Both the position numbers and the translations under genes were made by a program. Positions 1 through 55,345 of a stretch of 55,345 nucleotides of DNA are shown in pieces. Origin of the DNA: Candidatus Acutalibacter stercorigallinarum (GTDB lineage: Bacteria > Bacillota > Clostridia > Oscillospirales > Acutalibacteraceae); the NCBI GenBank assembly GCA_019112625.1, contig DXIW01000023.1, forward strand, positions 1 through 55,345. Reading direction: 5' to 3'. Each line of letters begins with the position of its first letter. Position 1 is the stretch's first letter. The notes beneath the pieces were generated by a model. It did not search any database, was not told the origin of the DNA, and was given only the letters and a program-made list of their open reading frames with translations.

Positions 1-285
1 TCCTATTTCCGGCGCCGAGCAACACTGTTATCACCGGGGCGCTCTACTTCCGGGCGTTACGCCCTGCATCGTGCGGCTTTCGCAGCAGATGCGCACCCCA
101 CCGGGGCGCCTGCGTCCAGCACTTAGGAAGGGCGCCCCCAAGGGGTGCTGATACGCGGCGAAAGCACCACCCAGTACCGCCGCAGGCGGGCAGGAGAACA
201 GACCGCTTTTTCACATCGTTCCCCGGCGCCGGGAGGAGAACGGATCTGCACCAGGCTTTCGAACGGGCCTTTTTCTTTGGCAGCC
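1..285. other. GC-rich intergenic stretch without a gene
   Basis: I see no convincing gene here. Short ORFs on both strands have no ribosome site and no recognisable product. The segment holds short repeats: an 11-base motif (CACCGGGGCGC) at about 33-43 and again at about 100-110, a small hairpin GGGCG-TTA-CGCCC at 52-64, and two related GGAGAAC-containing blocks near 190 and 233. It may be the edge of an interspersed repeat that continues left of the window. Confidence 0.5.
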
Positions 286-427
286 CGAAACCGTTTCTTT
301 TTGGGCCCCTCCAAAAAGAAATGGGTTCGGGAAACCTGGCGATTTTAAGAACGGCCTTTCTTGCAGGCCATTTCTTTTTTCGGGAAAAAAGAAATGGGTT
401 CGGGAGCGATCCGTCCCCGAACCCATC
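285..427. repeat. Tandem hairpins built on a repeated AAAGAAATGGGTTCGGG motif
   Basis: Three inverted repeats follow one another. The first (about 285-334) pairs a CCCGAAACC/TTTCTTTTTGG arm with CCAAAAAGAAAT/GGGTTCGGG. The second (369-398) pairs CCATTTCTTTTTTC with GAAAAAAGAAATGG. The third (394-426) pairs ATGGGTTCGGG with CCCGAACCCAT. The motif AAAGAAATGGGTTCGGG is present twice as a direct repeat. The arms overlap, so alternative folds exclude one another. Confidence 0.7.
384..427 (-). terminator. Intrinsic terminator of the hem operon
   Basis: Read on the minus strand, a perfect 11-bp stem (ATGGGTTCGGG/CCCGAACCCAT, 394-426) is followed at once by a TTTCTTTTTT tract. It lies about 30 bases beyond the hemL stop codon, where the operon should end. 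Confidence 0.75.
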
Positions 428-455
428 TTTCAAGCTTGCCGGCTTCCCGCCCCGG

Positions 456-1742
456 TCACAGCTGTCCGAACACCTCGTCGGCGGCCTGGATGGTGCGCTC
501 CAGGTCCTCCCCGCTGTGGGCCTGGGAGAGGAACATGGCCTCGAACTGGGCGGGGGCCAGGTAGACCCCCCGGGCCAGCATCTCCCCGAAGTAAGCGGCG
601 TATTTGTCCAGGTCGCTGCGGGAGGCGGAGGAGAAGTCCTCCACCGGCCCGGGGGTGAAGAAGGGCGCCACCAGGCTTCCCACCTGGTTGACCCGCACCG
701 GGGCGCCGGTGTCCGCCGCGGCCTTGCGCATGCCCTGGGCCAGGCGCTCCGCCAACTGGGCGATGGTGGTATACACCTCTGGGTGCTGGTCTAAATAGGT
801 GAGCTGGGCCAGGCCCGCGGCCATGGCCACCGGGTTGCCGGAGAGGGTACCCGCCTGGTACACCGGGCCGCAGGGGGCCACCTGCTCCATCAGGGACCGG
901 CTGCCGCCGTAGGCCCCCACGGGCATGCCCCCGCCGATGATCTTCCCGAAGGTGACCAGGTCGGCCCGCACGCCGTAATACTCCCCTGCACCCCCCTTGG
1001 CCAGCCGGAAGCCGGTGATGACCTCGTCGAAAATGAGCAGGGCCCCCTCCCTGTCGCAGAGGTCCCGCAGGCCCCGCAAAAAGCCGGGATTGGGGCCCAC
1101 CACCCCCATGTTGGCGGCCACAGGCTCTACGATGATACAGGCGATCTCCCCGGGGTACTGGGCGAAAAGGGCTTTTACGCTCTCCAGGTCGTTGAAGGAG
1201 GCGGTGAGGGTGTCCTTGGCGGTGCCCAGGGGCACCCCGGCGGAGCTGGGCCTGCCCCCTTCCGCCACGGCGGAGGACCCTGCCTTGACCAGCATGCAGT
1301 CGCTGTGGCCGTGGTAGCAGCCCTCGAACTTTACGATCTTGTCCCGGCCGGTGGCGCCCCGGGCCAGGCGCAGGGCGGACATCACCGCCTCGGTGCCGGA
1401 GTTGACCATCCGCACCATCTCCAGGTGGGGCACCATCCGGGTCATCCGCTCGGCGATCTCCACCTCCCGCTGGGTAGAGGCCCCGAAGGACAGGCCGTCT
1501 TTCACGGCGCGCTCCACCGCCTCCCGGATGAGGGGGTGGTTGTGGCCCAGGATCATGGGCCCCCAGGAGCACACGTAGTCGGTGTAGCGGCTGCCGTCCA
1601 CGTCCCACAGGTAGGCCCCCTGGGCCCTGGCGATGAACCGGGGGGTGAGCCCCACGGAGCGGAAGGCCCGCACCGGGCTGTTCACCCCGCCGGGCAACAC
1701 CCGTTTGGCCCGTTCAAACAACGCGGCAGACTGTTCCATCAT
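456..1742 (-). CDS. hemL: Glutamate-1-semialdehyde 2,1-aminomutase
   Basis: A PLP enzyme of the C5 pathway that converts glutamate-1-semialdehyde to 5-aminolevulinate, the first committed tetrapyrrole precursor. The 428-residue length is normal. The N-terminal motif [12 protein letters not shown] and the lysine region [19 protein letters not shown], which carries the Schiff-base Lys, are diagnostic. The start is the first ATG of an ATGATG pair; it overlaps the hemB stop (ATGA) and has GGGGAG just upstream. A longer reading frame runs back into hemB but has no site and is a shadow. It is the last gene of the six-gene minus-strand operon and should share its B12-riboswitch control. Confidence 0.97.
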
Positions 1743-2722
1743 CCGATCTCCCCTTTCAAAATGGCCTGGGCCAGCTCTTTGGCGTAGTAGGTGATGAGGA
1801 TGCCCGCCCCCGCCCGGAACACGGACAGGGCGGACTCGCACATGACCCGGTGCTCGTCGATAAGGCCGGCCTGGGCGGCGGCCTTGATCATGGCGTATTC
1901 CCCGGACACGGAGTAGGCCGCCAGGGGCAGGTCGAAGGCGTCGGCGCACTCCCGGATCACATCCAGGTAGGAGAGGGCCGGCTTTACCATGAGGATGTCC
2001 GCCCCCTCCTCCACGTCCAGGGCGCACTCCTTCAGGGCCTCCTTCCGGTTGTGGGGGTCCATCTGGTAGCCCCGGCGGTCACCGAAGGCCGGGGCGGAGC
2101 CCGCCGCCTCCCGGAAAGGCCCGTAAAAGGCCGAGGCGTACTTGGCGGAGTAGGCCATGATGGGGATGTGGTGGAAGCCGAACTGGTCCAGGGCGCAGCG
2201 GATGGCGGCCACCCGGCCGTCCATCATGTCCGAGGGGGCCACCATGTCCGCCCCGGCCCGGGCGTGGGAGAGGGCGGTTTTCGCAAGCAGCTCCAGGGTG
2301 GCGTCGTTGTCCACCGTGCGGCCCCGCAGTGCCCCGCAGTGGCCGTGGCTGGTGTACTCGCACAGGCACACGTCGGTGACCACATAGAAGTCCGGGTCCG
2401 CCTCTTTGATCTTCCGGATGGCCTCCTGCACCACCCCGTCCTCCGCCCAGGCGGAGGAGCCCAGCTCGTCCTTCTCTTTGGGCAGGCCGAAGAGGATGCA
2501 GCTGCCCACCCCGGCGGTCCGGCACTCCTCCACCGCCTGGGCCACTGTGTCCAGGCCGTAGTGGTACTGGCCGGGCAGGGAGTCGATGGCCCGCTTGCCC
2601 GTTAAGGCCTCATCCACGAAAATGGGGTAGATCAGGCTGTCCGGGGAGAGGCGGGTCTCCCGGCACAGGCGGCGCACCGCCTCGCTGCCCCGCAGGCGGC
2701 GGGGCCGTTGGATTAGTTCCAT
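1739..2722 (-). CDS. hemB: Porphobilinogen synthase (delta-aminolevulinic acid dehydratase)
   Basis: Condenses two 5-aminolevulinates to porphobilinogen. The 327 residues are full length. The cysteine cluster [14 protein letters not shown] marks the zinc-dependent class. The flexible active-site lid region with [18 protein letters not shown] and the Schiff-base lysine in [12 protein letters not shown] are present. The ATG has GGAGGAG seven bases upstream, inside the end of the preceding cobA/hemD gene. Its stop overlaps the hemL start by four bases, so translation is probably coupled. Confidence 0.97.
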
Positions 2723-2723
2723 A

Positions 2724-4214
2724 TCAGTTCTCCTCCATGATCCGCGCCACCAAGCTGTCTATGGTGGCCTGGTTTGCTGTGATGGTGAAAATCCCCCGCT
2801 GTCTGGCTTCCGCCTCGGTCTGGGGGCCGATGCAGGCGGCGGTGACCCGGGACAGGTCCGCCCCCTCCCCCAAGGCCGCGGCAAAGCCCTTTACCGTGGA
2901 GGCGCTGGTGAAGGTGACAATGGCCCCCTGCTCCAGCAGGGCCCGGACCTGTTCCCCGTTGGGGCAGGGGTAGCGGGTCTCGTAGCAGGCCACGTCGTCG
3001 TAAGGGATGCCCGCGGCCGCCAGGGCCTCGGGCAGGGCCGGGGAGCCCGCCTTGGCCCGGAGGAGCAGGACTTTCCCGGTGGGGAGCTGCCGGCACAGGG
3101 CCTCCCCCAGGTGGGCGCCGTCGTAAGTCTCCGGCACCAGGTCAGCCCGCAGGCCGTGGTTTTTCAGCTCCCCCGCGGTGCCCGGGCCGATGGCCGCCAA
3201 TTTGATATTTCCCAGGGCCCGCACATCCCGGCCGGCGCGGTCCAGGTGGCCCATAAGGGCCGCCACCCCGGCGGGGCTGGTAAAGGCCAGCCACTCATAT
3301 TCTGAAATGTGGGCCAGGGCCTCCTCCAGGGCCGGGCAGGGGGTGAGGGGCACGGTCTCGATACAGGGGAATTCAGTGACCTCTGCCCCCAGCTCCCGCA
3401 GCTTTTGGGCGAGGGTGCCCGCCCGCTCCCGGGGCCGGGTGACGATGACCTGCTTCCCTTTGAGGGGCAGGCGGCCGAACCAGTCCATCTCCCCGGCGTA
3501 GGCGCACACCTGCCCCACCACGATCACCCCGGGGCTCTGGGCGTGTGCCGCCCGGGCCCGCTGGGGCAGGGTCTCCGCCGTGGCCAAAATCACCCGCTGG
3601 CGGGGGGTGGTGCCCCGCTCCACCAGGGCGGCGGGGGTGTCCGGGGCCAGGCCCGCAGCCAAGAGCCCCTGGCAGATGGCCTCCAGGGCACCCACCCCCA
3701 TGAGGAACACCAGGGTGCCCCCGGCCCGCACCAGGGCCTGGAAGGGGATGTCCAGAGGCTTGCCCGCCCGCTGGTGCCCGGTGACGATATGCAGGGAGCT
3801 TGCACAGTCCCGGTGGGTCACCGGGATGCCCCCGTAGGCGGGCACCGCGATGGCGGAGGTGATGCCCGGCACCTCCTGGAAGGGCACCCCGTGGCGGGCC
3901 AGCAGCTCCAGCTCCTCGCCGCCCCGGCCGAAAAGGAAGGGGTCCCCGCCCTTTAAGCGCACCACCCGCTTGCCCTGCAAGGCCTTGTCCAGCAGGAGCT
4001 GGTTGATCTCCTCCTGGGGCATGGTGTGGCGAGAGGCCTCCTTGCCCACGTCGACGCGCTCCGCGCCGGGGGGGATCAGGTCTAGAATCTCCCGGCCCAC
4101 CAGCCGGTCGTAGACCACCACTTCCGCCTGCTCCAAAGCCCTTTTCCCCTTTACGGTGAGGAGGCCCGGGTCCCCGGGCCCCGCCCCCACCAAGATCACC
4201 TGTCCTGTTTTCAC
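2724..4214 (-). CDS. cobA/hemD: Uroporphyrinogen-III C-methyltransferase / uroporphyrinogen-III synthase fusion
   Basis: A 496-residue bifunctional protein. Residues 1 to about 240 are a SAM-dependent uroporphyrinogen-III methyltransferase, with [15 protein letters not shown] at the N-terminus, [18 protein letters not shown], and [20 protein letters not shown]. Residues from about 245 to the end are a HemD synthase ([19 protein letters not shown] onward). Together they close hydroxymethylbilane to uroporphyrinogen III and methylate it to precorrin-2. The start is GTG, overlapping the hemC stop (GTGA), with GGAGGGA upstream. CobA-HemD fusions are common in clostridia and direct flux to siroheme and cobamides. 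Confidence 0.95.
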
Positions 4215-5089
4215 GGATGCTCCCTCCTCATGTCCTGGGCCAGGGCAGCGCCCAAGCGCTCCCCCTGTCCCCTGGGTCCGGAAATGGTCTGGCGGCAGGC
4301 CTCCCCGTTGGAGTCCACATACAGGCCCGTCAGGGTGAGGGCCTCCCCGTCCACCGTGGCGTAGGCCGCCACCGGGGAGGAGCAGCCCCCGTCCAGCGCC
4401 CGGACGAAGGCCCGCTCCGCCAGGAGGCAGTCCCGGCTCTCCGGGTCATGAAATTCCCGCAGACAGGCGGGGTCGAAGTCCGCCCTGGCCTGCACCGCCA
4501 AAATCCCCTGACCCGCCGCGGGGAGCATCTCCTCCACGGAAAAATACCGGCTGACGCGGCCCGCAAGCCCCAGGCGCTCCAGCCCCGCCGCCGCCAGCAC
4601 CAGGGCGGCGTACTCCCCCCGGTCCAGCTTTTCCAGCCGGGTGAGGACGTTGCCCCGCACCGGGGCTGTTTTCATTTGGGGGAACAGGGCTTTGAGCTGC
4701 AGCTGCCGCCGCAGGGAGGAGCAGCCGATGGGCTTGGCCGGGTCCAGCTCCTTTGCCCCGGCGGGGAGCACCAGCGCGTCCCGGGGGTCGGCCCGCCGGG
4801 AAAAGGCCACCAGGGGCAGCCGGGGGTCGGTCTCCATGGGCAGGTCCTTGCTGCTGTGGACGGTGAGGTCCACCCGGCCCGCCAGCAGGGCGGCGTCCAG
4901 CTCTTTGACGAACAGGCCCTTGCCCCCCACCTGGTCCAGGGTGCGGTCTAAGATCTTGTCGCCGGTAGTTTTCATGGTGAGCAGCTCCACCTCCAACCCC
5001 GGCTGGCAGGCCCGGATGGCCTGGATGGCAAGCTGGGTCTGGATCACCGCCAAGCGGCTCTCCCGGCTGCCTACGACCAGTTTTTTCAT
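4211..5089 (-). CDS. hemC: Hydroxymethylbilane synthase (porphobilinogen deaminase)
   Basis: Polymerises four porphobilinogens to hydroxymethylbilane on a dipyrromethane cofactor. The protein begins MKKLVVGSRESRLAVIQTQL and has 292 residues, within the family range. The cofactor-binding cysteine lies in LDGGCSSPVAAYA, and SSLRRQLQLK is the conserved arginine segment. The ATG overlaps the stop of the precorrin-2 dehydrogenase gene (ATGA) with GGAG upstream, so I prefer it to a longer frame that extends back through that gene. Confidence 0.96.
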   Translation of the reverse strand: MKKLVVGSRESRLAVIQTQLAIQAIRACQPGLEVELLTMKTTGDKILDRTLDQVGGKGLFVKELDAALLAGRVDLTVHSSKDLPMETDPRLPLVAFSRRADPRDALVLPAGAKELDPAKPIGCSSLRRQLQLKALFPQMKTAPVRGNVLTRLEKLDRGEYAALVLAAAGLERLGLAGRVSRYFSVEEMLPAAGQGILAVQARADFDPACLREFHDPESRDCLLAERAFVRALDGGCSSPVAAYATVDGEALTLTGLYVDSNGEACRQTISGPRGQGERLGAALAQDMRREHP

Positions 5090-5535
5090 TCCCACTCCTC
5101 CAGTACCCGGCGGATGGCCTGGGTGGCCTCCGCCGTCTTTTTGTGCTCCTCCCCCTGGGAGACCACCCCGGCCACCAGGCCGCCCCCGGTGCACAGGGCG
5201 GGGAAGAAAAAGGTGCTCTCCTCTTTCCGGTCGGCCACGCTGACAAAGATCCCGGCCCGGGCGGCGTCCTCCCCCACCTGGCGGTTCACCTGGCGGTCGT
5301 CGGTGGCGGCCACCACCAGGAAGGCCCCCTCCAGATCCCCGGGGGCGTAGGGGCGCTGCAGGTAATCCGCACCGGGAGGCGCCCCCTCGCACCTGGGGGC
5401 GATGAGGGTCACCTGGGCGCCGAAGTCCAGCAGCGCTTTGGCCCTGCGCAGGGCCACGGGCCCGCCCCCTACCACTACGGCCCGCCTGCCGCGCAAATCT
5501 ACAAACAGGGGGAACCGGTATGTTTTCTCAGCCAT
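5086..5535 (-). CDS. Precorrin-2 dehydrogenase (siroheme synthase N-terminal domain type)
   Basis: A short protein of 149 residues. It opens with FPLFVDLRGRRAVVVGGGPV, the NAD-binding fold of the Met8/CysG family that oxidises precorrin-2 to sirohydrochlorin. It consists of little more than this nucleotide-binding domain; the helical C-terminal part found in full Met8 or CysG is missing. It probably supplies sirohydrochlorin for cobalt insertion by CbiK and perhaps for siroheme. Whether it also chelates iron cannot be judged. GGGGAGGG precedes the ATG, and the gene overlaps the hemA end by eight bases. Confidence 0.88.
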   Translation of the reverse strand: MAEKTYRFPLFVDLRGRRAVVVGGGPVALRRAKALLDFGAQVTLIAPRCEGAPPGADYLQRPYAPGDLEGAFLVVAATDDRQVNRQVGEDAARAGIFVSVADRKEESTFFFPALCTGGGLVAGVVSQGEEHKKTAEATQAIRRVLEEWE

Positions 5536-6760
5536 GGCGGTCCCTCCCCTGGGGGACGGCGGCCCCCACCGCCGGCCGGTGCGCGGCGCGCCGGCGGACC
5601 TTCTCCTCGCACCGGGCCAGGTCCTCCGGCCGCAGGCGGCCCGCCAGGCCGGAAACCAGCAGGTCCACGGTTTTGCCCACCGCCAGCTGGACCAGCTCCT
5701 CCTGGTCCAGGGCCTCCCCCAGCTCCCGCAGGGCCAGCACCCGGCCCGCCAGGGCCTCTTTCAGACCCGGCACGCCGGGCAGGCAGTCCCGGTAGCGGAG
5801 CCACCGGGTAAAGTTTTCCATCTGGGCCTGGAGGATTGCCTCCACCTCCGGCGGGGTCTGGCGGGCGGTGTCCAGGTCTCCGAAATCGTCGATGTTATAC
5901 AGCCGCACCCCGGGCAGCTCCCCTGCCCCGGGCTCCACGTCCCGGGGGATGGCCAGGTCCACCACCAGGGCGGGGGGCTGGGCCAAAGCCGCAAGCTGGG
6001 CCGCGGTGACGGTGTAGTGGGGGCTGGCGGTGGCGGAGACCAGCAGGTCCGCGCCGTCCATGGCGGGGAAGCGCTCCTCGTAGGGCACGACCTGGCAGCC
6101 CGGGGGCACGATGGTCTCCCCGTGGCGGTAGCTGCGCAGGGTTACGGTGACCCGGCACCCCGCCTGGCACAGCAGCGCCGCCGAGAGCCGGCCCATCTCC
6201 CCGTTGCCGATGACCACGGCCCGCTTTCCTCCAAGGCTTCCCAGCTCCCGCCGCAGCAGCTCCACCGCCCGGCTGGCGGCGGAGACAGGCACCTGGGTGA
6301 GCCGCACCCGGGCGCGCACCTCTTTCCCCGCGGCGATGGCGCAGCGGAACAAGGTCTCCAGCAGGGGGTCCGCCGCCCCGGCCTCCCGGCCCAGGGTGAT
6401 GGCGTCCTTCACCTGGGAGATGATCTGGTCCTCCCCCCAGATGCGGGAGCGCAGCCCCGCCGCCACCTCCAGCAGGTGGCGGGCCGCCGCCTCCCCGGAC
6501 AGGGTGGCAAAGGCGGCCCCATAGGGCCCGTAGGGGACCCCCGCCGCCTGGCACAGCAGCCGGCCGGGGTCCAGGTCCTCTTCCGATGTCACGTACAGCT
6601 CGGTGCGGTTGCAGGTAGACAGCAGCACACACCCAGAGACCCCGGGCAGCTCCCCCAGGGCCCGGTCCAGCTCCCGCACCCGGTTTTTGGGGAAGGACAG
6701 CCCCTCCCGCAAAGCGATGGGCACCTGGCTGTGTTCCAATCCTGACAGTAACAGCTTCAC
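5528..6760 (-). CDS. hemA: Glutamyl-tRNA reductase
   Basis: Reduces glutamyl-tRNA(Glu) to glutamate-1-semialdehyde with NADPH, the usual control point of the C5 pathway. The motif STCNRTELY holds the nucleophilic cysteine. With the GTG start at 6760 this is Cys50, the same number as in E. coli HemA, which supports that start over an in-frame ATG 36 bases upstream. The Rossmann segment GKRAVVIGNGEMGRLSA and the C-terminal dimerisation helices are present, for 410 residues. It is the first gene of the hem operon and sits behind a cobalamin riboswitch. Confidence 0.95.
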   Translation of the reverse strand: MKLLLSGLEHSQVPIALREGLSFPKNRVRELDRALGELPGVSGCVLLSTCNRTELYVTSEEDLDPGRLLCQAAGVPYGPYGAAFATLSGEAAARHLLEVAAGLRSRIWGEDQIISQVKDAITLGREAGAADPLLETLFRCAIAAGKEVRARVRLTQVPVSAASRAVELLRRELGSLGGKRAVVIGNGEMGRLSAALLCQAGCRVTVTLRSYRHGETIVPPGCQVVPYEERFPAMDGADLLVSATASPHYTVTAAQLAALAQPPALVVDLAIPRDVEPGAGELPGVRLYNIDDFGDLDTARQTPPEVEAILQAQMENFTRWLRYRDCLPGVPGLKEALAGRVLALRELGEALDQEELVQLAVGKTVDLLVSGLAGRLRPEDLARCEEKVRRRAAHRPAVGAAVPQGRDRHG

Positions 6761-6796
6761 CGGTCTTTCACACTCCCCACTCCTGGTAAACAGCAA

Positions 6797-6827
6797 GGCC
6801 GCGGCAGTCGTTTTCCCTGCCGCGGCC
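6797..6827 (-). other. Strong hairpin between the riboswitch and hemA (probable expression platform)
   Basis: A perfect 11-bp stem (GGCCGCGGCAG/CTGCCGCGGCC, nine-base loop) lies in the hemA leader between the aptamer and the start codon. On the minus strand only a poor tract (TTGCTGTTT) follows, so termination by this hairpin alone is uncertain. It could also act as an anti-antiterminator or shape access to the ribosome site about 25 bases further on. Confidence 0.55.
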
Positions 6828-6891
6828 GTTTTTCGCGTACAACAAACCAGCCCGCCGCCCGGTATCCGCCGGACTGCGGGGCGGCGCGCCC

Positions 6892-7085
6892 AAGCAGGTC
6901 TCCTGACTCGCGCCTCGCCGGCCCCGGCGCCGCCTTCTCAGGAAAAACTTCCCAATGGCTGACTTTCGTCCCGCGGGGGGCCTTAGCGCTTACAGTGGCG
7001 GTACCGTTCCGGTTTCCCACCGGATTTCCTATTCTCTGCCGGGGCCCACACCGGCCCGGGCAGCACTTGGGCCACCTATGGAATT
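6892..7085 (-). promoter_or_regulatory. Cobalamin riboswitch upstream of the hem operon
   Basis: On the minus strand the leader carries the class hallmarks in order: a 5' AGGTGGCC segment, a GGGAAACCGG element, the B12-box core GCCACTGTAAGCGC, and the closing GTCAGGAGACCTGC. The size of about 195 bases fits. It lies directly downstream of a promoter and ahead of hemA. Binding of adenosylcobalamin is expected to switch off hemA through hemL, so the final product controls synthesis of its own tetrapyrrole precursor. Confidence 0.93.
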
Positions 7086-7096
7086 GTCCTGTGCCC

Positions 7097-7125
7097 ATTC
7101 TAACAGCTTTGCCGGGAGATGTAAA
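7097..7125 (-). promoter_or_regulatory. Sigma-A type promoter of the hem operon
   Basis: Minus strand -35 TTTACA (7120-7125) and -10 TAGAAT (7097-7102) are 17 bases apart. The expected transcript start near 7090 falls just before the riboswitch. Confidence 0.75.
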
Positions 7126-7205
7126 GACGTTTCTCCCCGCCAATTTGACCCAGGTTCGCAAAAGGATTTTGGTCACTTTTCCGGCGGCAGAGGGCAAAAG
7201 CCCGG

Positions 7206-7233
7206 TTGACAAACCGCCGCCCTGTGCTACAAT
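7206..7233 (+). promoter_or_regulatory. Promoter of cbiC
   Basis: -35 TTGACA (7206-7211) and -10 TACAAT (7228-7233) are 16 bases apart, with a TGC extension just before the -10 box. No riboswitch lies between this promoter and cbiC. Confidence 0.75.
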
Positions 7234-7276
7234 GGAAGCGATTTTGGCCCCCGGGCCAGGGAGAGGAGCGCGCGCC

Positions 7277-7900
7277 ATGCTGGAACAAATAAAGCCCATG
7301 GACATTGAAAAACGGAGCTTTGAGATCATCACCCGGCTTTTGGGGGACCGGGAGCTGGACCCGGAGAACGAGCTGGTAATCAAGCGGGTCATCCACACCT
7401 CGGCGGACTTTGACTACGCTGACAACCTGGTGTTCTCCCCCCACGCGGTGTCCCGAGGCATCGCCGCCCTGCGGGAGGGCTGCGACATCGTCACCGACAC
7501 CCAGATGGCCAAGGCGGGCATCAACAAGACCATACTGGGGCAGCTGGGCGGGGAGGTCCACTGCTTTATGGCCGACGCTGACGTGGCCGCCGAGGCCAAA
7601 GAGAGAGGGGTCACCCGGGCCATGGTGTCCATGGAGCGGGCCGCGGGGCTGGAGAAGCCCTGCATCTTCGCCATTGGCAACGCCCCCACGGCGCTGGTAT
7701 CCCTCCACCGGCTGATGGAGGAGGGCAAACTGCGCCCGGCCCTGATCGTCGCCGTGCCGGTGGGGTTTGTCAACGTGGTGGAGAGCAAGGAGCTCATCCT
7801 GGCGTCGGAGGCGCCCCACATCGTGGCCAGGGGGCGCAAGGGGGGCAGCAGCGTGGCCGCAGCCATCTGCAACGCCATACTGTACCAGATCCGCCGGTAA
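7277..7900 (+). CDS. cbiC: Cobalt-precorrin-8 methylmutase
   Basis: Moves the C11 methyl group to C12, converting cobalt-precorrin-8 to cobyrinate. The 207-residue protein has the family signatures HTSADFDYADNLVFSP with the catalytic His, DTQMAKAGINK, FAIGNAPTAL and ARGRKGGSSVAAAICNAI. The ATG at 7277 follows GGGAGAGGAG; an in-frame extension upstream crosses the promoter and is not real. It is transcribed away from hemA and stands apart from the long cbi operon, with its own promoter and about 450 bases before cbiK. Confidence 0.96.
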   Translation: MLEQIKPMDIEKRSFEIITRLLGDRELDPENELVIKRVIHTSADFDYADNLVFSPHAVSRGIAALREGCDIVTDTQMAKAGINKTILGQLGGEVHCFMADADVAAEAKERGVTRAMVSMERAAGLEKPCIFAIGNAPTALVSLHRLMEEGKLRPALIVAVPVGFVNVVESKELILASEAPHIVARGRKGGSSVAAAICNAILYQIRR

Positions 7901-7960
7901 GCGCCGGTTTTTGTGGGGTTCGTAGAAAGCCGCGGGGAATGTTTATGCAGAATCACGCCC

Positions 7961-7989
7961 TTGCCATTTGCCGGGGAGTGTGGTATCCT
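7961..7989 (+). promoter_or_regulatory. Promoter of the cbi/cob operon
   Basis: -35 TTGCCA (7961-7966) and -10 TATCCT (7984-7989) have 17-base spacing. They lie directly before the second riboswitch. Confidence 0.6.
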
Positions 7990-8003
7990 CACTTGTGAAA
8001 CGG

Positions 8004-8173
8004 GAAAAAGGTGACCGCCGGCCCCCGGGCCGGGCGGTAGAATAGGGAAGCGGGTGAGATTCCCGCGCGGGACCGCCGCCGTGATGGAGGAGTTCCGGTT
8101 CGCGAAACGCCACTGTGGGATACCATGGGAAGGCGGGACCGGAGCGCGGATGCCAGAGCCGGAAGACCTGCCT
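8004..8173 (+). promoter_or_regulatory. Cobalamin riboswitch upstream of cbiK
   Basis: A 5' AGGTGACCGCCGG segment, AGGGAAGCGGGTGAGATTCC, the core GCCACTG and the closing CCGGAAGACCTGCC appear in the class order. It precedes the plus-strand cobamide operon. With the terminator at 8273-8304 it forms a transcriptional off-switch. Confidence 0.93.
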
Positions 8174-8272
8174 TTTTCTCCATACTGCCGGAAAGGGCAG
8201 GCACCGCGGGGCGGACGGACCAAACGCACCGCGGCAGGCAAGGGACCCTTCTGGGCGCCCCTGGTTTTGCTG

Positions 8273-8304
8273 GCCTTTCTCACACAGGAGAGAAGGGCTT
8301 TTTT
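8273..8304 (+). terminator. Riboswitch-controlled intrinsic terminator
   Basis: A nine-base-pair stem (GCCTTTCTC/GAGAAGGGC with one G-T pair) is followed by six Ts. It lies between the aptamer and cbiK, the normal position of the expression platform. Confidence 0.85.
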
Positions 8305-8350
8305 GTTTGCCAATTTTCCCCAGCCCGGCTGGGGAGCGGGAGGGAACGCC

Positions 8351-9127
8351 ATGAAAACAGCACTGGTCTGCGTCAGCTTTGGCACCAGCGTGGCCGAAGC
8401 CCGGCGGAGCATCGCCGCGGTGGAGGATGCCCTGCGGGCCGAGCTGCCCCAGGCCCGGTTTGTCCGGGCCTTCACCAGCCCCACCATCCGCCGGGCCCTG
8501 GCCGCCCGGGGGGAGGAGGTGTGGAGCTTCCCCCAGGCCCTGGAGCATCTGGCCCAGGAGGGGTACGGCTGCGTGGTGGTGCAGCCCACCCACTTCCTCT
8601 ACGGGCTGGAATACGAGGCCATCCGGGCCCAGGCGGAGGAGGCCCGGGGGAGGTTCCCCCGGCTCCTGCTGGGGAGCCCCCTGCTGGCCGGCACCCAGGA
8701 CCTGCGGGACCTGGCCCAGGCGGTGTGTGAAAGCTACCCCAAACAGCCGGGGCAGGCACTGGTGCTTATGGGGCATGGGACCCCCCACTTCGCCAACGTG
8801 GTGTACCCGGCGCTGCAGGGGGTGTTCCGCGCCATGGGCCGGGCGGACGTGCTCGTGGGCACGGTGGAGGGCTGGCCGGGGATTGGGCTCATCGCCCGGC
8901 AGGTGAAGGAGGCGGGGTTCCCCGCCGCCCGGCTGGCCCCCCTGATGCTGGTGGCCGGGGACCATGCCCGCAGGGATATGGCCGGGGACGCCCCGGAGAG
9001 CTGGAAGAACGTGCTGGCCCGGCAGGGGCTGGAGGTCTCCTGGGTGCTGCGGGGCCTGGGGGAGGACCCCGGCGTGCAGGCCCTGTACCGCCGCCACCTG
9101 CGGGAGCTGCTGGCAAGGGAGGCATAG
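8351..9127 (+). CDS. cbiK: Sirohydrochlorin cobaltochelatase
   Basis: Inserts cobalt into sirohydrochlorin at the start of the anaerobic (cobalt-early) B12 route. The 258-residue protein begins MKTALVCVSFGTSVAEARRS, and the metal-site histidines lie in VVVQPTHFLYGLEYE and VLMGHGTPHFANVVYPAL. The ATG at 8351 follows GGGAGGGAAC and is the first start after the terminator; the frame also reads back through the riboswitch, which is not coding. First gene of the 18-gene plus-strand operon. It has no signal peptide, unlike periplasmic CbiK proteins. Confidence 0.95.
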   Translation: MKTALVCVSFGTSVAEARRSIAAVEDALRAELPQARFVRAFTSPTIRRALAARGEEVWSFPQALEHLAQEGYGCVVVQPTHFLYGLEYEAIRAQAEEARGRFPRLLLGSPLLAGTQDLRDLAQAVCESYPKQPGQALVLMGHGTPHFANVVYPALQGVFRAMGRADVLVGTVEGWPGIGLIARQVKEAGFPAARLAPLMLVAGDHARRDMAGDAPESWKNVLARQGLEVSWVLRGLGEDPGVQALYRRHLRELLAREA

Positions 9128-9129
9128 CC

Positions 9130-10257
9130 GTGGCGCTGGAGCACTACATCCGCAGCGGGCAGAAGCGGCTGCGCTGCGGCTACACCACCGGCACCTGCGC
9201 GGCCCTGGCCGCCGGTGGGGCGGCCTCCCTGCTATTGCTGGGGGAGGCGCCGGAGCGCCTCTCCCTGATGACCCCCAAGGGCCTGGCGGTAGAGGCCGCC
9301 CCGGAGGGGCTCCGCTATGAGGGGGACGCCGCGGTGTGCGGGGTGCGGAAGGACGGCGGCGACGACGCCGACGCCACCCACGGCCTGGTGGTGGTGGCCC
9401 GGGTGGAGAAGAGCCCCGGCCCCGGGGTGCGCATCCACGGGGGCGAGGGGGTGGGCCGGGTGACAAAGCCCGGCCTGGACCAGCCTGTGGGCGCGGCGGC
9501 CATCAACCGGGTGCCCCGGCAGATGGTCGAGGCCCAGGCCCGGACAGTGTGCGCCAAGGCGAGCTACGCCGGCGGGCTGGAGGTCACCCTCTCCATCCCC
9601 GGGGGGCGGGAGGCGGCCCAAAAGACCTTCAACCCCGCCCTGGGGGTGGAGGGCGGGTTGTCCATCCTGGGTACCTCGGGCATTGTGGAGCCCATGAGCC
9701 AGCAGGCCCTGGTGGACACCATCGCCTTGGAGCTGAACCAGGCCGCGGCCCTGGGGGCGCGGGACCTGATTCTCACCCCGGGGAATTACGGGGAGGAATT
9801 CCTCCGGCAGCACCCCCTGGGCGGCGCGCCGGTGGTGAAGGTCTCCAACTTCATCGGCGACGCCCTGGATCTAGCCGCCGGCCACCCCTTCCGCCAGGTG
9901 CTGCTGGTGGGGCACATCGGCAAGCTGGTAAAGCTGGCCGGGGGCGTGATGAACACCCACTCCCGGTACGCGGACTGCCGGGCCGAGCTGTTCTGCGCCC
10001 ACGCCGCCTGCTGCGGGGCTTCCCGCCAGGTGTGCCGGGAGCTGCTGCAGGCCGCCACCGCCGACCGGTGCATCGAAATCTTAGACGGGGCGGGCCTGCG
10101 GGAGCCGGTGCTCCGGCGGCTGCTGGAGGCCATCCAGCTCCACCTGGACCGCCGGGTCCAGGGGAAGTACCGGGTGGGGGCGGTGCTGTTCTCCAACACA
10201 TACGGCCTGCTGGGCCACACGGAACCAGGAAGGGAGATCATCCAGTCATGGAAGTAA
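9130..10257 (+). CDS. cbiD: Cobalt-precorrin-5B C1-methyltransferase
   Basis: The C1-methylating enzyme of the anaerobic corrin pathway. The N-terminal signature LRCGYTTGTCAALAAGGAA and GVGRVTKPGLDQPVGAAAIN are typical, and the 375 residues are full length. The start is GTG, two bases after the cbiK stop. The end overlaps cbiL by ten bases. Presence of CbiD together with CbiG and CbiK marks the oxygen-independent pathway. Confidence 0.96.
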   Translation: MALEHYIRSGQKRLRCGYTTGTCAALAAGGAASLLLLGEAPERLSLMTPKGLAVEAAPEGLRYEGDAAVCGVRKDGGDDADATHGLVVVARVEKSPGPGVRIHGGEGVGRVTKPGLDQPVGAAAINRVPRQMVEAQARTVCAKASYAGGLEVTLSIPGGREAAQKTFNPALGVEGGLSILGTSGIVEPMSQQALVDTIALELNQAAALGARDLILTPGNYGEEFLRQHPLGGAPVVKVSNFIGDALDLAAGHPFRQVLLVGHIGKLVKLAGGVMNTHSRYADCRAELFCAHAACCGASRQVCRELLQAATADRCIEILDGAGLREPVLRRLLEAIQLHLDRRVQGKYRVGAVLFSNTYGLLGHTEPGREIIQSWK

Positions 10258-10955
10258 AGCAAGGGATTTTCTACGGCGTGGGCGTGGGCCCCGGCGACCC
10301 GGAGCTGCTCACGGTAAAAGCCATAAACGTGCTGACAGCCTGCCCGGTGCTGGCCTGCCCCCAGACCAAAAGCGGGGAGATGCTGGCGTTGAACATCGTC
10401 CGCGGGGCCATGGATGTCTCCGGGAAGGAAATCCTGCCCCTGCGGTTCGCCATGTCCCGGGACAAGGCGGTGCAGCAGGCTGCCCACCAGGAGGCGGCGG
10501 AGGCGGTGTGCCGCTTCCTGGCGGCGGGAAAGGACGTGGCCATGCCCAACCTGGGGGACGTGTCCATCTACTCCACCTACTGCTACCTGATGGAGCTGGT
10601 GAAGGCCCGGGGCTTTGAAACCCGGATGGTCCCCGGGGTGCCCAGCTTCTGCGCGGTGGCGGCCCGGCTGGGCATCAGCCTGACAGAGATGAACGCCCCC
10701 CTGCACATCGTGCCGGGGAGCTGGGACCTCCCCCAGGCCCTGGAGTGGCCGGGCAATAAGATCCTGATGAAGTCTGGCAGCCAGATGCCCCTAGTGCTGG
10801 AGGCCATCGGCCGGCAGGGGGGCCTGGGACGCAGCGCCATGGTGCAGAACTGCGGCCTGCCCGGGGAGCGGGCCTACCCCACCCTGGAGGGAGTGGACCC
10901 CCAGGCGCCTGCGGGGTACTTCGCCACGGTCATCGTAAAGGAGGGAGAGGGATGA
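10248..10955 (+). CDS. cbiL: Cobalt-precorrin-2 C20-methyltransferase
   Basis: A SAM-dependent tetrapyrrole methylase of 235 residues that adds the C20 methyl group. The family N-terminus FYGVGVGPGDPELLTVKA and the segments GDVSIYSTYCYL and PGVPSFCAVAARLG support CbiL/CobI. The start ATG lies inside the end of cbiD; a much longer open frame over cbiD is a high-GC shadow. The end overlaps cbiF by four bases. Confidence 0.95.
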   Translation: MEVKQGIFYGVGVGPGDPELLTVKAINVLTACPVLACPQTKSGEMLALNIVRGAMDVSGKEILPLRFAMSRDKAVQQAAHQEAAEAVCRFLAAGKDVAMPNLGDVSIYSTYCYLMELVKARGFETRMVPGVPSFCAVAARLGISLTEMNAPLHIVPGSWDLPQALEWPGNKILMKSGSQMPLVLEAIGRQGGLGRSAMVQNCGLPGERAYPTLEGVDPQAPAGYFATVIVKEGEG

Positions 10956-11725
10956 TCCACTTTGTGGGGGCCGGCCCCGGCGCGCCGGACCTGATCACCC
11001 TGCGGGGGGCGGCCCTGCTGGAGCAGGCGGACTGCGTCATCTACGCCGGGAGCCTGGTAAACCCCGCCCTGTTGGAGCGGACCAAACAGGGCTGCGAGAT
11101 CCACAACAGCGCCGCCATGACCCTGGAGCAGGTGTTGGCGGTGATGGAGGCCATGGAGGCGGTGGGGAAGGACACGGTGCGGCTGCACACCGGGGACCCC
11201 AGCCTGTTCGGGGCCATCCGGGAGCAGATGGACGCCCTGGACGCGCGGGGCATCCCCTACGACGACACCCCGGGGGTGTCCAGCTTCTCCGGGGCCGCGG
11301 CGGCGCTAAACGCCGAGTACACCCTGCCCGGGGTCAGCCAGACCCTCATCATCTCCCGCATGGCGGGGCGCACCCCGGTGCCGGAGGGGGAGAACCTGGC
11401 CGCCCTGGCCCGGCACGGGGCGTCGCTGGTGCTGTTCCTCTCCTCCGGGCTGCTGGAGCAGGTCCAGGAAGAGCTGCTCCGGGGCGGCTATGGCCCGGAG
11501 ACCCCGGCGGCCATCGTCTACAAGGCCACCTGGCCCGAGGAGAAGGTGGTCCGCTGCACCGTGGCCACCCTGGCCCAGCGGGGCCGGGAGGAGAACATCC
11601 GCAAAACGGCGCTGCTGCTCATCGGGGACTTTTTAGACCCCCGCTACCAGCGCAGCAAGCTCTACGACCCCGCCTTCGCCACGGAGTTCCGCCCCGCCCA
11701 GGCCCCGGAGGAGCCCGCTCTATGA
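10952..11725 (+). CDS. cbiF: Cobalt-precorrin-4 C11-methyltransferase
   Basis: Begins MIHFVGAGPGAPDLITLRGA and has 257 residues. GDPSLFGAIREQMDALDARG, GVSSFSGAAAALNAEYTLPG and TLIISRMAGRTPVPE are characteristic of CbiF/CobM. Uses SAM to methylate C11. It overlaps cbiL and cbiG by four bases each (ATGA), which indicates translational coupling. Confidence 0.96.
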   Translation: MIHFVGAGPGAPDLITLRGAALLEQADCVIYAGSLVNPALLERTKQGCEIHNSAAMTLEQVLAVMEAMEAVGKDTVRLHTGDPSLFGAIREQMDALDARGIPYDDTPGVSSFSGAAAALNAEYTLPGVSQTLIISRMAGRTPVPEGENLAALARHGASLVLFLSSGLLEQVQEELLRGGYGPETPAAIVYKATWPEEKVVRCTVATLAQRGREENIRKTALLLIGDFLDPRYQRSKLYDPAFATEFRPAQAPEEPAL

Positions 11726-12744
11726 GGGGCGGCCTGGTCTTCCTGGCCTTTACGGACCGGGGCTTCGCCCTGGCCCAAAGGCTGGCGGAGGCCCTGGGGG
11801 GCAGCGCCGCCCGCTGCGGCAGGCCGGACTCCCTGGGGGAGTGGACGAAGCGCCACTTTGCCCAGGGAGCGGGGCTGGTGTATGTGGGGGCGGTGGGCAT
11901 CGCCGTGCGGGCCATCGCCCCCTATATGGGGAAAAAGTGGGAGGACCCGGCGGTGGTGGCGGTGGACGAGTGCGCGAATTTCGCCGTGGCCCTGCTCTCC
12001 GGGCACCTGGGGGGCGCCAACGACCTGGCCCGGGCCATCGGCCGGGCCTGCGGCGCAAAGCCGGTGATCACCACCGCCACCGACGGAAACGGACTCTTCC
12101 CCATTGACCAGTGGGCCCGCCGCCAGGGCCTGCGCGTGGAGAACCCCCGGGCCATCCGGGCTGTCTCCGCCCGGCTGCTGGCGGGAGGGACCGTCCGGCT
12201 GGGGTGCCCCTGGCCCATCCAAGGTGAGACCCCGCCAGGGGTGGAGCTCACCGCCGGCCCGCCGGCGGAGGCGCTGGTCACCGTGAAAAACGCGGCGGGG
12301 GACGCCCTGCTGCTGGTGCCGAACACCCTGGTGCTGGGGGTGGGCTGCCGCCGGGGCACCTCCCGGGCGGCGCTGGAGGCGGCGTTGGAGCAGTTCCTGG
12401 CCCGGTCCGGCCTGCTGGCCTCCGCCGTCTGCGGGGTGGCCAGCATCGACCTGAAAGCGGAGGAGCCGGGGCTGCTGGCCTTCTGCCGCAGCCACGGCTG
12501 GCCCCTTTCCACCCGCAGCGCGGAGGAGCTGGCAAAAGTCCCCGGCACATTTACCTCCTCCCCCTTTGTGCGGCAGGTCACCGGGGTGGACAACGTGTGC
12601 GAGCGCAGCGCGGCGGCGGTCAGCGGCGGGCCGGTGCTGGCCCGGAAATTCACCGCCCAGGGGGTGACCCTGGCCGCCGCCGGGAAGCCCCTCTCCCTCA
12701 CCTGGGACTGGGGCCAGCAGGAACGAGACGAAAGGAAGGGATGA
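11722..12744 (+). CDS. cbiG: Cobalt-precorrin-5A hydrolase
   Basis: Opens the delta-lactone ring of cobalt-precorrin-5A and releases acetaldehyde, a step found only in the anaerobic route. The 340 residues contain the N-terminal domain (YVGAVGIAVRAIAPYMGKK, VALLSGHLGGANDLAR) and the C-terminal domain (LVLGVGCRRGTSRAALEAA). Four-base overlap with cbiF and a four-base gap to cbiH. Confidence 0.95.
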   Translation: MRGGLVFLAFTDRGFALAQRLAEALGGSAARCGRPDSLGEWTKRHFAQGAGLVYVGAVGIAVRAIAPYMGKKWEDPAVVAVDECANFAVALLSGHLGGANDLARAIGRACGAKPVITTATDGNGLFPIDQWARRQGLRVENPRAIRAVSARLLAGGTVRLGCPWPIQGETPPGVELTAGPPAEALVTVKNAAGDALLLVPNTLVLGVGCRRGTSRAALEAALEQFLARSGLLASAVCGVASIDLKAEEPGLLAFCRSHGWPLSTRSAEELAKVPGTFTSSPFVRQVTGVDNVCERSAAAVSGGPVLARKFTAQGVTLAAAGKPLSLTWDWGQQERDERKG

Positions 12745-12748
12745 GACC

Positions 12749-13492
12749 ATGGGGACACTTTGGGCAGTGGGCATCGGCCCGGGCGGGGCGGAATTCCTCA
12801 CCGGCCAGGCCAGGGAGGCTTTGGACCGGGCGGAGGTCCTGTGCGGGTACACGGTGTATGTGGAGCTTGTGGCGCCCCTGTTCCCCGGCAAGGAGACCTA
12901 TACCACCCCCATGAGGCAGGAGCTGGAGCGCTGCCGCTGGGCGCTGGAGAAGGCCCAGTCGGGGAAAGAGGTGGCCTTTTTGTGCAGCGGCGACGCGGGG
13001 GTCTACGGCATGGCGGGACTGCTGCTGCAGCTGGCCCCCCAGTACCCCGGGGTGGAGGTCCAGGTGGTGCCCGGGGTGACGGCGGCCCTCTCCGGCGGGG
13101 CGGTGCTGGGGGCGCCTTTGGGCCACGACTTCTGCGTGGTGTCCCTCTCCGACCTGCTCACCCCCTGGGAGGCCATTGAAAAACGGCTGCGCTGCGCGGC
13201 GGCAGGGGACTTCTGCCTGTGCCTCTATAACCCCAGCTCCCGGAAGCGGGCGGGCCACCTGAAGCGGGCCTGCGGCATCCTGCTGGAGGCCGGGAAGTCC
13301 CCCCAGACGGTGTGCGGCTGGGTGCGGAACATCGGCCGGGAGGGCCAGAGCGCCCGGGTGCTCTCCCTGCAGGAGCTCCGGGAGGCGGAGCTGGACATGT
13401 TCACCACGGTGTTTATCGGCTCCTCCGCCACCCGGGAAATCGCCGGGAAGATGGTGACCCCCCGGGGGTACGAAGCCAAATGCGGGTGGTGA
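12749..13492 (+). CDS. cbiH: Cobalt-precorrin-3 C17-methyltransferase
   Basis: A 247-residue SAM-dependent methylase that drives ring contraction at C17. It begins MGTLWAVGIGPGGAEFLTG and contains LCGYTVYVELV, CSGDAGVYGMAGLLLQL and LYNPSSRKRAGHLKRA, typical of CbiH/CobJ. AAAGGAAGGGATGAGACC precedes the ATG. Its last 13 bases overlap cbiJ. Confidence 0.96.
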   Translation: MGTLWAVGIGPGGAEFLTGQAREALDRAEVLCGYTVYVELVAPLFPGKETYTTPMRQELERCRWALEKAQSGKEVAFLCSGDAGVYGMAGLLLQLAPQYPGVEVQVVPGVTAALSGGAVLGAPLGHDFCVVSLSDLLTPWEAIEKRLRCAAAGDFCLCLYNPSSRKRAGHLKRACGILLEAGKSPQTVCGWVRNIGREGQSARVLSLQELREAELDMFTTVFIGSSATREIAGKMVTPRGYEAKCGW

Positions 13493-14220
13493 TTTTCAGC
13501 GGCACCACCGAGGGCCGGGCGCTCTCGGCGGAGCTGGCGGGGCTGGGAGCCCAGGTCACCGCCTGGGTGGCCACGGAGTACGGCCGGGCCCTCCAGGCCG
13601 CGCCGGGGGTGGAGCTCCACGCCGGCCGGCTGGACGCGCAGGAGATGGCCCAGGCCCTGTCGGGGGCGGACCTGTGCATCGACGCCACCCACCCCTACGC
13701 CAGAGAGGCCAGCCAGAACATCCGCCAGGGGGCAAAGATTGCCGGGGTGCCCCGGCTCCGGCTGCTCCGCCGGGAGAGCCCCCTGCCCCCGGGCTGCACG
13801 GTGGTGGACTCCCCGGAGGAGGCCGCCCGCTTTCTGGAAAACACCCGGGGGAACATCCTCCTCACCACCGGGGCGAAGGAGCTCGCGGCCTTTGCCCCCC
13901 TGGGCCCCCAGCGGCTGTACCCCCGGGTGCTGCCGGCGGTGGAGAGCCTGGCCGCCTGTGAGGCGCTGGGCATCCCAAGGGGGCATGTCATCGCCATGCA
14001 GGGGCCCTTCTCCTACCGGCTGAACCTGGCCCTGCTGGAGCACTTTTCCATCCGCTGGCTGGTGACCAAGGACGGCGGCGCGGCCGGGGGCTTTGAAGAA
14101 AAGGCCCGGGCCGCCCGGGACGCCCAGGCGGGGCTGGTGGTGCTCCGCCGCCCCCGGGAGGAGGGGGACGACTACGAGACGGTCTTACGCATTTGCAAGG
14201 AGATGATAACATGCAGGTGA
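13480..14220 (+). CDS. cbiJ: Cobalt-precorrin-6A reductase
   Basis: An NAD(P)H reductase of the corrin macrocycle. The 246-residue protein starts MRVVIFSGTTEGRALSAELA and carries ATHPYAREASQNI and the C-terminal TKDGGAAGGFEEKARAA, the CbiJ/CobK pattern. The chosen ATG lies within cbiH; the open frame further upstream belongs to that gene's shadow. It ends inside the start of cbiET. Confidence 0.94.
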   Translation: MRVVIFSGTTEGRALSAELAGLGAQVTAWVATEYGRALQAAPGVELHAGRLDAQEMAQALSGADLCIDATHPYAREASQNIRQGAKIAGVPRLRLLRRESPLPPGCTVVDSPEEAARFLENTRGNILLTTGAKELAAFAPLGPQRLYPRVLPAVESLAACEALGIPRGHVIAMQGPFSYRLNLALLEHFSIRWLVTKDGGAAGGFEEKARAARDAQAGLVVLRRPREEGDDYETVLRICKEMITCR

Positions 14221-15413
14221 TCTTGGCGGCAGCCGGGGGCGGTGGTCCCCACACCATGACAGAATCGTGCAGGCAGGCCCTGGAAGCGGCCCCCTGCATC
14301 ATCGGGGCCAGGCGGCTGCTGGACAGCCTGCCGGAAGGCTGCGCAAAGCACCGGGTAGCGGCCACCCGGCCCGGGGAGATCCTGGAGGCCATCCAATCCT
14401 CGGGAGAGGAGAGCTGTCTGGTACTGTACAGCGGGGACACCGGGTTTTACTCCGGGGCCCGGGCCCTCCTCCCCCTCTTAAAGGAGGCGGGCATTTCGTT
14501 CCAAGTGCTGCCGGGGCTCTCCAGCGTGCAGCTGCTGGCGGCGGCCCTGGGCCGGCCCTGGCAGGACTGGCTGCTGGTCTCCGCCCACGGGACGGACTGC
14601 GACCCGGTGGGGGCGGTGATGCAGGGCCGGCCGGTGTTCTTCCTCACCGGTGGGGAGCTGGGCCCGGCGGAGCTCTGCCAGAAGCTGGCCCGGGCCGGGC
14701 TGGGGGACCTGCCCGTCACCGTGGGGGAGGAGCTCTCCTACCCCGGGCAGCAGGTGCGCAGGGGGACGGCCGGGGATTTCGCCGAAGAGCGGTTTGCCCC
14801 CCTCAGCGTGCTGCTGGCGGAGCCCGCGCCGGGGGTGGCCCGCCGCGTGCCGGGCTTTCCGGACAGCTGGTTCCTCCGGGGGGAGGCGCCCATGACCAAA
14901 CGGGAGGTGCGGGCCGCCATCCTGGCCCGGCTGGATCCCCGGCCCGGGGAGGTGTTCTGGGACGTGGGCGCGGGCACCGGCAGCGTCAGCATAGAGCTGG
15001 CCCTGGCCGCCTCCTGGGGGCGGACCTACGCGGTGGAGCGCGACGGCGCGGCCTGCCAGCTGATCCGCGCCAACCGGCAGAAGCTGGGCGCCTGGAACCT
15101 GCAGCTGGTGCAGGGCTGTGCCCCCCAGGCCCTGGAGGGGCTGGAACCGCCGGACGGGGTGTTCATCGGGGGCACCAAGGGAGAGTTGGAGCAGGTGGTG
15201 GACCTGGCGCTGGCCCGGAACCCCCAGGCCAGGCTCTGCGTCTCCGCCATCTGTGTGGAGACCCTGTACCGGGCGGTCAAGGCCCTGGAACATCACGGCA
15301 TCCAGCCGGAGATCGCCCAGGTGAGCGTCAGCCGGGGGCGGGCAGCAGGGGGCCAGCACCTGCTGCTAGCCCAGAATCCAGTGTTTTTGATCGCGGGGAA
15401 TTGTGATGGTTGA
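14211..15413 (+). CDS. cbiET: Bifunctional cobalt-precorrin-7 C5- and C15-methyltransferase (decarboxylating)
   Basis: A 400-residue CobL-type fusion. The N-terminal half is the CbiE methylase (VILAAAGGGGPHTMTES; LYSGDTGFYSGARALL; PGLSSVQLLAAALG). The C-terminal half from about residue 228 is CbiT, a class I SAM methyltransferase with VFWDVGAGTGSVSIELALA. It methylates C5 and C15 and removes the C12 acetate carboxyl. The start at 14211 follows AAGGAGATGATAAC. The fusion is known in many genomes; the split form is also common. Confidence 0.95.
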   Translation: MQVILAAAGGGGPHTMTESCRQALEAAPCIIGARRLLDSLPEGCAKHRVAATRPGEILEAIQSSGEESCLVLYSGDTGFYSGARALLPLLKEAGISFQVLPGLSSVQLLAAALGRPWQDWLLVSAHGTDCDPVGAVMQGRPVFFLTGGELGPAELCQKLARAGLGDLPVTVGEELSYPGQQVRRGTAGDFAEERFAPLSVLLAEPAPGVARRVPGFPDSWFLRGEAPMTKREVRAAILARLDPRPGEVFWDVGAGTGSVSIELALAASWGRTYAVERDGAACQLIRANRQKLGAWNLQLVQGCAPQALEGLEPPDGVFIGGTKGELEQVVDLALARNPQARLCVSAICVETLYRAVKALEHHGIQPEIAQVSVSRGRAAGGQHLLLAQNPVFLIAGNCDG

Positions 15414-16770
15414 GCTGATGACAGGGGCCATGGCCTCGGGCAGCGGAAAGACCGCCGTGACCTGCGCCCTGCTGGCGGCGCTGGCCAGGCGGGGCCTGTC
15501 CCCCTGTGCCTTCAAGTGCGGGCCGGACTACATCGACCCCATGTTTCACCGCTCGGTGCTGGGGGTGGAGAGCCACAACCTGGACCTGTTTCTCTGCGGA
15601 GAGGAGCGGCTGCGGGCGCTCTACGCCCGGTATGCCGCGGGCCACGGGGCGGCGGTGTGCGAAGGGGTCATGGGCTTTTACGACGGGGTGGGCGGCACGG
15701 ACCGGGCCAGCGCCTGGCAGGTTGCCCGCACCCTGGGACTGCCTGTGCTGCTGGTCCTGCGGCCCAAGGGGGCCAGCCTGACCCTGGCCGCCCAGGTCCA
15801 GGGGATGCTCCGCTTCCGGCAGCCCAGCCAGATCGCCGGGCTGTTCCTCAACGACTGCTCCCCCGGGCTGTACCGCAGCCTGGCCCCCCTGCTGGAGCGG
15901 GAGACCGGCCTGCCGGTGCTGGGGTACCTCCCCCACCGGGCGGAGGCGGCTTTCGAGAGCCGCCATCTGGGGCTCCTCACCGCCGGGGAGATTGCGGACC
16001 TGGCCCAGCGGATCGGCATTTTGGCAGACCAGCTGGAGCAGACCGCCGACCTGGAGGGGCTTACCGCCCTGTTTGCCCGGCCCTGGCGGGAGGCCCCTCC
16101 CCCGCCCCCTGCTGTATCGGGGAAGGCCCGCATCGCCGTGGCCCGGGACGAGGCTTTCTGCTTCGTGTACGAGGAGACCTTGGACGCCCTGCGGGACGCC
16201 GGGGCGGAGCTGGTGGAGTTCAGCCCCTTAAAAGACCGGGAGCTGCCGGAAGAAACCGGCGGGCTGTACCTGCCCGGGGGCTACCCGGAGCTCCACGCCG
16301 AAACCCTTGCCGCCAGCGATTCCATGCGCCGGGCGGTGCGGGCGGCGGTGGAGGCCGGCCTGCCCACGGTGGCGGAGTGCGGGGGCTTCCTCTACCTGGG
16401 GCAGAGCCTGGCAGCCCCGGGGGGCAGGCCCTGCCCCATGGCCGGGGTGCTGCCGGGCCGGGGTTTCCCCCAGGAGAGGCTGGTGCGCTTCGGCTACGCC
16501 ACACTCACCGCAAAAGGGGACAGCCTGCTCTTCCGCAAAGGGGAGCAGGCGCCGGTCCACGAGTTCCACTACTGGGACTCCACGGACAACGGGGACGCCT
16601 TCGCCGCGGAAAAGCCCATGACCGGCAGGAGCTGGGCCTGCGGCTTTGCCACCCCCAGCCTGTACGCGGCGTTCCCCCACCTGTATTTTGCCGGGAAGCC
16701 GGAGCTGGCCGCGCGGTTCGTCCAGGCGGCGGCCCGGTACCAACAAGGACAACGAGGAAGGAAGGGATAG
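15406..16770 (+). CDS. cbiA: Cobyrinate a,c-diamide synthase
   Basis: An ATP-dependent amidase that uses glutamine to amidate the a and c side chains of cobyrinate. The N-terminal dethiobiotin-synthase-like domain has the P-loop ASGSGKTAVTC and CGPDYIDPMFH; the C-terminal glutaminase domain has the cysteine in VAECGGFLYLG and the final HLYFAGKPELAARF. About 454 residues. Several starts are possible (GTG 15403, ATG 15406, ATG 15418); all overlap or abut the cbiET stop. I use the ATG at 15406. Confidence 0.95.
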   Translation: MVELMTGAMASGSGKTAVTCALLAALARRGLSPCAFKCGPDYIDPMFHRSVLGVESHNLDLFLCGEERLRALYARYAAGHGAAVCEGVMGFYDGVGGTDRASAWQVARTLGLPVLLVLRPKGASLTLAAQVQGMLRFRQPSQIAGLFLNDCSPGLYRSLAPLLERETGLPVLGYLPHRAEAAFESRHLGLLTAGEIADLAQRIGILADQLEQTADLEGLTALFARPWREAPPPPPAVSGKARIAVARDEAFCFVYEETLDALRDAGAELVEFSPLKDRELPEETGGLYLPGGYPELHAETLAASDSMRRAVRAAVEAGLPTVAECGGFLYLGQSLAAPGGRPCPMAGVLPGRGFPQERLVRFGYATLTAKGDSLLFRKGEQAPVHEFHYWDSTDNGDAFAAEKPMTGRSWACGFATPSLYAAFPHLYFAGKPELAARFVQAAARYQQGQRGRKG

Positions 16771-16772
16771 GG

Positions 16773-17852
16773 ATGACGGACCGGGAACAAGAGCTGAGGC
16801 GGCGGCTGGCTGCCGTCACCAGGGCGGACGAAGGGGCCCGCCGGGCCGCCAAGCGCCGGTGGGACGCCTGCGCCAAGCCCCTGGGCAGCCTGGGCCTGCT
16901 GGAGACCGCGGTGGAGCGGCTGGCGGCCCTCACCGGCAGCCCGGAAGTGGGCATTACCCCCTGGGCCCTGCTGGTGCTCTGCGCGGACAACGGGGTGGTG
17001 GCCCAGGGGGTCACCCAGTCGGGCAGTGAGGTCACGGCCGCCGTCACCCGGAACCTGGCTTTGGGCCGTACCGCGGTGTGCCGCATGGCGGCGGTGGCGG
17101 ACTGCGCTGTGGTGCCGGTGGACCTGGGCGTGCTGGACCTCCCCCCGGTGGAGGGGGTGCTCCGCCGCCGGGCGGGCAACGGCACCGCCGACCTGTCCCA
17201 GGGGCCGGCCATGGCCCGGGAGCAGGCGGTCCAGGCGGTGCTCACCGGCATGGACCTGGTGCGGGAGCAGAAGGAGCGGGGCGTCCGCCTGGTGGCCACC
17301 GGGGAGATGGGCATCGGCAACACCACCACCTCCAGCGCGGTGGCCTGCGCCCTGCTGGGCCGCCCGGCGGAGGAGATGACCGGCCGGGGGGCCGGCCTCT
17401 CCGGGGAGGGGCTGCGCCGGAAGGTGCGGGCCATCCGCCGGGGGCTGGCGGTGAACCGCCCCGACCCCGCCGACCCCCTTGACGTGCTCACAAAGGTAGG
17501 GGGCTTCGACATCGCCGGGCTGTGCGGGGTGTTCCTGGGCGGGGCGCTGTACCGGGTGCCGGTGCTGGCCGATGGGTTCATCAGCACGGTGGCGGCTTTG
17601 TGCGCTGTCAGGCTCTGCCCCCTGGCGGAGCAGGCGGTGTTCGCAAGCCACGTCTCCGCCGAGCCCGCCGGGGCCCTGATGTTGGAAGCCCTGGGCCAGA
17701 AGCCCCTCATCACCGCGGAGATGCGCTTGGGAGAGGGCACCGGCGCGGTGGCGGCCATCCCCCTGCTGGACATGGCCCTGGCGGTGTATGGGGAGGCCTA
17801 CACTTTTGAACAGGGGGGCATCGGCCCCTATGTGCCCTGGGAGGATACGTAA
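16773..17852 (+). CDS. cobT: Nicotinate-nucleotide--dimethylbenzimidazole phosphoribosyltransferase
   Basis: Activates the lower ligand base to an alpha-ribotide. The 359-residue protein has KPLGSLGLLE near the N-terminus, LCADNGVVAQGVTQSG, the phosphate loop GEMGIGNTTTSSAV, and GEGTGAVAAIPLLDMAL. The start at 16773 follows GGAAGGAAGGGATAGGG. The same frame stays open for over a kilobase upstream over cbiA, which is only high-GC shadow. No dimethylbenzimidazole synthesis gene is visible here, so the base used is unknown. Confidence 0.96.
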   Translation: MTDREQELRRRLAAVTRADEGARRAAKRRWDACAKPLGSLGLLETAVERLAALTGSPEVGITPWALLVLCADNGVVAQGVTQSGSEVTAAVTRNLALGRTAVCRMAAVADCAVVPVDLGVLDLPPVEGVLRRRAGNGTADLSQGPAMAREQAVQAVLTGMDLVREQKERGVRLVATGEMGIGNTTTSSAVACALLGRPAEEMTGRGAGLSGEGLRRKVRAIRRGLAVNRPDPADPLDVLTKVGGFDIAGLCGVFLGGALYRVPVLADGFISTVAALCAVRLCPLAEQAVFASHVSAEPAGALMLEALGQKPLITAEMRLGEGTGAVAAIPLLDMALAVYGEAYTFEQGGIGPYVPWEDT

Positions 17853-18365
17853 ATGGTCACATTCGTCATTGGCGGGGCGGCCAGCGGGAAGAGCCAGTTC
17901 GCCGAAGGCCTGGTGCTGGCCGCCGGGGACCTGCCCCGGTACTACATCGCCACCATGCAGCCCTTCGACGGGGAGTGCCGGGCTCGCATCCGGCGCCACC
18001 GGGCCATGCGGGCCCAGAAGGGCTTCGAGACTATCGAGCGCTACACCGGCCTCTCCGGGGTCACGCTGCCCCGGCAGGGCGCCGTCCTGCTGGAGTGCGT
18101 GAGCAACCTGGCCGCCAACGAGCTCTACAGCCCCCAAGGGGCGGGAGCGGCGGCGGGGCAGGCCATCCTCCAGGGGGTGAAGTCCCTGCGCGCCCAGTGC
18201 CGGGAGCTGGTCATCGTGTCCAACGAGGTGTTCAGCGGGGGCTGTGATTATGCGGGGGACACCCTCCGGTACCTGCGGGTGCTGGGGGAGGTCAACCGCC
18301 TGCTGGCCCGGGAGGCGGACCGGGTGTACGAGATCCTGTGCGGGCTGCCGGTCCGCCACAAGTGA
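17853..18365 (+). CDS. cobU: Adenosylcobinamide kinase / adenosylcobinamide-phosphate guanylyltransferase
   Basis: A 170-residue bifunctional enzyme of the nucleotide loop. It has the P-loop GGAASGKSQFAE, the RIRRHRAMR segment carrying the guanylylated histidine, VSNEVFSGG, and the C-terminal YEILCGLPVRHK. It begins on the base after the cobT stop. The third motif (LLECVSNLAANELYS) differs from the more usual LTLWLSNLL, as often seen in clostridial CobU. Confidence 0.92.
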   Translation: MVTFVIGGAASGKSQFAEGLVLAAGDLPRYYIATMQPFDGECRARIRRHRAMRAQKGFETIERYTGLSGVTLPRQGAVLLECVSNLAANELYSPQGAGAAAGQAILQGVKSLRAQCRELVIVSNEVFSGGCDYAGDTLRYLRVLGEVNRLLAREADRVYEILCGLPVRHK

Positions 18366-18375
18366 GGTGAGCGTC

Positions 18376-19152
18376 GTGACTGCTTTGGAGACCATCGCCG
18401 TGGCCTTTGCCATGTTCTCCGCCCTCCCCTGCCCCCAGCCGGTGTGGACGGAGAAAAACATGCGCTGCGCCCTGTGCGCCTTCCCCCTGGTGGGGGCGGT
18501 GTGCGGCCTTCTGCTCTGGGGGTGGACGGCCCTGGCCGGCTGGCTCCCCCTGCCGGGGGTGCTGGCGGCGGCGGGGCAGTGCCTGCTCCCCGTGCTGGTC
18601 ACCGGGGGCATCCACCTGGACGGCTACGCCGACACCTGCGACGCCCTGGCAAGCTGTGCCCCGCCGGAAAAGAAGCGGGAGATCCTCCAGGACCCCCGGT
18701 GCGGGGCCTTCGCGGTGATCCGTCTGTGCGTTTGGTTTCTCGCGGACTTCGCCCTGTGGGCCGCGGTGCGGTGGGATACAAAATCCCTGGGGGCCATGGC
18801 CCTGGCCTTTGTGCTGGAGCGCTGCCTGTCGGGGCTGGCCATCGCCAGCTTCCCCCTGGCCAAGGACACGGGCCTGGCCCACACCTTTGCCGCCGCCTCG
18901 GACAAAAAGCGGGTGCGGGGCATTTTGGGGGCGGCCTCGGCGGGATTGGCCCTGGGGCTGGCCCTGTGGGGCGGCCTGGCCGGGGCGGCCATGGTCCTGG
19001 CGGCAGGGCTGGCGCTGTGGCGGTATTACCAGGTGGCGAAAAAGCAGTTCGGGGGCATCACCGGGGACCTGGCCGGGTGGTTCCTCCAGCGGGCGGAGTT
19101 GTGGATGCTGGCGGCCCTGGCGGCGGTCCAGCTGATGGAGGGAAGGATATGA
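18376..19152 (+). CDS. cobS: Adenosylcobinamide-GDP ribazoletransferase (cobalamin synthase)
   Basis: An integral membrane enzyme that joins adenosylcobinamide-GDP and alpha-ribazole. The 258 residues are mostly hydrophobic helices. The metal-binding motif appears in GGIHLDGYADTCDALAS. The GTG at 18376 is preceded by GAGGTGA at a good distance; another in-frame GTG lies nine bases earlier. It overlaps the next gene by four bases. Confidence 0.94.
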   Translation: MTALETIAVAFAMFSALPCPQPVWTEKNMRCALCAFPLVGAVCGLLLWGWTALAGWLPLPGVLAAAGQCLLPVLVTGGIHLDGYADTCDALASCAPPEKKREILQDPRCGAFAVIRLCVWFLADFALWAAVRWDTKSLGAMALAFVLERCLSGLAIASFPLAKDTGLAHTFAAASDKKRVRGILGAASAGLALGLALWGGLAGAAMVLAAGLALWRYYQVAKKQFGGITGDLAGWFLQRAELWMLAALAAVQLMEGRI

Positions 19153-19487
19153 TCTTTGTGACAGGGCCGCTGTTCAGCGGGAAAAAGAGCTATGTGAAGC
19201 AGCGCATGGGCTGGGACGACGGCACCCTGGCCCGGCGGGCCGTGTGGGACGTACAGGACCTGGCCGCCCGCTGCCGGGACCTGGAGGGCCTGGCGGCGGA
19301 GCTGGCCCAAAAAGACGTGGTCATGGCTGTGGAGGTGGGCGGCGGCGTGGTGCCCATCGACCCGGCGGAGCGGGCCGCGCGGGAGGCGGCGGGCCGCCTG
19401 GCCTGCCTGCTGGCCCAGCGGGCGGAGACGGTAGTGCGGGTGTTCTGCGGGATACCCACGGTGCTGAAAGGGGAGGAAACGCTGTGA
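19149..19487 (+). CDS. Short CobU-like P-loop protein
   Basis: A 112-residue protein that keeps the two ends of CobU: an N-terminal P-loop (VTGPLFSGKKSYVKQ) and a C-terminal segment EVGGGVVPIDPAERAAREAAG with CGIPTVLK, which resembles the end of CobU. The middle, with the guanylylated histidine and RHR motif, is missing. It overlaps cobS and cobC by four bases each, so it is kept in the operon. It could be a kinase-only paralogue, a partner of CobU, or a regulator of it; the sequence does not decide. Confidence 0.75.
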   Translation: MIFVTGPLFSGKKSYVKQRMGWDDGTLARRAVWDVQDLAARCRDLEGLAAELAQKDVVMAVEVGGGVVPIDPAERAAREAAGRLACLLAQRAETVVRVFCGIPTVLKGEETL

Positions 19488-20098
19488 AGATCTATCTTTT
19501 GCGCCACGGCCTGACAGAGTACAACAAGGACAAGCGCTACCAGGGCACCCGGGACATCCCCCTTTCGGCGGAGGGCCGGGCCCAGTTGGCGGTGGCGGAC
19601 ATCGCCCCCGAAACGGTGTACGTCTCCCCCCTCAGCCGGGCCAGGAGCACCGCGGAGATAGTGTTCCCCCAGGCGGAACAGGTGGTGGTGGACGACTTCC
19701 GGGAGATGTGCTTCGGCATTTTCGAGGGACGCAACTACATCGACATGGAGCACGACCCGGAGTACCTGGCCTGGGTGGGCGGCAACTGCGAGGGCAGCGT
19801 CCCCGGCGGGGAGCGGAAGGCGGAGTTCTCCGCCCGGACCTGCGCGGCTTTCCAGTCCCTGGTGGACCAGGCCCTGGCCCAGGGGGAGGAACTGCTGGTC
19901 ATCATGGCCCACGGGGGCACCCAGATGGCGGTGATGGAGCGCTACGCCCTCCCCCACGCCGACTACTACCACTGGTGCGGCCCCAACGCCGGGGGCTATG
20001 TGCTGGAGGCGGACAGCGCCGCCTGGCGCGCCAGCCGCACCCTGCCCCTGGTGGGCACGGTGCAGTACCTGAAACAGGAACAGGAGGGGGAAGCATGA
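19484..20098 (+). CDS. cobC: Histidine phosphatase family protein, probable alpha-ribazole phosphatase
   Basis: A 204-residue phosphoglycerate-mutase-like phosphatase with the catalytic motif YLLRHGLTEYN, then SPLSRARSTAEI, EMCFGIFEGR and the second His in IMAHGGTQMAVM. By position it should remove the 5'-phosphate of alpha-ribazole or adenosylcobalamin phosphate. GTG start overlapping the previous stop; GGGAGGAAAC upstream. It overlaps cbiB by four bases. The phosphatase fold is certain; the substrate is from context. Confidence 0.88.
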   Translation: MKIYLLRHGLTEYNKDKRYQGTRDIPLSAEGRAQLAVADIAPETVYVSPLSRARSTAEIVFPQAEQVVVDDFREMCFGIFEGRNYIDMEHDPEYLAWVGGNCEGSVPGGERKAEFSARTCAAFQSLVDQALAQGEELLVIMAHGGTQMAVMERYALPHADYYHWCGPNAGGYVLEADSAAWRASRTLPLVGTVQYLKQEQEGEA

Positions 20099-21057
20099 TC
20101 GGGGCGGCGGTGCTGTGCGGGTTCCTGCTGGACCTGCTGCTGGGGGACCCGGAGTGGATGCCCCACCCGGTGGTGTGTATGGGCAAGGCCATCACGGCCC
20201 TGGAAAAGCGGCTGCGGAAGGCCTTCCCCGCCACCCCGGAAGGGGAGCGGGCCGCCGGGGCGGTGCTGGCCGCCCTCCTGCCCCTGGGGACGCTGCTCCT
20301 CAGCGGGGGCCTGTGCTGGCTGTGCTGGCTCATCCACCCCCTGCTGGGATTTGCCCTGCAATCCTTCTGGTGTTGGCAGGCCTTGGCCATGCGGTGCCTC
20401 ATCAAAGAGAGCCGGAACGTCTGCCGGTGCCTCACCTCCCAGGGGCTGCCCGCGGCCCGGAAGGCCGTGGCACGCATCGTGGGCCGGGACACAGAGCAGC
20501 TCACGGAGGAAGGGGTGACCCGGGCGGCGGTGGAGACCGTGGCCGAGAATTTCTCCGATGGGGAGCTGGCCCCTCTGCTGTACATGCTCATCGGCGGGGC
20601 GCCCCTGGCCCTCACCTACAAGGCCGTCAACACCACGGACAGCATGGTGGGGTACAAAAACGAGCGGTACCTCCACTTCGGCCGGGCGGCGGCTAAGCTG
20701 GACGACGCCGCCAATTACCTGCCCGCCCGGCTGGCGGCGCTGCTGTGGATTGTCACCTGCCCCCTGGCGGGAGGCAGCGCAAAAGGGGCCTGGCGCGTCT
20801 GGCGGCGGGACCGGCGCAACCACGCCAGCCCCAACTCCGCCCAGACGGAGTCGGCCTGCGCCGGCTCCCTGGGGGTGCAGCTGGCGGGGCCTGCCAGCTA
20901 TTTCGGCAAGCGGGTGGAGAAGCCTTCCATCGGCGACCCCCTGCGGGACATTCAGCCCCGGGACATCCTCCGGGCCAACCGGATCATGGCGGCGGCCAGC
21001 GTGGTGGGGCTGGCGCTGGGCTTGGGGGCCCGGTGGGCCGTTTTGCTCCTGCTGTGA
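20095..21057 (+). CDS. cbiB: Adenosylcobinamide-phosphate synthase
   Basis: A polytopic membrane protein of 320 residues that attaches (R)-1-amino-2-propanol phosphate to adenosylcobyric acid. Family marks are LLDLLLGDPEWMPHPVVCMG at the N-terminus, AVETVAENFSDGELAPLLY, KAVNTTDSMVGYKNERY and HASPNSAQTESACAG. The start overlaps the cobC stop (ATGA). A 26-base gap with AGAAGGAGG leads to cobD. Confidence 0.95.
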   Translation: MIGAAVLCGFLLDLLLGDPEWMPHPVVCMGKAITALEKRLRKAFPATPEGERAAGAVLAALLPLGTLLLSGGLCWLCWLIHPLLGFALQSFWCWQALAMRCLIKESRNVCRCLTSQGLPAARKAVARIVGRDTEQLTEEGVTRAAVETVAENFSDGELAPLLYMLIGGAPLALTYKAVNTTDSMVGYKNERYLHFGRAAAKLDDAANYLPARLAALLWIVTCPLAGGSAKGAWRVWRRDRRNHASPNSAQTESACAGSLGVQLAGPASYFGKRVEKPSIGDPLRDIQPRDILRANRIMAAASVVGLALGLGARWAVLLLL

Positions 21058-21083
21058 CAAGACGAGAGAAGGAGGCAAGCGCG

Positions 21084-22145
21084 ATGACAGACAGACAACT
21101 GGTCCACGGCGGGGACTGGGCGGGTTACCAGGCGGAGTACGGCGGCCAGCCCCTGGACTTTTCCGCCAACGTGAGCCCCCTGGGGGTGCCGGAGGGCGTG
21201 GCCAGGGCCATCGCCCAGACAGCCCGGGAGGCGGACCGCTACCCCGACCCCCTGTGCCGCTCCCTGGTGGGGAAGCTGGCCGCCCGGGAGGGCGTCCCCT
21301 CGGAATTTATCCTCTGCGGCAACGGCGCGGCGGACCTGATCTTCCGGGCGGTGCTGGCCAGAAAGCCCAAACTGGCCCTGGTCACCGCCCCCACCTTCGC
21401 GGAGTACGAGGCCGCCCTCGCGGCCTGGGGCTGCCCGGTACGGCGTCATCTGCTCCGGGAGGGGCAGGACTTCCGCCTAGGGGAGGACTTCCTTCGTGCC
21501 ATCACCCCGGAGGTGGACATGGTGTTTCTCTGCGAGCCCAACAACCCAACGGGCCTCACCTCCCCCCGGGACTTCCTGCTGCGAATCGCCCGGCGCTGCC
21601 GGGACTGCGGCGCCCTGCTGGTGGTGGACGAGTGCTTCGGCGACTTTTTAGCGGACCCCGGGGCCCACACCCTGAAGGCCGCGCTGCCGGAGTTTTCCAA
21701 CCTGCTGCTCCTGAAGGCCTTTACCAAGCTCTACGCCATGGCCGGGGTGCGGCTGGGCTACGCCCTGTGCGGGGACGAAGCCCTGCTGGAGGAGATGCGC
21801 CGGGCGGGGCAGCCCTGGGCGGTGTCCTCCCTGGCCCAGGCCGCCGGGGAGGCCGCCTTGGAGGAGGAGGGCTACGTGGCCCGGGTCCGCGGCCTGGTGC
21901 AAAAGGAGCGCCCCTGGCTGCGGGCCCAGCTGGAAGCCCTGGGGCTGCGGGTCCTCCCCGGGGAGGCCAACTACCTGCTGTTCCGCTGTCCCGCGCCCCT
22001 GGTCCAGCCCCTGCGGCGGCGGGGCATCCTGCTGCGGGACTGCGGGAATTACCAGGGCCTGGGCCCCGGCTGGTACCGCACCGCGGTGCGCACCCACGAA
22101 GAAAACGCCCGCCTCATCCAGGCGGTACAGGAGGCGCTGTTATGA
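21084..22145 (+). CDS. cobD: Threonine-phosphate decarboxylase
   Basis: A PLP-dependent fold-I enzyme of 353 residues that makes (R)-1-amino-2-propanol O-2-phosphate for the cobamide linker. It contains LDFSANVSPLGVPEG, CEPNNPTGLTSPRDF, LVVDECFGDFL and the lysine segment LLLKAFTKLYAMAGVRLGY. It resembles histidinol-phosphate aminotransferase, but the position between cbiB and cobQ supports CobD. Starts at 21084 after AGAAGGAGG; overlaps cobQ by four bases. Confidence 0.93.
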   Translation: MTDRQLVHGGDWAGYQAEYGGQPLDFSANVSPLGVPEGVARAIAQTAREADRYPDPLCRSLVGKLAAREGVPSEFILCGNGAADLIFRAVLARKPKLALVTAPTFAEYEAALAAWGCPVRRHLLREGQDFRLGEDFLRAITPEVDMVFLCEPNNPTGLTSPRDFLLRIARRCRDCGALLVVDECFGDFLADPGAHTLKAALPEFSNLLLLKAFTKLYAMAGVRLGYALCGDEALLEEMRRAGQPWAVSSLAQAAGEAALEEEGYVARVRGLVQKERPWLRAQLEALGLRVLPGEANYLLFRCPAPLVQPLRRRGILLRDCGNYQGLGPGWYRTAVRTHEENARLIQAVQEALL

Positions 22146-23620
22146 GAAAAGCCAAAAGCATCATGGTGCAGGGCACCATGTCCGGGGCGGGGAAAAGCCT
22201 GCTGTGCGCCGGGCTGTGCCGGGTCTTTGCCCAGGAGAGCCTGGAGGTGGCCCCCTTTAAGAGCCAGAACATGGCCCTGAACAGCTATGTGACCCGGGAC
22301 GGCCTGGAGATGGGCCGGGCCCAGGTGGTCCAGGCCCAGGCCGCTGGGAAGGAGCCGGACGTGCGCATGAATCCCATCCTCTTAAAGCCCTCCAGCGACA
22401 TCGGCAGCCAGGTCATTGTAGGCGGGGAGGTACGGGGGCAGATGAGCGCCGCCGAATATTTTCGGGAAAAGCGCCGGCTGGTGCCGGAGATTCTCTCCGC
22501 CTACGAGAGCCTGGCGGCGGAGAACGATGTCATCGTCATAGAGGGGGCGGGCAGCCCGGCAGAGATCAACCTGCGGGAGGACGACATCGTGAACATGGGC
22601 CTGGCGGAGCTGGTGGACGCCCCGGTGCTCCTGGCCGGGGACATCGACCGGGGCGGGGTGTTCGCCCAGCTGTACGGCACTGTGGCCCTGCTGCGGCCCC
22701 GGGAGCGCCGGCGGGTGAAGGGGCTGCTCATCAACAAGTTCCGGGGGGACGAGGCCATCCTCCGGCCGGGGCTGGCCATGCTGGAGGAGCTCACCCGCGT
22801 CCCGGTGCTAGGGGTGGTGCCCTACCTGCGGGTGGACCTGGACGACGAGGACTCCCTGGCCCCCCGGCTGGAAGCCCAGGGGGAGCACAAGGCCCTGGAC
22901 GTCGCAGTCATCCGCCTGCCCCGCGTCTCCAACTTCACCGACTTCTCCCTGCTGGAGGAGCACCCCGCCCTGGGGGTGCGGTACGTGCAAAGCTGCCGGG
23001 AGCTGGGCGTCCCCGACCTGGTGGTCCTGCCGGGGACCAAGAGCACCCTGGCCGACCTCCTCTGGCTGCGGCAGAGCGGCCTGGAGGCCGCCATCCAGAA
23101 GCTGGCGGCCGGCGGCACCCCGGTGCTGGGGGTGTGCGGCGGCTACCAGATGCTGGGCCGCAGCCTCGCCGACCCCTGGGGCACCGAGGGGGGCGGGGAG
23201 CTCCGCGGCATGAGGCTGCTGCCGGTGGACACGGTATTCGGCGCCCAAAAGACCCGCACCCGGGTCCGGGCCCGAGTCACCGCCCCGGGCCTTGCCGGGG
23301 CCCAGCTGGACGGCTACGAAATCCACACCGGCAAAACCACGGTGGAGGGGGAGCCCTTCTGCCTGCTGGAAAACGGCCAGCCCGACGGCTGCGTGAGCGG
23401 GAATGTGTTCGGCACCTACCTCCACGGCCTGTTCGACACCGGCAGCCTCACCCAAAAGCTGGCGGAGTACCTCTGCGCAAAAAAGGGGATCACCGGGGAG
23501 CAGGCGGTGCCCGTCTCCCACCGGGAACACCAGGAGCGCCAGCTGGACCTGCTGGCCGAGTGCCTGCGCCAGGCCCTGGACATGGACGCGGTCCACGCCA
23601 TTCTGGAAGGGGGGCGGTGA
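22142..23620 (+). CDS. cobQ: Cobyric acid synthase
   Basis: Amidates the b, d, e and g side chains of adenosylcobyrinate a,c-diamide with glutamine and ATP. The 492-residue protein has the N-terminal nucleotide site VQGTMSGAGKSLLCAGLCR, FKSQNMALNSYVT, VIEGAGSPAEINL, and the glutaminase cysteine in VLGVCGGYQMLG with GTYLHGLFD near the end. The very long open frame that extends upstream over cbiB and cobD is not coding before 22142. Also called cbiP. Confidence 0.96.
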   Translation: MRKAKSIMVQGTMSGAGKSLLCAGLCRVFAQESLEVAPFKSQNMALNSYVTRDGLEMGRAQVVQAQAAGKEPDVRMNPILLKPSSDIGSQVIVGGEVRGQMSAAEYFREKRRLVPEILSAYESLAAENDVIVIEGAGSPAEINLREDDIVNMGLAELVDAPVLLAGDIDRGGVFAQLYGTVALLRPRERRRVKGLLINKFRGDEAILRPGLAMLEELTRVPVLGVVPYLRVDLDDEDSLAPRLEAQGEHKALDVAVIRLPRVSNFTDFSLLEEHPALGVRYVQSCRELGVPDLVVLPGTKSTLADLLWLRQSGLEAAIQKLAAGGTPVLGVCGGYQMLGRSLADPWGTEGGGELRGMRLLPVDTVFGAQKTRTRVRARVTAPGLAGAQLDGYEIHTGKTTVEGEPFCLLENGQPDGCVSGNVFGTYLHGLFDTGSLTQKLAEYLCAKKGITGEQAVPVSHREHQERQLDLLAECLRQALDMDAVHAILEGGR

Positions 23621-23621
23621 G

Positions 23622-24131
23622 ATGCGGGGCTTGATCCACCTGTACTGGGGGGACGGCAAGGGCAAGACCACCGCCGCCATGGGCCTGGCCCTGCGGGCCC
23701 TGGCCGCGGGCAGGCGGGTGGCCGTCGTGCAGTTCCTCAAGGGACGCCCCAGCGGGGAAGTCCCCCTGCTCACCGGGCTGGGGGCGAAGATCTACCGGGG
23801 CAAGGCCGGGGAGAAGTTCGTGTTCCAGATGACGGAAGCGGAAAAGCAGGCGGCCCGCCGGGCCCAGGACGCCCACCTCCGGGCCGCCCTGGAGGAGGAC
23901 GCCGACCTGCTGATTTTAGATGAGGCCTGCGCCGCCTGGCAGCTGGGCATGGTGGACGAGGCCCTGCTGCGCCGGGCGGTGCTGGAAAAGCCGGAGGCCC
24001 AGGAGGTGGTGCTCACCGGCCGCTCCCCCGCCCCCTGGATGCGGGAGGCCGCCGACTACTGCACCGAGATGCGCTGCTGCCGCCACCCCTTCCACCAGGG
24101 CGTCCCCGCCCGGGAGGGTGTGGAGTACTGA
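23622..24131 (+). CDS. cobO: Cob(I)yrinic acid a,c-diamide adenosyltransferase
   Basis: A 169-residue CobA/CobO/BtuR-type adenosyltransferase that transfers the adenosyl group of ATP to cob(I)alamin or precursors. The P-loop IHLYWGDGKGKTTAAMGLA, VVQFLKGRPSGEVPLL and LLILDEACAAWQLG are typical. Last gene of the operon, one base after cobQ, followed by a terminator. The C-terminal region HPFHQGVPAREGVEY matches the family end. Confidence 0.94.
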   Translation: MRGLIHLYWGDGKGKTTAAMGLALRALAAGRRVAVVQFLKGRPSGEVPLLTGLGAKIYRGKAGEKFVFQMTEAEKQAARRAQDAHLRAALEEDADLLILDEACAAWQLGMVDEALLRRAVLEKPEAQEVVLTGRSPAPWMREAADYCTEMRCCRHPFHQGVPAREGVEY

Positions 24132-24146
24132 ACCGGCCGCAAAAAA

Positions 24147-24180
24147 GGGAGCCAAGGGCAGACACCCTTGGCTCCTTTTT
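24147..24180. terminator. Bidirectional terminator after cobO
   Basis: A perfect stem GGAGCCAAGGG/CCCTTGGCTCC with six-base loop has Ts on the plus side and, on the minus strand, a six-T tract (AAAAAA at 24141-24146). It serves cobO and the convergent small gene. Confidence 0.9.
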
Positions 24181-24187
24181 CGCGCCC

Positions 24188-24451
24188 CTAGCCGGAAAGG
24201 CGCCCCTCCGGGGCCAGCCGCCCGATGAGCCGGGCCCGGGCTTCCTCCGGCGAGGCGGCGGGGCCCTCCCCAGTCAGATAGCCCAACGCGTCGTTCCACT
24301 CCCGCAAGGGGGCCTCCCCCGCCGCCACGTCCCGCAGGACCCCGGCCAGCTGGGCCCGCTGCCATCCCTGCAGCCCCCGCAGGTCGGAAAGGTACTGGCA
24401 GCCCAGCCGGCAGGCGCACAGGTCCAGCAGGTCCATCTCCGGTGTTTTCAC
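24188..24451 (-). CDS. Small protein of unknown function
   Basis: An 87-residue acidic soluble protein I do not recognise. It begins MKTPEMDLLDLCACRLGCQ, with three cysteines close together (CACRLGC), then an Asp/Leu-rich helical region and an Arg-rich end. The start is GTG with AGAGGAGG nine bases upstream, a strong site that argues the gene is real. It converges on cobO across a shared terminator. The cysteines could bind metal or iron-sulfur, but three alone do not prove this. No membrane segment. Confidence 0.7.
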   Translation of the reverse strand: MKTPEMDLLDLCACRLGCQYLSDLRGLQGWQRAQLAGVLRDVAAGEAPLREWNDALGYLTGEGPAASPEEARARLIGRLAPEGRLSG

Positions 24452-24583
24452 GGCAGCACGCCTCCTCTCTGCCTCTAGTCTCTGCCCTTTTGCGGGGGGT
24501 ATGCGGGGGAGAGAGAAAAAGTAAAAAAACTCGGGAGGTGACAGGAGCTCGATCAGGCTCGAGTCCTGTTTTGAATCAAATCA

Positions 24584-24857
24584 AAACCACTAGTAAACTA
24601 GTGGTTTGCTCAGACCCCAGAGGGGTCAGTACTTGCTGACCCCTGGAAGGGGTACGAAAGGACTACCATCGCATCGCTTGCTCCGTAACTGGTAAACCAG
24701 TCACTTCCTTTTTCCCACTCATTTCTGTAAACCGCTAACTTTGTGCAGAAGACTCCGCGTCTCTTTAAGGGATAAGTCACCTTTGCGCCTTTTTTGCACG
24801 TGTATCTCCAAAAATATTTGCCAAGGCTTTTTATTTACCCCTGGTAGAACCAGGGGT
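24584..24857. repeat. Series of short perfect palindromes
   Basis: Inverted repeats: AAACCACTAGT/ACTAGTGGTTT (24584-24607, two-base loop), GACCCC/GGGGTC (24613-24627), GGGGTCAG/CTGACCCC (24622-24643), ACCCC/GGGGT (24639-24653), ACTGGT/ACCAGT (24688-24701, two-base loop), and ACCCCTGGT/ACCAGGGGT (24837-24857). The second, third and fourth share arms, so they form alternative hairpins. Such series resemble the ends of single-strand-transposing elements or a structured RNA. Confidence 0.65.
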
Positions 24858-24999
24858 TTCCTTAAGCCTAAAGGCAGCAAAAAATCCGAGCCTCCGCCTG
24901 CGGCGGAAGCCCCGGGTTTTAGGGTTGGGGTGGCGGGATAGATGACAAGTAAAAACGCGTGCCGCTGGGGAAAAGAAAAAGCTGCGCCCTTGTCCTTTT

Positions 25000-25140
25000 C
25001 CGCAAAAAGTTGGTAGTGTAGCGGAGGCTACGAGTTAAGTCTCGCGTTGCTCGACTTGCTCGGCCGAGTTTCGCTGGGGCGAAACTCGCGGCGACCGCGT
25101 TTACAAGCAAACAGCGGAGGCGCAGCGTGGCTTTTTGCGG
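25000..25140. repeat. Interspersed repeat, copy A, with 10-bp terminal inverted repeats
   Basis: Bounded by CCGCAAAAAG (25000-25009) and CTTTTTGCGG (25131-25140). Inside are TTGGTAG next to the left end, a hairpin CGAGTTTCGC/GCGAAACTCG at 25065-25088, and the shared segment GCGTTTACAAGC-A-AACAGC plus GGAGGCGCAGCGTG before the right end. No transposase. Copy B at 25373-25453 is a shorter version. Confidence 0.7.
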
Positions 25141-25180
25141 GGAAGGCAGGAGTTGTCCTCGCTAACGCTCGGTCAACTCC

Positions 25181-25243
25181 GGGGAGAAATTGCTTGGGAG
25201 TTTGAAAAACTCCCATTTTGCTACGCAAAACCGCAATTCTCCC
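25181..25243. repeat. Compact three-stem inverted-repeat structure
   Basis: The outer stem GGGAGAAATTGC/GCAATTCTCCC (25182-25193 with 25233-25243, one bulged A) encloses two perfect hairpins: GGGAGTTT/AAACTCCC (25196-25214, loop GAA) and TTTTGC/GCAAAA (25216-25230, loop TAC). This is a neat three-way junction, as RNA or as single-stranded DNA. Confidence 0.65.
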
Positions 25244-25372
25244 GCAGGTAAAAACGCGGGCAAAAAAAGTCGCGGCGGGTGGCCCCGCGGGACAGGAAAA
25301 TCCCTCTGGGCTTCGCCCGCCGGGATTTTGTATGGAAACTGCAAGCCGCTAAGAAAAAGCCCTTGCCCTTAA

Positions 25373-25453
25373 CCGCAAAAAGTTGGTAGCAAGCCGGAGC
25401 GTTGTGAGCGCGTTTACAAGCGAACAGCGGAGGCGCAGCGTGACTTTTTGCGG
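25373..25453. repeat. Interspersed repeat, copy B
   Basis: Same terminal inverted repeats as copy A (CCGCAAAAAG at 25373-25382, CTTTTTGCGG at 25444-25453), the same TTGGTAG after the left end and the same right-hand segment with two base changes. The middle is about 60 bases shorter. Upstream flanks also match in part (GAAAAAGC...CCCTT). Confidence 0.7.
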
Positions 25454-25503
25454 GAAGGAGGAGCAAGGGAGCGACGCACCCGGCGGCTTTTTGTGCCGTA
25501 GGC

Positions 25504-25543
25504 AAAAAAAGACGTCGGAGCAAAGCGGACTTTGCTCCGACGT
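25504..25543 (-). terminator. Terminator of tRNA-Pro
   Basis: On the minus strand a perfect 14-bp stem (ACGTCGGAGCAAAG/CTTTGCTCCGACGT, four-base loop) begins at the tRNA CCA end and is followed by a run of seven Ts. Confidence 0.92.
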
Positions 25544-25618
25544 GGTCGAGGTGACAGGACTCGAACCTGCGGCCTCGTGGTCCCAAACCACGCGCGCTAC
25601 CAACTGCGCAACACCTCG
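25543..25618 (-). tRNA. tRNA-Pro(UGG)
   Basis: A 76-base cloverleaf with CCA encoded. The acceptor stem CGAGGTG pairs with CACCTCG, discriminator A. The anticodon stem CGTGG/CCACG encloses TTTGGGA, giving anticodon TGG (Pro). The T arm has GGTTCGAGTCC. It has its own promoter and terminator. Confidence 0.96.
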
Positions 25619-25624
25619 TAATGC

Positions 25625-25676
25625 GCCCCCGGAAGGGGGCTCGTTTTATTATAGCGAAAAAGCGGTCCGGCGTCAA
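25625..25676 (-). promoter_or_regulatory. Promoter and leader hairpin of tRNA-Pro
   Basis: Minus strand -35 TTGACG (25671-25676) and -10 TATAAT (25648-25653) are 17 bases apart, close to the sdaA stop codon. A GCCCCC/GGGGGC hairpin (25625-25640) lies between the start site and the tRNA 5' end and may assist processing. Confidence 0.8.
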
Positions 25677-25678
25677 CC

Positions 25679-26884
25679 TTATTCCGTGTAGACCTTGGCC
25701 AGGCCCCCTTCGCTGGTCTCCCGGTACTTGGAGAACAGGTCCCGGCCGGTCTCGTACATGGTGCGCACCACCACGTCGAAGCTGATCTTCCTGGTGTAGG
25801 TGAGGAAATTGGCCAGGCTCAGGGCGTTGATGGCCCGCATGGCGGCCACGGCGTTGCGCTCGATGCAGGGGATCTGCACCAGGCCGCCGATGGGGTCGCA
25901 GGTGAGGCCCAGGTGGTGCTCCATGGCCACCTCGGCGGCGTACTCGATCTGGTCCAGCTCCATGTGGTACAGCTCGGCCAGGCCCGCGGCGGCCATGGAG
26001 CAGGCGCTGCCCACCTCCGCCTGGCAGCCGCACTCGGCGCCGGAGATGGAGGCGTTGGTCTTGATGATGTTCCCGATGACCCCGGCGGTGGCCAGGGCGT
26101 GGCAGACCTCCGTATCGGAGAAGCCGTGCTGCTCCTGCTTGAAGAGGAGCACAGCGGGCAGGACCCCGGAGGCCCCGCAGGTGGGGGCCGTCACCACCAC
26201 GCCGCCCCCGGCGTTCTCCTCGCTGACGGCGAAGGCGTAGGCACAGACTTTCCGGTTCTCCCGGGTCTCGGCGCTCTCGTCCATATGGCGCTGGCGGATG
26301 AGGTACTTGGCCTTGCGCTGCACCCCCAGGCCGCCGTGGAGCACCCCCTCGGTGTTGAGGCCTGCGTAGACCGTGGCCTTCATCTGCTTCCACACGTCCC
26401 GCAAATAGTCCCAGATCTCCGGGCCCTCGTTCTCCTCCACAAACTGCCAGAGGAATTTGTTGTTCTCCTCGCAGTAGGCCTTGATCTCCCGGAAGGTGGA
26501 GAGGGGGTACACGTCCTGGGGGGCCACCGAAGGCCGGCCCTCAATCTGGATCTTCCCACCGCCCACGCTGAACACCCGCCACCTGCCCAGCAGGCTGTCC
26601 CCCTGGAAGGCCTCCAGGTCCATGGTGTTGGGGTGGGGCAGGCTGTCCTCGGGGGTGGCTGTCTCCCAGAGGATCTCCGCGGGCAGGGGGGCGAAGGCGT
26701 CCACGATGGCCACGTCCGTCAGGTGGCCCTTCCCTGTTTTGGCCAGGGAGCCGTACAGGGCGGCCCGGAAGCGGTCCGCCTGGGGGTACTCCTTTTTGAA
26801 CAGGGCGGCGGCGTGGCTGGGGCCCATGGTGTGGGAGCTGGAGGGCCCCCGGCCGATGCGGTAGAGTTCGCGCAGAGATTCCAT
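25679..26884 (-). CDS. sdaA: L-serine ammonia-lyase (iron-sulfur dependent, single chain)
   Basis: Deaminates L-serine to pyruvate with an oxygen-sensitive [4Fe-4S] cluster. The 401-residue protein starts with the beta domain (YRIGRGPSSSHTMGPSHAA) followed by the alpha domain with cluster-region motifs TAPTCGASGVLPAVLL, GAECGCQAEVGSACSMAAAG and LTCDPIGGLVQIPCIERNA. The start ATG at 26884 has AAGGAG seven bases upstream; an upstream in-frame ATG lies inside the preceding gene. It is the last gene of the HAD-MATE-PHP-GNAT-TolB operon, close to the previous stop. Confidence 0.95.
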   Translation of the reverse strand: MESLRELYRIGRGPSSSHTMGPSHAAALFKKEYPQADRFRAALYGSLAKTGKGHLTDVAIVDAFAPLPAEILWETATPEDSLPHPNTMDLEAFQGDSLLGRWRVFSVGGGKIQIEGRPSVAPQDVYPLSTFREIKAYCEENNKFLWQFVEENEGPEIWDYLRDVWKQMKATVYAGLNTEGVLHGGLGVQRKAKYLIRQRHMDESAETRENRKVCAYAFAVSEENAGGGVVVTAPTCGASGVLPAVLLFKQEQHGFSDTEVCHALATAGVIGNIIKTNASISGAECGCQAEVGSACSMAAAGLAELYHMELDQIEYAAEVAMEHHLGLTCDPIGGLVQIPCIERNAVAAMRAINALSLANFLTYTRKISFDVVVRTMYETGRDLFSKYRETSEGGLAKVYTE

Positions 26885-26888
26885 GTGT

Positions 26889-27761
26889 TTACTCCTTGTA
26901 TCCATAGCTGACGAAGGCAAGCTGCGTCCCGTCCGGGGACCAGCTGTTCACGTTGAGGGTGCCCTGGCCGCCGAAGAGCCGCACCAGGGTCCGGGTGTTC
27001 TCCCCGTCCGCGTCCATCAGGCGGATCTCCACGTGTTTGCAGGGGGGATGGTCCCCGGGGGCCACGTCCCCTTTTTTGTAGGCGATGTAGACCACCTGCT
27101 TCCCGTCCGGGGACAGGTGGGGGAACCAACAGTTGCTCTCCTCGTCCCAGGTCATCCGGGTCTGGTTCCGGCCGCCGGCGTCCATGCGCCACACCTGCAT
27201 CAGGCCGCTGCGGACAGAGTTGAACCAGATGTGCTGCCCATCCGGGCTGTACTCGGGGCCGTCGTCCAGGCCGGGGGCATCGGTGAGGCGGGTCTCTTCG
27301 CCCCCCTCCACCGGCATGGTGTAGATGTCGAACTCCCCGCCGCGCTCCGCGCAGTAGGCCAGGGTCGTTCCGTCCGGGGACCAGCCGTGGAGGTAGCTGG
27401 GGCCCACCGGGGTCACCAGCCGGGGCTCCCCGCCGGAGAGGGGGGCCACATACACCAGGGAGCGGCCCTCCGGCCCGGCGCTGCTGAGGCCCACCTGCCG
27501 CCCGTCGGGGGAGAGCACGTGGTCGTTGTTGCAGCGGGCGGCGGAGCCGGTGTCCACCTTCCGGCTCTCCCCGGAGGCCAGATCGAACAGCCACAGGCTG
27601 CCCCCGGCGTTATACAGCAGGGTGTTCCCATCGGGCAGCCAGTTGGGGGCCTCGATGAGGGAGTCGAACCGTTTGCGCACGGTGCGCTCCCCGGTGGCCA
27701 CGTCCACCGTCTCCAACACTGAATAGACCTGTTCCCAGTAGGGGCGATCCGTTTGCGTCAT
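26889..27761 (-). CDS. TolB-like beta-propeller protein
   Basis: A 290-residue protein made of repeated WD40-like/PD40 blades. The motif SPDG recurs (LSPDGRQVGL, GWSPDGTTLAY, YSPDGQHIWF, LSPDGKQVVY, SWSPDGTQLAF), one per blade. No signal peptide or membrane segment, so it is probably cytosolic, unlike TolB of Gram-negatives. Similar proteins bind or cleave oligosaccharides and some are named oligogalacturonide lyases, but no catalytic residues can be assigned. The start is the fourth codon of the longest frame (ATG at 27761), because GGGAGG is nine bases before it and would overlap the first ATG. Confidence 0.85.
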   Translation of the reverse strand: MTQTDRPYWEQVYSVLETVDVATGERTVRKRFDSLIEAPNWLPDGNTLLYNAGGSLWLFDLASGESRKVDTGSAARCNNDHVLSPDGRQVGLSSAGPEGRSLVYVAPLSGGEPRLVTPVGPSYLHGWSPDGTTLAYCAERGGEFDIYTMPVEGGEETRLTDAPGLDDGPEYSPDGQHIWFNSVRSGLMQVWRMDAGGRNQTRMTWDEESNCWFPHLSPDGKQVVYIAYKKGDVAPGDHPPCKHVEIRLMDADGENTRTLVRLFGGQGTLNVNSWSPDGTQLAFVSYGYKE

Positions 27762-27817
27762 CTTCAACATCCTCCCAGGCTATACAAATTTTATAAAGGG
27801 TTTCCATTTTCCGCCGG

Positions 27818-28207
27818 CTACGTTGCCGGTTTTTCTAACACATAAGACTGCAGGCTCTTCTTGCAGCCGTTTCGCTCGTAAAATCGCTCCGCGCCGGGCT
27901 GGGCGCCGAAAAACAGCAGGGTGGGCGTGTGTTCCTTCGCCAGCTGCAGCAGGCGGCTCCCGATGCCTTGCCTCTGGTGGGAGGGGAGCACCAGCAGCTC
28001 GGTGATGGTGCCGAAAAAATAGCCGTCGGTCAAAAGGCGGAGGCACCCCACCAGGGTCTCCCCGTCGTAAGCGGTGATGTTCGCCGTCCGCTCCAAGGCC
28101 CGCTGGACCTTTTCAGGGTCGTATTCCCCCGCCCAAACCCCATTGGCAAAAGGGATAAACTCCGCCGCGGAAAGTCGTTTATCGTCTACGGTGTACCGGA
28201 TGTCCAT
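27818..28207 (-). CDS. GNAT family N-acetyltransferase
   Basis: A 129-residue acetyltransferase. ITELLVLPSHQRQGIGSRLLQLA contains the acetyl-CoA pyrophosphate loop (Q/R-x-x-G-x-G/A), and FYERNGCKKSLQSYVLEK is the typical last strand-helix. Substrate unknown. The ATG at 28207 follows the PHP gene stop by a few bases; GGGGAG lies 11 bases upstream. Part of the minus-strand operon. Confidence 0.88.
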   Translation of the reverse strand: MDIRYTVDDKRLSAAEFIPFANGVWAGEYDPEKVQRALERTANITAYDGETLVGCLRLLTDGYFFGTITELLVLPSHQRQGIGSRLLQLAKEHTPTLLFFGAQPGAERFYERNGCKKSLQSYVLEKPAT

Positions 28208-28209
28208 GG

Positions 28210-28953
28210 TCACGCCAGCTCCCCGTGGAGGATGAGGCGGCAGTCCCCGGCGCGGAGGGCATCGCACAGCTCCTCCCCGGTGCGGATGGGGGTGGGGAAG
28301 GCCATGCCCGCCTGGCCGATGGACGCGTCGTGGATGGTGTGCACGTCCCCGCCGGAGGTCATGAGCAGGTGGTGCTCCCGGGCCAGCTCCAGGGCCTGGA
28401 GGTTCTCCTCCTCGGTGTTGCCGGCGTTAAAGACCTCCGCCCCGTCCAGGCACTCCGGCCGGGGCTGCACCGTGTCGTCGATATAGTCGGCGTGGCGGTG
28501 GGGGTGGGCCATGACCACCAGGCCCCCGGCCTGGTTTACCACCCGGCGGTACTCCTCCAAGGGCAGCAGGTGCAGGTCCGGGTGGGCCAGGAGGAAGTCC
28601 AGGCCGATGCCGTAGGTGAGCACCTCTTTCCCGGCGCCGTAGTGGTGCTCCAGGCCGAAGAGGACCACAAAGTCCCGGGCCTGCTTTGCCGCCCAGTCCT
28701 TCGCGGCCTGATAGGCGGCCCAGTAGGCCTCCATCTTCTCCTTCCAGGGCAGGCGGCGGTCCACGGCGGAGCTGCCCAGCAGGAAATGGTCGGTGATGAC
28801 CATGCCGGCGTACCCGGCGCTGTAATAGGCCTGGGCAATCTCCTGGGGGGCGTTGTGGGCGCAGGCGCTGCACCAGTTGTTGTGGCAGTGCATCTCGTAG
28901 CGGTACTGGTAGCCCTCTACCGGGCGATGGAACAGCTCTTTCATGGATCTCAT
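28210..28953 (-). CDS. PHP domain metal-dependent hydrolase
   Basis: A 247-residue protein of the polymerase-and-histidinol-phosphatase superfamily. Metal ligands are visible in YEMHCHNNWCSACAHN, VITDHF, LFGLEHHYG, MAHPHRHADY and SGGDVHTIHD, in the order expected for a trinuclear site. It may act as a phosphatase or phosphoesterase. AGGAGG stands seven bases before the ATG at 28953. It overlaps the MATE gene end by four bases, so coupling to the exporter is likely. Substrate not known. Confidence 0.88.
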   Translation of the reverse strand: MRSMKELFHRPVEGYQYRYEMHCHNNWCSACAHNAPQEIAQAYYSAGYAGMVITDHFLLGSSAVDRRLPWKEKMEAYWAAYQAAKDWAAKQARDFVVLFGLEHHYGAGKEVLTYGIGLDFLLAHPDLHLLPLEEYRRVVNQAGGLVVMAHPHRHADYIDDTVQPRPECLDGAEVFNAGNTEEENLQALELAREHHLLMTSGGDVHTIHDASIGQAGMAFPTPIRTGEELCDALRAGDCRLILHGELA

Positions 28954-30377
28954 ACGGCGGCCTCCTGTGTTTTTTTGTCCTTCTCCCCTTCGCCTACCAC
29001 GTTCCTAGCCCAGATGCCCGAGTGGAGCATCACCGCGCCGATGACAGCCTTGATGATGTCCGCCGCGGAGACGCAGAAGAACACCCACACCACCGGCAGC
29101 CCGGTGAAGGTGCACAGGCAGAAGGCGATGGGCAGGCACACCACCCAGGTGTACACGCAGTCGAAGAGGAAGGTGATGAAGGTCATGCCACCGGAGCGGA
29201 TGGTGAAGTAGGTGCCCTGGGTGTAGGCGGACAGGGGCAGGAACGCCCCGGAGATCATCAGCAGGTGGGTGGCGGTCTGGCGGACGGCGGCCTCGGTGTT
29301 ATAGATATAGGGGATGAAGGGGGACACCCCTACGATCAGCAAACCGATGAGGGCGTTTACCGTCACACTGAAGAACAGCAGCTTGCGCACTGTGTCCTTG
29401 GCGCCCTGGATGTCCCCCGCCCCCAGGAGCTGCCCGGACAGGATGCCGATGGCGTTGCCCATGGCGGACATGACGATGGCGAACAGGTTCCACACCGTGG
29501 AGTTGATGTTGGTGGCGGCCACGGCCTCCAATCCCCGGGAGGAGTAGCACATGTTCACCATGGCGGTGCCGATGGACCAGAAGGTCTCGTTGAGGAGCAG
29601 GGGCGTGCCGGTGACGGCGATGCGCTTTACTAAGCTCAGGGGCACCCGGAAGTCCCGGAACAGCCCCCGCAGGAAGGGGAACTGCCTGCGGTGCACGTAG
29701 GTGCGCAGCAGCAGGTAGCCCATCTCGGCGTACCGGGCGATGACCGTGGCCAGGGCCGCGCCGGCCACCCCCATTCGGGGGAAGCCGAAGCTGCCGTAGA
29801 TGAGCAGGTAGTTGCCGGTCAGGTTCACGCAGATGGCGATGACGCTGGCCACCATGGGGGAAAAGGTCTCCCCCACGTCCCGCAGGGTGCTGGAGAAGCA
29901 CTGGTTGATGGCAAAGGGCAAAAGCCCGAAGAGCATGATGGCGATGTACTCCTCGGCGTAGCCCAAAGTGGCGGCGATCTCCTCCGGGGAGGAGGCCTCC
30001 TCGTTTAGGTACAGGGAGAACAGCTCCCGGCCGAACAGCAGGAACACCAGGATGCCCAGGGCGGTGACCGCCACGGAGAACACCAGCCGGAACCGCAGGG
30101 TGTCCCGCACTCCCTCCTGGTCCCCCTTGCCGAAGAACTGGGCCCCGAAGATAGAGGCCCCGGACAGTCCCCCGAAGATGGTGAGGTTGAAGATAAAGAC
30201 GATCTGGTTGACGATGGCCACGCCGCTCATGGGGGTGGTGCCCAGGCGGCCCACCATCACGTTGTCCAGCAGGTTGACGAACTGGGTGATGCCCTGCTGG
30301 ACGATCATGGGCACCAGAAGGGCCAGCACCGAGGCATAAAAGGCCCGGGTGCCGATAAATTTTTTCCGAAAACTCAT
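28950..30377 (-). CDS. MATE family multidrug exporter
   Basis: A 475-residue integral membrane protein with about 12 hydrophobic helices. LVPMIVQQGITQFVNLLDN and VMVGRLGTTPMSGVAIVNQI are the MATE N-terminal signature (VD.xxVG-like); the second half repeats the fold. It would export cationic compounds using a Na+ or H+ gradient. The ribosome site is weak (GAGAGTGG at a distance). Sits between a HAD and a PHP hydrolase gene in one operon. Confidence 0.93.
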   Translation of the reverse strand: MSFRKKFIGTRAFYASVLALLVPMIVQQGITQFVNLLDNVMVGRLGTTPMSGVAIVNQIVFIFNLTIFGGLSGASIFGAQFFGKGDQEGVRDTLRFRLVFSVAVTALGILVFLLFGRELFSLYLNEEASSPEEIAATLGYAEEYIAIMLFGLLPFAINQCFSSTLRDVGETFSPMVASVIAICVNLTGNYLLIYGSFGFPRMGVAGAALATVIARYAEMGYLLLRTYVHRRQFPFLRGLFRDFRVPLSLVKRIAVTGTPLLLNETFWSIGTAMVNMCYSSRGLEAVAATNINSTVWNLFAIVMSAMGNAIGILSGQLLGAGDIQGAKDTVRKLLFFSVTVNALIGLLIVGVSPFIPYIYNTEAAVRQTATHLLMISGAFLPLSAYTQGTYFTIRSGGMTFITFLFDCVYTWVVCLPIAFCLCTFTGLPVVWVFFCVSAADIIKAVIGAVMLHSGIWARNVVGEGEKDKKTQEAAV

Positions 30378-30419
30378 AGGGTATGTTCCACTCTCTTTCT
30401 CCAGGCTAAAAAAGCGGCC

Positions 30420-31124
30420 TCACTCCAGCAGGCCAAAAAGGCCCTGGGCCACGTCCTCCTCCGGGGCGAGCTTCGCGATGAGCTCCCCGTAGTCCCGCAG
30501 GTACAGGTCCGCCGCCCGGGCGATGCCGTCGGGGGTCTCCCCCTGGCCCTTGCCCTGGGTGGAGATGGCGTCCTCCATGGCCACCACCGAAAAGCCCGCC
30601 GCCTTGGCGGTGTGGATGGCATAGGCGGAGTCCTCGAACACCACGCTCTCCCGGGCCGTGGCCCCAAACTGCTCCGCGCAGTGCAGGAAGATGTCCGGGT
30701 GCTCCTTGCTTTTGCCCACCTCCCCGCAGGTGGTGAACAGGTCCACGAAGGGCAGCATGCCCAGGCGTTCCAGGGCCAGGACCACCCCCTCCCGGTTGGA
30801 GGCGGTGGCCACGGCCACGGGGATGCGGTTCTCGTGGAGCAGCTCCAAAAACTCCCTGGCGTGGGGCTTCTCCCCCACCCGGGCGCGGTAGCCGTTTATT
30901 GCGCACTGGCCCAGCTCCGCCACGATCTCCTCCACAGTGCCCGCGGCACCCAGGCTCTGGTAGTAGGCCGCGCACTGCTCCAGGCTCAGCCGGTTCAAGG
31001 TATTGTGCAGGCCCGCCGGGGCATCTATCCCCTTTTGGGCCGCGTATTCGTAGGTGATGTCCCGCCACATGGGCATGGAGTCCAGCAGCGTGCCGTCGGC
31101 GTCAAAAATGGCGCATCGGATCAT
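30420..31124 (-). CDS. HAD superfamily phosphatase (beta-phosphoglucomutase-like)
   Basis: A 234-residue haloacid-dehalogenase protein with motif I FDADGTLLDSMPMW, a helical cap, motif II VATASNREGV, motif III lysine in GEVGKSKEHPDIF and motif IV VFEDSAYAIHTAKAAG. This is the subfamily of beta-phosphoglucomutase and related sugar phosphatases; substrate unknown. GGAGGG precedes the ATG. First gene of the minus-strand operon, behind a near-consensus promoter. Confidence 0.92.
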   Translation of the reverse strand: MIRCAIFDADGTLLDSMPMWRDITYEYAAQKGIDAPAGLHNTLNRLSLEQCAAYYQSLGAAGTVEEIVAELGQCAINGYRARVGEKPHAREFLELLHENRIPVAVATASNREGVVLALERLGMLPFVDLFTTCGEVGKSKEHPDIFLHCAEQFGATARESVVFEDSAYAIHTAKAAGFSVVAMEDAISTQGKGQGETPDGIARAADLYLRDYGELIAKLAPEEDVAQGLFGLLE

Positions 31125-31159
31125 CCCGGTCCCTCCCCGAAAAAATCGTAGTTGGATTT

Positions 31160-31188
31160 AGTATAGCACATGGAAAAAAAGGATTCAA
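31160..31188 (-). promoter_or_regulatory. Promoter of the HAD-MATE-PHP-GNAT-TolB-sdaA operon
   Basis: Minus strand -35 TTGAAT (31183-31188) and -10 TATACT (31160-31165) with 17-base spacing and a TGC extended -10. It lies about 40 bases before the HAD start codon. Confidence 0.82.
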
Positions 31189-31192
31189 CCGG

Positions 31193-31232
31193 CGGAAAAA
31201 AAGAAAAGAGGCTGCTGCCTGCGGCAACAGCC
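31193..31232 (-). terminator. Terminator of the small lipoprotein gene
   Basis: Minus strand stem GGCTGTTGCC/GGCAGCAGCC (31210-31232, loop GCA, one G-T pair) followed by TCTTTTCTTTTT, just after the lipoprotein stop. Confidence 0.88.
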
Positions 31233-31237
31233 CCTGC

Positions 31238-31498
31238 TCACCGGGAGCGGGCCCGGTCCCCGGCGGAGGAGAGCTCCTCGTCCACACGGGAGCCGGCGGA
31301 CTCCTCGAAAAAGGACTCCACCCGGCTGGCGGCGTCCTTCGCGCCCTCCTCCACCCGGCTGACCGTCTCGCTCACCGCGTCCTCCGCCCTGGAAACAGCT
31401 TCGGACACCGTGTCTTTCACCTCGCCGTCCCCGCAGCCCGCCAGGCCTAAGGCCAGCAGGGCGCAGAGGGCCACGGCAAATAACCGATTTTTCCTCAT
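31238..31498 (-). CDS. Small predicted lipoprotein
   Basis: An 86-residue protein. MRKNRLFAVALCALLALGLAGC is a lipoprotein signal with lipobox LAGC, so the mature chain would be anchored to the membrane by its Cys. The rest is an Ala/Glu/Ser-rich, probably helical segment with imperfect heptad-like repeats of VSEAVSRAED and VSETVSRVEEGAKDAASRVE, reminiscent of apolipoprotein-like or stress proteins. Starts after AAAGGAAG. Function unknown. It stands alone with a terminator. Confidence 0.78.
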   Translation of the reverse strand: MRKNRLFAVALCALLALGLAGCGDGEVKDTVSEAVSRAEDAVSETVSRVEEGAKDAASRVESFFEESAGSRVDEELSSAGDRARSR

Positions 31499-31608
31499 CA
31501 CGCAGGCTTCCTTTCCGGCCCGAGGGCCACAGGCTGGCTGCCCGGCGCACACCGGGGAGCCATTCCCTAGCCTTCCCCGGCCGGGGGACAAAAATACGGG
31601 GCGGGCGA

Positions 31609-31637
31609 TTGCAAAAAATTCCCGGAAATGATAGAAT
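31609..31637 (+). promoter_or_regulatory. Promoter of the sugar kinase gene
   Basis: -35 TTGCAA (31609-31614) and -10 TAGAAT (31632-31637), 17 bases apart, about 30 bases before the start codon. Confidence 0.7.
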
Positions 31638-31667
31638 TTCTTAAAAAGATCGTAAGGACGTGAGCCT

Positions 31668-32597
31668 ATGATGATAGCAACGGTCACCTTGAACCCCGCC
31701 CTGGACTACCTGGTGAGCCCGGCGGCCTTCGCCCTGGGGGAGATCAACCGCTACGCGAAGTACACCTGCGCCCCGGGGGGCAAGGGCATCAACGTGTCCC
31801 TGCTCCTGGCCTCCCTGGGGGCACAGACCCGGGCTTTGGCCATCGCCGCCGGGTTTTCCGGGAAAGAGGTGGCCCGCCTTTTGGAGGAGAAGGGCTGCCC
31901 GGCGGACTTTCTCTTCCTGCCCCAGGGGCAGACCCGCATCAACGTGAAGGTGAGCCCGCCTGGCGGCCCGGAGACGGACTTAAACGGCGAGGGCCCGGAC
32001 ATCCCCCTTGCGGCGGTGGGGGAGCTTGCGGAGAAGCTGGCCGCCCTGGCCCCCGGGGACATGGTAGTGCTGGCGGGCAGCGTGCCCCCCTCCCTGCCCC
32101 GGGACGTGTACGCCACACTCCTGGAGCCCCTGGCCGCCCGGGGGGTGCAGGCGGTGGTGGACACCACCGGGGAGGCCCTGCTGGCCGCCCTGCCCTGCCG
32201 CCCCTTCCTGGTAAAGCCCAACCTGGAGGAGCTGGGGGAGCTGTTCGGCGTGGAGATCGCCACGGTGGAGGAGGCCAAGGAGTACGGGAAGCTGCTCCAG
32301 GAGAAGGGGGCCCGGAACGTGGTGGTCTCCATGGGGGCCAAGGGCGCCATGCTCCTGGAGGAGGGGGGCCGGTGCCTCTTCTGCCACGGGGTGCGGGGGC
32401 ACACGGTGTCCACCGTGGGAGCCGGGGACTCCCTGGTGGCCGGGTTCCTCTACGGCTGGCAGCTCCACGGCACCCTGGAGGGGGCGTTCCGCTGGGGCAT
32501 GGCCGCCGGGGCCGCCACGGCCTTCTGCGCGGGCATCGCCACAGGGGACGAGGTAAAGCGCCTGTACCCCCAGGTGGGGAACCCCTATCCCGCCTGA
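31668..32597 (+). CDS. 1-phosphofructokinase family sugar kinase
   Basis: A 309-residue PfkB-fold kinase. ATVTLNPALDYLV at the N-terminus, APGGKGINVSLLLASLG and VSTVGAGDSLVAGFLYG, with the catalytic Asp near residue 254, are diagnostic of 1-phosphofructokinase/tagatose-6-phosphate kinase (LacC). No fructose PTS or regulator gene is next to it, so the substrate (fructose 1-phosphate or tagatose 6-phosphate) is open. Two ATGs are adjacent (31668 and 31671); AAGGA precedes them. It has its own promoter and the next gene also has its own. Confidence 0.92.
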   Translation: MMIATVTLNPALDYLVSPAAFALGEINRYAKYTCAPGGKGINVSLLLASLGAQTRALAIAAGFSGKEVARLLEEKGCPADFLFLPQGQTRINVKVSPPGGPETDLNGEGPDIPLAAVGELAEKLAALAPGDMVVLAGSVPPSLPRDVYATLLEPLAARGVQAVVDTTGEALLAALPCRPFLVKPNLEELGELFGVEIATVEEAKEYGKLLQEKGARNVVVSMGAKGAMLLEEGGRCLFCHGVRGHTVSTVGAGDSLVAGFLYGWQLHGTLEGAFRWGMAAGAATAFCAGIATGDEVKRLYPQVGNPYPA

Positions 32598-32627
32598 GGG
32601 GAATCCGGCAGAAGCAACAGATTCCAG

Positions 32628-32656
32628 TTGACACCAGGGGCCATTCCACGTACAAT
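32628..32656 (+). promoter_or_regulatory. Promoter of the xpaC-telA operon
   Basis: -35 TTGACA (32628-32633) and -10 TACAAT (32651-32656) at 17-base spacing, nearly consensus. Confidence 0.88.
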
Positions 32657-32712
32657 AGAGATAAGTGATGCGGGGGCCGCCCGGCCTTTTGCGTGAACAA
32701 GGGAGAACGGAC

Positions 32713-33969
32713 ATGACGAACAAAAACGAACGCCCTGTGGAAGAGGAGCTGCGCTCCTCCCAGGTATATAGGACCCTCACCGGGTCGGGCATCCCCCTGG
32801 CGGGCAAGCTGGCCCAGGGCCTGGGCAAAGCCGCCCAAGGGGTGGACAGCGCCCTGACCGGGGTGTTCCCCGTGGTGAAAAAGGCCGCCCGCTCCGCGGT
32901 GTACCGCCAGGCGGGATGGCAGCAGAACCCTGCGGGGCAGGCCCAGCCCGGGCAGCCCTACGCCCAGCAGGGCCAGAATCCCCAGAACACCCAGTATGCC
33001 CAAAACGGCCAGGCCTCCCAGAACGCCCAGCGGGCCCCGGGGGCCGGGCAGCAGGGGGCGGCTTCCTCCCAGGCAGGGCAGGACGCCGGGTATTACCGCT
33101 ACAGCTACCAATACCGCTACACCCCCCAGGGGAATCCCGCCCAGCAAGCCCAAAGCCAGCAGGCCCAGCGCCCTGCTCAGGGGCAGCAGCCCCAGGGACA
33201 GCAAGCTCAGCAGCCCGCCCAAGGACAGCGGCCCCAGGGACAGCCCCATCCCGCCCCGGCGGCGGCCCAGCAGCCCATGAAGCTGGTGCACACCGGCAGC
33301 CCGGCGAAGTTCTACCTCACCGGGGGCGCGGCGATCCTCTACGCCCTGGTGGGGCCCATGAACCAGCCCTACCACTTCCTGATCTTCGCCGTGGTGCTGG
33401 TGCTGGTGTTCCTCCTCTCCAGCGTGCTGTTCAAGGGGAAGAAGAAATTCGTCCCCATCGAGCCGGAGAAGCCCAAGGAGGAGCCCAAGGCCAAGGAGGA
33501 GAAAGAGGAAAAGGCCTCCTCCACCGGGGACCCGGAGGTGGACAAGCTCATCCAGGAGGGCAAGGAGTACCTGAAAAAGTTGCGGGCCGCCGACGACGCC
33601 ATCCCCGACGAGACACTTTCCGCAGACATTACCCGCATGGAAAAGGCCTCGGCGGACATCTTCCGCTTTATCGGCGAGCACCCGGAAAAGGCCCCGGAGA
33701 TCCGGAAATTTATGAACTACTACCTGCCCACCACCCTAAAGCTCTTAAACAGCTACCAGCGGCTCTCCAGCCAGTCGGTGAAGGGGGAGACCATCTCCTC
33801 CACCCTGTTCAATATCGCGGGGATGATGCACACTGTGGCCAACGCCTTCGAGAAGCAGCTGGACTCCCTGTTTGCCGACGAAGCTATGGATATCTCCGCG
33901 GACATCACCGTGTTCGAGACCCTTTTGAAACAGGAGGGCTTCGTGGAGGAGACCAAGGCCAAAAAATAA
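32713..33969 (+). CDS. xpaC: XpaC-like (5-bromo-4-chloroindolyl phosphate hydrolysis) membrane protein
   Basis: A 418-residue protein. Residues about 1-65 are a basic amphipathic start, about 70-195 a Gln/Pro/Ala/Gly-rich low-complexity region (many QG, QQ and QP repeats), then two hydrophobic helices (FYLTGGAAILYALVG; FLIFAVVLVLVFLLSSVLF), a Lys/Glu-rich coil and a helical C-terminal domain of the XpaC family (DPEVDKLIQEGKEYLKKLR onward). XpaC usually neighbours TelA. The ATG at 32713 follows GGGAGAACGGAC; an earlier frame start lies before the ribosome site and is rejected. Confidence 0.85.
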   Translation: MTNKNERPVEEELRSSQVYRTLTGSGIPLAGKLAQGLGKAAQGVDSALTGVFPVVKKAARSAVYRQAGWQQNPAGQAQPGQPYAQQGQNPQNTQYAQNGQASQNAQRAPGAGQQGAASSQAGQDAGYYRYSYQYRYTPQGNPAQQAQSQQAQRPAQGQQPQGQQAQQPAQGQRPQGQPHPAPAAAQQPMKLVHTGSPAKFYLTGGAAILYALVGPMNQPYHFLIFAVVLVLVFLLSSVLFKGKKKFVPIEPEKPKEEPKAKEEKEEKASSTGDPEVDKLIQEGKEYLKKLRAADDAIPDETLSADITRMEKASADIFRFIGEHPEKAPEIRKFMNYYLPTTLKLLNSYQRLSSQSVKGETISSTLFNIAGMMHTVANAFEKQLDSLFADEAMDISADITVFETLLKQEGFVEETKAKK

Positions 33970-33999
33970 AGAACGAATTTTGCGAGAGGATGGTACCCT

Positions 34000-35160
34000 A
34001 TGGATAACGAGATCAAATTGACCCTGGAAGCCGAGGAGCCCAAAGCCCCCTCCCTCACCCTGGAGGGCGCCCCGGCTTTGACGTTGGACCCCCAACAGCA
34101 GGAGCAGCAGGCCAAGCCCGCGGTTTTGGATGAGACGGTCCTCTCCCCCGAGGAGCAGAAGGTGGTGGACGACTTCGCCGAGAAGATCGACATTACCAAT
34201 TCCACCCTGGTGCTGCAGTACGGCTCCGCCGCCCAGAAGAAGATCGCCGGGTTCTCCGATACCGCCCTGGACAAGGTGCGCACCAAGGACCTGGGAGAGA
34301 TCGGCGACCAGATCTCCGACCTGGTGGTAGAGCTGAAGGGGTTTGACATCGAGGAGGAGGAAAAGAAGGGCATCTTTGGCTGGTTCAAAAACACCGGCAA
34401 CAAGATCACCGCCATGAAGGCCCGGTACGACACCGCCGAGCAGAACGTGGACAAGATCGCCGGGGCCTTGGAAAAGCATCAGGTCCAGCTGATGAAGGAC
34501 GTGGTCATGCTGGATAAGCTCTACGAGATGAACCTCAATTACCACAAAGAGCTGTCCATGTACATCATCGCCGGGAAGAAGAAGCTGAAGGAGGAGCGGG
34601 CCACCACCCTGGTGGAGCTGCAGAACAAGGCCAAGCAGACCAACCTGGCCGAGGACGCCCAGGCCGCCAACGACTTCGCCCAGCTGTGCGACAATTTTGA
34701 GAAGAAGCTCCACGACCTGGAGCTGACCCGGATGGTCTCGGTGCAGATGAGCCCCCAGATCCGCCTGGTACAGAACAACGACAAGCTGATGACCGAAAAG
34801 ATCCAGTCCACCCTGGTGAACACCATCCCCCTGTGGAAGAGCCAGATGGTGCTGGCCCTGGGCCTGGCCCACTCGGAGCAGGCGGTGAAGGCCCAGCGGG
34901 AAGTGTCTGAGATGACCAACGAGCTGCTGCGCAAGAACGCGGAGAAGCTGAAGATGAGCACCATCGAGACCGCCAAGGAGTCGGAGCGGGGCATTGTGGA
35001 CATGGAAACCCTGCGCCAGACCAACCAATCCCTCATCCAGACCCTGGACGAGGTGGTGAAGATCCAGGACGAGGGCCGCCAGAAGCGCCGGGCCGCCGAG
35101 GAGGAGCTGGGCCGCCTGGAGGGCGAGCTGAAACAGAAGCTGCTGGACATCCGCGGCTGA
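34000..35160 (+). CDS. telA: Toxic anion resistance family protein (TelA)
   Basis: A 386-residue soluble, highly helical protein of the TelA/KlaA family, first named for tellurite resistance and linked in Firmicutes to lantibiotic or cell-envelope stress. Typical segments are KDLGEIGDQISDLVVELKG, IFGWFKNTGNKITAMKARYD, LLDIRG at the end and MSPQIRLVQNNDKLMTEKIQ. Its mechanism is not settled. It follows xpaC by 30 bases, with GCGAGAGGATGG upstream. Confidence 0.93.
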   Translation: MDNEIKLTLEAEEPKAPSLTLEGAPALTLDPQQQEQQAKPAVLDETVLSPEEQKVVDDFAEKIDITNSTLVLQYGSAAQKKIAGFSDTALDKVRTKDLGEIGDQISDLVVELKGFDIEEEEKKGIFGWFKNTGNKITAMKARYDTAEQNVDKIAGALEKHQVQLMKDVVMLDKLYEMNLNYHKELSMYIIAGKKKLKEERATTLVELQNKAKQTNLAEDAQAANDFAQLCDNFEKKLHDLELTRMVSVQMSPQIRLVQNNDKLMTEKIQSTLVNTIPLWKSQMVLALGLAHSEQAVKAQREVSEMTNELLRKNAEKLKMSTIETAKESERGIVDMETLRQTNQSLIQTLDEVVKIQDEGRQKRRAAEEELGRLEGELKQKLLDIRG

Positions 35161-35184
35161 AGGCCGGGGAAAGGAGCTTGACCC

Positions 35185-35748
35185 ATGAAAAAATCGAACC
35201 TGGTAGGGGCGCTGGTGATGGCGCTGCTCATCCTCATCGCCCTGCCTTTGGGGGTGCACACCTCCTTTACCCGGCTGCGGGAAGAGGTGGCCTGGGAGTT
35301 TTACGGCGACGACGCCGGGTTTGCCATCTACGACAGCATCGAGACCCGGGAGGACGCGGCCCACAACATGGTCACCATCGCGGAGAAGTACACCAACCAG
35401 TACCCCCAGCTGGTGGACCTGGCCAGCGAGCTGGAGTACTGGGCCAACGCCTCGGAGCGGAGCTACAGCGACACCTACCAGGAGGAGGCCGAGGCCAACC
35501 GGCAGATGGGCGCGGCCGCCCAGGCCCTGTACCAGGAGCTGCGGAGCGTCCAGCTGGAAGAGCGGGACATGATCTACCCCGACCAGCTCATGGCCCAGAT
35601 GGAGTCGGAGCAGGACAAGATCGACCGCTCCAGCTACAACGACAAAGCCCGGGCCTATAACGAAAAGCTGTCCGCCTTCCCCTTCAACCTGCTTCGGGGC
35701 ATCGCCGGGGTGTCCGCCATGGCCACCTTCGACAGCACAGACGGCTGA
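35185..35748 (+). CDS. LemA-like small membrane-anchored protein
   Basis: A 187-residue protein with one N-terminal hydrophobic segment (LVGALVMALLILIALPLGV) that is either an anchor or an uncleaved signal, and an outer helical domain. The helical layout with NMVTIAEKY and YNEKLSAFPFNLLRG recalls the LemA family, where NxxVxxYN-like ends are usual, but the match is weak. LemA and TPM proteins are often encoded together, as here. AAAGGAG is eight bases upstream. Confidence 0.7.
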   Translation: MKKSNLVGALVMALLILIALPLGVHTSFTRLREEVAWEFYGDDAGFAIYDSIETREDAAHNMVTIAEKYTNQYPQLVDLASELEYWANASERSYSDTYQEEAEANRQMGAAAQALYQELRSVQLEERDMIYPDQLMAQMESEQDKIDRSSYNDKARAYNEKLSAFPFNLLRGIAGVSAMATFDSTDG

Positions 35749-35767
35749 CCCGGGAAAGGAGCCCAGG

Positions 35768-36781
35768 ATGAAACCAAGACAGAACTTAGGCAAACTGGCA
35801 TCGCTGCTGCTCACAGCGGTGCTGTTCGTCTTTTTGACCGTGCCGGCCCTGGCCGTGCCCTACGACTTCCACTATGTGTGGGACGGGGCCAACGTGCTCT
35901 CGGCCCAGACGGAGGAGCACATCACCCAGCAAAACGAGAGCCTGTTCCAGGAGACCGGGGCCCAGATCGCCGTGGTGGCGGTGGACTTCCTGGACGGGAA
36001 GGACATCGAGGACTATACCTACGACCTGTTCAACACCTGGGGGGTGGGCTCGACCCAGCGGGACAACGGCTTTCTGCTGGTGATGGCCATCGCCGAGGAG
36101 AACTACTACCTCCAGTCCGGCGCCGGGGTGGACGATGCCTTTGACGGGGCCACCCTCCAGGTGCTGCTGGACGAGTACCTGGAGCCGGATTTCGCCGCCG
36201 AGGACTACGACGCCGGGGCCCTGAAGCTCTTCGACGCCCTGTACCAGGAGGTGGAGCAGTACTACCGGGGCTACACCGACGAGTACACCGGCGGCTTTAC
36301 CAGCGGCTACGATTACGACTATGACTACGACTACGACGACAGCCCCAGCTTTCTGGAGCGGGCGGCCAGCTTCTTCGGGCGCATCATGGGCTACGTGATC
36401 GCCGTGGTGGCGGTGCTGTTCATTGTCATCATCCTCATGGCCATCCTCAGGGGGGGCCGGGGCGGCGGCGGCCGTCCCCCCCGCAGCGGCGGCGGTGGCG
36501 GCGGGTTCTGGTCCGGGATGTTCCTGGGCAGCCTGCTGGGCCGCTCCCGCCACAGGAACGTAGGCGGCTGGCGGACGCCCCCTCCCCCGCCTCCTCCCTC
36601 TCCCCGGCCGCCCCGGGGCGGGTTCGGCGGCTTTGGGGGCTTTGGCGGCTTTGGAGGCCGGTCCGGCGGCGGGTTCAGCCGGGGCGGGCGCTCCGGCGGC
36701 TTCGGCGGGGGCAGGCGCTCCGGCGGCGGGTTCTCGGGCGGCGGCCGCTCCCACGGCGGCGGCGCCGGCCGGCGCCGCTGA
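35768..36781 (+). CDS. TPM domain protein with Gly-rich tail (YgcG-like)
   Basis: A 337-residue secreted or membrane protein. It has a signal peptide (LASLLLTAVLFVFLTVPALA), then a TPM domain: VWDGANVLSAQTEEHI, GAQIAVVAVDFLDG, WGVGSTQRDNGFLLVMAI and the characteristic LEPDF. After a YDYDYDYDYDD acidic-aromatic repeat comes a transmembrane helix (YVIAVVAVLFIVIILMAIL), then a long Gly/Arg/Ser/Phe-rich tail with FGG repeats and a run of prolines. TPM proteins are implicated in photosystem or membrane-protein upkeep in other taxa; role here unknown. GAAAGGAGCC precedes the start. Confidence 0.9.
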   Translation: MKPRQNLGKLASLLLTAVLFVFLTVPALAVPYDFHYVWDGANVLSAQTEEHITQQNESLFQETGAQIAVVAVDFLDGKDIEDYTYDLFNTWGVGSTQRDNGFLLVMAIAEENYYLQSGAGVDDAFDGATLQVLLDEYLEPDFAAEDYDAGALKLFDALYQEVEQYYRGYTDEYTGGFTSGYDYDYDYDYDDSPSFLERAASFFGRIMGYVIAVVAVLFIVIILMAILRGGRGGGGRPPRSGGGGGGFWSGMFLGSLLGRSRHRNVGGWRTPPPPPPPSPRPPRGGFGGFGGFGGFGGRSGGGFSRGGRSGGFGGGRRSGGGFSGGGRSHGGGAGRRR

Positions 36782-36792
36782 GAGGGCAGCCC

Positions 36793-37446
36793 ATGAAACG
36801 CTATGTGCTCTTTGACTTGGACGGCACCGTGGCCGACAACGGGGAGGGCATCTGCAAAAGCGCCCAGTACGCCTTAGACTGGTTCGGCATCCACCACGAG
36901 CCCCTGGAAAACCTCCGGCGGTTCGTGGGGCCGCCCCTGCAGGAGTCCTTCCAGGTGCTGTACGGGTTCTCCCCCGAGGAGGCCAAAGTCGCCGTGGAGA
37001 AATACCGGGAGCGCTACCGGGTAAAAGGGGTGTATGAGAACAAGCTGTACCCCGGCATCCCGGCGCTGCTGGAGGAGCTCTCCCGCCGGGCAGTGGTGTG
37101 CCTGGCTACCTCCAAGCCGGAGGTGTTCTCCCGGAAAATACTGGAGATGGGCGGCGTACTGCCCTGTTTTACCCGGGTGGTGGGGTCTGAGCTGGACGGC
37201 CGCCGCACCGACAAGGCGGAGGTCATCCAGGAGGTGCTGCGCCAGCTGGGGAACCCGGACCGGGCCCAGGCCATTATGGTGGGGGACCGGAAGCACGACA
37301 TCCTGGGGGCCAGGGCCTGCGGGGTGGAGAGCATCGGGGTGGAGTACGGCTTCGCCCCGGAGCGGGAACTGGAAGAGGCCGGTGCGGACCATATCGTCCC
37401 CACGGTAGAGGCGCTGCGCGGGCTGCTGTGGCAGCTGACGGAATGA
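36793..37446 (+). CDS. HAD family hydrolase (phosphoglycolate phosphatase-like)
   Basis: A 217-residue phosphatase with motif I LFDLDGTVADNGEG, motif II LATSKPEVF, the Lys of motif III in RRTDKAEVI and motif IV VGDRKHDILGARACG. The Gph/PpaX-like subfamily. Possible substrates are phosphoglycolate, pyrophosphate or nucleotides. It follows the TPM gene by 11 bases, so it is in the same transcript although not obviously related in function. Confidence 0.92.
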   Translation: MKRYVLFDLDGTVADNGEGICKSAQYALDWFGIHHEPLENLRRFVGPPLQESFQVLYGFSPEEAKVAVEKYRERYRVKGVYENKLYPGIPALLEELSRRAVVCLATSKPEVFSRKILEMGGVLPCFTRVVGSELDGRRTDKAEVIQEVLRQLGNPDRAQAIMVGDRKHDILGARACGVESIGVEYGFAPERELEEAGADHIVPTVEALRGLLWQLTE

Positions 37447-37461
37447 GAGAGGAGACGCGGG

Positions 37462-37989
37462 ATGAGCCAGCGGGTTTTAGTGGTCATCGACATGCAGAAC
37501 GACTTTATCACCGGGAGCCTGGGGACGAAAGAGGCCCAGGCCATCGTAGAGAAGGTGTGCCGGAAAATACAGGACTTTGAGGGGGAGGTGCTCTTCACAT
37601 TGGACACCCACGGCCCCGACTACCTGGAGACCCAGGAGGGGCGGCTCCTGCCGGTGGCCCACTGCATCAAGGGCACCCCGGGCTGGGAGCTGGAGCCCCG
37701 GGTGAGGGCCCTGTGCAGGACCACGCCCATCGAGAAGCCCACCTTTGGCTCCACCGGCCTGGCGGACGTGCTGCAGGCCAAGCACCTCCACGGCGGCGGG
37801 TTGGACGAGGTGGTGTTCGTGGGCCTGTGTACGGACATCTGCGTGGTGTCCAACGCTTTGCTGGTCAAGGCCAGGCTGCCCGAAGTGCCCCTGACCGTAG
37901 ACGCCTCCTGCTGCGCGGGGGTCACCCCGGAGGCCCACCAGCACGCCCTGGCGGTGCTGCGCAGCTGCCTGATCACCGTGGAAGAATAA
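37462..37989 (+). CDS. Isochorismatase family amidase, probable nicotinamidase
   Basis: A 175-residue hydrolase with the catalytic Asp in VVIDMQNDFITGSL, Lys in EKPTFGST and Cys in VFVGLCTDICVVSNAL. The metal-site pattern (TLDTHGPDY; H in VAHCIKGTPGW) fits nicotinamidase, which makes nicotinate for NAD salvage. Short for PncA (about 200). GAGAGGAG precedes the start. Last gene before a strong bidirectional terminator. Confidence 0.88.
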   Translation: MSQRVLVVIDMQNDFITGSLGTKEAQAIVEKVCRKIQDFEGEVLFTLDTHGPDYLETQEGRLLPVAHCIKGTPGWELEPRVRALCRTTPIEKPTFGSTGLADVLQAKHLHGGGLDEVVFVGLCTDICVVSNALLVKARLPEVPLTVDASCCAGVTPEAHQHALAVLRSCLITVEE

Positions 37990-38000
37990 AACAGCACAGC

Positions 38001-38032
38001 AAAAGGCTGCCGCGTTTGCGGCAGCCTTTTTT
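38001..38032. terminator. Bidirectional terminator between the nicotinamidase gene and atpC
   Basis: Perfect stem GGCTGCCGC/GCGGCAGCC with GTTT loop, AAAA on the left and six Ts on the right, between convergent transcripts. Confidence 0.93.
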
Positions 38033-38041
38033 CTGCGGTAT

Positions 38042-38463
38042 TTATCCCTGGAAACCGCCGTGGCGGCCCTTTACCTTCATCCGGGCGGCGGCCCGGGCCA
38101 GGGTGAACTGGGCCATGCGGTACTCCTGGATGCTCCGCTTTTGGAGCATGGCCTCCTTGGCGGCGTCGGCCTCCCGGCGGGCCCGGTTCAGGTCGATCTC
38201 CTCCGGGCGCTCGGCGGAGTCCACCAAAATGAGGACCTCGCCGTTCTCCACCTTCACCAGGCCGGCGGACACGGCGGCCATCTGTTCCGGCTCACCAGGG
38301 AGCTGGTAGCGCATCATCCCAGGGATGATGGCGGTGATCATGTTCCGGTGGTGGGCCATGATGCCGTACATGCCGGTGATGGTGGGCAGCACCAGGGAGA
38401 CGCACTCCCCCTCGTAGAAGGGGCGGTCGGCGGCCAAAAACTGCACGGGGAATGTGGCTGGCA

Positions 38464-38464
<1 letters not shown>
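38042..38464 (-). CDS. atpC: ATP synthase F1 epsilon subunit
   Basis: A 140-residue subunit of the central stalk that couples and regulates rotation. The N-terminal beta-sandwich (PVQFLAADRPFYEGECVSLVLPTITGMYGIMAHH) and a C-terminal helical hairpin (IDLNRARREADAAKEAML) are clear. The start ATG overlaps the atpD stop in TGATG, with GGGAGGGG upstream. Last gene of the atp operon, before the terminator. Confidence 0.95.
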
Positions 38465-40775
<2,311 letters not shown>

Positions 40776-40777
40776 AG

Positions 40778-42550
40778 TTACCCGTTATCCTTTCCCGAGG
40801 CCGCTTCCTGCCCGGCGCTCAAAAAGTCTTTGGCCATCCGCAGGATCTGGTCCTGGTCCTCCTGGGACAGCTTGCCAGACCGGTCGATGCGGCGGCACAG
40901 GTCGGCGGCCTTCTCCTCCATGTGGGCCAAAAAGTCCCGGCGGAACTGGTCCACCTCCTGGACTTTCAGGTCCTGGAGGGTGTGGTGCAGCGCCACCACC
41001 AGCAGGATGACCTGCTCGTGCTGCTTCATGGGGTGGTACTGGGGCTGGCGCAGCAGGCGCATCAGCCCCTGGCCGTAGGCCAGCTGCCGGCGGGTCAGGT
41101 CGTCCAGGTCGCTGGAGAACTGGGTGAACACCTCCATCTCCCGGTACTGGGCCAGGTCCAGACGGATGGCGCCAGCGGCGGTCTTCATGGCCTTGGTCTG
41201 GGCGTCGCCGCCCACACGGGACACGGACAGGCCCACGTTTACGGCGGGGCGCTGGCCGGAGAAGAACAGGTCCTCCTCCAGGAAAATCTGGCCGTCGGTG
41301 ATGGAGATGATGTTGGTGGGGATGTAGGCAGACACGTCGCCGGCCTGGGTCTCCACGATGGGCAGGGCGGTCATGCTGCCGCCGCCCATCTCCTCGGACA
41401 GCCGGGCGGAGCGCTCCAGCAGCCGGGAGTGGAGGTAGAACACGTCCCCGGGGTAGGCCTCGCGGCCGGGAGAGCGCTCCAGCAGGAGGCTCAGGGCCCG
41501 GTAGGCGATGGCGTGCTTGGTCAGGTCGTCGTAGACGATGAGCACGTCCTTGCCCTGGTACATGAAGTATTCGCCGATGGCGCAGCCCGCGTAGGGGGCG
41601 ATGTACTGCATGGTGGCCGCGTCGCTGGCCGAGGCGCTGACCACGATGGAGTAGGACAGGGCGTCGAACTTCTCCAGGGTCTCCACCAGCTCCGCCACGG
41701 AGCTGGCCTTTTGGCCGATGGCCACGTAGATGCAGATGACATCCTTGCCCTTCTGGTTCAGGATGGTGTCCAGGGCGATGGCGGTCTTACCGGTCTGGCG
41801 GTCGCCGATGATGAGCTCCCGCTGGCCACGGCCGATGGGGAACATGGTGTCGATGGCAAGCAAACCGGTCTCCATGGGGGTATCCACGGGCTGGCGGTGG
41901 ATGATGTCCGGGGCCGGGGCCTCGATGGGACGGTACTCCGCGGCCTGAATCTCCCCTTTGCCGTCGATGGGCTCGCCCAGGGCGTTGACCACCCGGCCCA
42001 GGAAGGCCTCCCCCACGGGGACGCCGGCGGTCTTGCCGGTGCGGTGGACGATGCTGCCCTCTACGATCTCCTCGTCGTCGCCGAAGAGCACGCAGCCGAT
42101 CTCATCCCGCTTCAGCTCCTGCACCATGCCCTTTACCCCGGAGGAGAACTGGAGGATCTCCCCGTAGGAGGCGTTTTTCAGGCCGGAGACCGTGGCGATT
42201 TCGTCGCCCACGGCCACCACCTGGCCCACCTCTTCCGGGGTGGCCTCGGGCACCCAGTTTTCCACCGCCTCTTTTACCAGGGGGATGATGGCGTCCCGGC
42301 GGGGGTGCAGCTGGTCCAGCTGGCGCTTAAATTGGCGCAGCCGGCCCTCTAAGGTCCAATCGTAAACATCGGTGCCCACCTGCAGCAGGAAACCGTCGGC
42401 CAGCTGGGGGTCCTCCTCCCACACCAGCTTTACGTCATCCCCGTACTTCCCGGCGATGAACCGCTCCAGGCGCTCCCGGCTGGGGGCGGCGGGGGCGGCG
42501 GCGCTGCGCAGCAGGGCTTTTTTCTCAGTTTTCTTCTTGTTGCTGTCCAT
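40778..42550 (-). CDS. atpA: ATP synthase F1 alpha subunit with fused delta-like N-terminal domain
   Basis: A 590-residue chain, about 85 longer than usual. Residues about 85-585 are a standard alpha subunit: [17 protein letters not shown], Walker [41 protein letters not shown] and [18 protein letters not shown]. Residues about 1-24 are a Lys/Ala-rich linker. Residues about 24-80 read like the C-terminal domain of the delta subunit: a helix [20 protein letters not shown], then G-x-L-L-Q-V-G and D-x-T-L-E-G-R-L-x-x-F, matching the G-V/I-x-x-x-G...D-x-S-V/I-x-G-R-L pattern of AtpH. No separate atpH is present, because atpF overlaps this start by 26 bases. The delta N-terminal helical bundle is absent. 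Confidence 0.93.
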
Positions 42551-43034
42551 CCGGAGCCTCCCTTTCCACCAGATCCAAGAATTGCTCGTAGGGGTCCCCC
42601 TGGCTCTTCAGGGCGATCCGCTCCGCCGCGGTGACCACCAGGCCGGTGAGCTCCTTGGAGGCCTTGGCCAGCATGGCGTCGTGCTCCTGCTGGGTGGCGG
42701 CATGGGCCTGGGCCAGGATGGTGTCGGCCTGCTTTTTCGTCTGGGCCAGCTCCTGCTCCCGCAGCTGGTCCAGCTCCTTCTGGGCCGCCTGCTTCCGCCC
42801 GGCGATCTCCTGGTCGATGTCCGCCAGCTTTTCCTTATAGTCCTGCACCATCTGCCGGGCTTCCTGGCGGTCCTTTTCGGCCTCCTGGGCCATTTGGGCG
42901 TAGTGGTCCTCCCGCTTTTTCATAAAGTCCTTCACCGGCCGGTAGAGCAGGAGGTACAGCCCCCCAGCCAGCAGGACGAAGTTGAACAGGTGCAGCAGAA
43001 TCTGCTGCCAGTCGATATTCAGTGGGATATTCAT
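42525..43034 (-). CDS. atpF: ATP synthase F0 b subunit
   Basis: A 169-residue stator subunit: one N-terminal membrane helix ([20 protein letters not shown]), then [14 protein letters not shown] and a long charged coiled coil, ending in [26 protein letters not shown] and a Gln/Glu tail. Normal length, so no delta domain is fused here. Its last 26 bases overlap the start of atpA, leaving no room for an atpH gene. Confidence 0.94.
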
Positions 43035-43053
43035 GTTCCTTACCTACCTGCCT

Positions 43054-43431
43054 TTACAAGACGAAGATGACCAGGATGACCACCAGCAGGGCGTAGATAA
43101 TGGCCGTTTCGATAAACACCATGGTCAGCATCAGGGAGGTGCGGATCTTGCTCTCCATCTCAGGCTGGCGGGAGATGCCGTCGGCGGCCTTGCCGCCCAC
43201 CATGCCCATGCCGATGGCGCCGCCGGCAGCGGCCAGGCCGATGGCCATGCCCACGGCCAGGGCCTTGGTCCCGGCAGTGCTGCCGCCGTTGTCGGCGGGG
43301 GCGGCCTCGGTGGTCTGGGCGGTATCCGCAGGGGCGGCGGTGGTGTCGGCGGCGGCCAGGGCGGGCACCGCCAGCAGGGTCATCAGGATGGCGATCACGG
43401 TCAGGATCACGAGAAATCTCACTTTTTTCAT
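43054..43431 (-). CDS. atpE: ATP synthase F0 c subunit with signal-like N-terminal extension
   Basis: A 125-residue proteolipid; c subunits are normally 70-90. Residues 1-27 are a signal-peptide-like helix ending VPALAAA, and 28-53 are an Ala/Thr/Pro/Asp-rich linker. The two canonical helices follow: 55-84 (GMAIGLAAAGGAIGMGMVGG) and 95-125, joined by the polar loop RQPE. The ion-binding carboxylate is Glu108 in FIETAIIYAL. The helix-1 Gln used by Na+-binding rings is Met75 here, which argues for protons, although the Glu-Thr pair keeps one Na+-type feature. GTGAGG lies upstream of the ATG. Confidence 0.92.
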   Translation of the reverse strand: MKKVRFLVILTVIAILMTLLAVPALAAADTTAAPADTAQTTEAAPADNGGSTAGTKALAVGMAIGLAAAGGAIGMGMVGGKAADGISRQPEMESKIRTSLMLTMVFIETAIIYALLVVILVIFVL

Positions 43432-43474
43432 AGGAATTACCTCACGTTTCTTTCTAAAGTTCTATCGTTGCCGC

Positions 43475-44305
43475 TCAGGCGGCCTTGTCACGTTGTTTCG
43501 CGGGCTTCGGCGCCGGGGGCTCGCTCATCTCCCCGTAGAACAGCGCCACCAGCATGGTGAGCACGTAGCTCTGGATCAGGGCGTGGAGCAGGGTGAACAG
43601 CACGGCCACAATCACCGGCAGCACGAAGCTCAGGGAAATGTAGTAGTACACCAGCTCGGTGACCAGCAGGCCGCTGAGCAGGGCGCCGAAGAGACGGAAG
43701 CTCATGGAGATCAGCAGGGAGACCTCTTTTAGGGCCTTGCCGATGCCCCGCACCCCGTTTCCGGCGATGGCCCCGGAGAAGATGACCCCGTAGGACAGCA
43801 CCCCCAGCATAATGGCGGCGTTGATGTCGGACAGGGGGGCCGGCAGGGTGATGGACCGCCCCGTGGTGGTGATGGCCTGGAGGCCGAAGAGCTCGAACAG
43901 GGTGCCGAAAAAGATGTAGGCCCCCGCGGCGAACACGTAGCTGCCCAAAAAGCCGTTGCGCCAGGGGCTGTTGGACTTGGCCAGGCCGTCGAACATCCCC
44001 ACCGCCTGCTCCAGCAGCAGCTGGAGCTTCCCGGGCACGTACTTGAATCTGGGGATGGCGAAGATGCGGATAAGGGCTGCCGCCACCAGCAGCACCGCGG
44101 TGACTACAAAGCCGGAGACCAGCCCCGGGTTTACGGTGCACACGCCGAACAGGCTGATCTGGTTGGACTCGTGGAGCACCGCGTCCCGCATCATTTCCTG
44201 AACGCTCTCCTCCTCCGGGCCGGAGGGCATGGTGAGGAAGCTGGCGATGAGCAGCACCGCTGCCAGGCCCAGCCAGACCACCAGGAAAGCACGTTTTCGT
44301 TTCAT
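43475..44305 (-). CDS. atpB: ATP synthase F0 a subunit
   Basis: A 276-residue membrane subunit forming the ion half-channels. The essential arginine is in SFRLFGALLSGLLV, and the C-terminal helix holds LLHALIQSYVLTMLVALFYG. A short N-terminal membrane helix begins after MKRKRAF. Start at ATG 44305 (a GTG at 44308 is also possible), with GAGGGGG upstream; the frame extends further into a non-coding leader. First gene of the operon. No atpI precedes it. Confidence 0.94.
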   Translation of the reverse strand: MKRKRAFLVVWLGLAAVLLIASFLTMPSGPEEESVQEMMRDAVLHESNQISLFGVCTVNPGLVSGFVVTAVLLVAAALIRIFAIPRFKYVPGKLQLLLEQAVGMFDGLAKSNSPWRNGFLGSYVFAAGAYIFFGTLFELFGLQAITTTGRSITLPAPLSDINAAIMLGVLSYGVIFSGAIAGNGVRGIGKALKEVSLLISMSFRLFGALLSGLLVTELVYYYISLSFVLPVIVAVLFTLLHALIQSYVLTMLVALFYGEMSEPPAPKPAKQRDKAA

Positions 44306-44387
44306 CACGTTGGACACTTCCCCCTCTCGGAAAAAATACCCACCGGGGCATTTCCCAGCAAACCGGGACCCCAGGTTTCTATCGTCT

Positions 44388-44415
44388 ATTGTAGCCAATT
44401 TTCCGCCGTTGGCAA
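44388..44415 (-). promoter_or_regulatory. Promoter of the atp operon
   Basis: Minus strand -35 TTGCCA (44410-44415) and -10 TACAAT (44388-44393), 16 bases apart. The leader to atpB is about 75 bases. Confidence 0.7.
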
Positions 44416-44490
44416 TAGTAGAAACGCCGGTTTTCGGGAAATCCGGTCTAAAAAAAACGTACAACCTGTGGCTATTATTACCTACGGGAA

Positions 44491-44535
44491 ATAAAAGGCC
44501 AGGCGGCAGGGAAGTTTCCTCCCCCGCCGCCTGGC
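44491..44535 (-). terminator. Terminator after the UroD-family gene
   Basis: Minus strand stem GCCAGGCGGC/GCCGCCTGGC (44498-44535), extended inside by GGGGGAGG/TTCCCT pairing, then CTTTTATTT. It separates this gene from the atp promoter. Confidence 0.85.
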
Positions 44536-44556
44536 AGGACGTGCCGGTAAAATGAT

Positions 44557-45522
44557 TCAGATCTCCCGCAGGGCCTGGGCCACCGCCCGCACCCTGCTGC
44601 GGTCGATGCCGGTGGACAGGGTGCAGTCCGCCCCCAGGATGAAGTTCTCCGGGCCGTAGGTCTGGGCCAGGCGTTTCGCCTCGGCCGCCAGGGCCTCCAC
44701 CGGGCCCTCCGCCAAAGGCGCGGCGTGGTTGGCAAGGCCGCCCATCACCGGCTTGCCCGGGAACAGGGCCCGGCCCTCCTCGATGGAACAAGGGGCCTCG
44801 TAGACGCCCCAGTTCACCGCGTCGCAGAAATCGTTGTAGGAGCGGTACCGCTCCATGTCCAGGTGGTCCTTGCAGATATGCAGCACCGCGGCGCACCCGG
44901 CCTTCTGGATCTCCGACAGGATGAGCTGGTCCAGGGGGGCGATCCATCGGGCGAACTCCTCGGCGGTGAACCACCGGTCCCGCTCCCCGCCCAGGGAGGC
45001 GTAGTAGATGCCGTCCATACCGGCCTCCTTATAGCCCCAGGCCAGGACGCACATGCACTCGGCGATGCGCTTGAGGCCGTCCAAAACCTTGGCCTCGTCC
45101 TGGCGCAGGCAGCTTACCAGCAGGTCCCGGGCGGCGTCGTAGCCCATACGGTGCTCGTAGGGGTGGATGCCCGAGGCGGTGATGCCGTGGAGGGTGCCCA
45201 GCCAGTAGCCCTCCTCCCCATCCCAGCGGTCCCGGATGGCCTTGGCCAGGGCAATCTGGTCCTGGATAAAGGGGGCGTCGGGACGAAGGGACTGGAGGTT
45301 CTTCCAATCTTCGGGGCCCTGGATGGGGCCGCAGTCCGGCACCAGGTTCTCGTTCATCACCTTGTAGATGTCTGTGTCCGTCTCCTGGAAGAATTTCAGG
45401 TGGGCGGCCACAGCCGCCTCCCCGGCCTTCTCCTCCGGGGGAAAGTGCAGGGAAAACCCGCAGGGCACATGGTCGGGCCGGCGGCCGGCCAGGGCGGCCA
45501 GCACGCGCTCTCGTTTTGTCAT
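44557..45522 (-). CDS. Uroporphyrinogen decarboxylase family protein, methyltransferase-like
   Basis: A 321-residue TIM-barrel protein of the UroD superfamily, which includes HemE and the corrinoid-dependent methyltransferases MtaA/MtbA/CmuA. It has His215-x-Cys217 in VLHICKDHL and Cys300 in LGADCTLSTG, which matches the H-x-C...C zinc site of the methylcobamide:thiol methyltransferases rather than HemE. A role in methyl transfer from a corrinoid protein is therefore plausible, but no corrinoid protein is adjacent. The start at 45522 has AAAGGAG nine bases upstream; an alternative TTG lies nine bases earlier. Confidence 0.85.
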   Translation of the reverse strand: MTKRERVLAALAGRRPDHVPCGFSLHFPPEEKAGEAAVAAHLKFFQETDTDIYKVMNENLVPDCGPIQGPEDWKNLQSLRPDAPFIQDQIALAKAIRDRWDGEEGYWLGTLHGITASGIHPYEHRMGYDAARDLLVSCLRQDEAKVLDGLKRIAECMCVLAWGYKEAGMDGIYYASLGGERDRWFTAEEFARWIAPLDQLILSEIQKAGCAAVLHICKDHLDMERYRSYNDFCDAVNWGVYEAPCSIEEGRALFPGKPVMGGLANHAAPLAEGPVEALAAEAKRLAQTYGPENFILGADCTLSTGIDRSRVRAVAQALREI

Positions 45523-45548
45523 GGGGAACAACTCCTTTCCTGCATCCT

Positions 45549-45577
45549 ATTGTAATCGCATCGGCCCGGGCTGTAAA
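45549..45577 (-). promoter_or_regulatory. Promoter of the UroD-family gene
   Basis: Minus strand -35 TTTACA (45572-45577) and -10 TACAAT (45549-45554), spacing 17. It is back to back with the SPFH gene promoter. Confidence 0.75.
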
Positions 45578-45594
45578 GATTTTTTTGCGTCCTC

Positions 45595-45623
45595 TTGACA
45601 GCGATACAAGATGATATTATAAT
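45595..45623 (+). promoter_or_regulatory. Consensus promoter of the SPFH gene
   Basis: -35 TTGACA (45595-45600) and -10 TATAAT (45618-45623) with 17-base spacing: a perfect sigma-A consensus, the strongest in the window. Confidence 0.92.
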
Positions 45624-45660
45624 AATATCAAATCCACATCACGAAAAAGGAGTTGTAACC

Positions 45661-46650
45661 ATGGAAACTGGAGAGAAGATCGTCAATCGCTATACAGAAA
45701 AACCGGTGAAGGCCAAAAACGGCTTTGCCATGCTGGCCCTTATTCTGCTGCTGCTTTTGGGCAGCATCGCCGTGGCCGTCTGCGGGCCGGTGTTTGTCAG
45801 CTCTTCCAACGCGGGCCTGGCGGTGGCCATGGTGGTGCTGGGGATACTGGTGTTTATCTTCGACCTGTTCCTCATGGCGGGCTTGAAGATCCTGAACCCC
45901 AACGAGGCGCTGGTGTTCACCCTGTTCGGCAAGTACCACGGCACCCTGAAGGGGGATGGCTACTTCTGGGTCAACCCCTTCTGCGAGGGCATCAACCCCG
46001 GTGGGGCGCCCACCACCGTCACCATCAACGGCAGCACCTCTGTCAACTTCGGGGCCAAGAAGATCTCCCTGAAAACCATGACCCTGAACAATGAGAAGCA
46101 GACGGTAAACGATGAGCGGGGCAACCCCATCGTCATCGGCACCATCGTCATCTGGCGGATCGTAGACACCACCAAAGCCGTGTTCAACGTGCAGAACTAC
46201 CGGACCTTCCTGGGCACCCAGTGCGACTCCGCCACCCGGAACATCGCCCGGATGTACCCCTACGACCTGATGGACGACGACGACCAGGGGGAAAAGACAT
46301 TGCGGGGCAGCAGCCAGGAGATCGCCGACATGATGAAAAAGGACCTGCAGGACCGGGTGTCCATGGCCGGGCTGGAAATCCTGGAGGTGCGCATCACCCA
46401 CCTGTCCTACGCCCCGGAGATTGCCGCGGCCATGCTCCAGCGGCAGCAGGCGGAGGCCGTGGTGGCCGCCCGGAAGAAAATCGTGGAGGGCGCCGTGGGC
46501 ATGGTGGAGATGGCCCTGGACCAGCTGGGCAAAGACCAGGTGGTGGAACTGGACGAGGAGCGCAAGGCCGCCATGGTGTCGAACCTGCTGGTGGTGCTCT
46601 GCGGCAACAAGGACGCCCAGCCCATCGTCAACAGCGGGTCCATCTATTGA
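45661..46650 (+). CDS. SPFH (band 7) domain membrane protein
   Basis: A 329-residue protein with two N-terminal membrane helices ([42 protein letters not shown]) followed by an SPFH domain ([47 protein letters not shown]) and a helical oligomerisation region ([22 protein letters not shown]). Such stomatin-like proteins form membrane scaffolds. The ATG at 45661 has AAAAAGGAG upstream. A small ribbon-helix-helix gene follows after 48 bases, a pairing that probably forms one transcript. Confidence 0.93.
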
Positions 46651-46698
46651 CCTTGGCCCCGGGCTGCGGTAACATAAGAGGAGAAAGGGGGAGCGCGC

Positions 46699-46875
46699 AT
46701 GGACGAGAAAGAAAAAGCGAAGAAGCAGATCCTCCTGCGCATTTCCCCCAAGCTGTGGGCCGAGCTGGCCGCCTGGGCGGAGGACGACTTCCGCTCCATC
46801 AACGGGCAGATCGAGTACCTGCTCACCGAGTGCGTAAAAAAGCGCAAGGGCGCCAAAAAGGGCCCGGAGGAGTAA
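46699..46875 (+). CDS. Arc-like ribbon-helix-helix protein
   Basis: A 58-residue basic protein. ILLRISPKLWAELAAWAEDD and SINGQIEYLLTECVKK fit the ribbon-helix-helix fold: a short strand (QILLRIS), helix 1, a turn, then helix 2 with the conserved N-G-Q-I-E. These are dimeric DNA-binding proteins such as Arc or antitoxins. It starts after AGGAGAAAGGGGGAGCGCGC. No toxin gene lies beside it; the neighbour is the SPFH gene, so it may regulate that gene or use the fold in another way. Confidence 0.85.
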   Translation: MDEKEKAKKQILLRISPKLWAELAAWAEDDFRSINGQIEYLLTECVKKRKGAKKGPEE

Positions 46876-46913
46876 AAAAGCGGACTGCCGCATATGTGCG
46901 GCAGTCCGTTTTT
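46875..46913. terminator. Bidirectional terminator after the ribbon-helix-helix gene
   Basis: Perfect 12-bp stem CGGACTGCCGCA/TGCGGCAGTCCG (46881-46908, loop TATG) with five Ts on the right and six As on the left, between convergent genes. Confidence 0.94.
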
Positions 46914-47097
46914 ATTCCTCTTTTTCCGCAGGTGCTTCCCCTTCCCGGTAAAAGACCAGCACCCCCTTGGCGGAGGGCATGGCGGCAAAGGACACCAGCC
47001 GGTAGCCCTTGGTCTCCATCTCGTTGGCGGTCTTTTCCACCTGGGCGGCCATGTCCTTGGCCTTGGGCGCGTATTTGATCACTACAGTCTGATACAT
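46912..47097 (-). CDS. Small DUF4177-like protein
   Basis: A 61-residue soluble protein: MYQTVVIKYAPKAKDM, a helix (AAQVEKTANEMETKGYRL), then two strands (VSFAAMPSAKGVLVFYREG). This strand-helix-strand layout with the GYRLVSF turn resembles the DUF4177 family, whose function is unknown. GGGGGAAAGAGC precedes the ATG. Probably co-transcribed with the small membrane protein gene 21 bases upstream. Confidence 0.78.
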   Translation of the reverse strand: MYQTVVIKYAPKAKDMAAQVEKTANEMETKGYRLVSFAAMPSAKGVLVFYREGEAPAEKEE

Positions 47098-47118
47098 GCT
47101 CTTTCCCCCTTGGGACGC

Positions 47119-47268
47119 CTACCGGTGCTCCCGGCGGCGGAGCTTCTGCCACAGGGGAAGGCCCACCGCGGCGGCCAGCACTACGGCCAGCGCCGCCCAG
47201 GTGACCCCGTGGACCGCCGGGCCCGTGGCCAGGAGAAACTCCCCCAACGATTGGAAAAACCCGTTCAT
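47119..47268 (-). CDS. Small single-span membrane protein
   Basis: A 49-residue protein starting MNGFFQSLGEFLLATGPAVH, with one hydrophobic helix (VTWAALAVVLAAAVGLPLW) and a basic end (KLRRREHR), so the C-terminus is expected inside. AGGGGGCGATGG precedes the ATG. It was too short for ordinary gene calling but its ribosome site and position directly before the DUF4177-like gene support it. Function unknown. Confidence 0.65.
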   Translation of the reverse strand: MNGFFQSLGEFLLATGPAVHGVTWAALAVVLAAAVGLPLWQKLRRREHR

Positions 47269-47466
47269 TCCATCGCCCCCTTTTCTGGCTCTATCCTAGG
47301 GCAACCGGGAGATTTTTGCCACCCTGCCGGAGTAAAGGGGAGGTTAAATTTTGCGAAAACCGGGCCGCCCCAAAGATTTAACCCAGGCTTTACCAGACCA
47401 CGCTTGCCCCCGGGACCGGGCAGGGATATGCTTTGCTTAGAGGAACCAAACGAGGGGGAACGCGGG

Positions 47467-47667
47467 ATGGAACAGGAAGAGCGGAGCGTATTGGGGCGGC
47501 GGCGGTTGGCCGGGCTGCTGCTCATGGCGCTGGGGGCTGTGCTGGCGGGGTTATCCCGGGCCATGGGCGGCCCGGTGCTGCTGGAGCTGCTCTCCGGCAT
47601 CTTTATGGGGCTTTCGGTGGGGACGCTGCTGGCCGGGCTGCTCACCGTGCTCCACGCGTTTCGCTGA
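47467..47667 (+). CDS. Small two-span membrane protein
   Basis: A 66-residue protein with a charged start (MEQEERSVLGRRR) and two hydrophobic helices (LAGLLLMALGAVLAGLS; SGIFMGLSVGTLLAGLLTVL). GAGGGGG lies upstream of the ATG. No known family recognised. A strong terminator follows within 10 bases. The longer frame upstream crosses three other genes and is not real. Confidence 0.7.
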   Translation: MEQEERSVLGRRRLAGLLLMALGAVLAGLSRAMGGPVLLELLSGIFMGLSVGTLLAGLLTVLHAFR

Positions 47668-47675
47668 CATGCCAG

Positions 47676-47710
47676 AAACCCCCGGAGAGACTGTCTCTCC
47701 GGGGGTTTTT
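47676..47710. terminator. Terminator after the two-span membrane protein gene
   Basis: Perfect 15-bp stem AAACCCCCGGAGAGA/TCTCTCCGGGGGTTT with CTG loop, then further Ts. Confidence 0.93.
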
Positions 47711-47717
47711 GTGGGGG

Positions 47718-47821
47718 CTGCTGCCGGCGCCCTCTCCGTCATCCCGGGGGATGACGCCCCCTTCCCCCCGCGGGGGAAGGGGGGCCGCGGCGGAGCCGCG
47801 GCGAGAGGGCGCCGGCAGCGG
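47718..47821. repeat. Cloverleaf-like inverted-repeat element, copy 1
   Basis: The outer stem CTGCCGGCGCCCTCTC/GAGAGGGCGCCGGCAG (47721-47736 with 47803-47818, extendable outward) encloses three perfect hairpins: GTCATCCC/GGGATGAC (47738-47755), a 12-bp CCCCCTTCCCCC/GGGGGAAGGGGG (47757-47783) and GCCGCGGC/GCCGCGGC (47784-47802). A second element at 51339-51437 has the same four-stem plan. It is intergenic and non-coding. Confidence 0.85.
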
Positions 47822-47842
47822 TCCAGATCGCAGGCAGCAGTC

Positions 47843-48628
47843 TTACAGCACCAGGCACATGCCGTCCTGGGCGAAGTCCACCCGGTCCCCCAGGACCTGG
47901 CGGGCCAGGGCCAGCTCCCCGGCGAAGTCCCGCAAAATCTCCACCCCGTGGTGGTAGAACAGCACCCGGCCGAAGTCCACCCCCGCGTCTTTCAGCTCCT
48001 GGCAGAGGGCGAAAGCCCGGTGGTGGCCGGTCTCCAACAGGATGAGATCCGCCCCGGAAAGGTGGGGCAAAAGCTCGGAAAAGTCCCGGAAATCCCCGGA
48101 ACAGACCAGCTTTCTCCCCTCGGCGGCCAGCACGAAGGAGAAGCTCTTCCACCTCTCCCCGGGGGCGGGCTCCCCCAGGTGCAGGTTGTGGGAGGCCTCC
48201 ACCCGGAGGCCCTCCTCCTGGAGGAGGCCGTCCTGCACCAGGTGGGGCTGCAGGGAGAACACGGTCTCGTAGTTGCCCTCGCTGCCCAGGAGCATTTTGT
48301 ACACCCCGTCGAACACCTCCAGGTCCGGCAGGTAGACGTGGATAGTCCGCCCCGCCATGCGCCCCTGGTTTTCCGGGGAGAGGGTGCACAGCTTCCGCAG
48401 GTTCCACAGCAGGTGGGGCAGGCCCCCCACGTGGTCCATGTGGGTGTGGGAGATGAAGATGCCGCGGGTGCGCAGCTGGTCGATGCCCAGCAGGTAAGAG
48501 CTGTAAGCGCAGTTCTCCCCCGCGTCCAGGAAATAGAGGCTGCCGCCGGTCTCCAGGGCCAGGCTGGTTTGGTGGCGGCCCGGCATGGGCTCGGTGCCCG
48601 AGCAGCTGCCCAGGATGTGAAGTTTCAT
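47843..48628 (-). CDS. MBL fold metallohydrolase
   Basis: A 261-residue metallo-beta-lactamase-fold protein. It has the metal motif ISHTHMDHVGGLPHLL, an N-terminal LHILGSCSGTEPMPGRHQTS like RNase Z-type members, LVCSGDFRDF and a late His in HNLHLGEP and VLFYHHGVEI. Likely a phosphodiesterase or related hydrolase; substrate unknown. The start overlaps the stop of the upstream P-loop gene (ATGA). No terminator is obvious before the cloverleaf repeat at its 3' end. Confidence 0.9.
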   Translation of the reverse strand: MKLHILGSCSGTEPMPGRHQTSLALETGGSLYFLDAGENCAYSSYLLGIDQLRTRGIFISHTHMDHVGGLPHLLWNLRKLCTLSPENQGRMAGRTIHVYLPDLEVFDGVYKMLLGSEGNYETVFSLQPHLVQDGLLQEEGLRVEASHNLHLGEPAPGERWKSFSFVLAAEGRKLVCSGDFRDFSELLPHLSGADLILLETGHHRAFALCQELKDAGVDFGRVLFYHHGVEILRDFAGELALARQVLGDRVDFAQDGMCLVL

Positions 48629-49137
48629 GTGGTCTCCTCCTCCAGTTTTTTGGCGATGGCCCGGGCCGCCTGGGCGGGGGTCAGGCCGTCTGTCAGAATT
48701 TTCTCCGTGTCCATGGCCTGGTACAGGGGCAGGCGCTCCAGGCTGCGCTGGTAGTCTGCCGGGACCCGCAGGCCGGCGGCCACGTCCTTCTGGATGTGGG
48801 CCTCCAGGGCCGCCGGGGAGGGCAGGAGGGTAAAGACCCGCACCTGCACCCCGCGGGTATCCAGCCGGGACAAAAGCTCCTGGATGATGGCCTCCTGGTG
48901 CATGACCCAGCAGAAGATTACCGTCTCATAGGCGGGGCAGCGCAGAAACTGTCCCAGCAAAAAGGCGATGTTCTCCTGGACCATGGCCTTGGTCTCTTCC
49001 GTCACCTGGAAGGGCTCCATGTCCCAGCACCAGTCCCCGTCCAAAAAGGCGCAGGGGGGCAGCAGCTTTTTCAGCTCCCGGCAGGTGGCGGTCTTGCCCG
49101 CCCCCATGGTGCCGTTTACAAAGATCAGGCGTTTCAC
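48625..49137 (-). CDS. P-loop nucleotide kinase-like protein
   Basis: A 170-residue protein with Walker A in IFVNGTMGAGKTATCRELKKLL, followed by FLDGDWCWDMEPF, the usual acceptor-binding Asp region of small kinases such as shikimate- or gluconate-kinase-like AAA_33 proteins. The remaining helices contain a lid-like segment. Substrate unknown. Start GTG at 49137 with AAGGAGG seven bases upstream. It is translationally coupled to the MBL gene. The 293 bases between this gene and 49431 hold only its promoter and a terminator; no other gene is seen there. Confidence 0.86.
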   Translation of the reverse strand: MKRLIFVNGTMGAGKTATCRELKKLLPPCAFLDGDWCWDMEPFQVTEETKAMVQENIAFLLGQFLRCPAYETVIFCWVMHQEAIIQELLSRLDTRGVQVRVFTLLPSPAALEAHIQKDVAAGLRVPADYQRSLERLPLYQAMDTEKILTDGLTPAQAARAIAKKLEEETT

Positions 49138-49165
49138 GGCCGTCCCTCCTTTTTGAGTTTTATCT

Positions 49166-49194
49166 ATTGTACCCCCTTCCCGGCCGGGCGTCAA
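49166..49194 (-). promoter_or_regulatory. Promoter of the kinase-MBL pair
   Basis: Minus strand -35 TTGACG (49189-49194) and -10 TACAAT (49166-49171), spacing 17. Confidence 0.8.
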
Positions 49195-49385
49195 TGGACA
49201 AAGGGAAAGCCACTGCCATGTTCCCCATGCCCTCTGCGGTCCGCTGCTCCCAAAATTTCCCAGAAAGAAAAATGGAAAAATTCCCCCATCCGGGCGGGGA
49301 TTGGAGCGTTGAAGAAGGCCCCCCACAGCCCAGCCCCCAGACCGCGGAGCGTGGGCACAGAAAAGCCCCCGGGGGGGCGTCAAGG

Positions 49386-49419
49386 GGCAAAAGAAAAGCC
49401 CCTGCCGGGGCAGGGGCTT
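49386..49419 (-). terminator. Terminator of the Ser/Glu-rich lipoprotein gene
   Basis: Minus strand stem AAGCCCCTGCC/GGCAGGGGCTT with two-base loop followed by TTCTTTTGCC, 12 bases after the stop codon. Confidence 0.88.
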
Positions 49420-49430
49420 GGGAGGCGGGC

Positions 49431-50021
49431 TTATTCCGCGTGGAATTCCTGGGAGTAGATCACGTTCCCCTGGCTGTCGGCGTAGACTACCTCCACCACG
49501 GGGTTTTCCACGTCCACCACCAGCTTAAGGGAGGAAGCGATGGAGGAAAAAGTGGCTTCCTGGGAAGCCATGGCCTCCTCCAGGGCGGCGGCCAGGCCCT
49601 CGGTGGCGGTGCCTTCGGGGTACTGGTAATGGTAGATGAGTTTTTCCGCCTCACCAATCACCTGCAGCTGCAGGGAGTCACCCAGGGTCTCAGTCATGGC
49701 GGACAGCTGCTCCTGGAGCTCCGGGGAGTTCACGTACTCCTCCACGGTGGCGAATTTGGTGAAGCCGGCAGCCTCACCCTCCGCGCTCTCCTGGGAGCTC
49801 TCCTCCCCGGCGGGCTCGCTGCTGGGTTCCTCGGTCTGGGAGCTGGGCTCCTGGGCCTCGCTGCTGGGCTCTTCGGCCTCGGAGCTGCTCTCCGCCGTCT
49901 GGGAGGTGGACTGGCTGGCGGGGGCGGAGCTCTGCGGCTCCTCCCCGCCGCAGGCGGCCAGGGACAGGGCCAGCAGCAGCGCCAGGGCAAGGGCCAGGAA
50001 ACGGGACATTGTCTTTTTCAT
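49431..50021 (-). CDS. Predicted lipoprotein of DUF4854 type
   Basis: A 196-residue secreted protein. The signal MKKTMSRFLALALALLLALS ends in lipobox LAAC, giving a lipid-anchored Cys. Residues about 28-85 are a Ser/Glu/Pro-rich spacer with repeats of EEPSSEAQEPSSQTEEPSSE. The folded part (FATVEEYVNSPELQEQLSAM; ending VVEVVYADSQGNVIYSQEF) matches the DUF4854 pattern known from many gut clostridia. Function unknown; probably displayed through the cell wall. AAAGGTG precedes the start. Confidence 0.85.
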   Translation of the reverse strand: MKKTMSRFLALALALLLALSLAACGGEEPQSSAPASQSTSQTAESSSEAEEPSSEAQEPSSQTEEPSSEPAGEESSQESAEGEAAGFTKFATVEEYVNSPELQEQLSAMTETLGDSLQLQVIGEAEKLIYHYQYPEGTATEGLAAALEEAMASQEATFSSIASSLKLVVDVENPVVEVVYADSQGNVIYSQEFHAE

Positions 50022-50064
50022 AAAAACCGCACCTTTCTCAAAAAACAGATTATCTGGCAACTTC

Positions 50065-50093
50065 AGTATAGCTTCACCCAACAGCCTTGTCAA
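50065..50093 (-). promoter_or_regulatory. Promoter of the DUF4854 lipoprotein gene
   Basis: Minus strand -35 TTGACA (50088-50093) and -10 TATACT (50065-50070), spacing 17. Confidence 0.88.
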
Positions 50094-50147
50094 TGAAAAA
50101 CGGGACTTTTCACATATTTAACAGACCCAGGCGCAGGAAACTCCCCC

Positions 50148-50178
50148 TTGACTTGAACCCAGGTTTAAGTGGTAAAGT
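50148..50178 (+). promoter_or_regulatory. MerR-type promoter of the aldo/keto reductase gene
   Basis: -35 TTGACT (50148-50153) and -10 TAAAGT (50173-50178) are 19 bases apart, too wide for normal use. Between them is the inverted repeat CTTGAACC-CA-GGTTTAAG (50152-50169). Long spacing with a central dyad is the hallmark of promoters activated by MerR-family regulators. No merR gene is in the window. Confidence 0.75.
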
Positions 50179-50240
50179 ATATATAAGAAGAGACAGGCTC
50201 CGGCGGGGTGCGCCGGGGCCTGCAGCGAGGAGGAACCAAG

Positions 50241-51269
50241 ATGGTACAAGTGACATTGGGGCGCACCGGGATCGTCACCAACAAAAACGCCTTTGGGGCC
50301 CTGCCCATCCAGCGGGTCTCCGCGGAGTACGCCGGCATGCTGCTGCGCAAGGCCTACGAGGGGGGCATCACCTTTTTCGACACCGCCCGCTCCTACTCCG
50401 ACAGCGAGGAGAAGATGGGCCTGGCCCTCCACGATGTGCGGGACAAGATCTTCATCGCCACCAAGACGCCTTCCACCACGGTGGAGGGCTTCTGGAAGGA
50501 CCTGGAGACCAGCCTGCGGCTGCTGCGGACCGACTATGTGGACATCTACCAGTTCCACAACCCGGCCTTCTGCCCCAAGCCCGGGGACGGCACCGGCCTG
50601 TACGAGGCCATGCTGGAGGCGAAGGAACAGGGAAAAATCCGCTTTATCGGCATCACCAACCACCGGTTGGGGGTGGCGGAGGAGGCGGTGGCCTCTGGCC
50701 TATATGACACCCTTCAGTTCCCCTTCTGCTACCTGGCCACGGACCGGGACATCGCCCTGGTAAACCTGTGCAAGGAGAAAAACGTGGGCTTTATCTCCAT
50801 GAAGGGGCTGTCTGGGGGGCTTCTCACCAACGCCGCCGCGGCCTACGCCTGGCAGGCCAAATTCGAGAACACCCTGCCCATCTGGGGCGTACAGCGGGAG
50901 GCGGAGCTGGATGAGTTTCTCTCCTTCCTCCAGTGTCCCCCGGACCCGGAGGATCCGGAGCTGCTGGCGGTCATCGAGAAGGACCGGAAGGAACTCATCG
51001 GCAACTTCTGCCGGGCCTGCGGCTACTGCATGCCCTGCCCGGTGGGCATCACCATCAACCAGTGCGCACGGATGAGCCAGCTCATCCGCCGCAGCCCCTC
51101 GGCAAACTGGCTGACCCCGGAGAGCCAGGCCATGATGATGAAAATCGAGGAGTGCCTGCACTGCGGCCAGTGCAAAGCGAAGTGCCCCTACGGGCTGGAC
51201 ATCCCCACCCTGCTGGAGCAGAATCTGGAGGACTACAAGAACATCCTGGCGGGGAAGGCGGAGCTGTAA
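50241..51269 (+). CDS. Aldo/keto reductase with C-terminal 2x[4Fe-4S] ferredoxin domain
   Basis: A 342-residue oxidoreductase. Residues 1 to about 245 are an aldo/keto reductase barrel with the active-site Asp47 and Tyr52 in FFDTARSYSDSEEK and VDIYQFHNP. The C-terminal part holds two cluster motifs, CRACGYCMPCPVGI and CLHCGQCKAKCPYGL, so it can probably pass electrons between a carbonyl substrate or NAD(P)H and ferredoxin-like carriers. The ATG follows GAGGAGGAACC. Preceded by a MerR-type promoter, suggesting induction by an electrophile or metal stress, and followed by a terminator. Confidence 0.93.
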   Translation: MVQVTLGRTGIVTNKNAFGALPIQRVSAEYAGMLLRKAYEGGITFFDTARSYSDSEEKMGLALHDVRDKIFIATKTPSTTVEGFWKDLETSLRLLRTDYVDIYQFHNPAFCPKPGDGTGLYEAMLEAKEQGKIRFIGITNHRLGVAEEAVASGLYDTLQFPFCYLATDRDIALVNLCKEKNVGFISMKGLSGGLLTNAAAAYAWQAKFENTLPIWGVQREAELDEFLSFLQCPPDPEDPELLAVIEKDRKELIGNFCRACGYCMPCPVGITINQCARMSQLIRRSPSANWLTPESQAMMMKIEECLHCGQCKAKCPYGLDIPTLLEQNLEDYKNILAGKAEL

Positions 51270-51286
51270 GGCCGTCCCATCCGGTG

Positions 51287-51319
51287 GGGAGCCGTCCCGG
51301 CGGGGACGGCTCCTTTTTT
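51287..51319 (+). terminator. Terminator of the aldo/keto reductase gene
   Basis: Stem GGAGCCGTCCC/GGGACGGCTCC followed by six Ts. Confidence 0.93.
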
Positions 51320-51338
51320 GCTGGGGGAAAGCGCGGGG

Positions 51339-51437
51339 CCCGCGCCCTCTCCGCCATCGCCCAGGCGATGGCGTACCCCCTTTTTGCTATGGAAAAAAGG
51401 GGGCGCCGCGGCGGGGCCGCGGCGGAGAGGGCGCGGG
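51339..51437. repeat. Cloverleaf-like inverted-repeat element, copy 2
   Basis: A perfect 17-bp outer stem (CCCGCGCCCTCTCCGCC/GGCGGAGAGGGCGCGGG, 51339-51355 with 51421-51437) encloses three hairpins: GCCATCGC/GCGATGGC (51353-51372), CCCCCTTTTT/AAAAAGGGGG (51376-51403) and GCCGCGGC/GCCGCGGC (51405-51423). Hairpins 1 and 3 share a few bases with the outer stem. Compared with copy 1, several paired positions differ while pairing is kept. Confidence 0.85.
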
Positions 51438-51484
51438 GGGTTCATTTTCCGCCTGGGAAAAATCAAAAAAAGATGATTTTCGTC

Positions 51485-51513
51485 TTTACTTCTCGTTAAG
51501 GGGCCGGTATAAT
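51485..51513 (+). promoter_or_regulatory. Promoter of the GH2 glycosidase gene
   Basis: -35 TTTACT (51485-51490) and -10 TATAAT (51508-51513), spacing 17, about 50 bases before the start codon. Confidence 0.8.
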
Positions 51514-51562
51514 CGGAGGTGGCCCGAAAATACTTTCTGAACAACAATGGGAGAAATGTGTT

Positions 51563-53320
51563 ATGAATCTACCGCGCGCAGAGCATCCCAACCCCCAATG
51601 GGAGCGGGAGAGCTGGAAAAATTTGAATGGCGCCTGGGAATTTGAGTTCGACTTCGGCTGCAGCGCCCGGGAGCGGAAGCTGTGGGAGAAGGAGAAGTTC
51701 GACCGGGAGATCGTCGTCCCCTTCTGCCCGGAGAGCAAGCTCTCCGGCATCGCCTACACCGACTTTATGGACGGCGTGGCCTACCGCCGCACCTTCGAGA
51801 TCACAGAGCAGGAGCTGTCCGGCCATGTGCTCCTCCACTTCGGGGCGGTGGACTACGAGAGCTTCGTCTACGTCAACGGGACCCTGGTGGGCTCCCACAA
51901 AGGGGGCTACACCTCTTTCAGCTTCGACATCACCAAGTTCGTCACCGTGGGCAGCAACAGCCTGTTCGTGGCGGTGGAGGACCACGTGCGCACCAAGCTG
52001 CAGCCCAAGGGCAAGCAGGCGGACAAGTACTACTCCAACGCCTGCGACTACACCCGCACCACCGGCATCTGGCAGACGGTGTGGCTGGAGTTCGTGCCCA
52101 AGGCCTACCTCAGCTCCGCCAAATATTACACCGACCCGGACAACGGCAAGGTGACCATCACCGGCGTGGCCGAGGGCGCCGGCACCTTTACCGCCGAGGC
52201 TGCCTGGGAGGGCAAGCCTGTGGGCAGCGTATCCCTGCCGGTATCCGGGGGCTTCTTCTCCGCCCAGCTGGACCTTTCGGAGACCCACCTGTGGCAGCCC
52301 GGCCAGGGCGGCCTCTACGACCTGACCCTCACCTTCGGGGAGGACAGGGTGAAGAGCTACTTCGGCCTGCGCACCGCCAAGTTTGAGGGCCGGAAGTTCA
52401 TGCTCAACGGCAAGTCCCTGTTCCTGCGCACGGTGCTGGACCAGGGCTTCTACCCCGACGGCATCTACACCGCCCCCACCGAGGAGGACCTGGTAAAGGA
52501 CATCCAGCTCTCTTACGACGCGGGCTTTAACGGCGCCCGCCTCCACGAAAAGGTGTTCGAGGCCCGGTTCCTGTACCACTGTGACCGGCTGGGCTACATC
52601 GTGTGGGGCGAATACCCCAACTGGGGCCTGGACCACGCCGAGCCCCTGGCCACCGAGATCTACCTCAACGAGTGGAGCGAGGCGGTGGAGCGGGACTTCA
52701 ACCATCCTGCCATTGTGGGCTGGTGCCCCTTCAACGAGACCTGGGGCTACCACGAAGAGCGGGAGAAAAACGCCCTGCTCTCCAGCATCTACAAGCTCAC
52801 CAAGCGCCTGGACCCCACCCGGCCCTGCATCGACACCAGCGGCAACTTCCGGGTGATCTCCGAGGTGTACGACATCCACGACTACGACCAGGACCCCGCC
52901 TCCTTCAAGGCCCGGTGGAACGGCCTGACCGCCCTGGCCAAGGAGGGCACCATCCCGGCGGACCACCCCTTCTTCACCGAGGCCCCCTGGGGGGAGAACG
53001 GCAGGGCTCCCCTGTTCTGCCAGCCCTACGACGGCCAGCCCATCTATGTGAGCGAGTACGGCGGCATCCGCTGGCCCGACGACACCGTAGAGGGCTGGGG
53101 CTACGGCAACGCCCCCAAGACCCCCGAGGAGTTCTTCGCCCGGTATAAGGGCCTGACCGAGGCCCTGCTCCAGGACCCGGAGATCTGTGGGTTCTGCTAC
53201 ACCCAGCTCTACGACATCGAGCAGGAGGTAAACGGCATTTACGCCTACAGCCGCAAGCCCAAGTTCGACGTGTCCATCGTCCGGGAGATCAACCAGCAGA
53301 AGGCCGCCATCGAGGACTAA
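51563..53320 (+). CDS. Glycoside hydrolase family 2 protein (beta-galactosidase/glucuronidase-like)
   Basis: A 585-residue cytosolic enzyme with no signal peptide. The N-terminal jelly-roll has LNGAWEFEFDFG and DGVAYRRTFEI; an immunoglobulin-like middle follows; then the TIM barrel with the acid/base Glu392 in FNETWG and the nucleophile Glu498 in YVSEYGGIRWP. It is compact, close to beta-glucuronidase length, and lacks the extra domains of LacZ. The exact sugar cannot be told. GGGAGAAATG precedes the ATG. It is a single-gene unit with promoter and terminator; no transporter is adjacent. Confidence 0.93.
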   Translation: MNLPRAEHPNPQWERESWKNLNGAWEFEFDFGCSARERKLWEKEKFDREIVVPFCPESKLSGIAYTDFMDGVAYRRTFEITEQELSGHVLLHFGAVDYESFVYVNGTLVGSHKGGYTSFSFDITKFVTVGSNSLFVAVEDHVRTKLQPKGKQADKYYSNACDYTRTTGIWQTVWLEFVPKAYLSSAKYYTDPDNGKVTITGVAEGAGTFTAEAAWEGKPVGSVSLPVSGGFFSAQLDLSETHLWQPGQGGLYDLTLTFGEDRVKSYFGLRTAKFEGRKFMLNGKSLFLRTVLDQGFYPDGIYTAPTEEDLVKDIQLSYDAGFNGARLHEKVFEARFLYHCDRLGYIVWGEYPNWGLDHAEPLATEIYLNEWSEAVERDFNHPAIVGWCPFNETWGYHEEREKNALLSSIYKLTKRLDPTRPCIDTSGNFRVISEVYDIHDYDQDPASFKARWNGLTALAKEGTIPADHPFFTEAPWGENGRAPLFCQPYDGQPIYVSEYGGIRWPDDTVEGWGYGNAPKTPEEFFARYKGLTEALLQDPEICGFCYTQLYDIEQEVNGIYAYSRKPKFDVSIVREINQQKAAIED

Positions 53321-53343
53321 GGTTTATGCCGCAATAGACAGCG

Positions 53344-53381
53344 CACCCCGCAGGGTTATGGGCCCTGCGGGGTGTGTTTTT
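53344..53381 (+). terminator. Terminator of the GH2 gene
   Basis: A 12-bp stem CACCCCGCAGGG/CCCTGCGGGGTG, then TGTTTTT. Confidence 0.9.
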
Positions 53382-53428
53382 GCGGCTGCCATGCTAAAAA
53401 GCTATTGTTTTCGATAAAAAATAGGCAT

Positions 53429-53457
53429 TAGACATTGAAGTCCTCCCGTGGTATCCT
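53429..53457 (+). promoter_or_regulatory. Possible promoter of traX
   Basis: -35 TAGACA (53429-53434) and -10 TATCCT (53452-53457), 17 bases apart; moderate match. Confidence 0.5.
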
Positions 53458-53508
53458 GAATCTGTGAGAAACAGGGCGCGGAGCGTCACAGGAAAAGGAG
53501 GGAGGGCC

Positions 53509-54221
53509 ATGGGAAGAGGTACGGGGTGGTGGTCCGTCAACGGGAACCAACTGAAGCTCCTGGCGATTTTCGCCATGCTGGTGGACCACTGGGCCATCGT
53601 CTTTGTGCCCGGGGAGTTCGCGGGCCTGTGGCTGCTGCGGCTTGTGGGCCGGCTGACGGCGCCCATCATGTGCTATCTCATCGCCGAGGGGTACTGGCAC
53701 ACCTCCGACCTCAGGTGGTACCTGGGGAGGCTGCTGCTGGTGGCCTTGGTGTCCCATGTCCCCCACGCCCTGTGCTTCGGCTTTGACCCCTGGCGGTTCT
53801 GGGAGGCCACCGACGTGATGTTTGCCCTGCTGCTGGGGCTCATCGCCCTGGCGGCCTGGGCAGCCCCAAGCTGGCCCTGTGGCAAAAGCTGGGGGCCACG
53901 GCGGGCTGCTGCCTGCTGGCCTACCCCGCGGACTGGAATTACATCGCTGTGCTGTGGATCGTGGGGTTCGGGGTGTTCCGGGGCAGCCCGGTCCGGCAGA
54001 TGCTGGCCTTCTCCGCCGTAGGCGTCCTCTATCTTTTGCAGCCCCTGGTGTACGGCACCTCTTTCCCCTACATCAGCCGGGTGGGGGTGTTTCTGGCCAT
54101 TCCCCTGCTGCTGTGCTACAACGGCCGGCGGGGACACAGGAGCAAGCTCATCCAGTGGGGATTTTACTGGTTCTACCCCGCCCACCTGCTGCTGTTGTAC
54201 CTGTTGGGGCGGCTGGTGTGA
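53509..54221 (+). pseudogene. TraX family membrane protein gene, frameshifted
   Basis: The first part (from ATG 53509, after AAAGGAGGG) encodes a hydrophobic TraX-type protein: NGNQLKLLAIFAMLVDHWAI, RLVGRLTAPIMCYLIAEGYW and ATDVMFALLLGLIALAAW. After about 53860 the family sequence continues in another frame (SPKLALWQKLGATAGCCLLA, then YPADWNYIAVLWIVGFGVF, to GFYWFYPAHLLLLYLLGRLV). One missing base, most likely a G in the GGG at 53858-53860, would restore one frame of about 237 codons, the usual TraX length. TraX relates to acetylation of pilin in plasmids; chromosomal homologues are common in Firmicutes. It may be a real lesion or a sequencing error. Confidence 0.85.
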
Positions 54222-54223
54222 CG

Positions 54224-54255
54224 AGAAAAGCCCGGGCAGCTGCCTGGGCTTTTCT
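54224..54255. terminator. Terminator after traX
   Basis: Stem AGAAAAGCCCGGGCA/TGCCTGGGCTTTTCT with a two-base loop and one G-T pair; T-rich on both sides. Confidence 0.85.
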
Positions 54256-54304
54256 CTGTTTTGAGACAGCAAAAGAGGCAAGCCGAGTGCTTGCCTCTTT
54301 TTGT

Positions 54305-54386
<82 letters not shown>

Positions 54387-54453
54387 GTAACCGGGCTTCG
54401 GAGATGCGCTTCAATATGCAGGAAAGTCATGCCACTTCAACTTATTGGAATGG

Positions 54454-55335
54454 CTATCCCACAAAAATTTGAGACAGCTTTTCATTGACTTTTCCTAGTG
54501 TCGCCCTTGTTTGAGCAGAAATATCGCAACGGAATAAGCAATTAACTACTGAACACAACTCTCTGTTAATGGAGGCTTTTCCAATTCCTGATGCCGCCAC
54601 TTCTTCCAATTCATCAAGTACAAAAGCCCAAAACTCGTTGCAGAGAAAATCTGTCCTTAATGCTCGCAAATCTTCTACATCGCCAACTCGACTAAACAGT
54701 TCTTCATAATATGGGTTTAATATCCAATATGCAAATTGAATTGGTCGTATTGTATCTAATGCATCATATGTTGAATGTACCCTCTGCCCAGTTAAGTCAT
54801 TATATAGAAATCTAAAGTGATGATTTGGGCTATCAAAGAATTCTGCCATGTAAGATTTATATTTGTGCAATACCCGATACATTTTTTCTGTTTCACTTTT
54901 CCGAGAAATCATATAGATAAGATATTCTAAGTCCAGTAATAGTTCAAGCGCAAAAATTTCTGCATCATCGTTATTTTCATATGAGTAAGTACCATGGGCA
55001 ATCTTATTTCGAATTAGATTGTTGAAATAAATACCAAAATACATCATAGCTTCAGGATAAACATCAAGTCCAAGGCACTTAATGTAACTGATTTTTTCTT
55101 TTAAAACAGCCTTATAGAGTAATTGCATATTGGTAAAACGATAAAATACTGTGCCATCTTTGAGAAAGTCACTAAATAACCCTTCGATTTGTATAGGAAC
55201 TGTATTATTAAATAAATCAAACTCACCGTGATCAAATAGGTCAAGGAGATTAAAAATAAACATTTTGCGTTTGCCAATACTTACGCAATTGTTTATCTGT
55301 TCTCTTAAACCTTGAGTTGTGCCATTTAACTCCAC
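54454..55335 (-). CDS. HEPN-like protein, 5' end uncertain at the window edge
   Basis: At least 293 residues, AT-rich and unlike its neighbours in codon use. A family name is not recognised, but YFNNLIRNKIAHGTYSYE holds Arg109-x4-His114, the R-x4-6-H motif of HEPN ribonuclease folds found in abortive-infection, toxin and CRISPR-associated proteins, within a helical region (MMYFGIYFNNLIR; ALELLLDLEYLIYMISR). The GTG at 55335 has no ribosome site and the frame is open to the edge, so the true start probably lies beyond the window. It begins immediately after the abnormal tRNA-Ala, in what seems to be a transferred segment. Confidence 0.6.
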   Translation of the reverse strand: MELNGTTQGLREQINNCVSIGKRKMFIFNLLDLFDHGEFDLFNNTVPIQIEGLFSDFLKDGTVFYRFTNMQLLYKAVLKEKISYIKCLGLDVYPEAMMYFGIYFNNLIRNKIAHGTYSYENNDDAEIFALELLLDLEYLIYMISRKSETEKMYRVLHKYKSYMAEFFDSPNHHFRFLYNDLTGQRVHSTYDALDTIRPIQFAYWILNPYYEELFSRVGDVEDLRALRTDFLCNEFWAFVLDELEEVAASGIGKASINRELCSVVNCLFRCDISAQTRATLGKVNEKLSQIFVG

Positions 55336-55345
55336 AATATATAAC

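Follow-up and report, generated by a model that had tools for sequence, protein, structure and literature searches.

A delta C-terminal domain fused to the ATP synthase alpha subunit in Candidatus Acutalibacter stercorigallinarum and its relatives

The atp operon and the fused domain

The window, a stretch of 55,345 nucleotides from Candidatus Acutalibacter stercorigallinarum (contig DXIW01000023.1), carries on its minus strand an F-type ATP synthase operon in the order atpB-atpE-atpF-atpA-atpG-atpD-atpC, that is, a-c-b-alpha-gamma-beta-epsilon (Table 1). The atpA frame, whose coordinates include the stop codon, begins with an ATG at 42550 preceded by GGAGG 6 nt 5' of it. This ATG lies inside atpF, giving a 26-nt overlap of the two genes. 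An earlier note on this DNA gave the correct position and reading frame of atpA and the correct order of the genes. Ahead of its two-helix core, subunit c has an N-terminal stretch resembling a signal peptide and a segment rich in Ala and Thr. A further gene in the window (45595-46650) resembles an SPFH/band-7 membrane protein, a label given by reading of the sequence alone.

Table 1 Features of the atp operon in the window
Feature	Coordinates	Strand	Basis
atpA, delta-CTD-alpha fusion, 590 aa	40778..42550	-	TIGR00962 740.5 bits; PF00213, PF02874, PF00006, PF00306 in order
delta/OSCP C-terminal domain, residues about 11-80	42311..42520	-	PF00213 positions 97-172 and predicted fold
Linker, residues 81-87	42290..42310	-	between model helices 67-79 and 88-98
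alpha N-terminal helix, residues 88-98	42257..42289	-	model; aligned with N-terminal helix of ordinary alphas
atpF, subunit b, 169 aa; expected to pair with the fused CTD	42525..43034	-	PF00430 E 8.3e-15
atpB, subunit a, 276 aa	43475..44305	-	PF00119 E 2.4e-13
atpE, subunit c, 125 aa, long N-terminal extension	43054..43431	-	PF00137 from residue 58
atpG, gamma, 304 aa	39861..40775	-	PF00231
atpD, beta, 466 aa	38464..39864	-	PF00006
atpC, epsilon, 140 aa, both domains kept	38042..38464	-	PF02823 and PF00401

The earlier note had proposed that alpha carries the C-terminal domain (CTD) of delta/OSCP, that the N-terminal bundle (NTD) of delta is gone and that the operon has no atpH, and each of these points is borne out. 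Searched alone, residues 1-90 match positions 97-172 of the Pfam OSCP profile (PF00213; E 5.7e-10, 40.0 bits, cut-off 22.3) and leave positions 1-96 unmatched. The remainder of the protein is an ordinary F1 alpha, its TIGR00962 score comparing with a cut-off of 484.45 bits. An AlphaFold2 model of residues 1-93 (mean pLDDT 87) folds as strand-helix-strand-strand-strand-helix, and in a Foldseek search of the PDB ranks 1-44 were all ATP synthase entries, rank 45 being unrelated. The OSCP score and these ranks rule out a chance match or a wrong domain. The alpha chain is thus confirmed to begin with the delta/OSCP CTD, which a short linker joins to the normal N-terminal helix of alpha; of delta, the protein has the C-terminal domain only.

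The fused domain is under purifying selection. Among 103 close pairs of CTD-alpha fusions, which share species and are therefore not independent, no pair had omega >=1 in this domain. Constraint on it is weaker than on the alpha core, with a median omega of 0.212 vs 0.083.

The OSCP profile found only the fused domain in the window's genome (70 contigs, 86% complete), with no second match at E<=10. The same holds at E<=0.01 for two genomes of the genus (G125, G217) and two of the family (G223, G135), all 99% complete. A profile of 18 delta NTDs was searched in 16 genomes. It had no match at E<=1 in G000, G217, G223, G135 or G169. A 24-position piece in a 656-aa frame of G125 (E 0.013) and short matches in G175 (0.03), G074 (0.05) and G098 (0.30) appear to be chance matches. 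Of the independent controls, G063 was found (6.7e-18) and G058, which has a full delta-alpha fusion, was a near miss (0.156); the remaining five positive genomes had supplied rows to the profile. A hidden NTD elsewhere was rejected on this search, with its one near miss among controls. The fragmented and incomplete assembly could suggest that the fusion is an assembly or annotation artefact, or that a separate atpH was missed. We consider this very improbable, as many assemblies made independently show the same fusion, some of them bearing the title of a named strain (e.g. L084, L100, L152), and the 99%-complete relatives have no other OSCP match at E<=0.01.

Internal initiation or proteolysis might also yield an alpha of ordinary length, so that the domain would sit on one of three alphas and the canonical stoichiometry would be kept. 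In 32 of 112 CTD-alpha rows, a start codon with a Shine-Dalgarno-like tetramer does lie close to the junction, and in the window GTG codons with such a tetramer occur at residues 111-112. However, ten control windows in the same genes gave 5-34 of 112, so that 32, although high, is in range and marks no clear excess of internal starts. ATG is the codon in only 4 of the 112 (controls 0-25), whereas the true start region scores 82, and the two GTGs of the window lie past the alpha N-terminal helix. We regard such a mixed population of alphas as very improbable.

Delta arrangements among relatives

The CTD-alpha layout is widespread in the class of the window and is also present beyond it. Across 250 genomes of the family, atpA was found in 73, giving 77 frames: 39 with a separate full delta, 6 full delta-alpha fusions, 11 with a separate CTD-only delta and 15 CTD-alpha fusions (in L072 and L073 the CTD is recognized by alignment only, an OSCP match at E<=0.01 being absent). 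The rest comprise 4 b'-CTD-alpha fusions, described below, 1 remnant extension and 1 frame cut by a contig end. A contig search confirmed 578 relatives. The best 80 include 76 CTD-alpha (L153 being broken by N bases and L127 ending at a contig end), 2 full delta-alpha and 2 separate-delta loci, but as these are the most similar relatives, 76 of 80 is not a frequency. The closest named relative among them is Lachnoclostridium sp. An181 (76% identity). In the class survey (393 genomes), fused frames occur, among the matches listed, in at least 18 family labels with at least one locus read in each (f1, f3, f7, f10, f13, f14, f16, f17, f18, f20, f26, f28, f40, f48, f50, f51, f85 and f86). In the phylum survey (279 genomes), CTD-alpha fusions outside the class were found in f130 (three genomes) and f186 (one).

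Some relatives carry other arrangements of delta. A free CTD without NTD (L032, L033, L034, L036, L039, L041, L043, L044, L045, L048, L052, L211, L212, L213) is encoded directly before an ordinary alpha in frames of 71-106 aa (157 in L033, whose start is unclear). Fusions of the full-length delta to alpha measure 670-692 aa (L063, L064, L065, L066, L067, L158, L162, L203, L204, L205); the source record of L162 is titled a complete genome (Lachnospiraceae bacterium GAM79), and L057 (785 aa) has the NTD twice. At L075 (6992-8608), a 539-aa alpha frame has nearly lost the delta CTD.

In a further form, b'-CTD-alpha, a membrane helix and about 120 b-like residues precede the CTD and then alpha, for a total of 741-757 aa. 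It was found in the family of the window at L035 (5386-7608), L038, L040 (5404-7632) and L042, and in f85 at L210 (5176-7446). Pfam ATP-synt_B, tested on three of these N-termini, scored 30.2 bits for L040 (cut-off 28), with L035 (23.0) and L210 (21.8) both below the cut-off. With a profile built from 168 b subunits, all five scored 15.7-31.3 bits; among 79-80 shuffles of each, the highest score was 4.7-7.5. These loci also have a separate b of about 139-148 aa that overlaps the alpha start, and the epsilon frame, where seen (L035, L038, L040, L042), spans just about 97-104 aa. Because F1 has three alphas, the fusion would place three b' arms on each F1 unless the protein is cleaved.

These arrangements, assigned by reading frames, were placed on a quick IQ-TREE tree of alpha without its extension (185 rows). 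Dropped beforehand were frames <430 aa and 23 loci, most of them duplicates or close copies of loci that were kept, among the 23 also the separate-delta rows L184, L187 and L193 cut at the locus end. Unordered parsimony gives 7 changes in NTD presence, and an irreversible model rooted on ordinary alpha gives 10 losses, or 8 when forks with <95% support are collapsed, counts that are approximate because several branches are long. The delta NTD thus appears to be lost repeatedly on this tree. Since free CTD-only deltas exist, this loss is more than a by-product of fusion; a full-length delta fused to alpha is found in 13 of the 185 rows.

The length of subunit c also varies among these forms. 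Counted as open frames whose starts are not mapped, long c frames (>=72 residues before the R-x-P-E/D loop) are found in 92 of 109 CTD-alpha rows. For separate-delta rows the count is 2 of 35 and for free-CTD rows 1 of 12; none of the 14 full delta-alpha and none of the 5 b'-CTD-alpha rows has one.

Engineered and natural systems of related layout

The earlier note knew of no described delta-alpha fusion and allowed that one might exist. One has been published: Ueno et al. (Nat Commun 2025, PMC12229609) describe an engineered fusion and name natural ones without a delta NTD (the Acidaminococcus fermentans operon; UniProt G4Q3K6 and A0A1I2C5T3). Natural cases were thus on record before that of the window, which is like them by that description. 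They argue that the delta NTD, on the pseudo-threefold axis, restricts F-ATPases to one stalk. In their Bacillus PS3 FoF1 deltaDeltaN-alpha, the delta NTD was deleted, the CTD fused to alpha and the epsilon CTD removed. This enzyme carries between one and three stalks, every one of them paired with an a subunit (a 2.2x and b 1.8x wild type, estimated by SDS-PAGE), and has an H+/ATP ratio of 5.8 vs 3.0. By cryo-EM, triple-stalk particles were very few, and the stalk count came to 1.26 per molecule, which the authors put down to losses in grid preparation. Protons per turn, they propose, equal (number of c) x (number of a). The earlier note had posed well the dilemma of three delta-like domains on each F1 or docking of only one; in the engineered enzyme up to three dock (PMC12229609).

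The window protein has the layout of the engineered chain (PDB 9jc1), with the delta NTD gone, the CTD on the alpha N-terminus and collinearity through the junction. With phmmer, its residues 31-566 align with residues 25-564 of 9jc1 across the junction, the window protein being 4 residues shorter between the alignment ends. With Foldseek, 9jc1_I, K and J take ranks 1-3 with 566-568 aligned columns, vs 469-508 for the rest of the 50 listed. The 50 rows listed by VIA-align for the whole model are all ordinary alphas, with 9jc1 absent, and are uninformative on the N-terminus. Unlike the engineered enzyme, which lacks the epsilon CTD, the window protein is natural and its epsilon complete.

Other systems share parts of this layout. 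Like the window protein, the delta/b Rosetta Stone fusion of Gordonia and mycobacteria (PMC5709465; PDB 7jg5) joins delta to a stator neighbour, but the partner is b rather than alpha, and the available part of PMC5709465 names no delta-alpha fusion. A mycobacterial b-delta fusion was rejected for the window, where PF00430 is the sole match of b over cut-off. N-type ATPases also lack a separate delta and have a predicted high H+/ATP ratio (PMC12229609). The window enzyme does not belong to them: its alpha scores 610.5 bits with TIGR03324 (cut-off 750.5), and its gene order differs from the N-type beta-epsilon-a-c-b-alpha-gamma (PMC5709465). The best PDB match of the window b is the b subunit of Chloroflexus aurantiacus (E 4.4e-13). 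The entries for that ATP synthase (9itj, 9itk, 9itl, 9its, 9itt, 9itu) hold on average 1 gamma and 3 alpha chains each, together with 2 delta and 4 b, and these chain counts suggest a natural two-stalk F-ATPase, although its delta, unlike that of the window, is a separate chain of 157 residues. We found no paper on these two-delta structures in the open-licence literature.

Across the same literature, whose scope leaves most subscription papers and preprints outside, PMC12229609 was the only description of a delta-alpha fusion, and we found none that deals with how widely the fusion occurs, with b'-CTD-alpha or with free CTDs. New here are the spread of the fusion and the relatives that extend the kind, the kind itself being already known.

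Stalk number and gearing

ATP synthases have long been drawn with a single stator. By analogy with the engineered PS3 enzyme, a multi-stalk state is most likely for the enzyme of the window, and we think it fairly probable that it is an F1Fo ATPase with delta trimmed to a b-binding CTD on alpha, on which one to three b2-a stalks can assemble. Delta, reduced to this tethered CTD, would display three docking domains per F1, and the three-fold axis would be left empty, with nothing to restrict docking to one. An empty axis would in turn permit one, two or three b2 stalks, and each of them would have its own a subunit. Under the rule of PMC12229609, protons per turn would then rise with the number of a subunits. 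Such a low-gear motor would make ATP at low proton motive force or, in reverse, export more protons per ATP, which would suit a fermenter with Rnf as ion pump. The rnfC gene scored over cut-off in all 5 genomes tested. It does not discriminate, since Rnf is also found alongside ordinary ATP synthases.

It is possible, though we lean against it, that the enzyme has a single stalk. The domain would be present on all three alphas and one b2-a unit assembled, the other two domains staying empty through a limited supply of a and b or a lack of space around the rotor; fusion would then serve as a stable attachment of delta. The faster evolution of the fused domain relative to the alpha core fits this reading. 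So do the full delta-alpha fusions, whose NTDs cannot all sit on the axis, so that idle copies seem to be tolerated; this counts against multiple stalks, as does the near-lost CTD of L075, though a canonical operon is present in the same genome. The low stalk occupancy in cryo-EM also favours a single stalk and, with the missing epsilon CTD, weakens the analogy with the engineered enzyme (PMC12229609). On the other hand, the part that the same paper names as limiting stalk number, the NTD, is the one repeatedly lost, free CTD-only deltas exist among relatives, and SDS-PAGE and the H+/ATP ratio show about two a and two b2 for each gamma in the engineered enzyme. The b-like arm on alpha itself in some relatives is also counted in favour of the multi-stalk reading, as are the chain counts of the Chloroflexus aurantiacus entries and the selection on the fused domain.

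Extended to the relatives, the multi-stalk reading becomes a broader proposal, which we hold with even confidence for and against. Among anaerobic Clostridia, multi-stalk, low-gear F1Fo enzymes would form a common natural class that arose many times through loss of the delta NTD. The enzyme of the window would have two or three b2-a stators, and at L035, L038, L040, L042 and L210 three arms would be genetically mandatory, each alpha bringing its own membrane-anchored arm. If the fused domain acts as in the engineered enzyme, many gut bacteria would have two or three stators and an ion/ATP ratio doubled or tripled, and estimates of ATP yield in anaerobic fermentation would change. The natural series, from full delta through free CTD, full delta-alpha and CTD-alpha to b'-CTD-alpha, makes the one-stalk limit testable in natural enzymes.

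Finally, some genomes encode two F-ATPase operons of different architecture: G272 (L199, L200), G258 (L219, L220), G066 (L075, L077), G104, G087 and G148. A canonical enzyme and a fused or reduced one occur together at the loci read in G272, G258 and G066 and, from frame lists, in G405, G438, G543, G572, G325, G422, G468, G584, G087 and G104. Such pairs would fit two gears in one genome.
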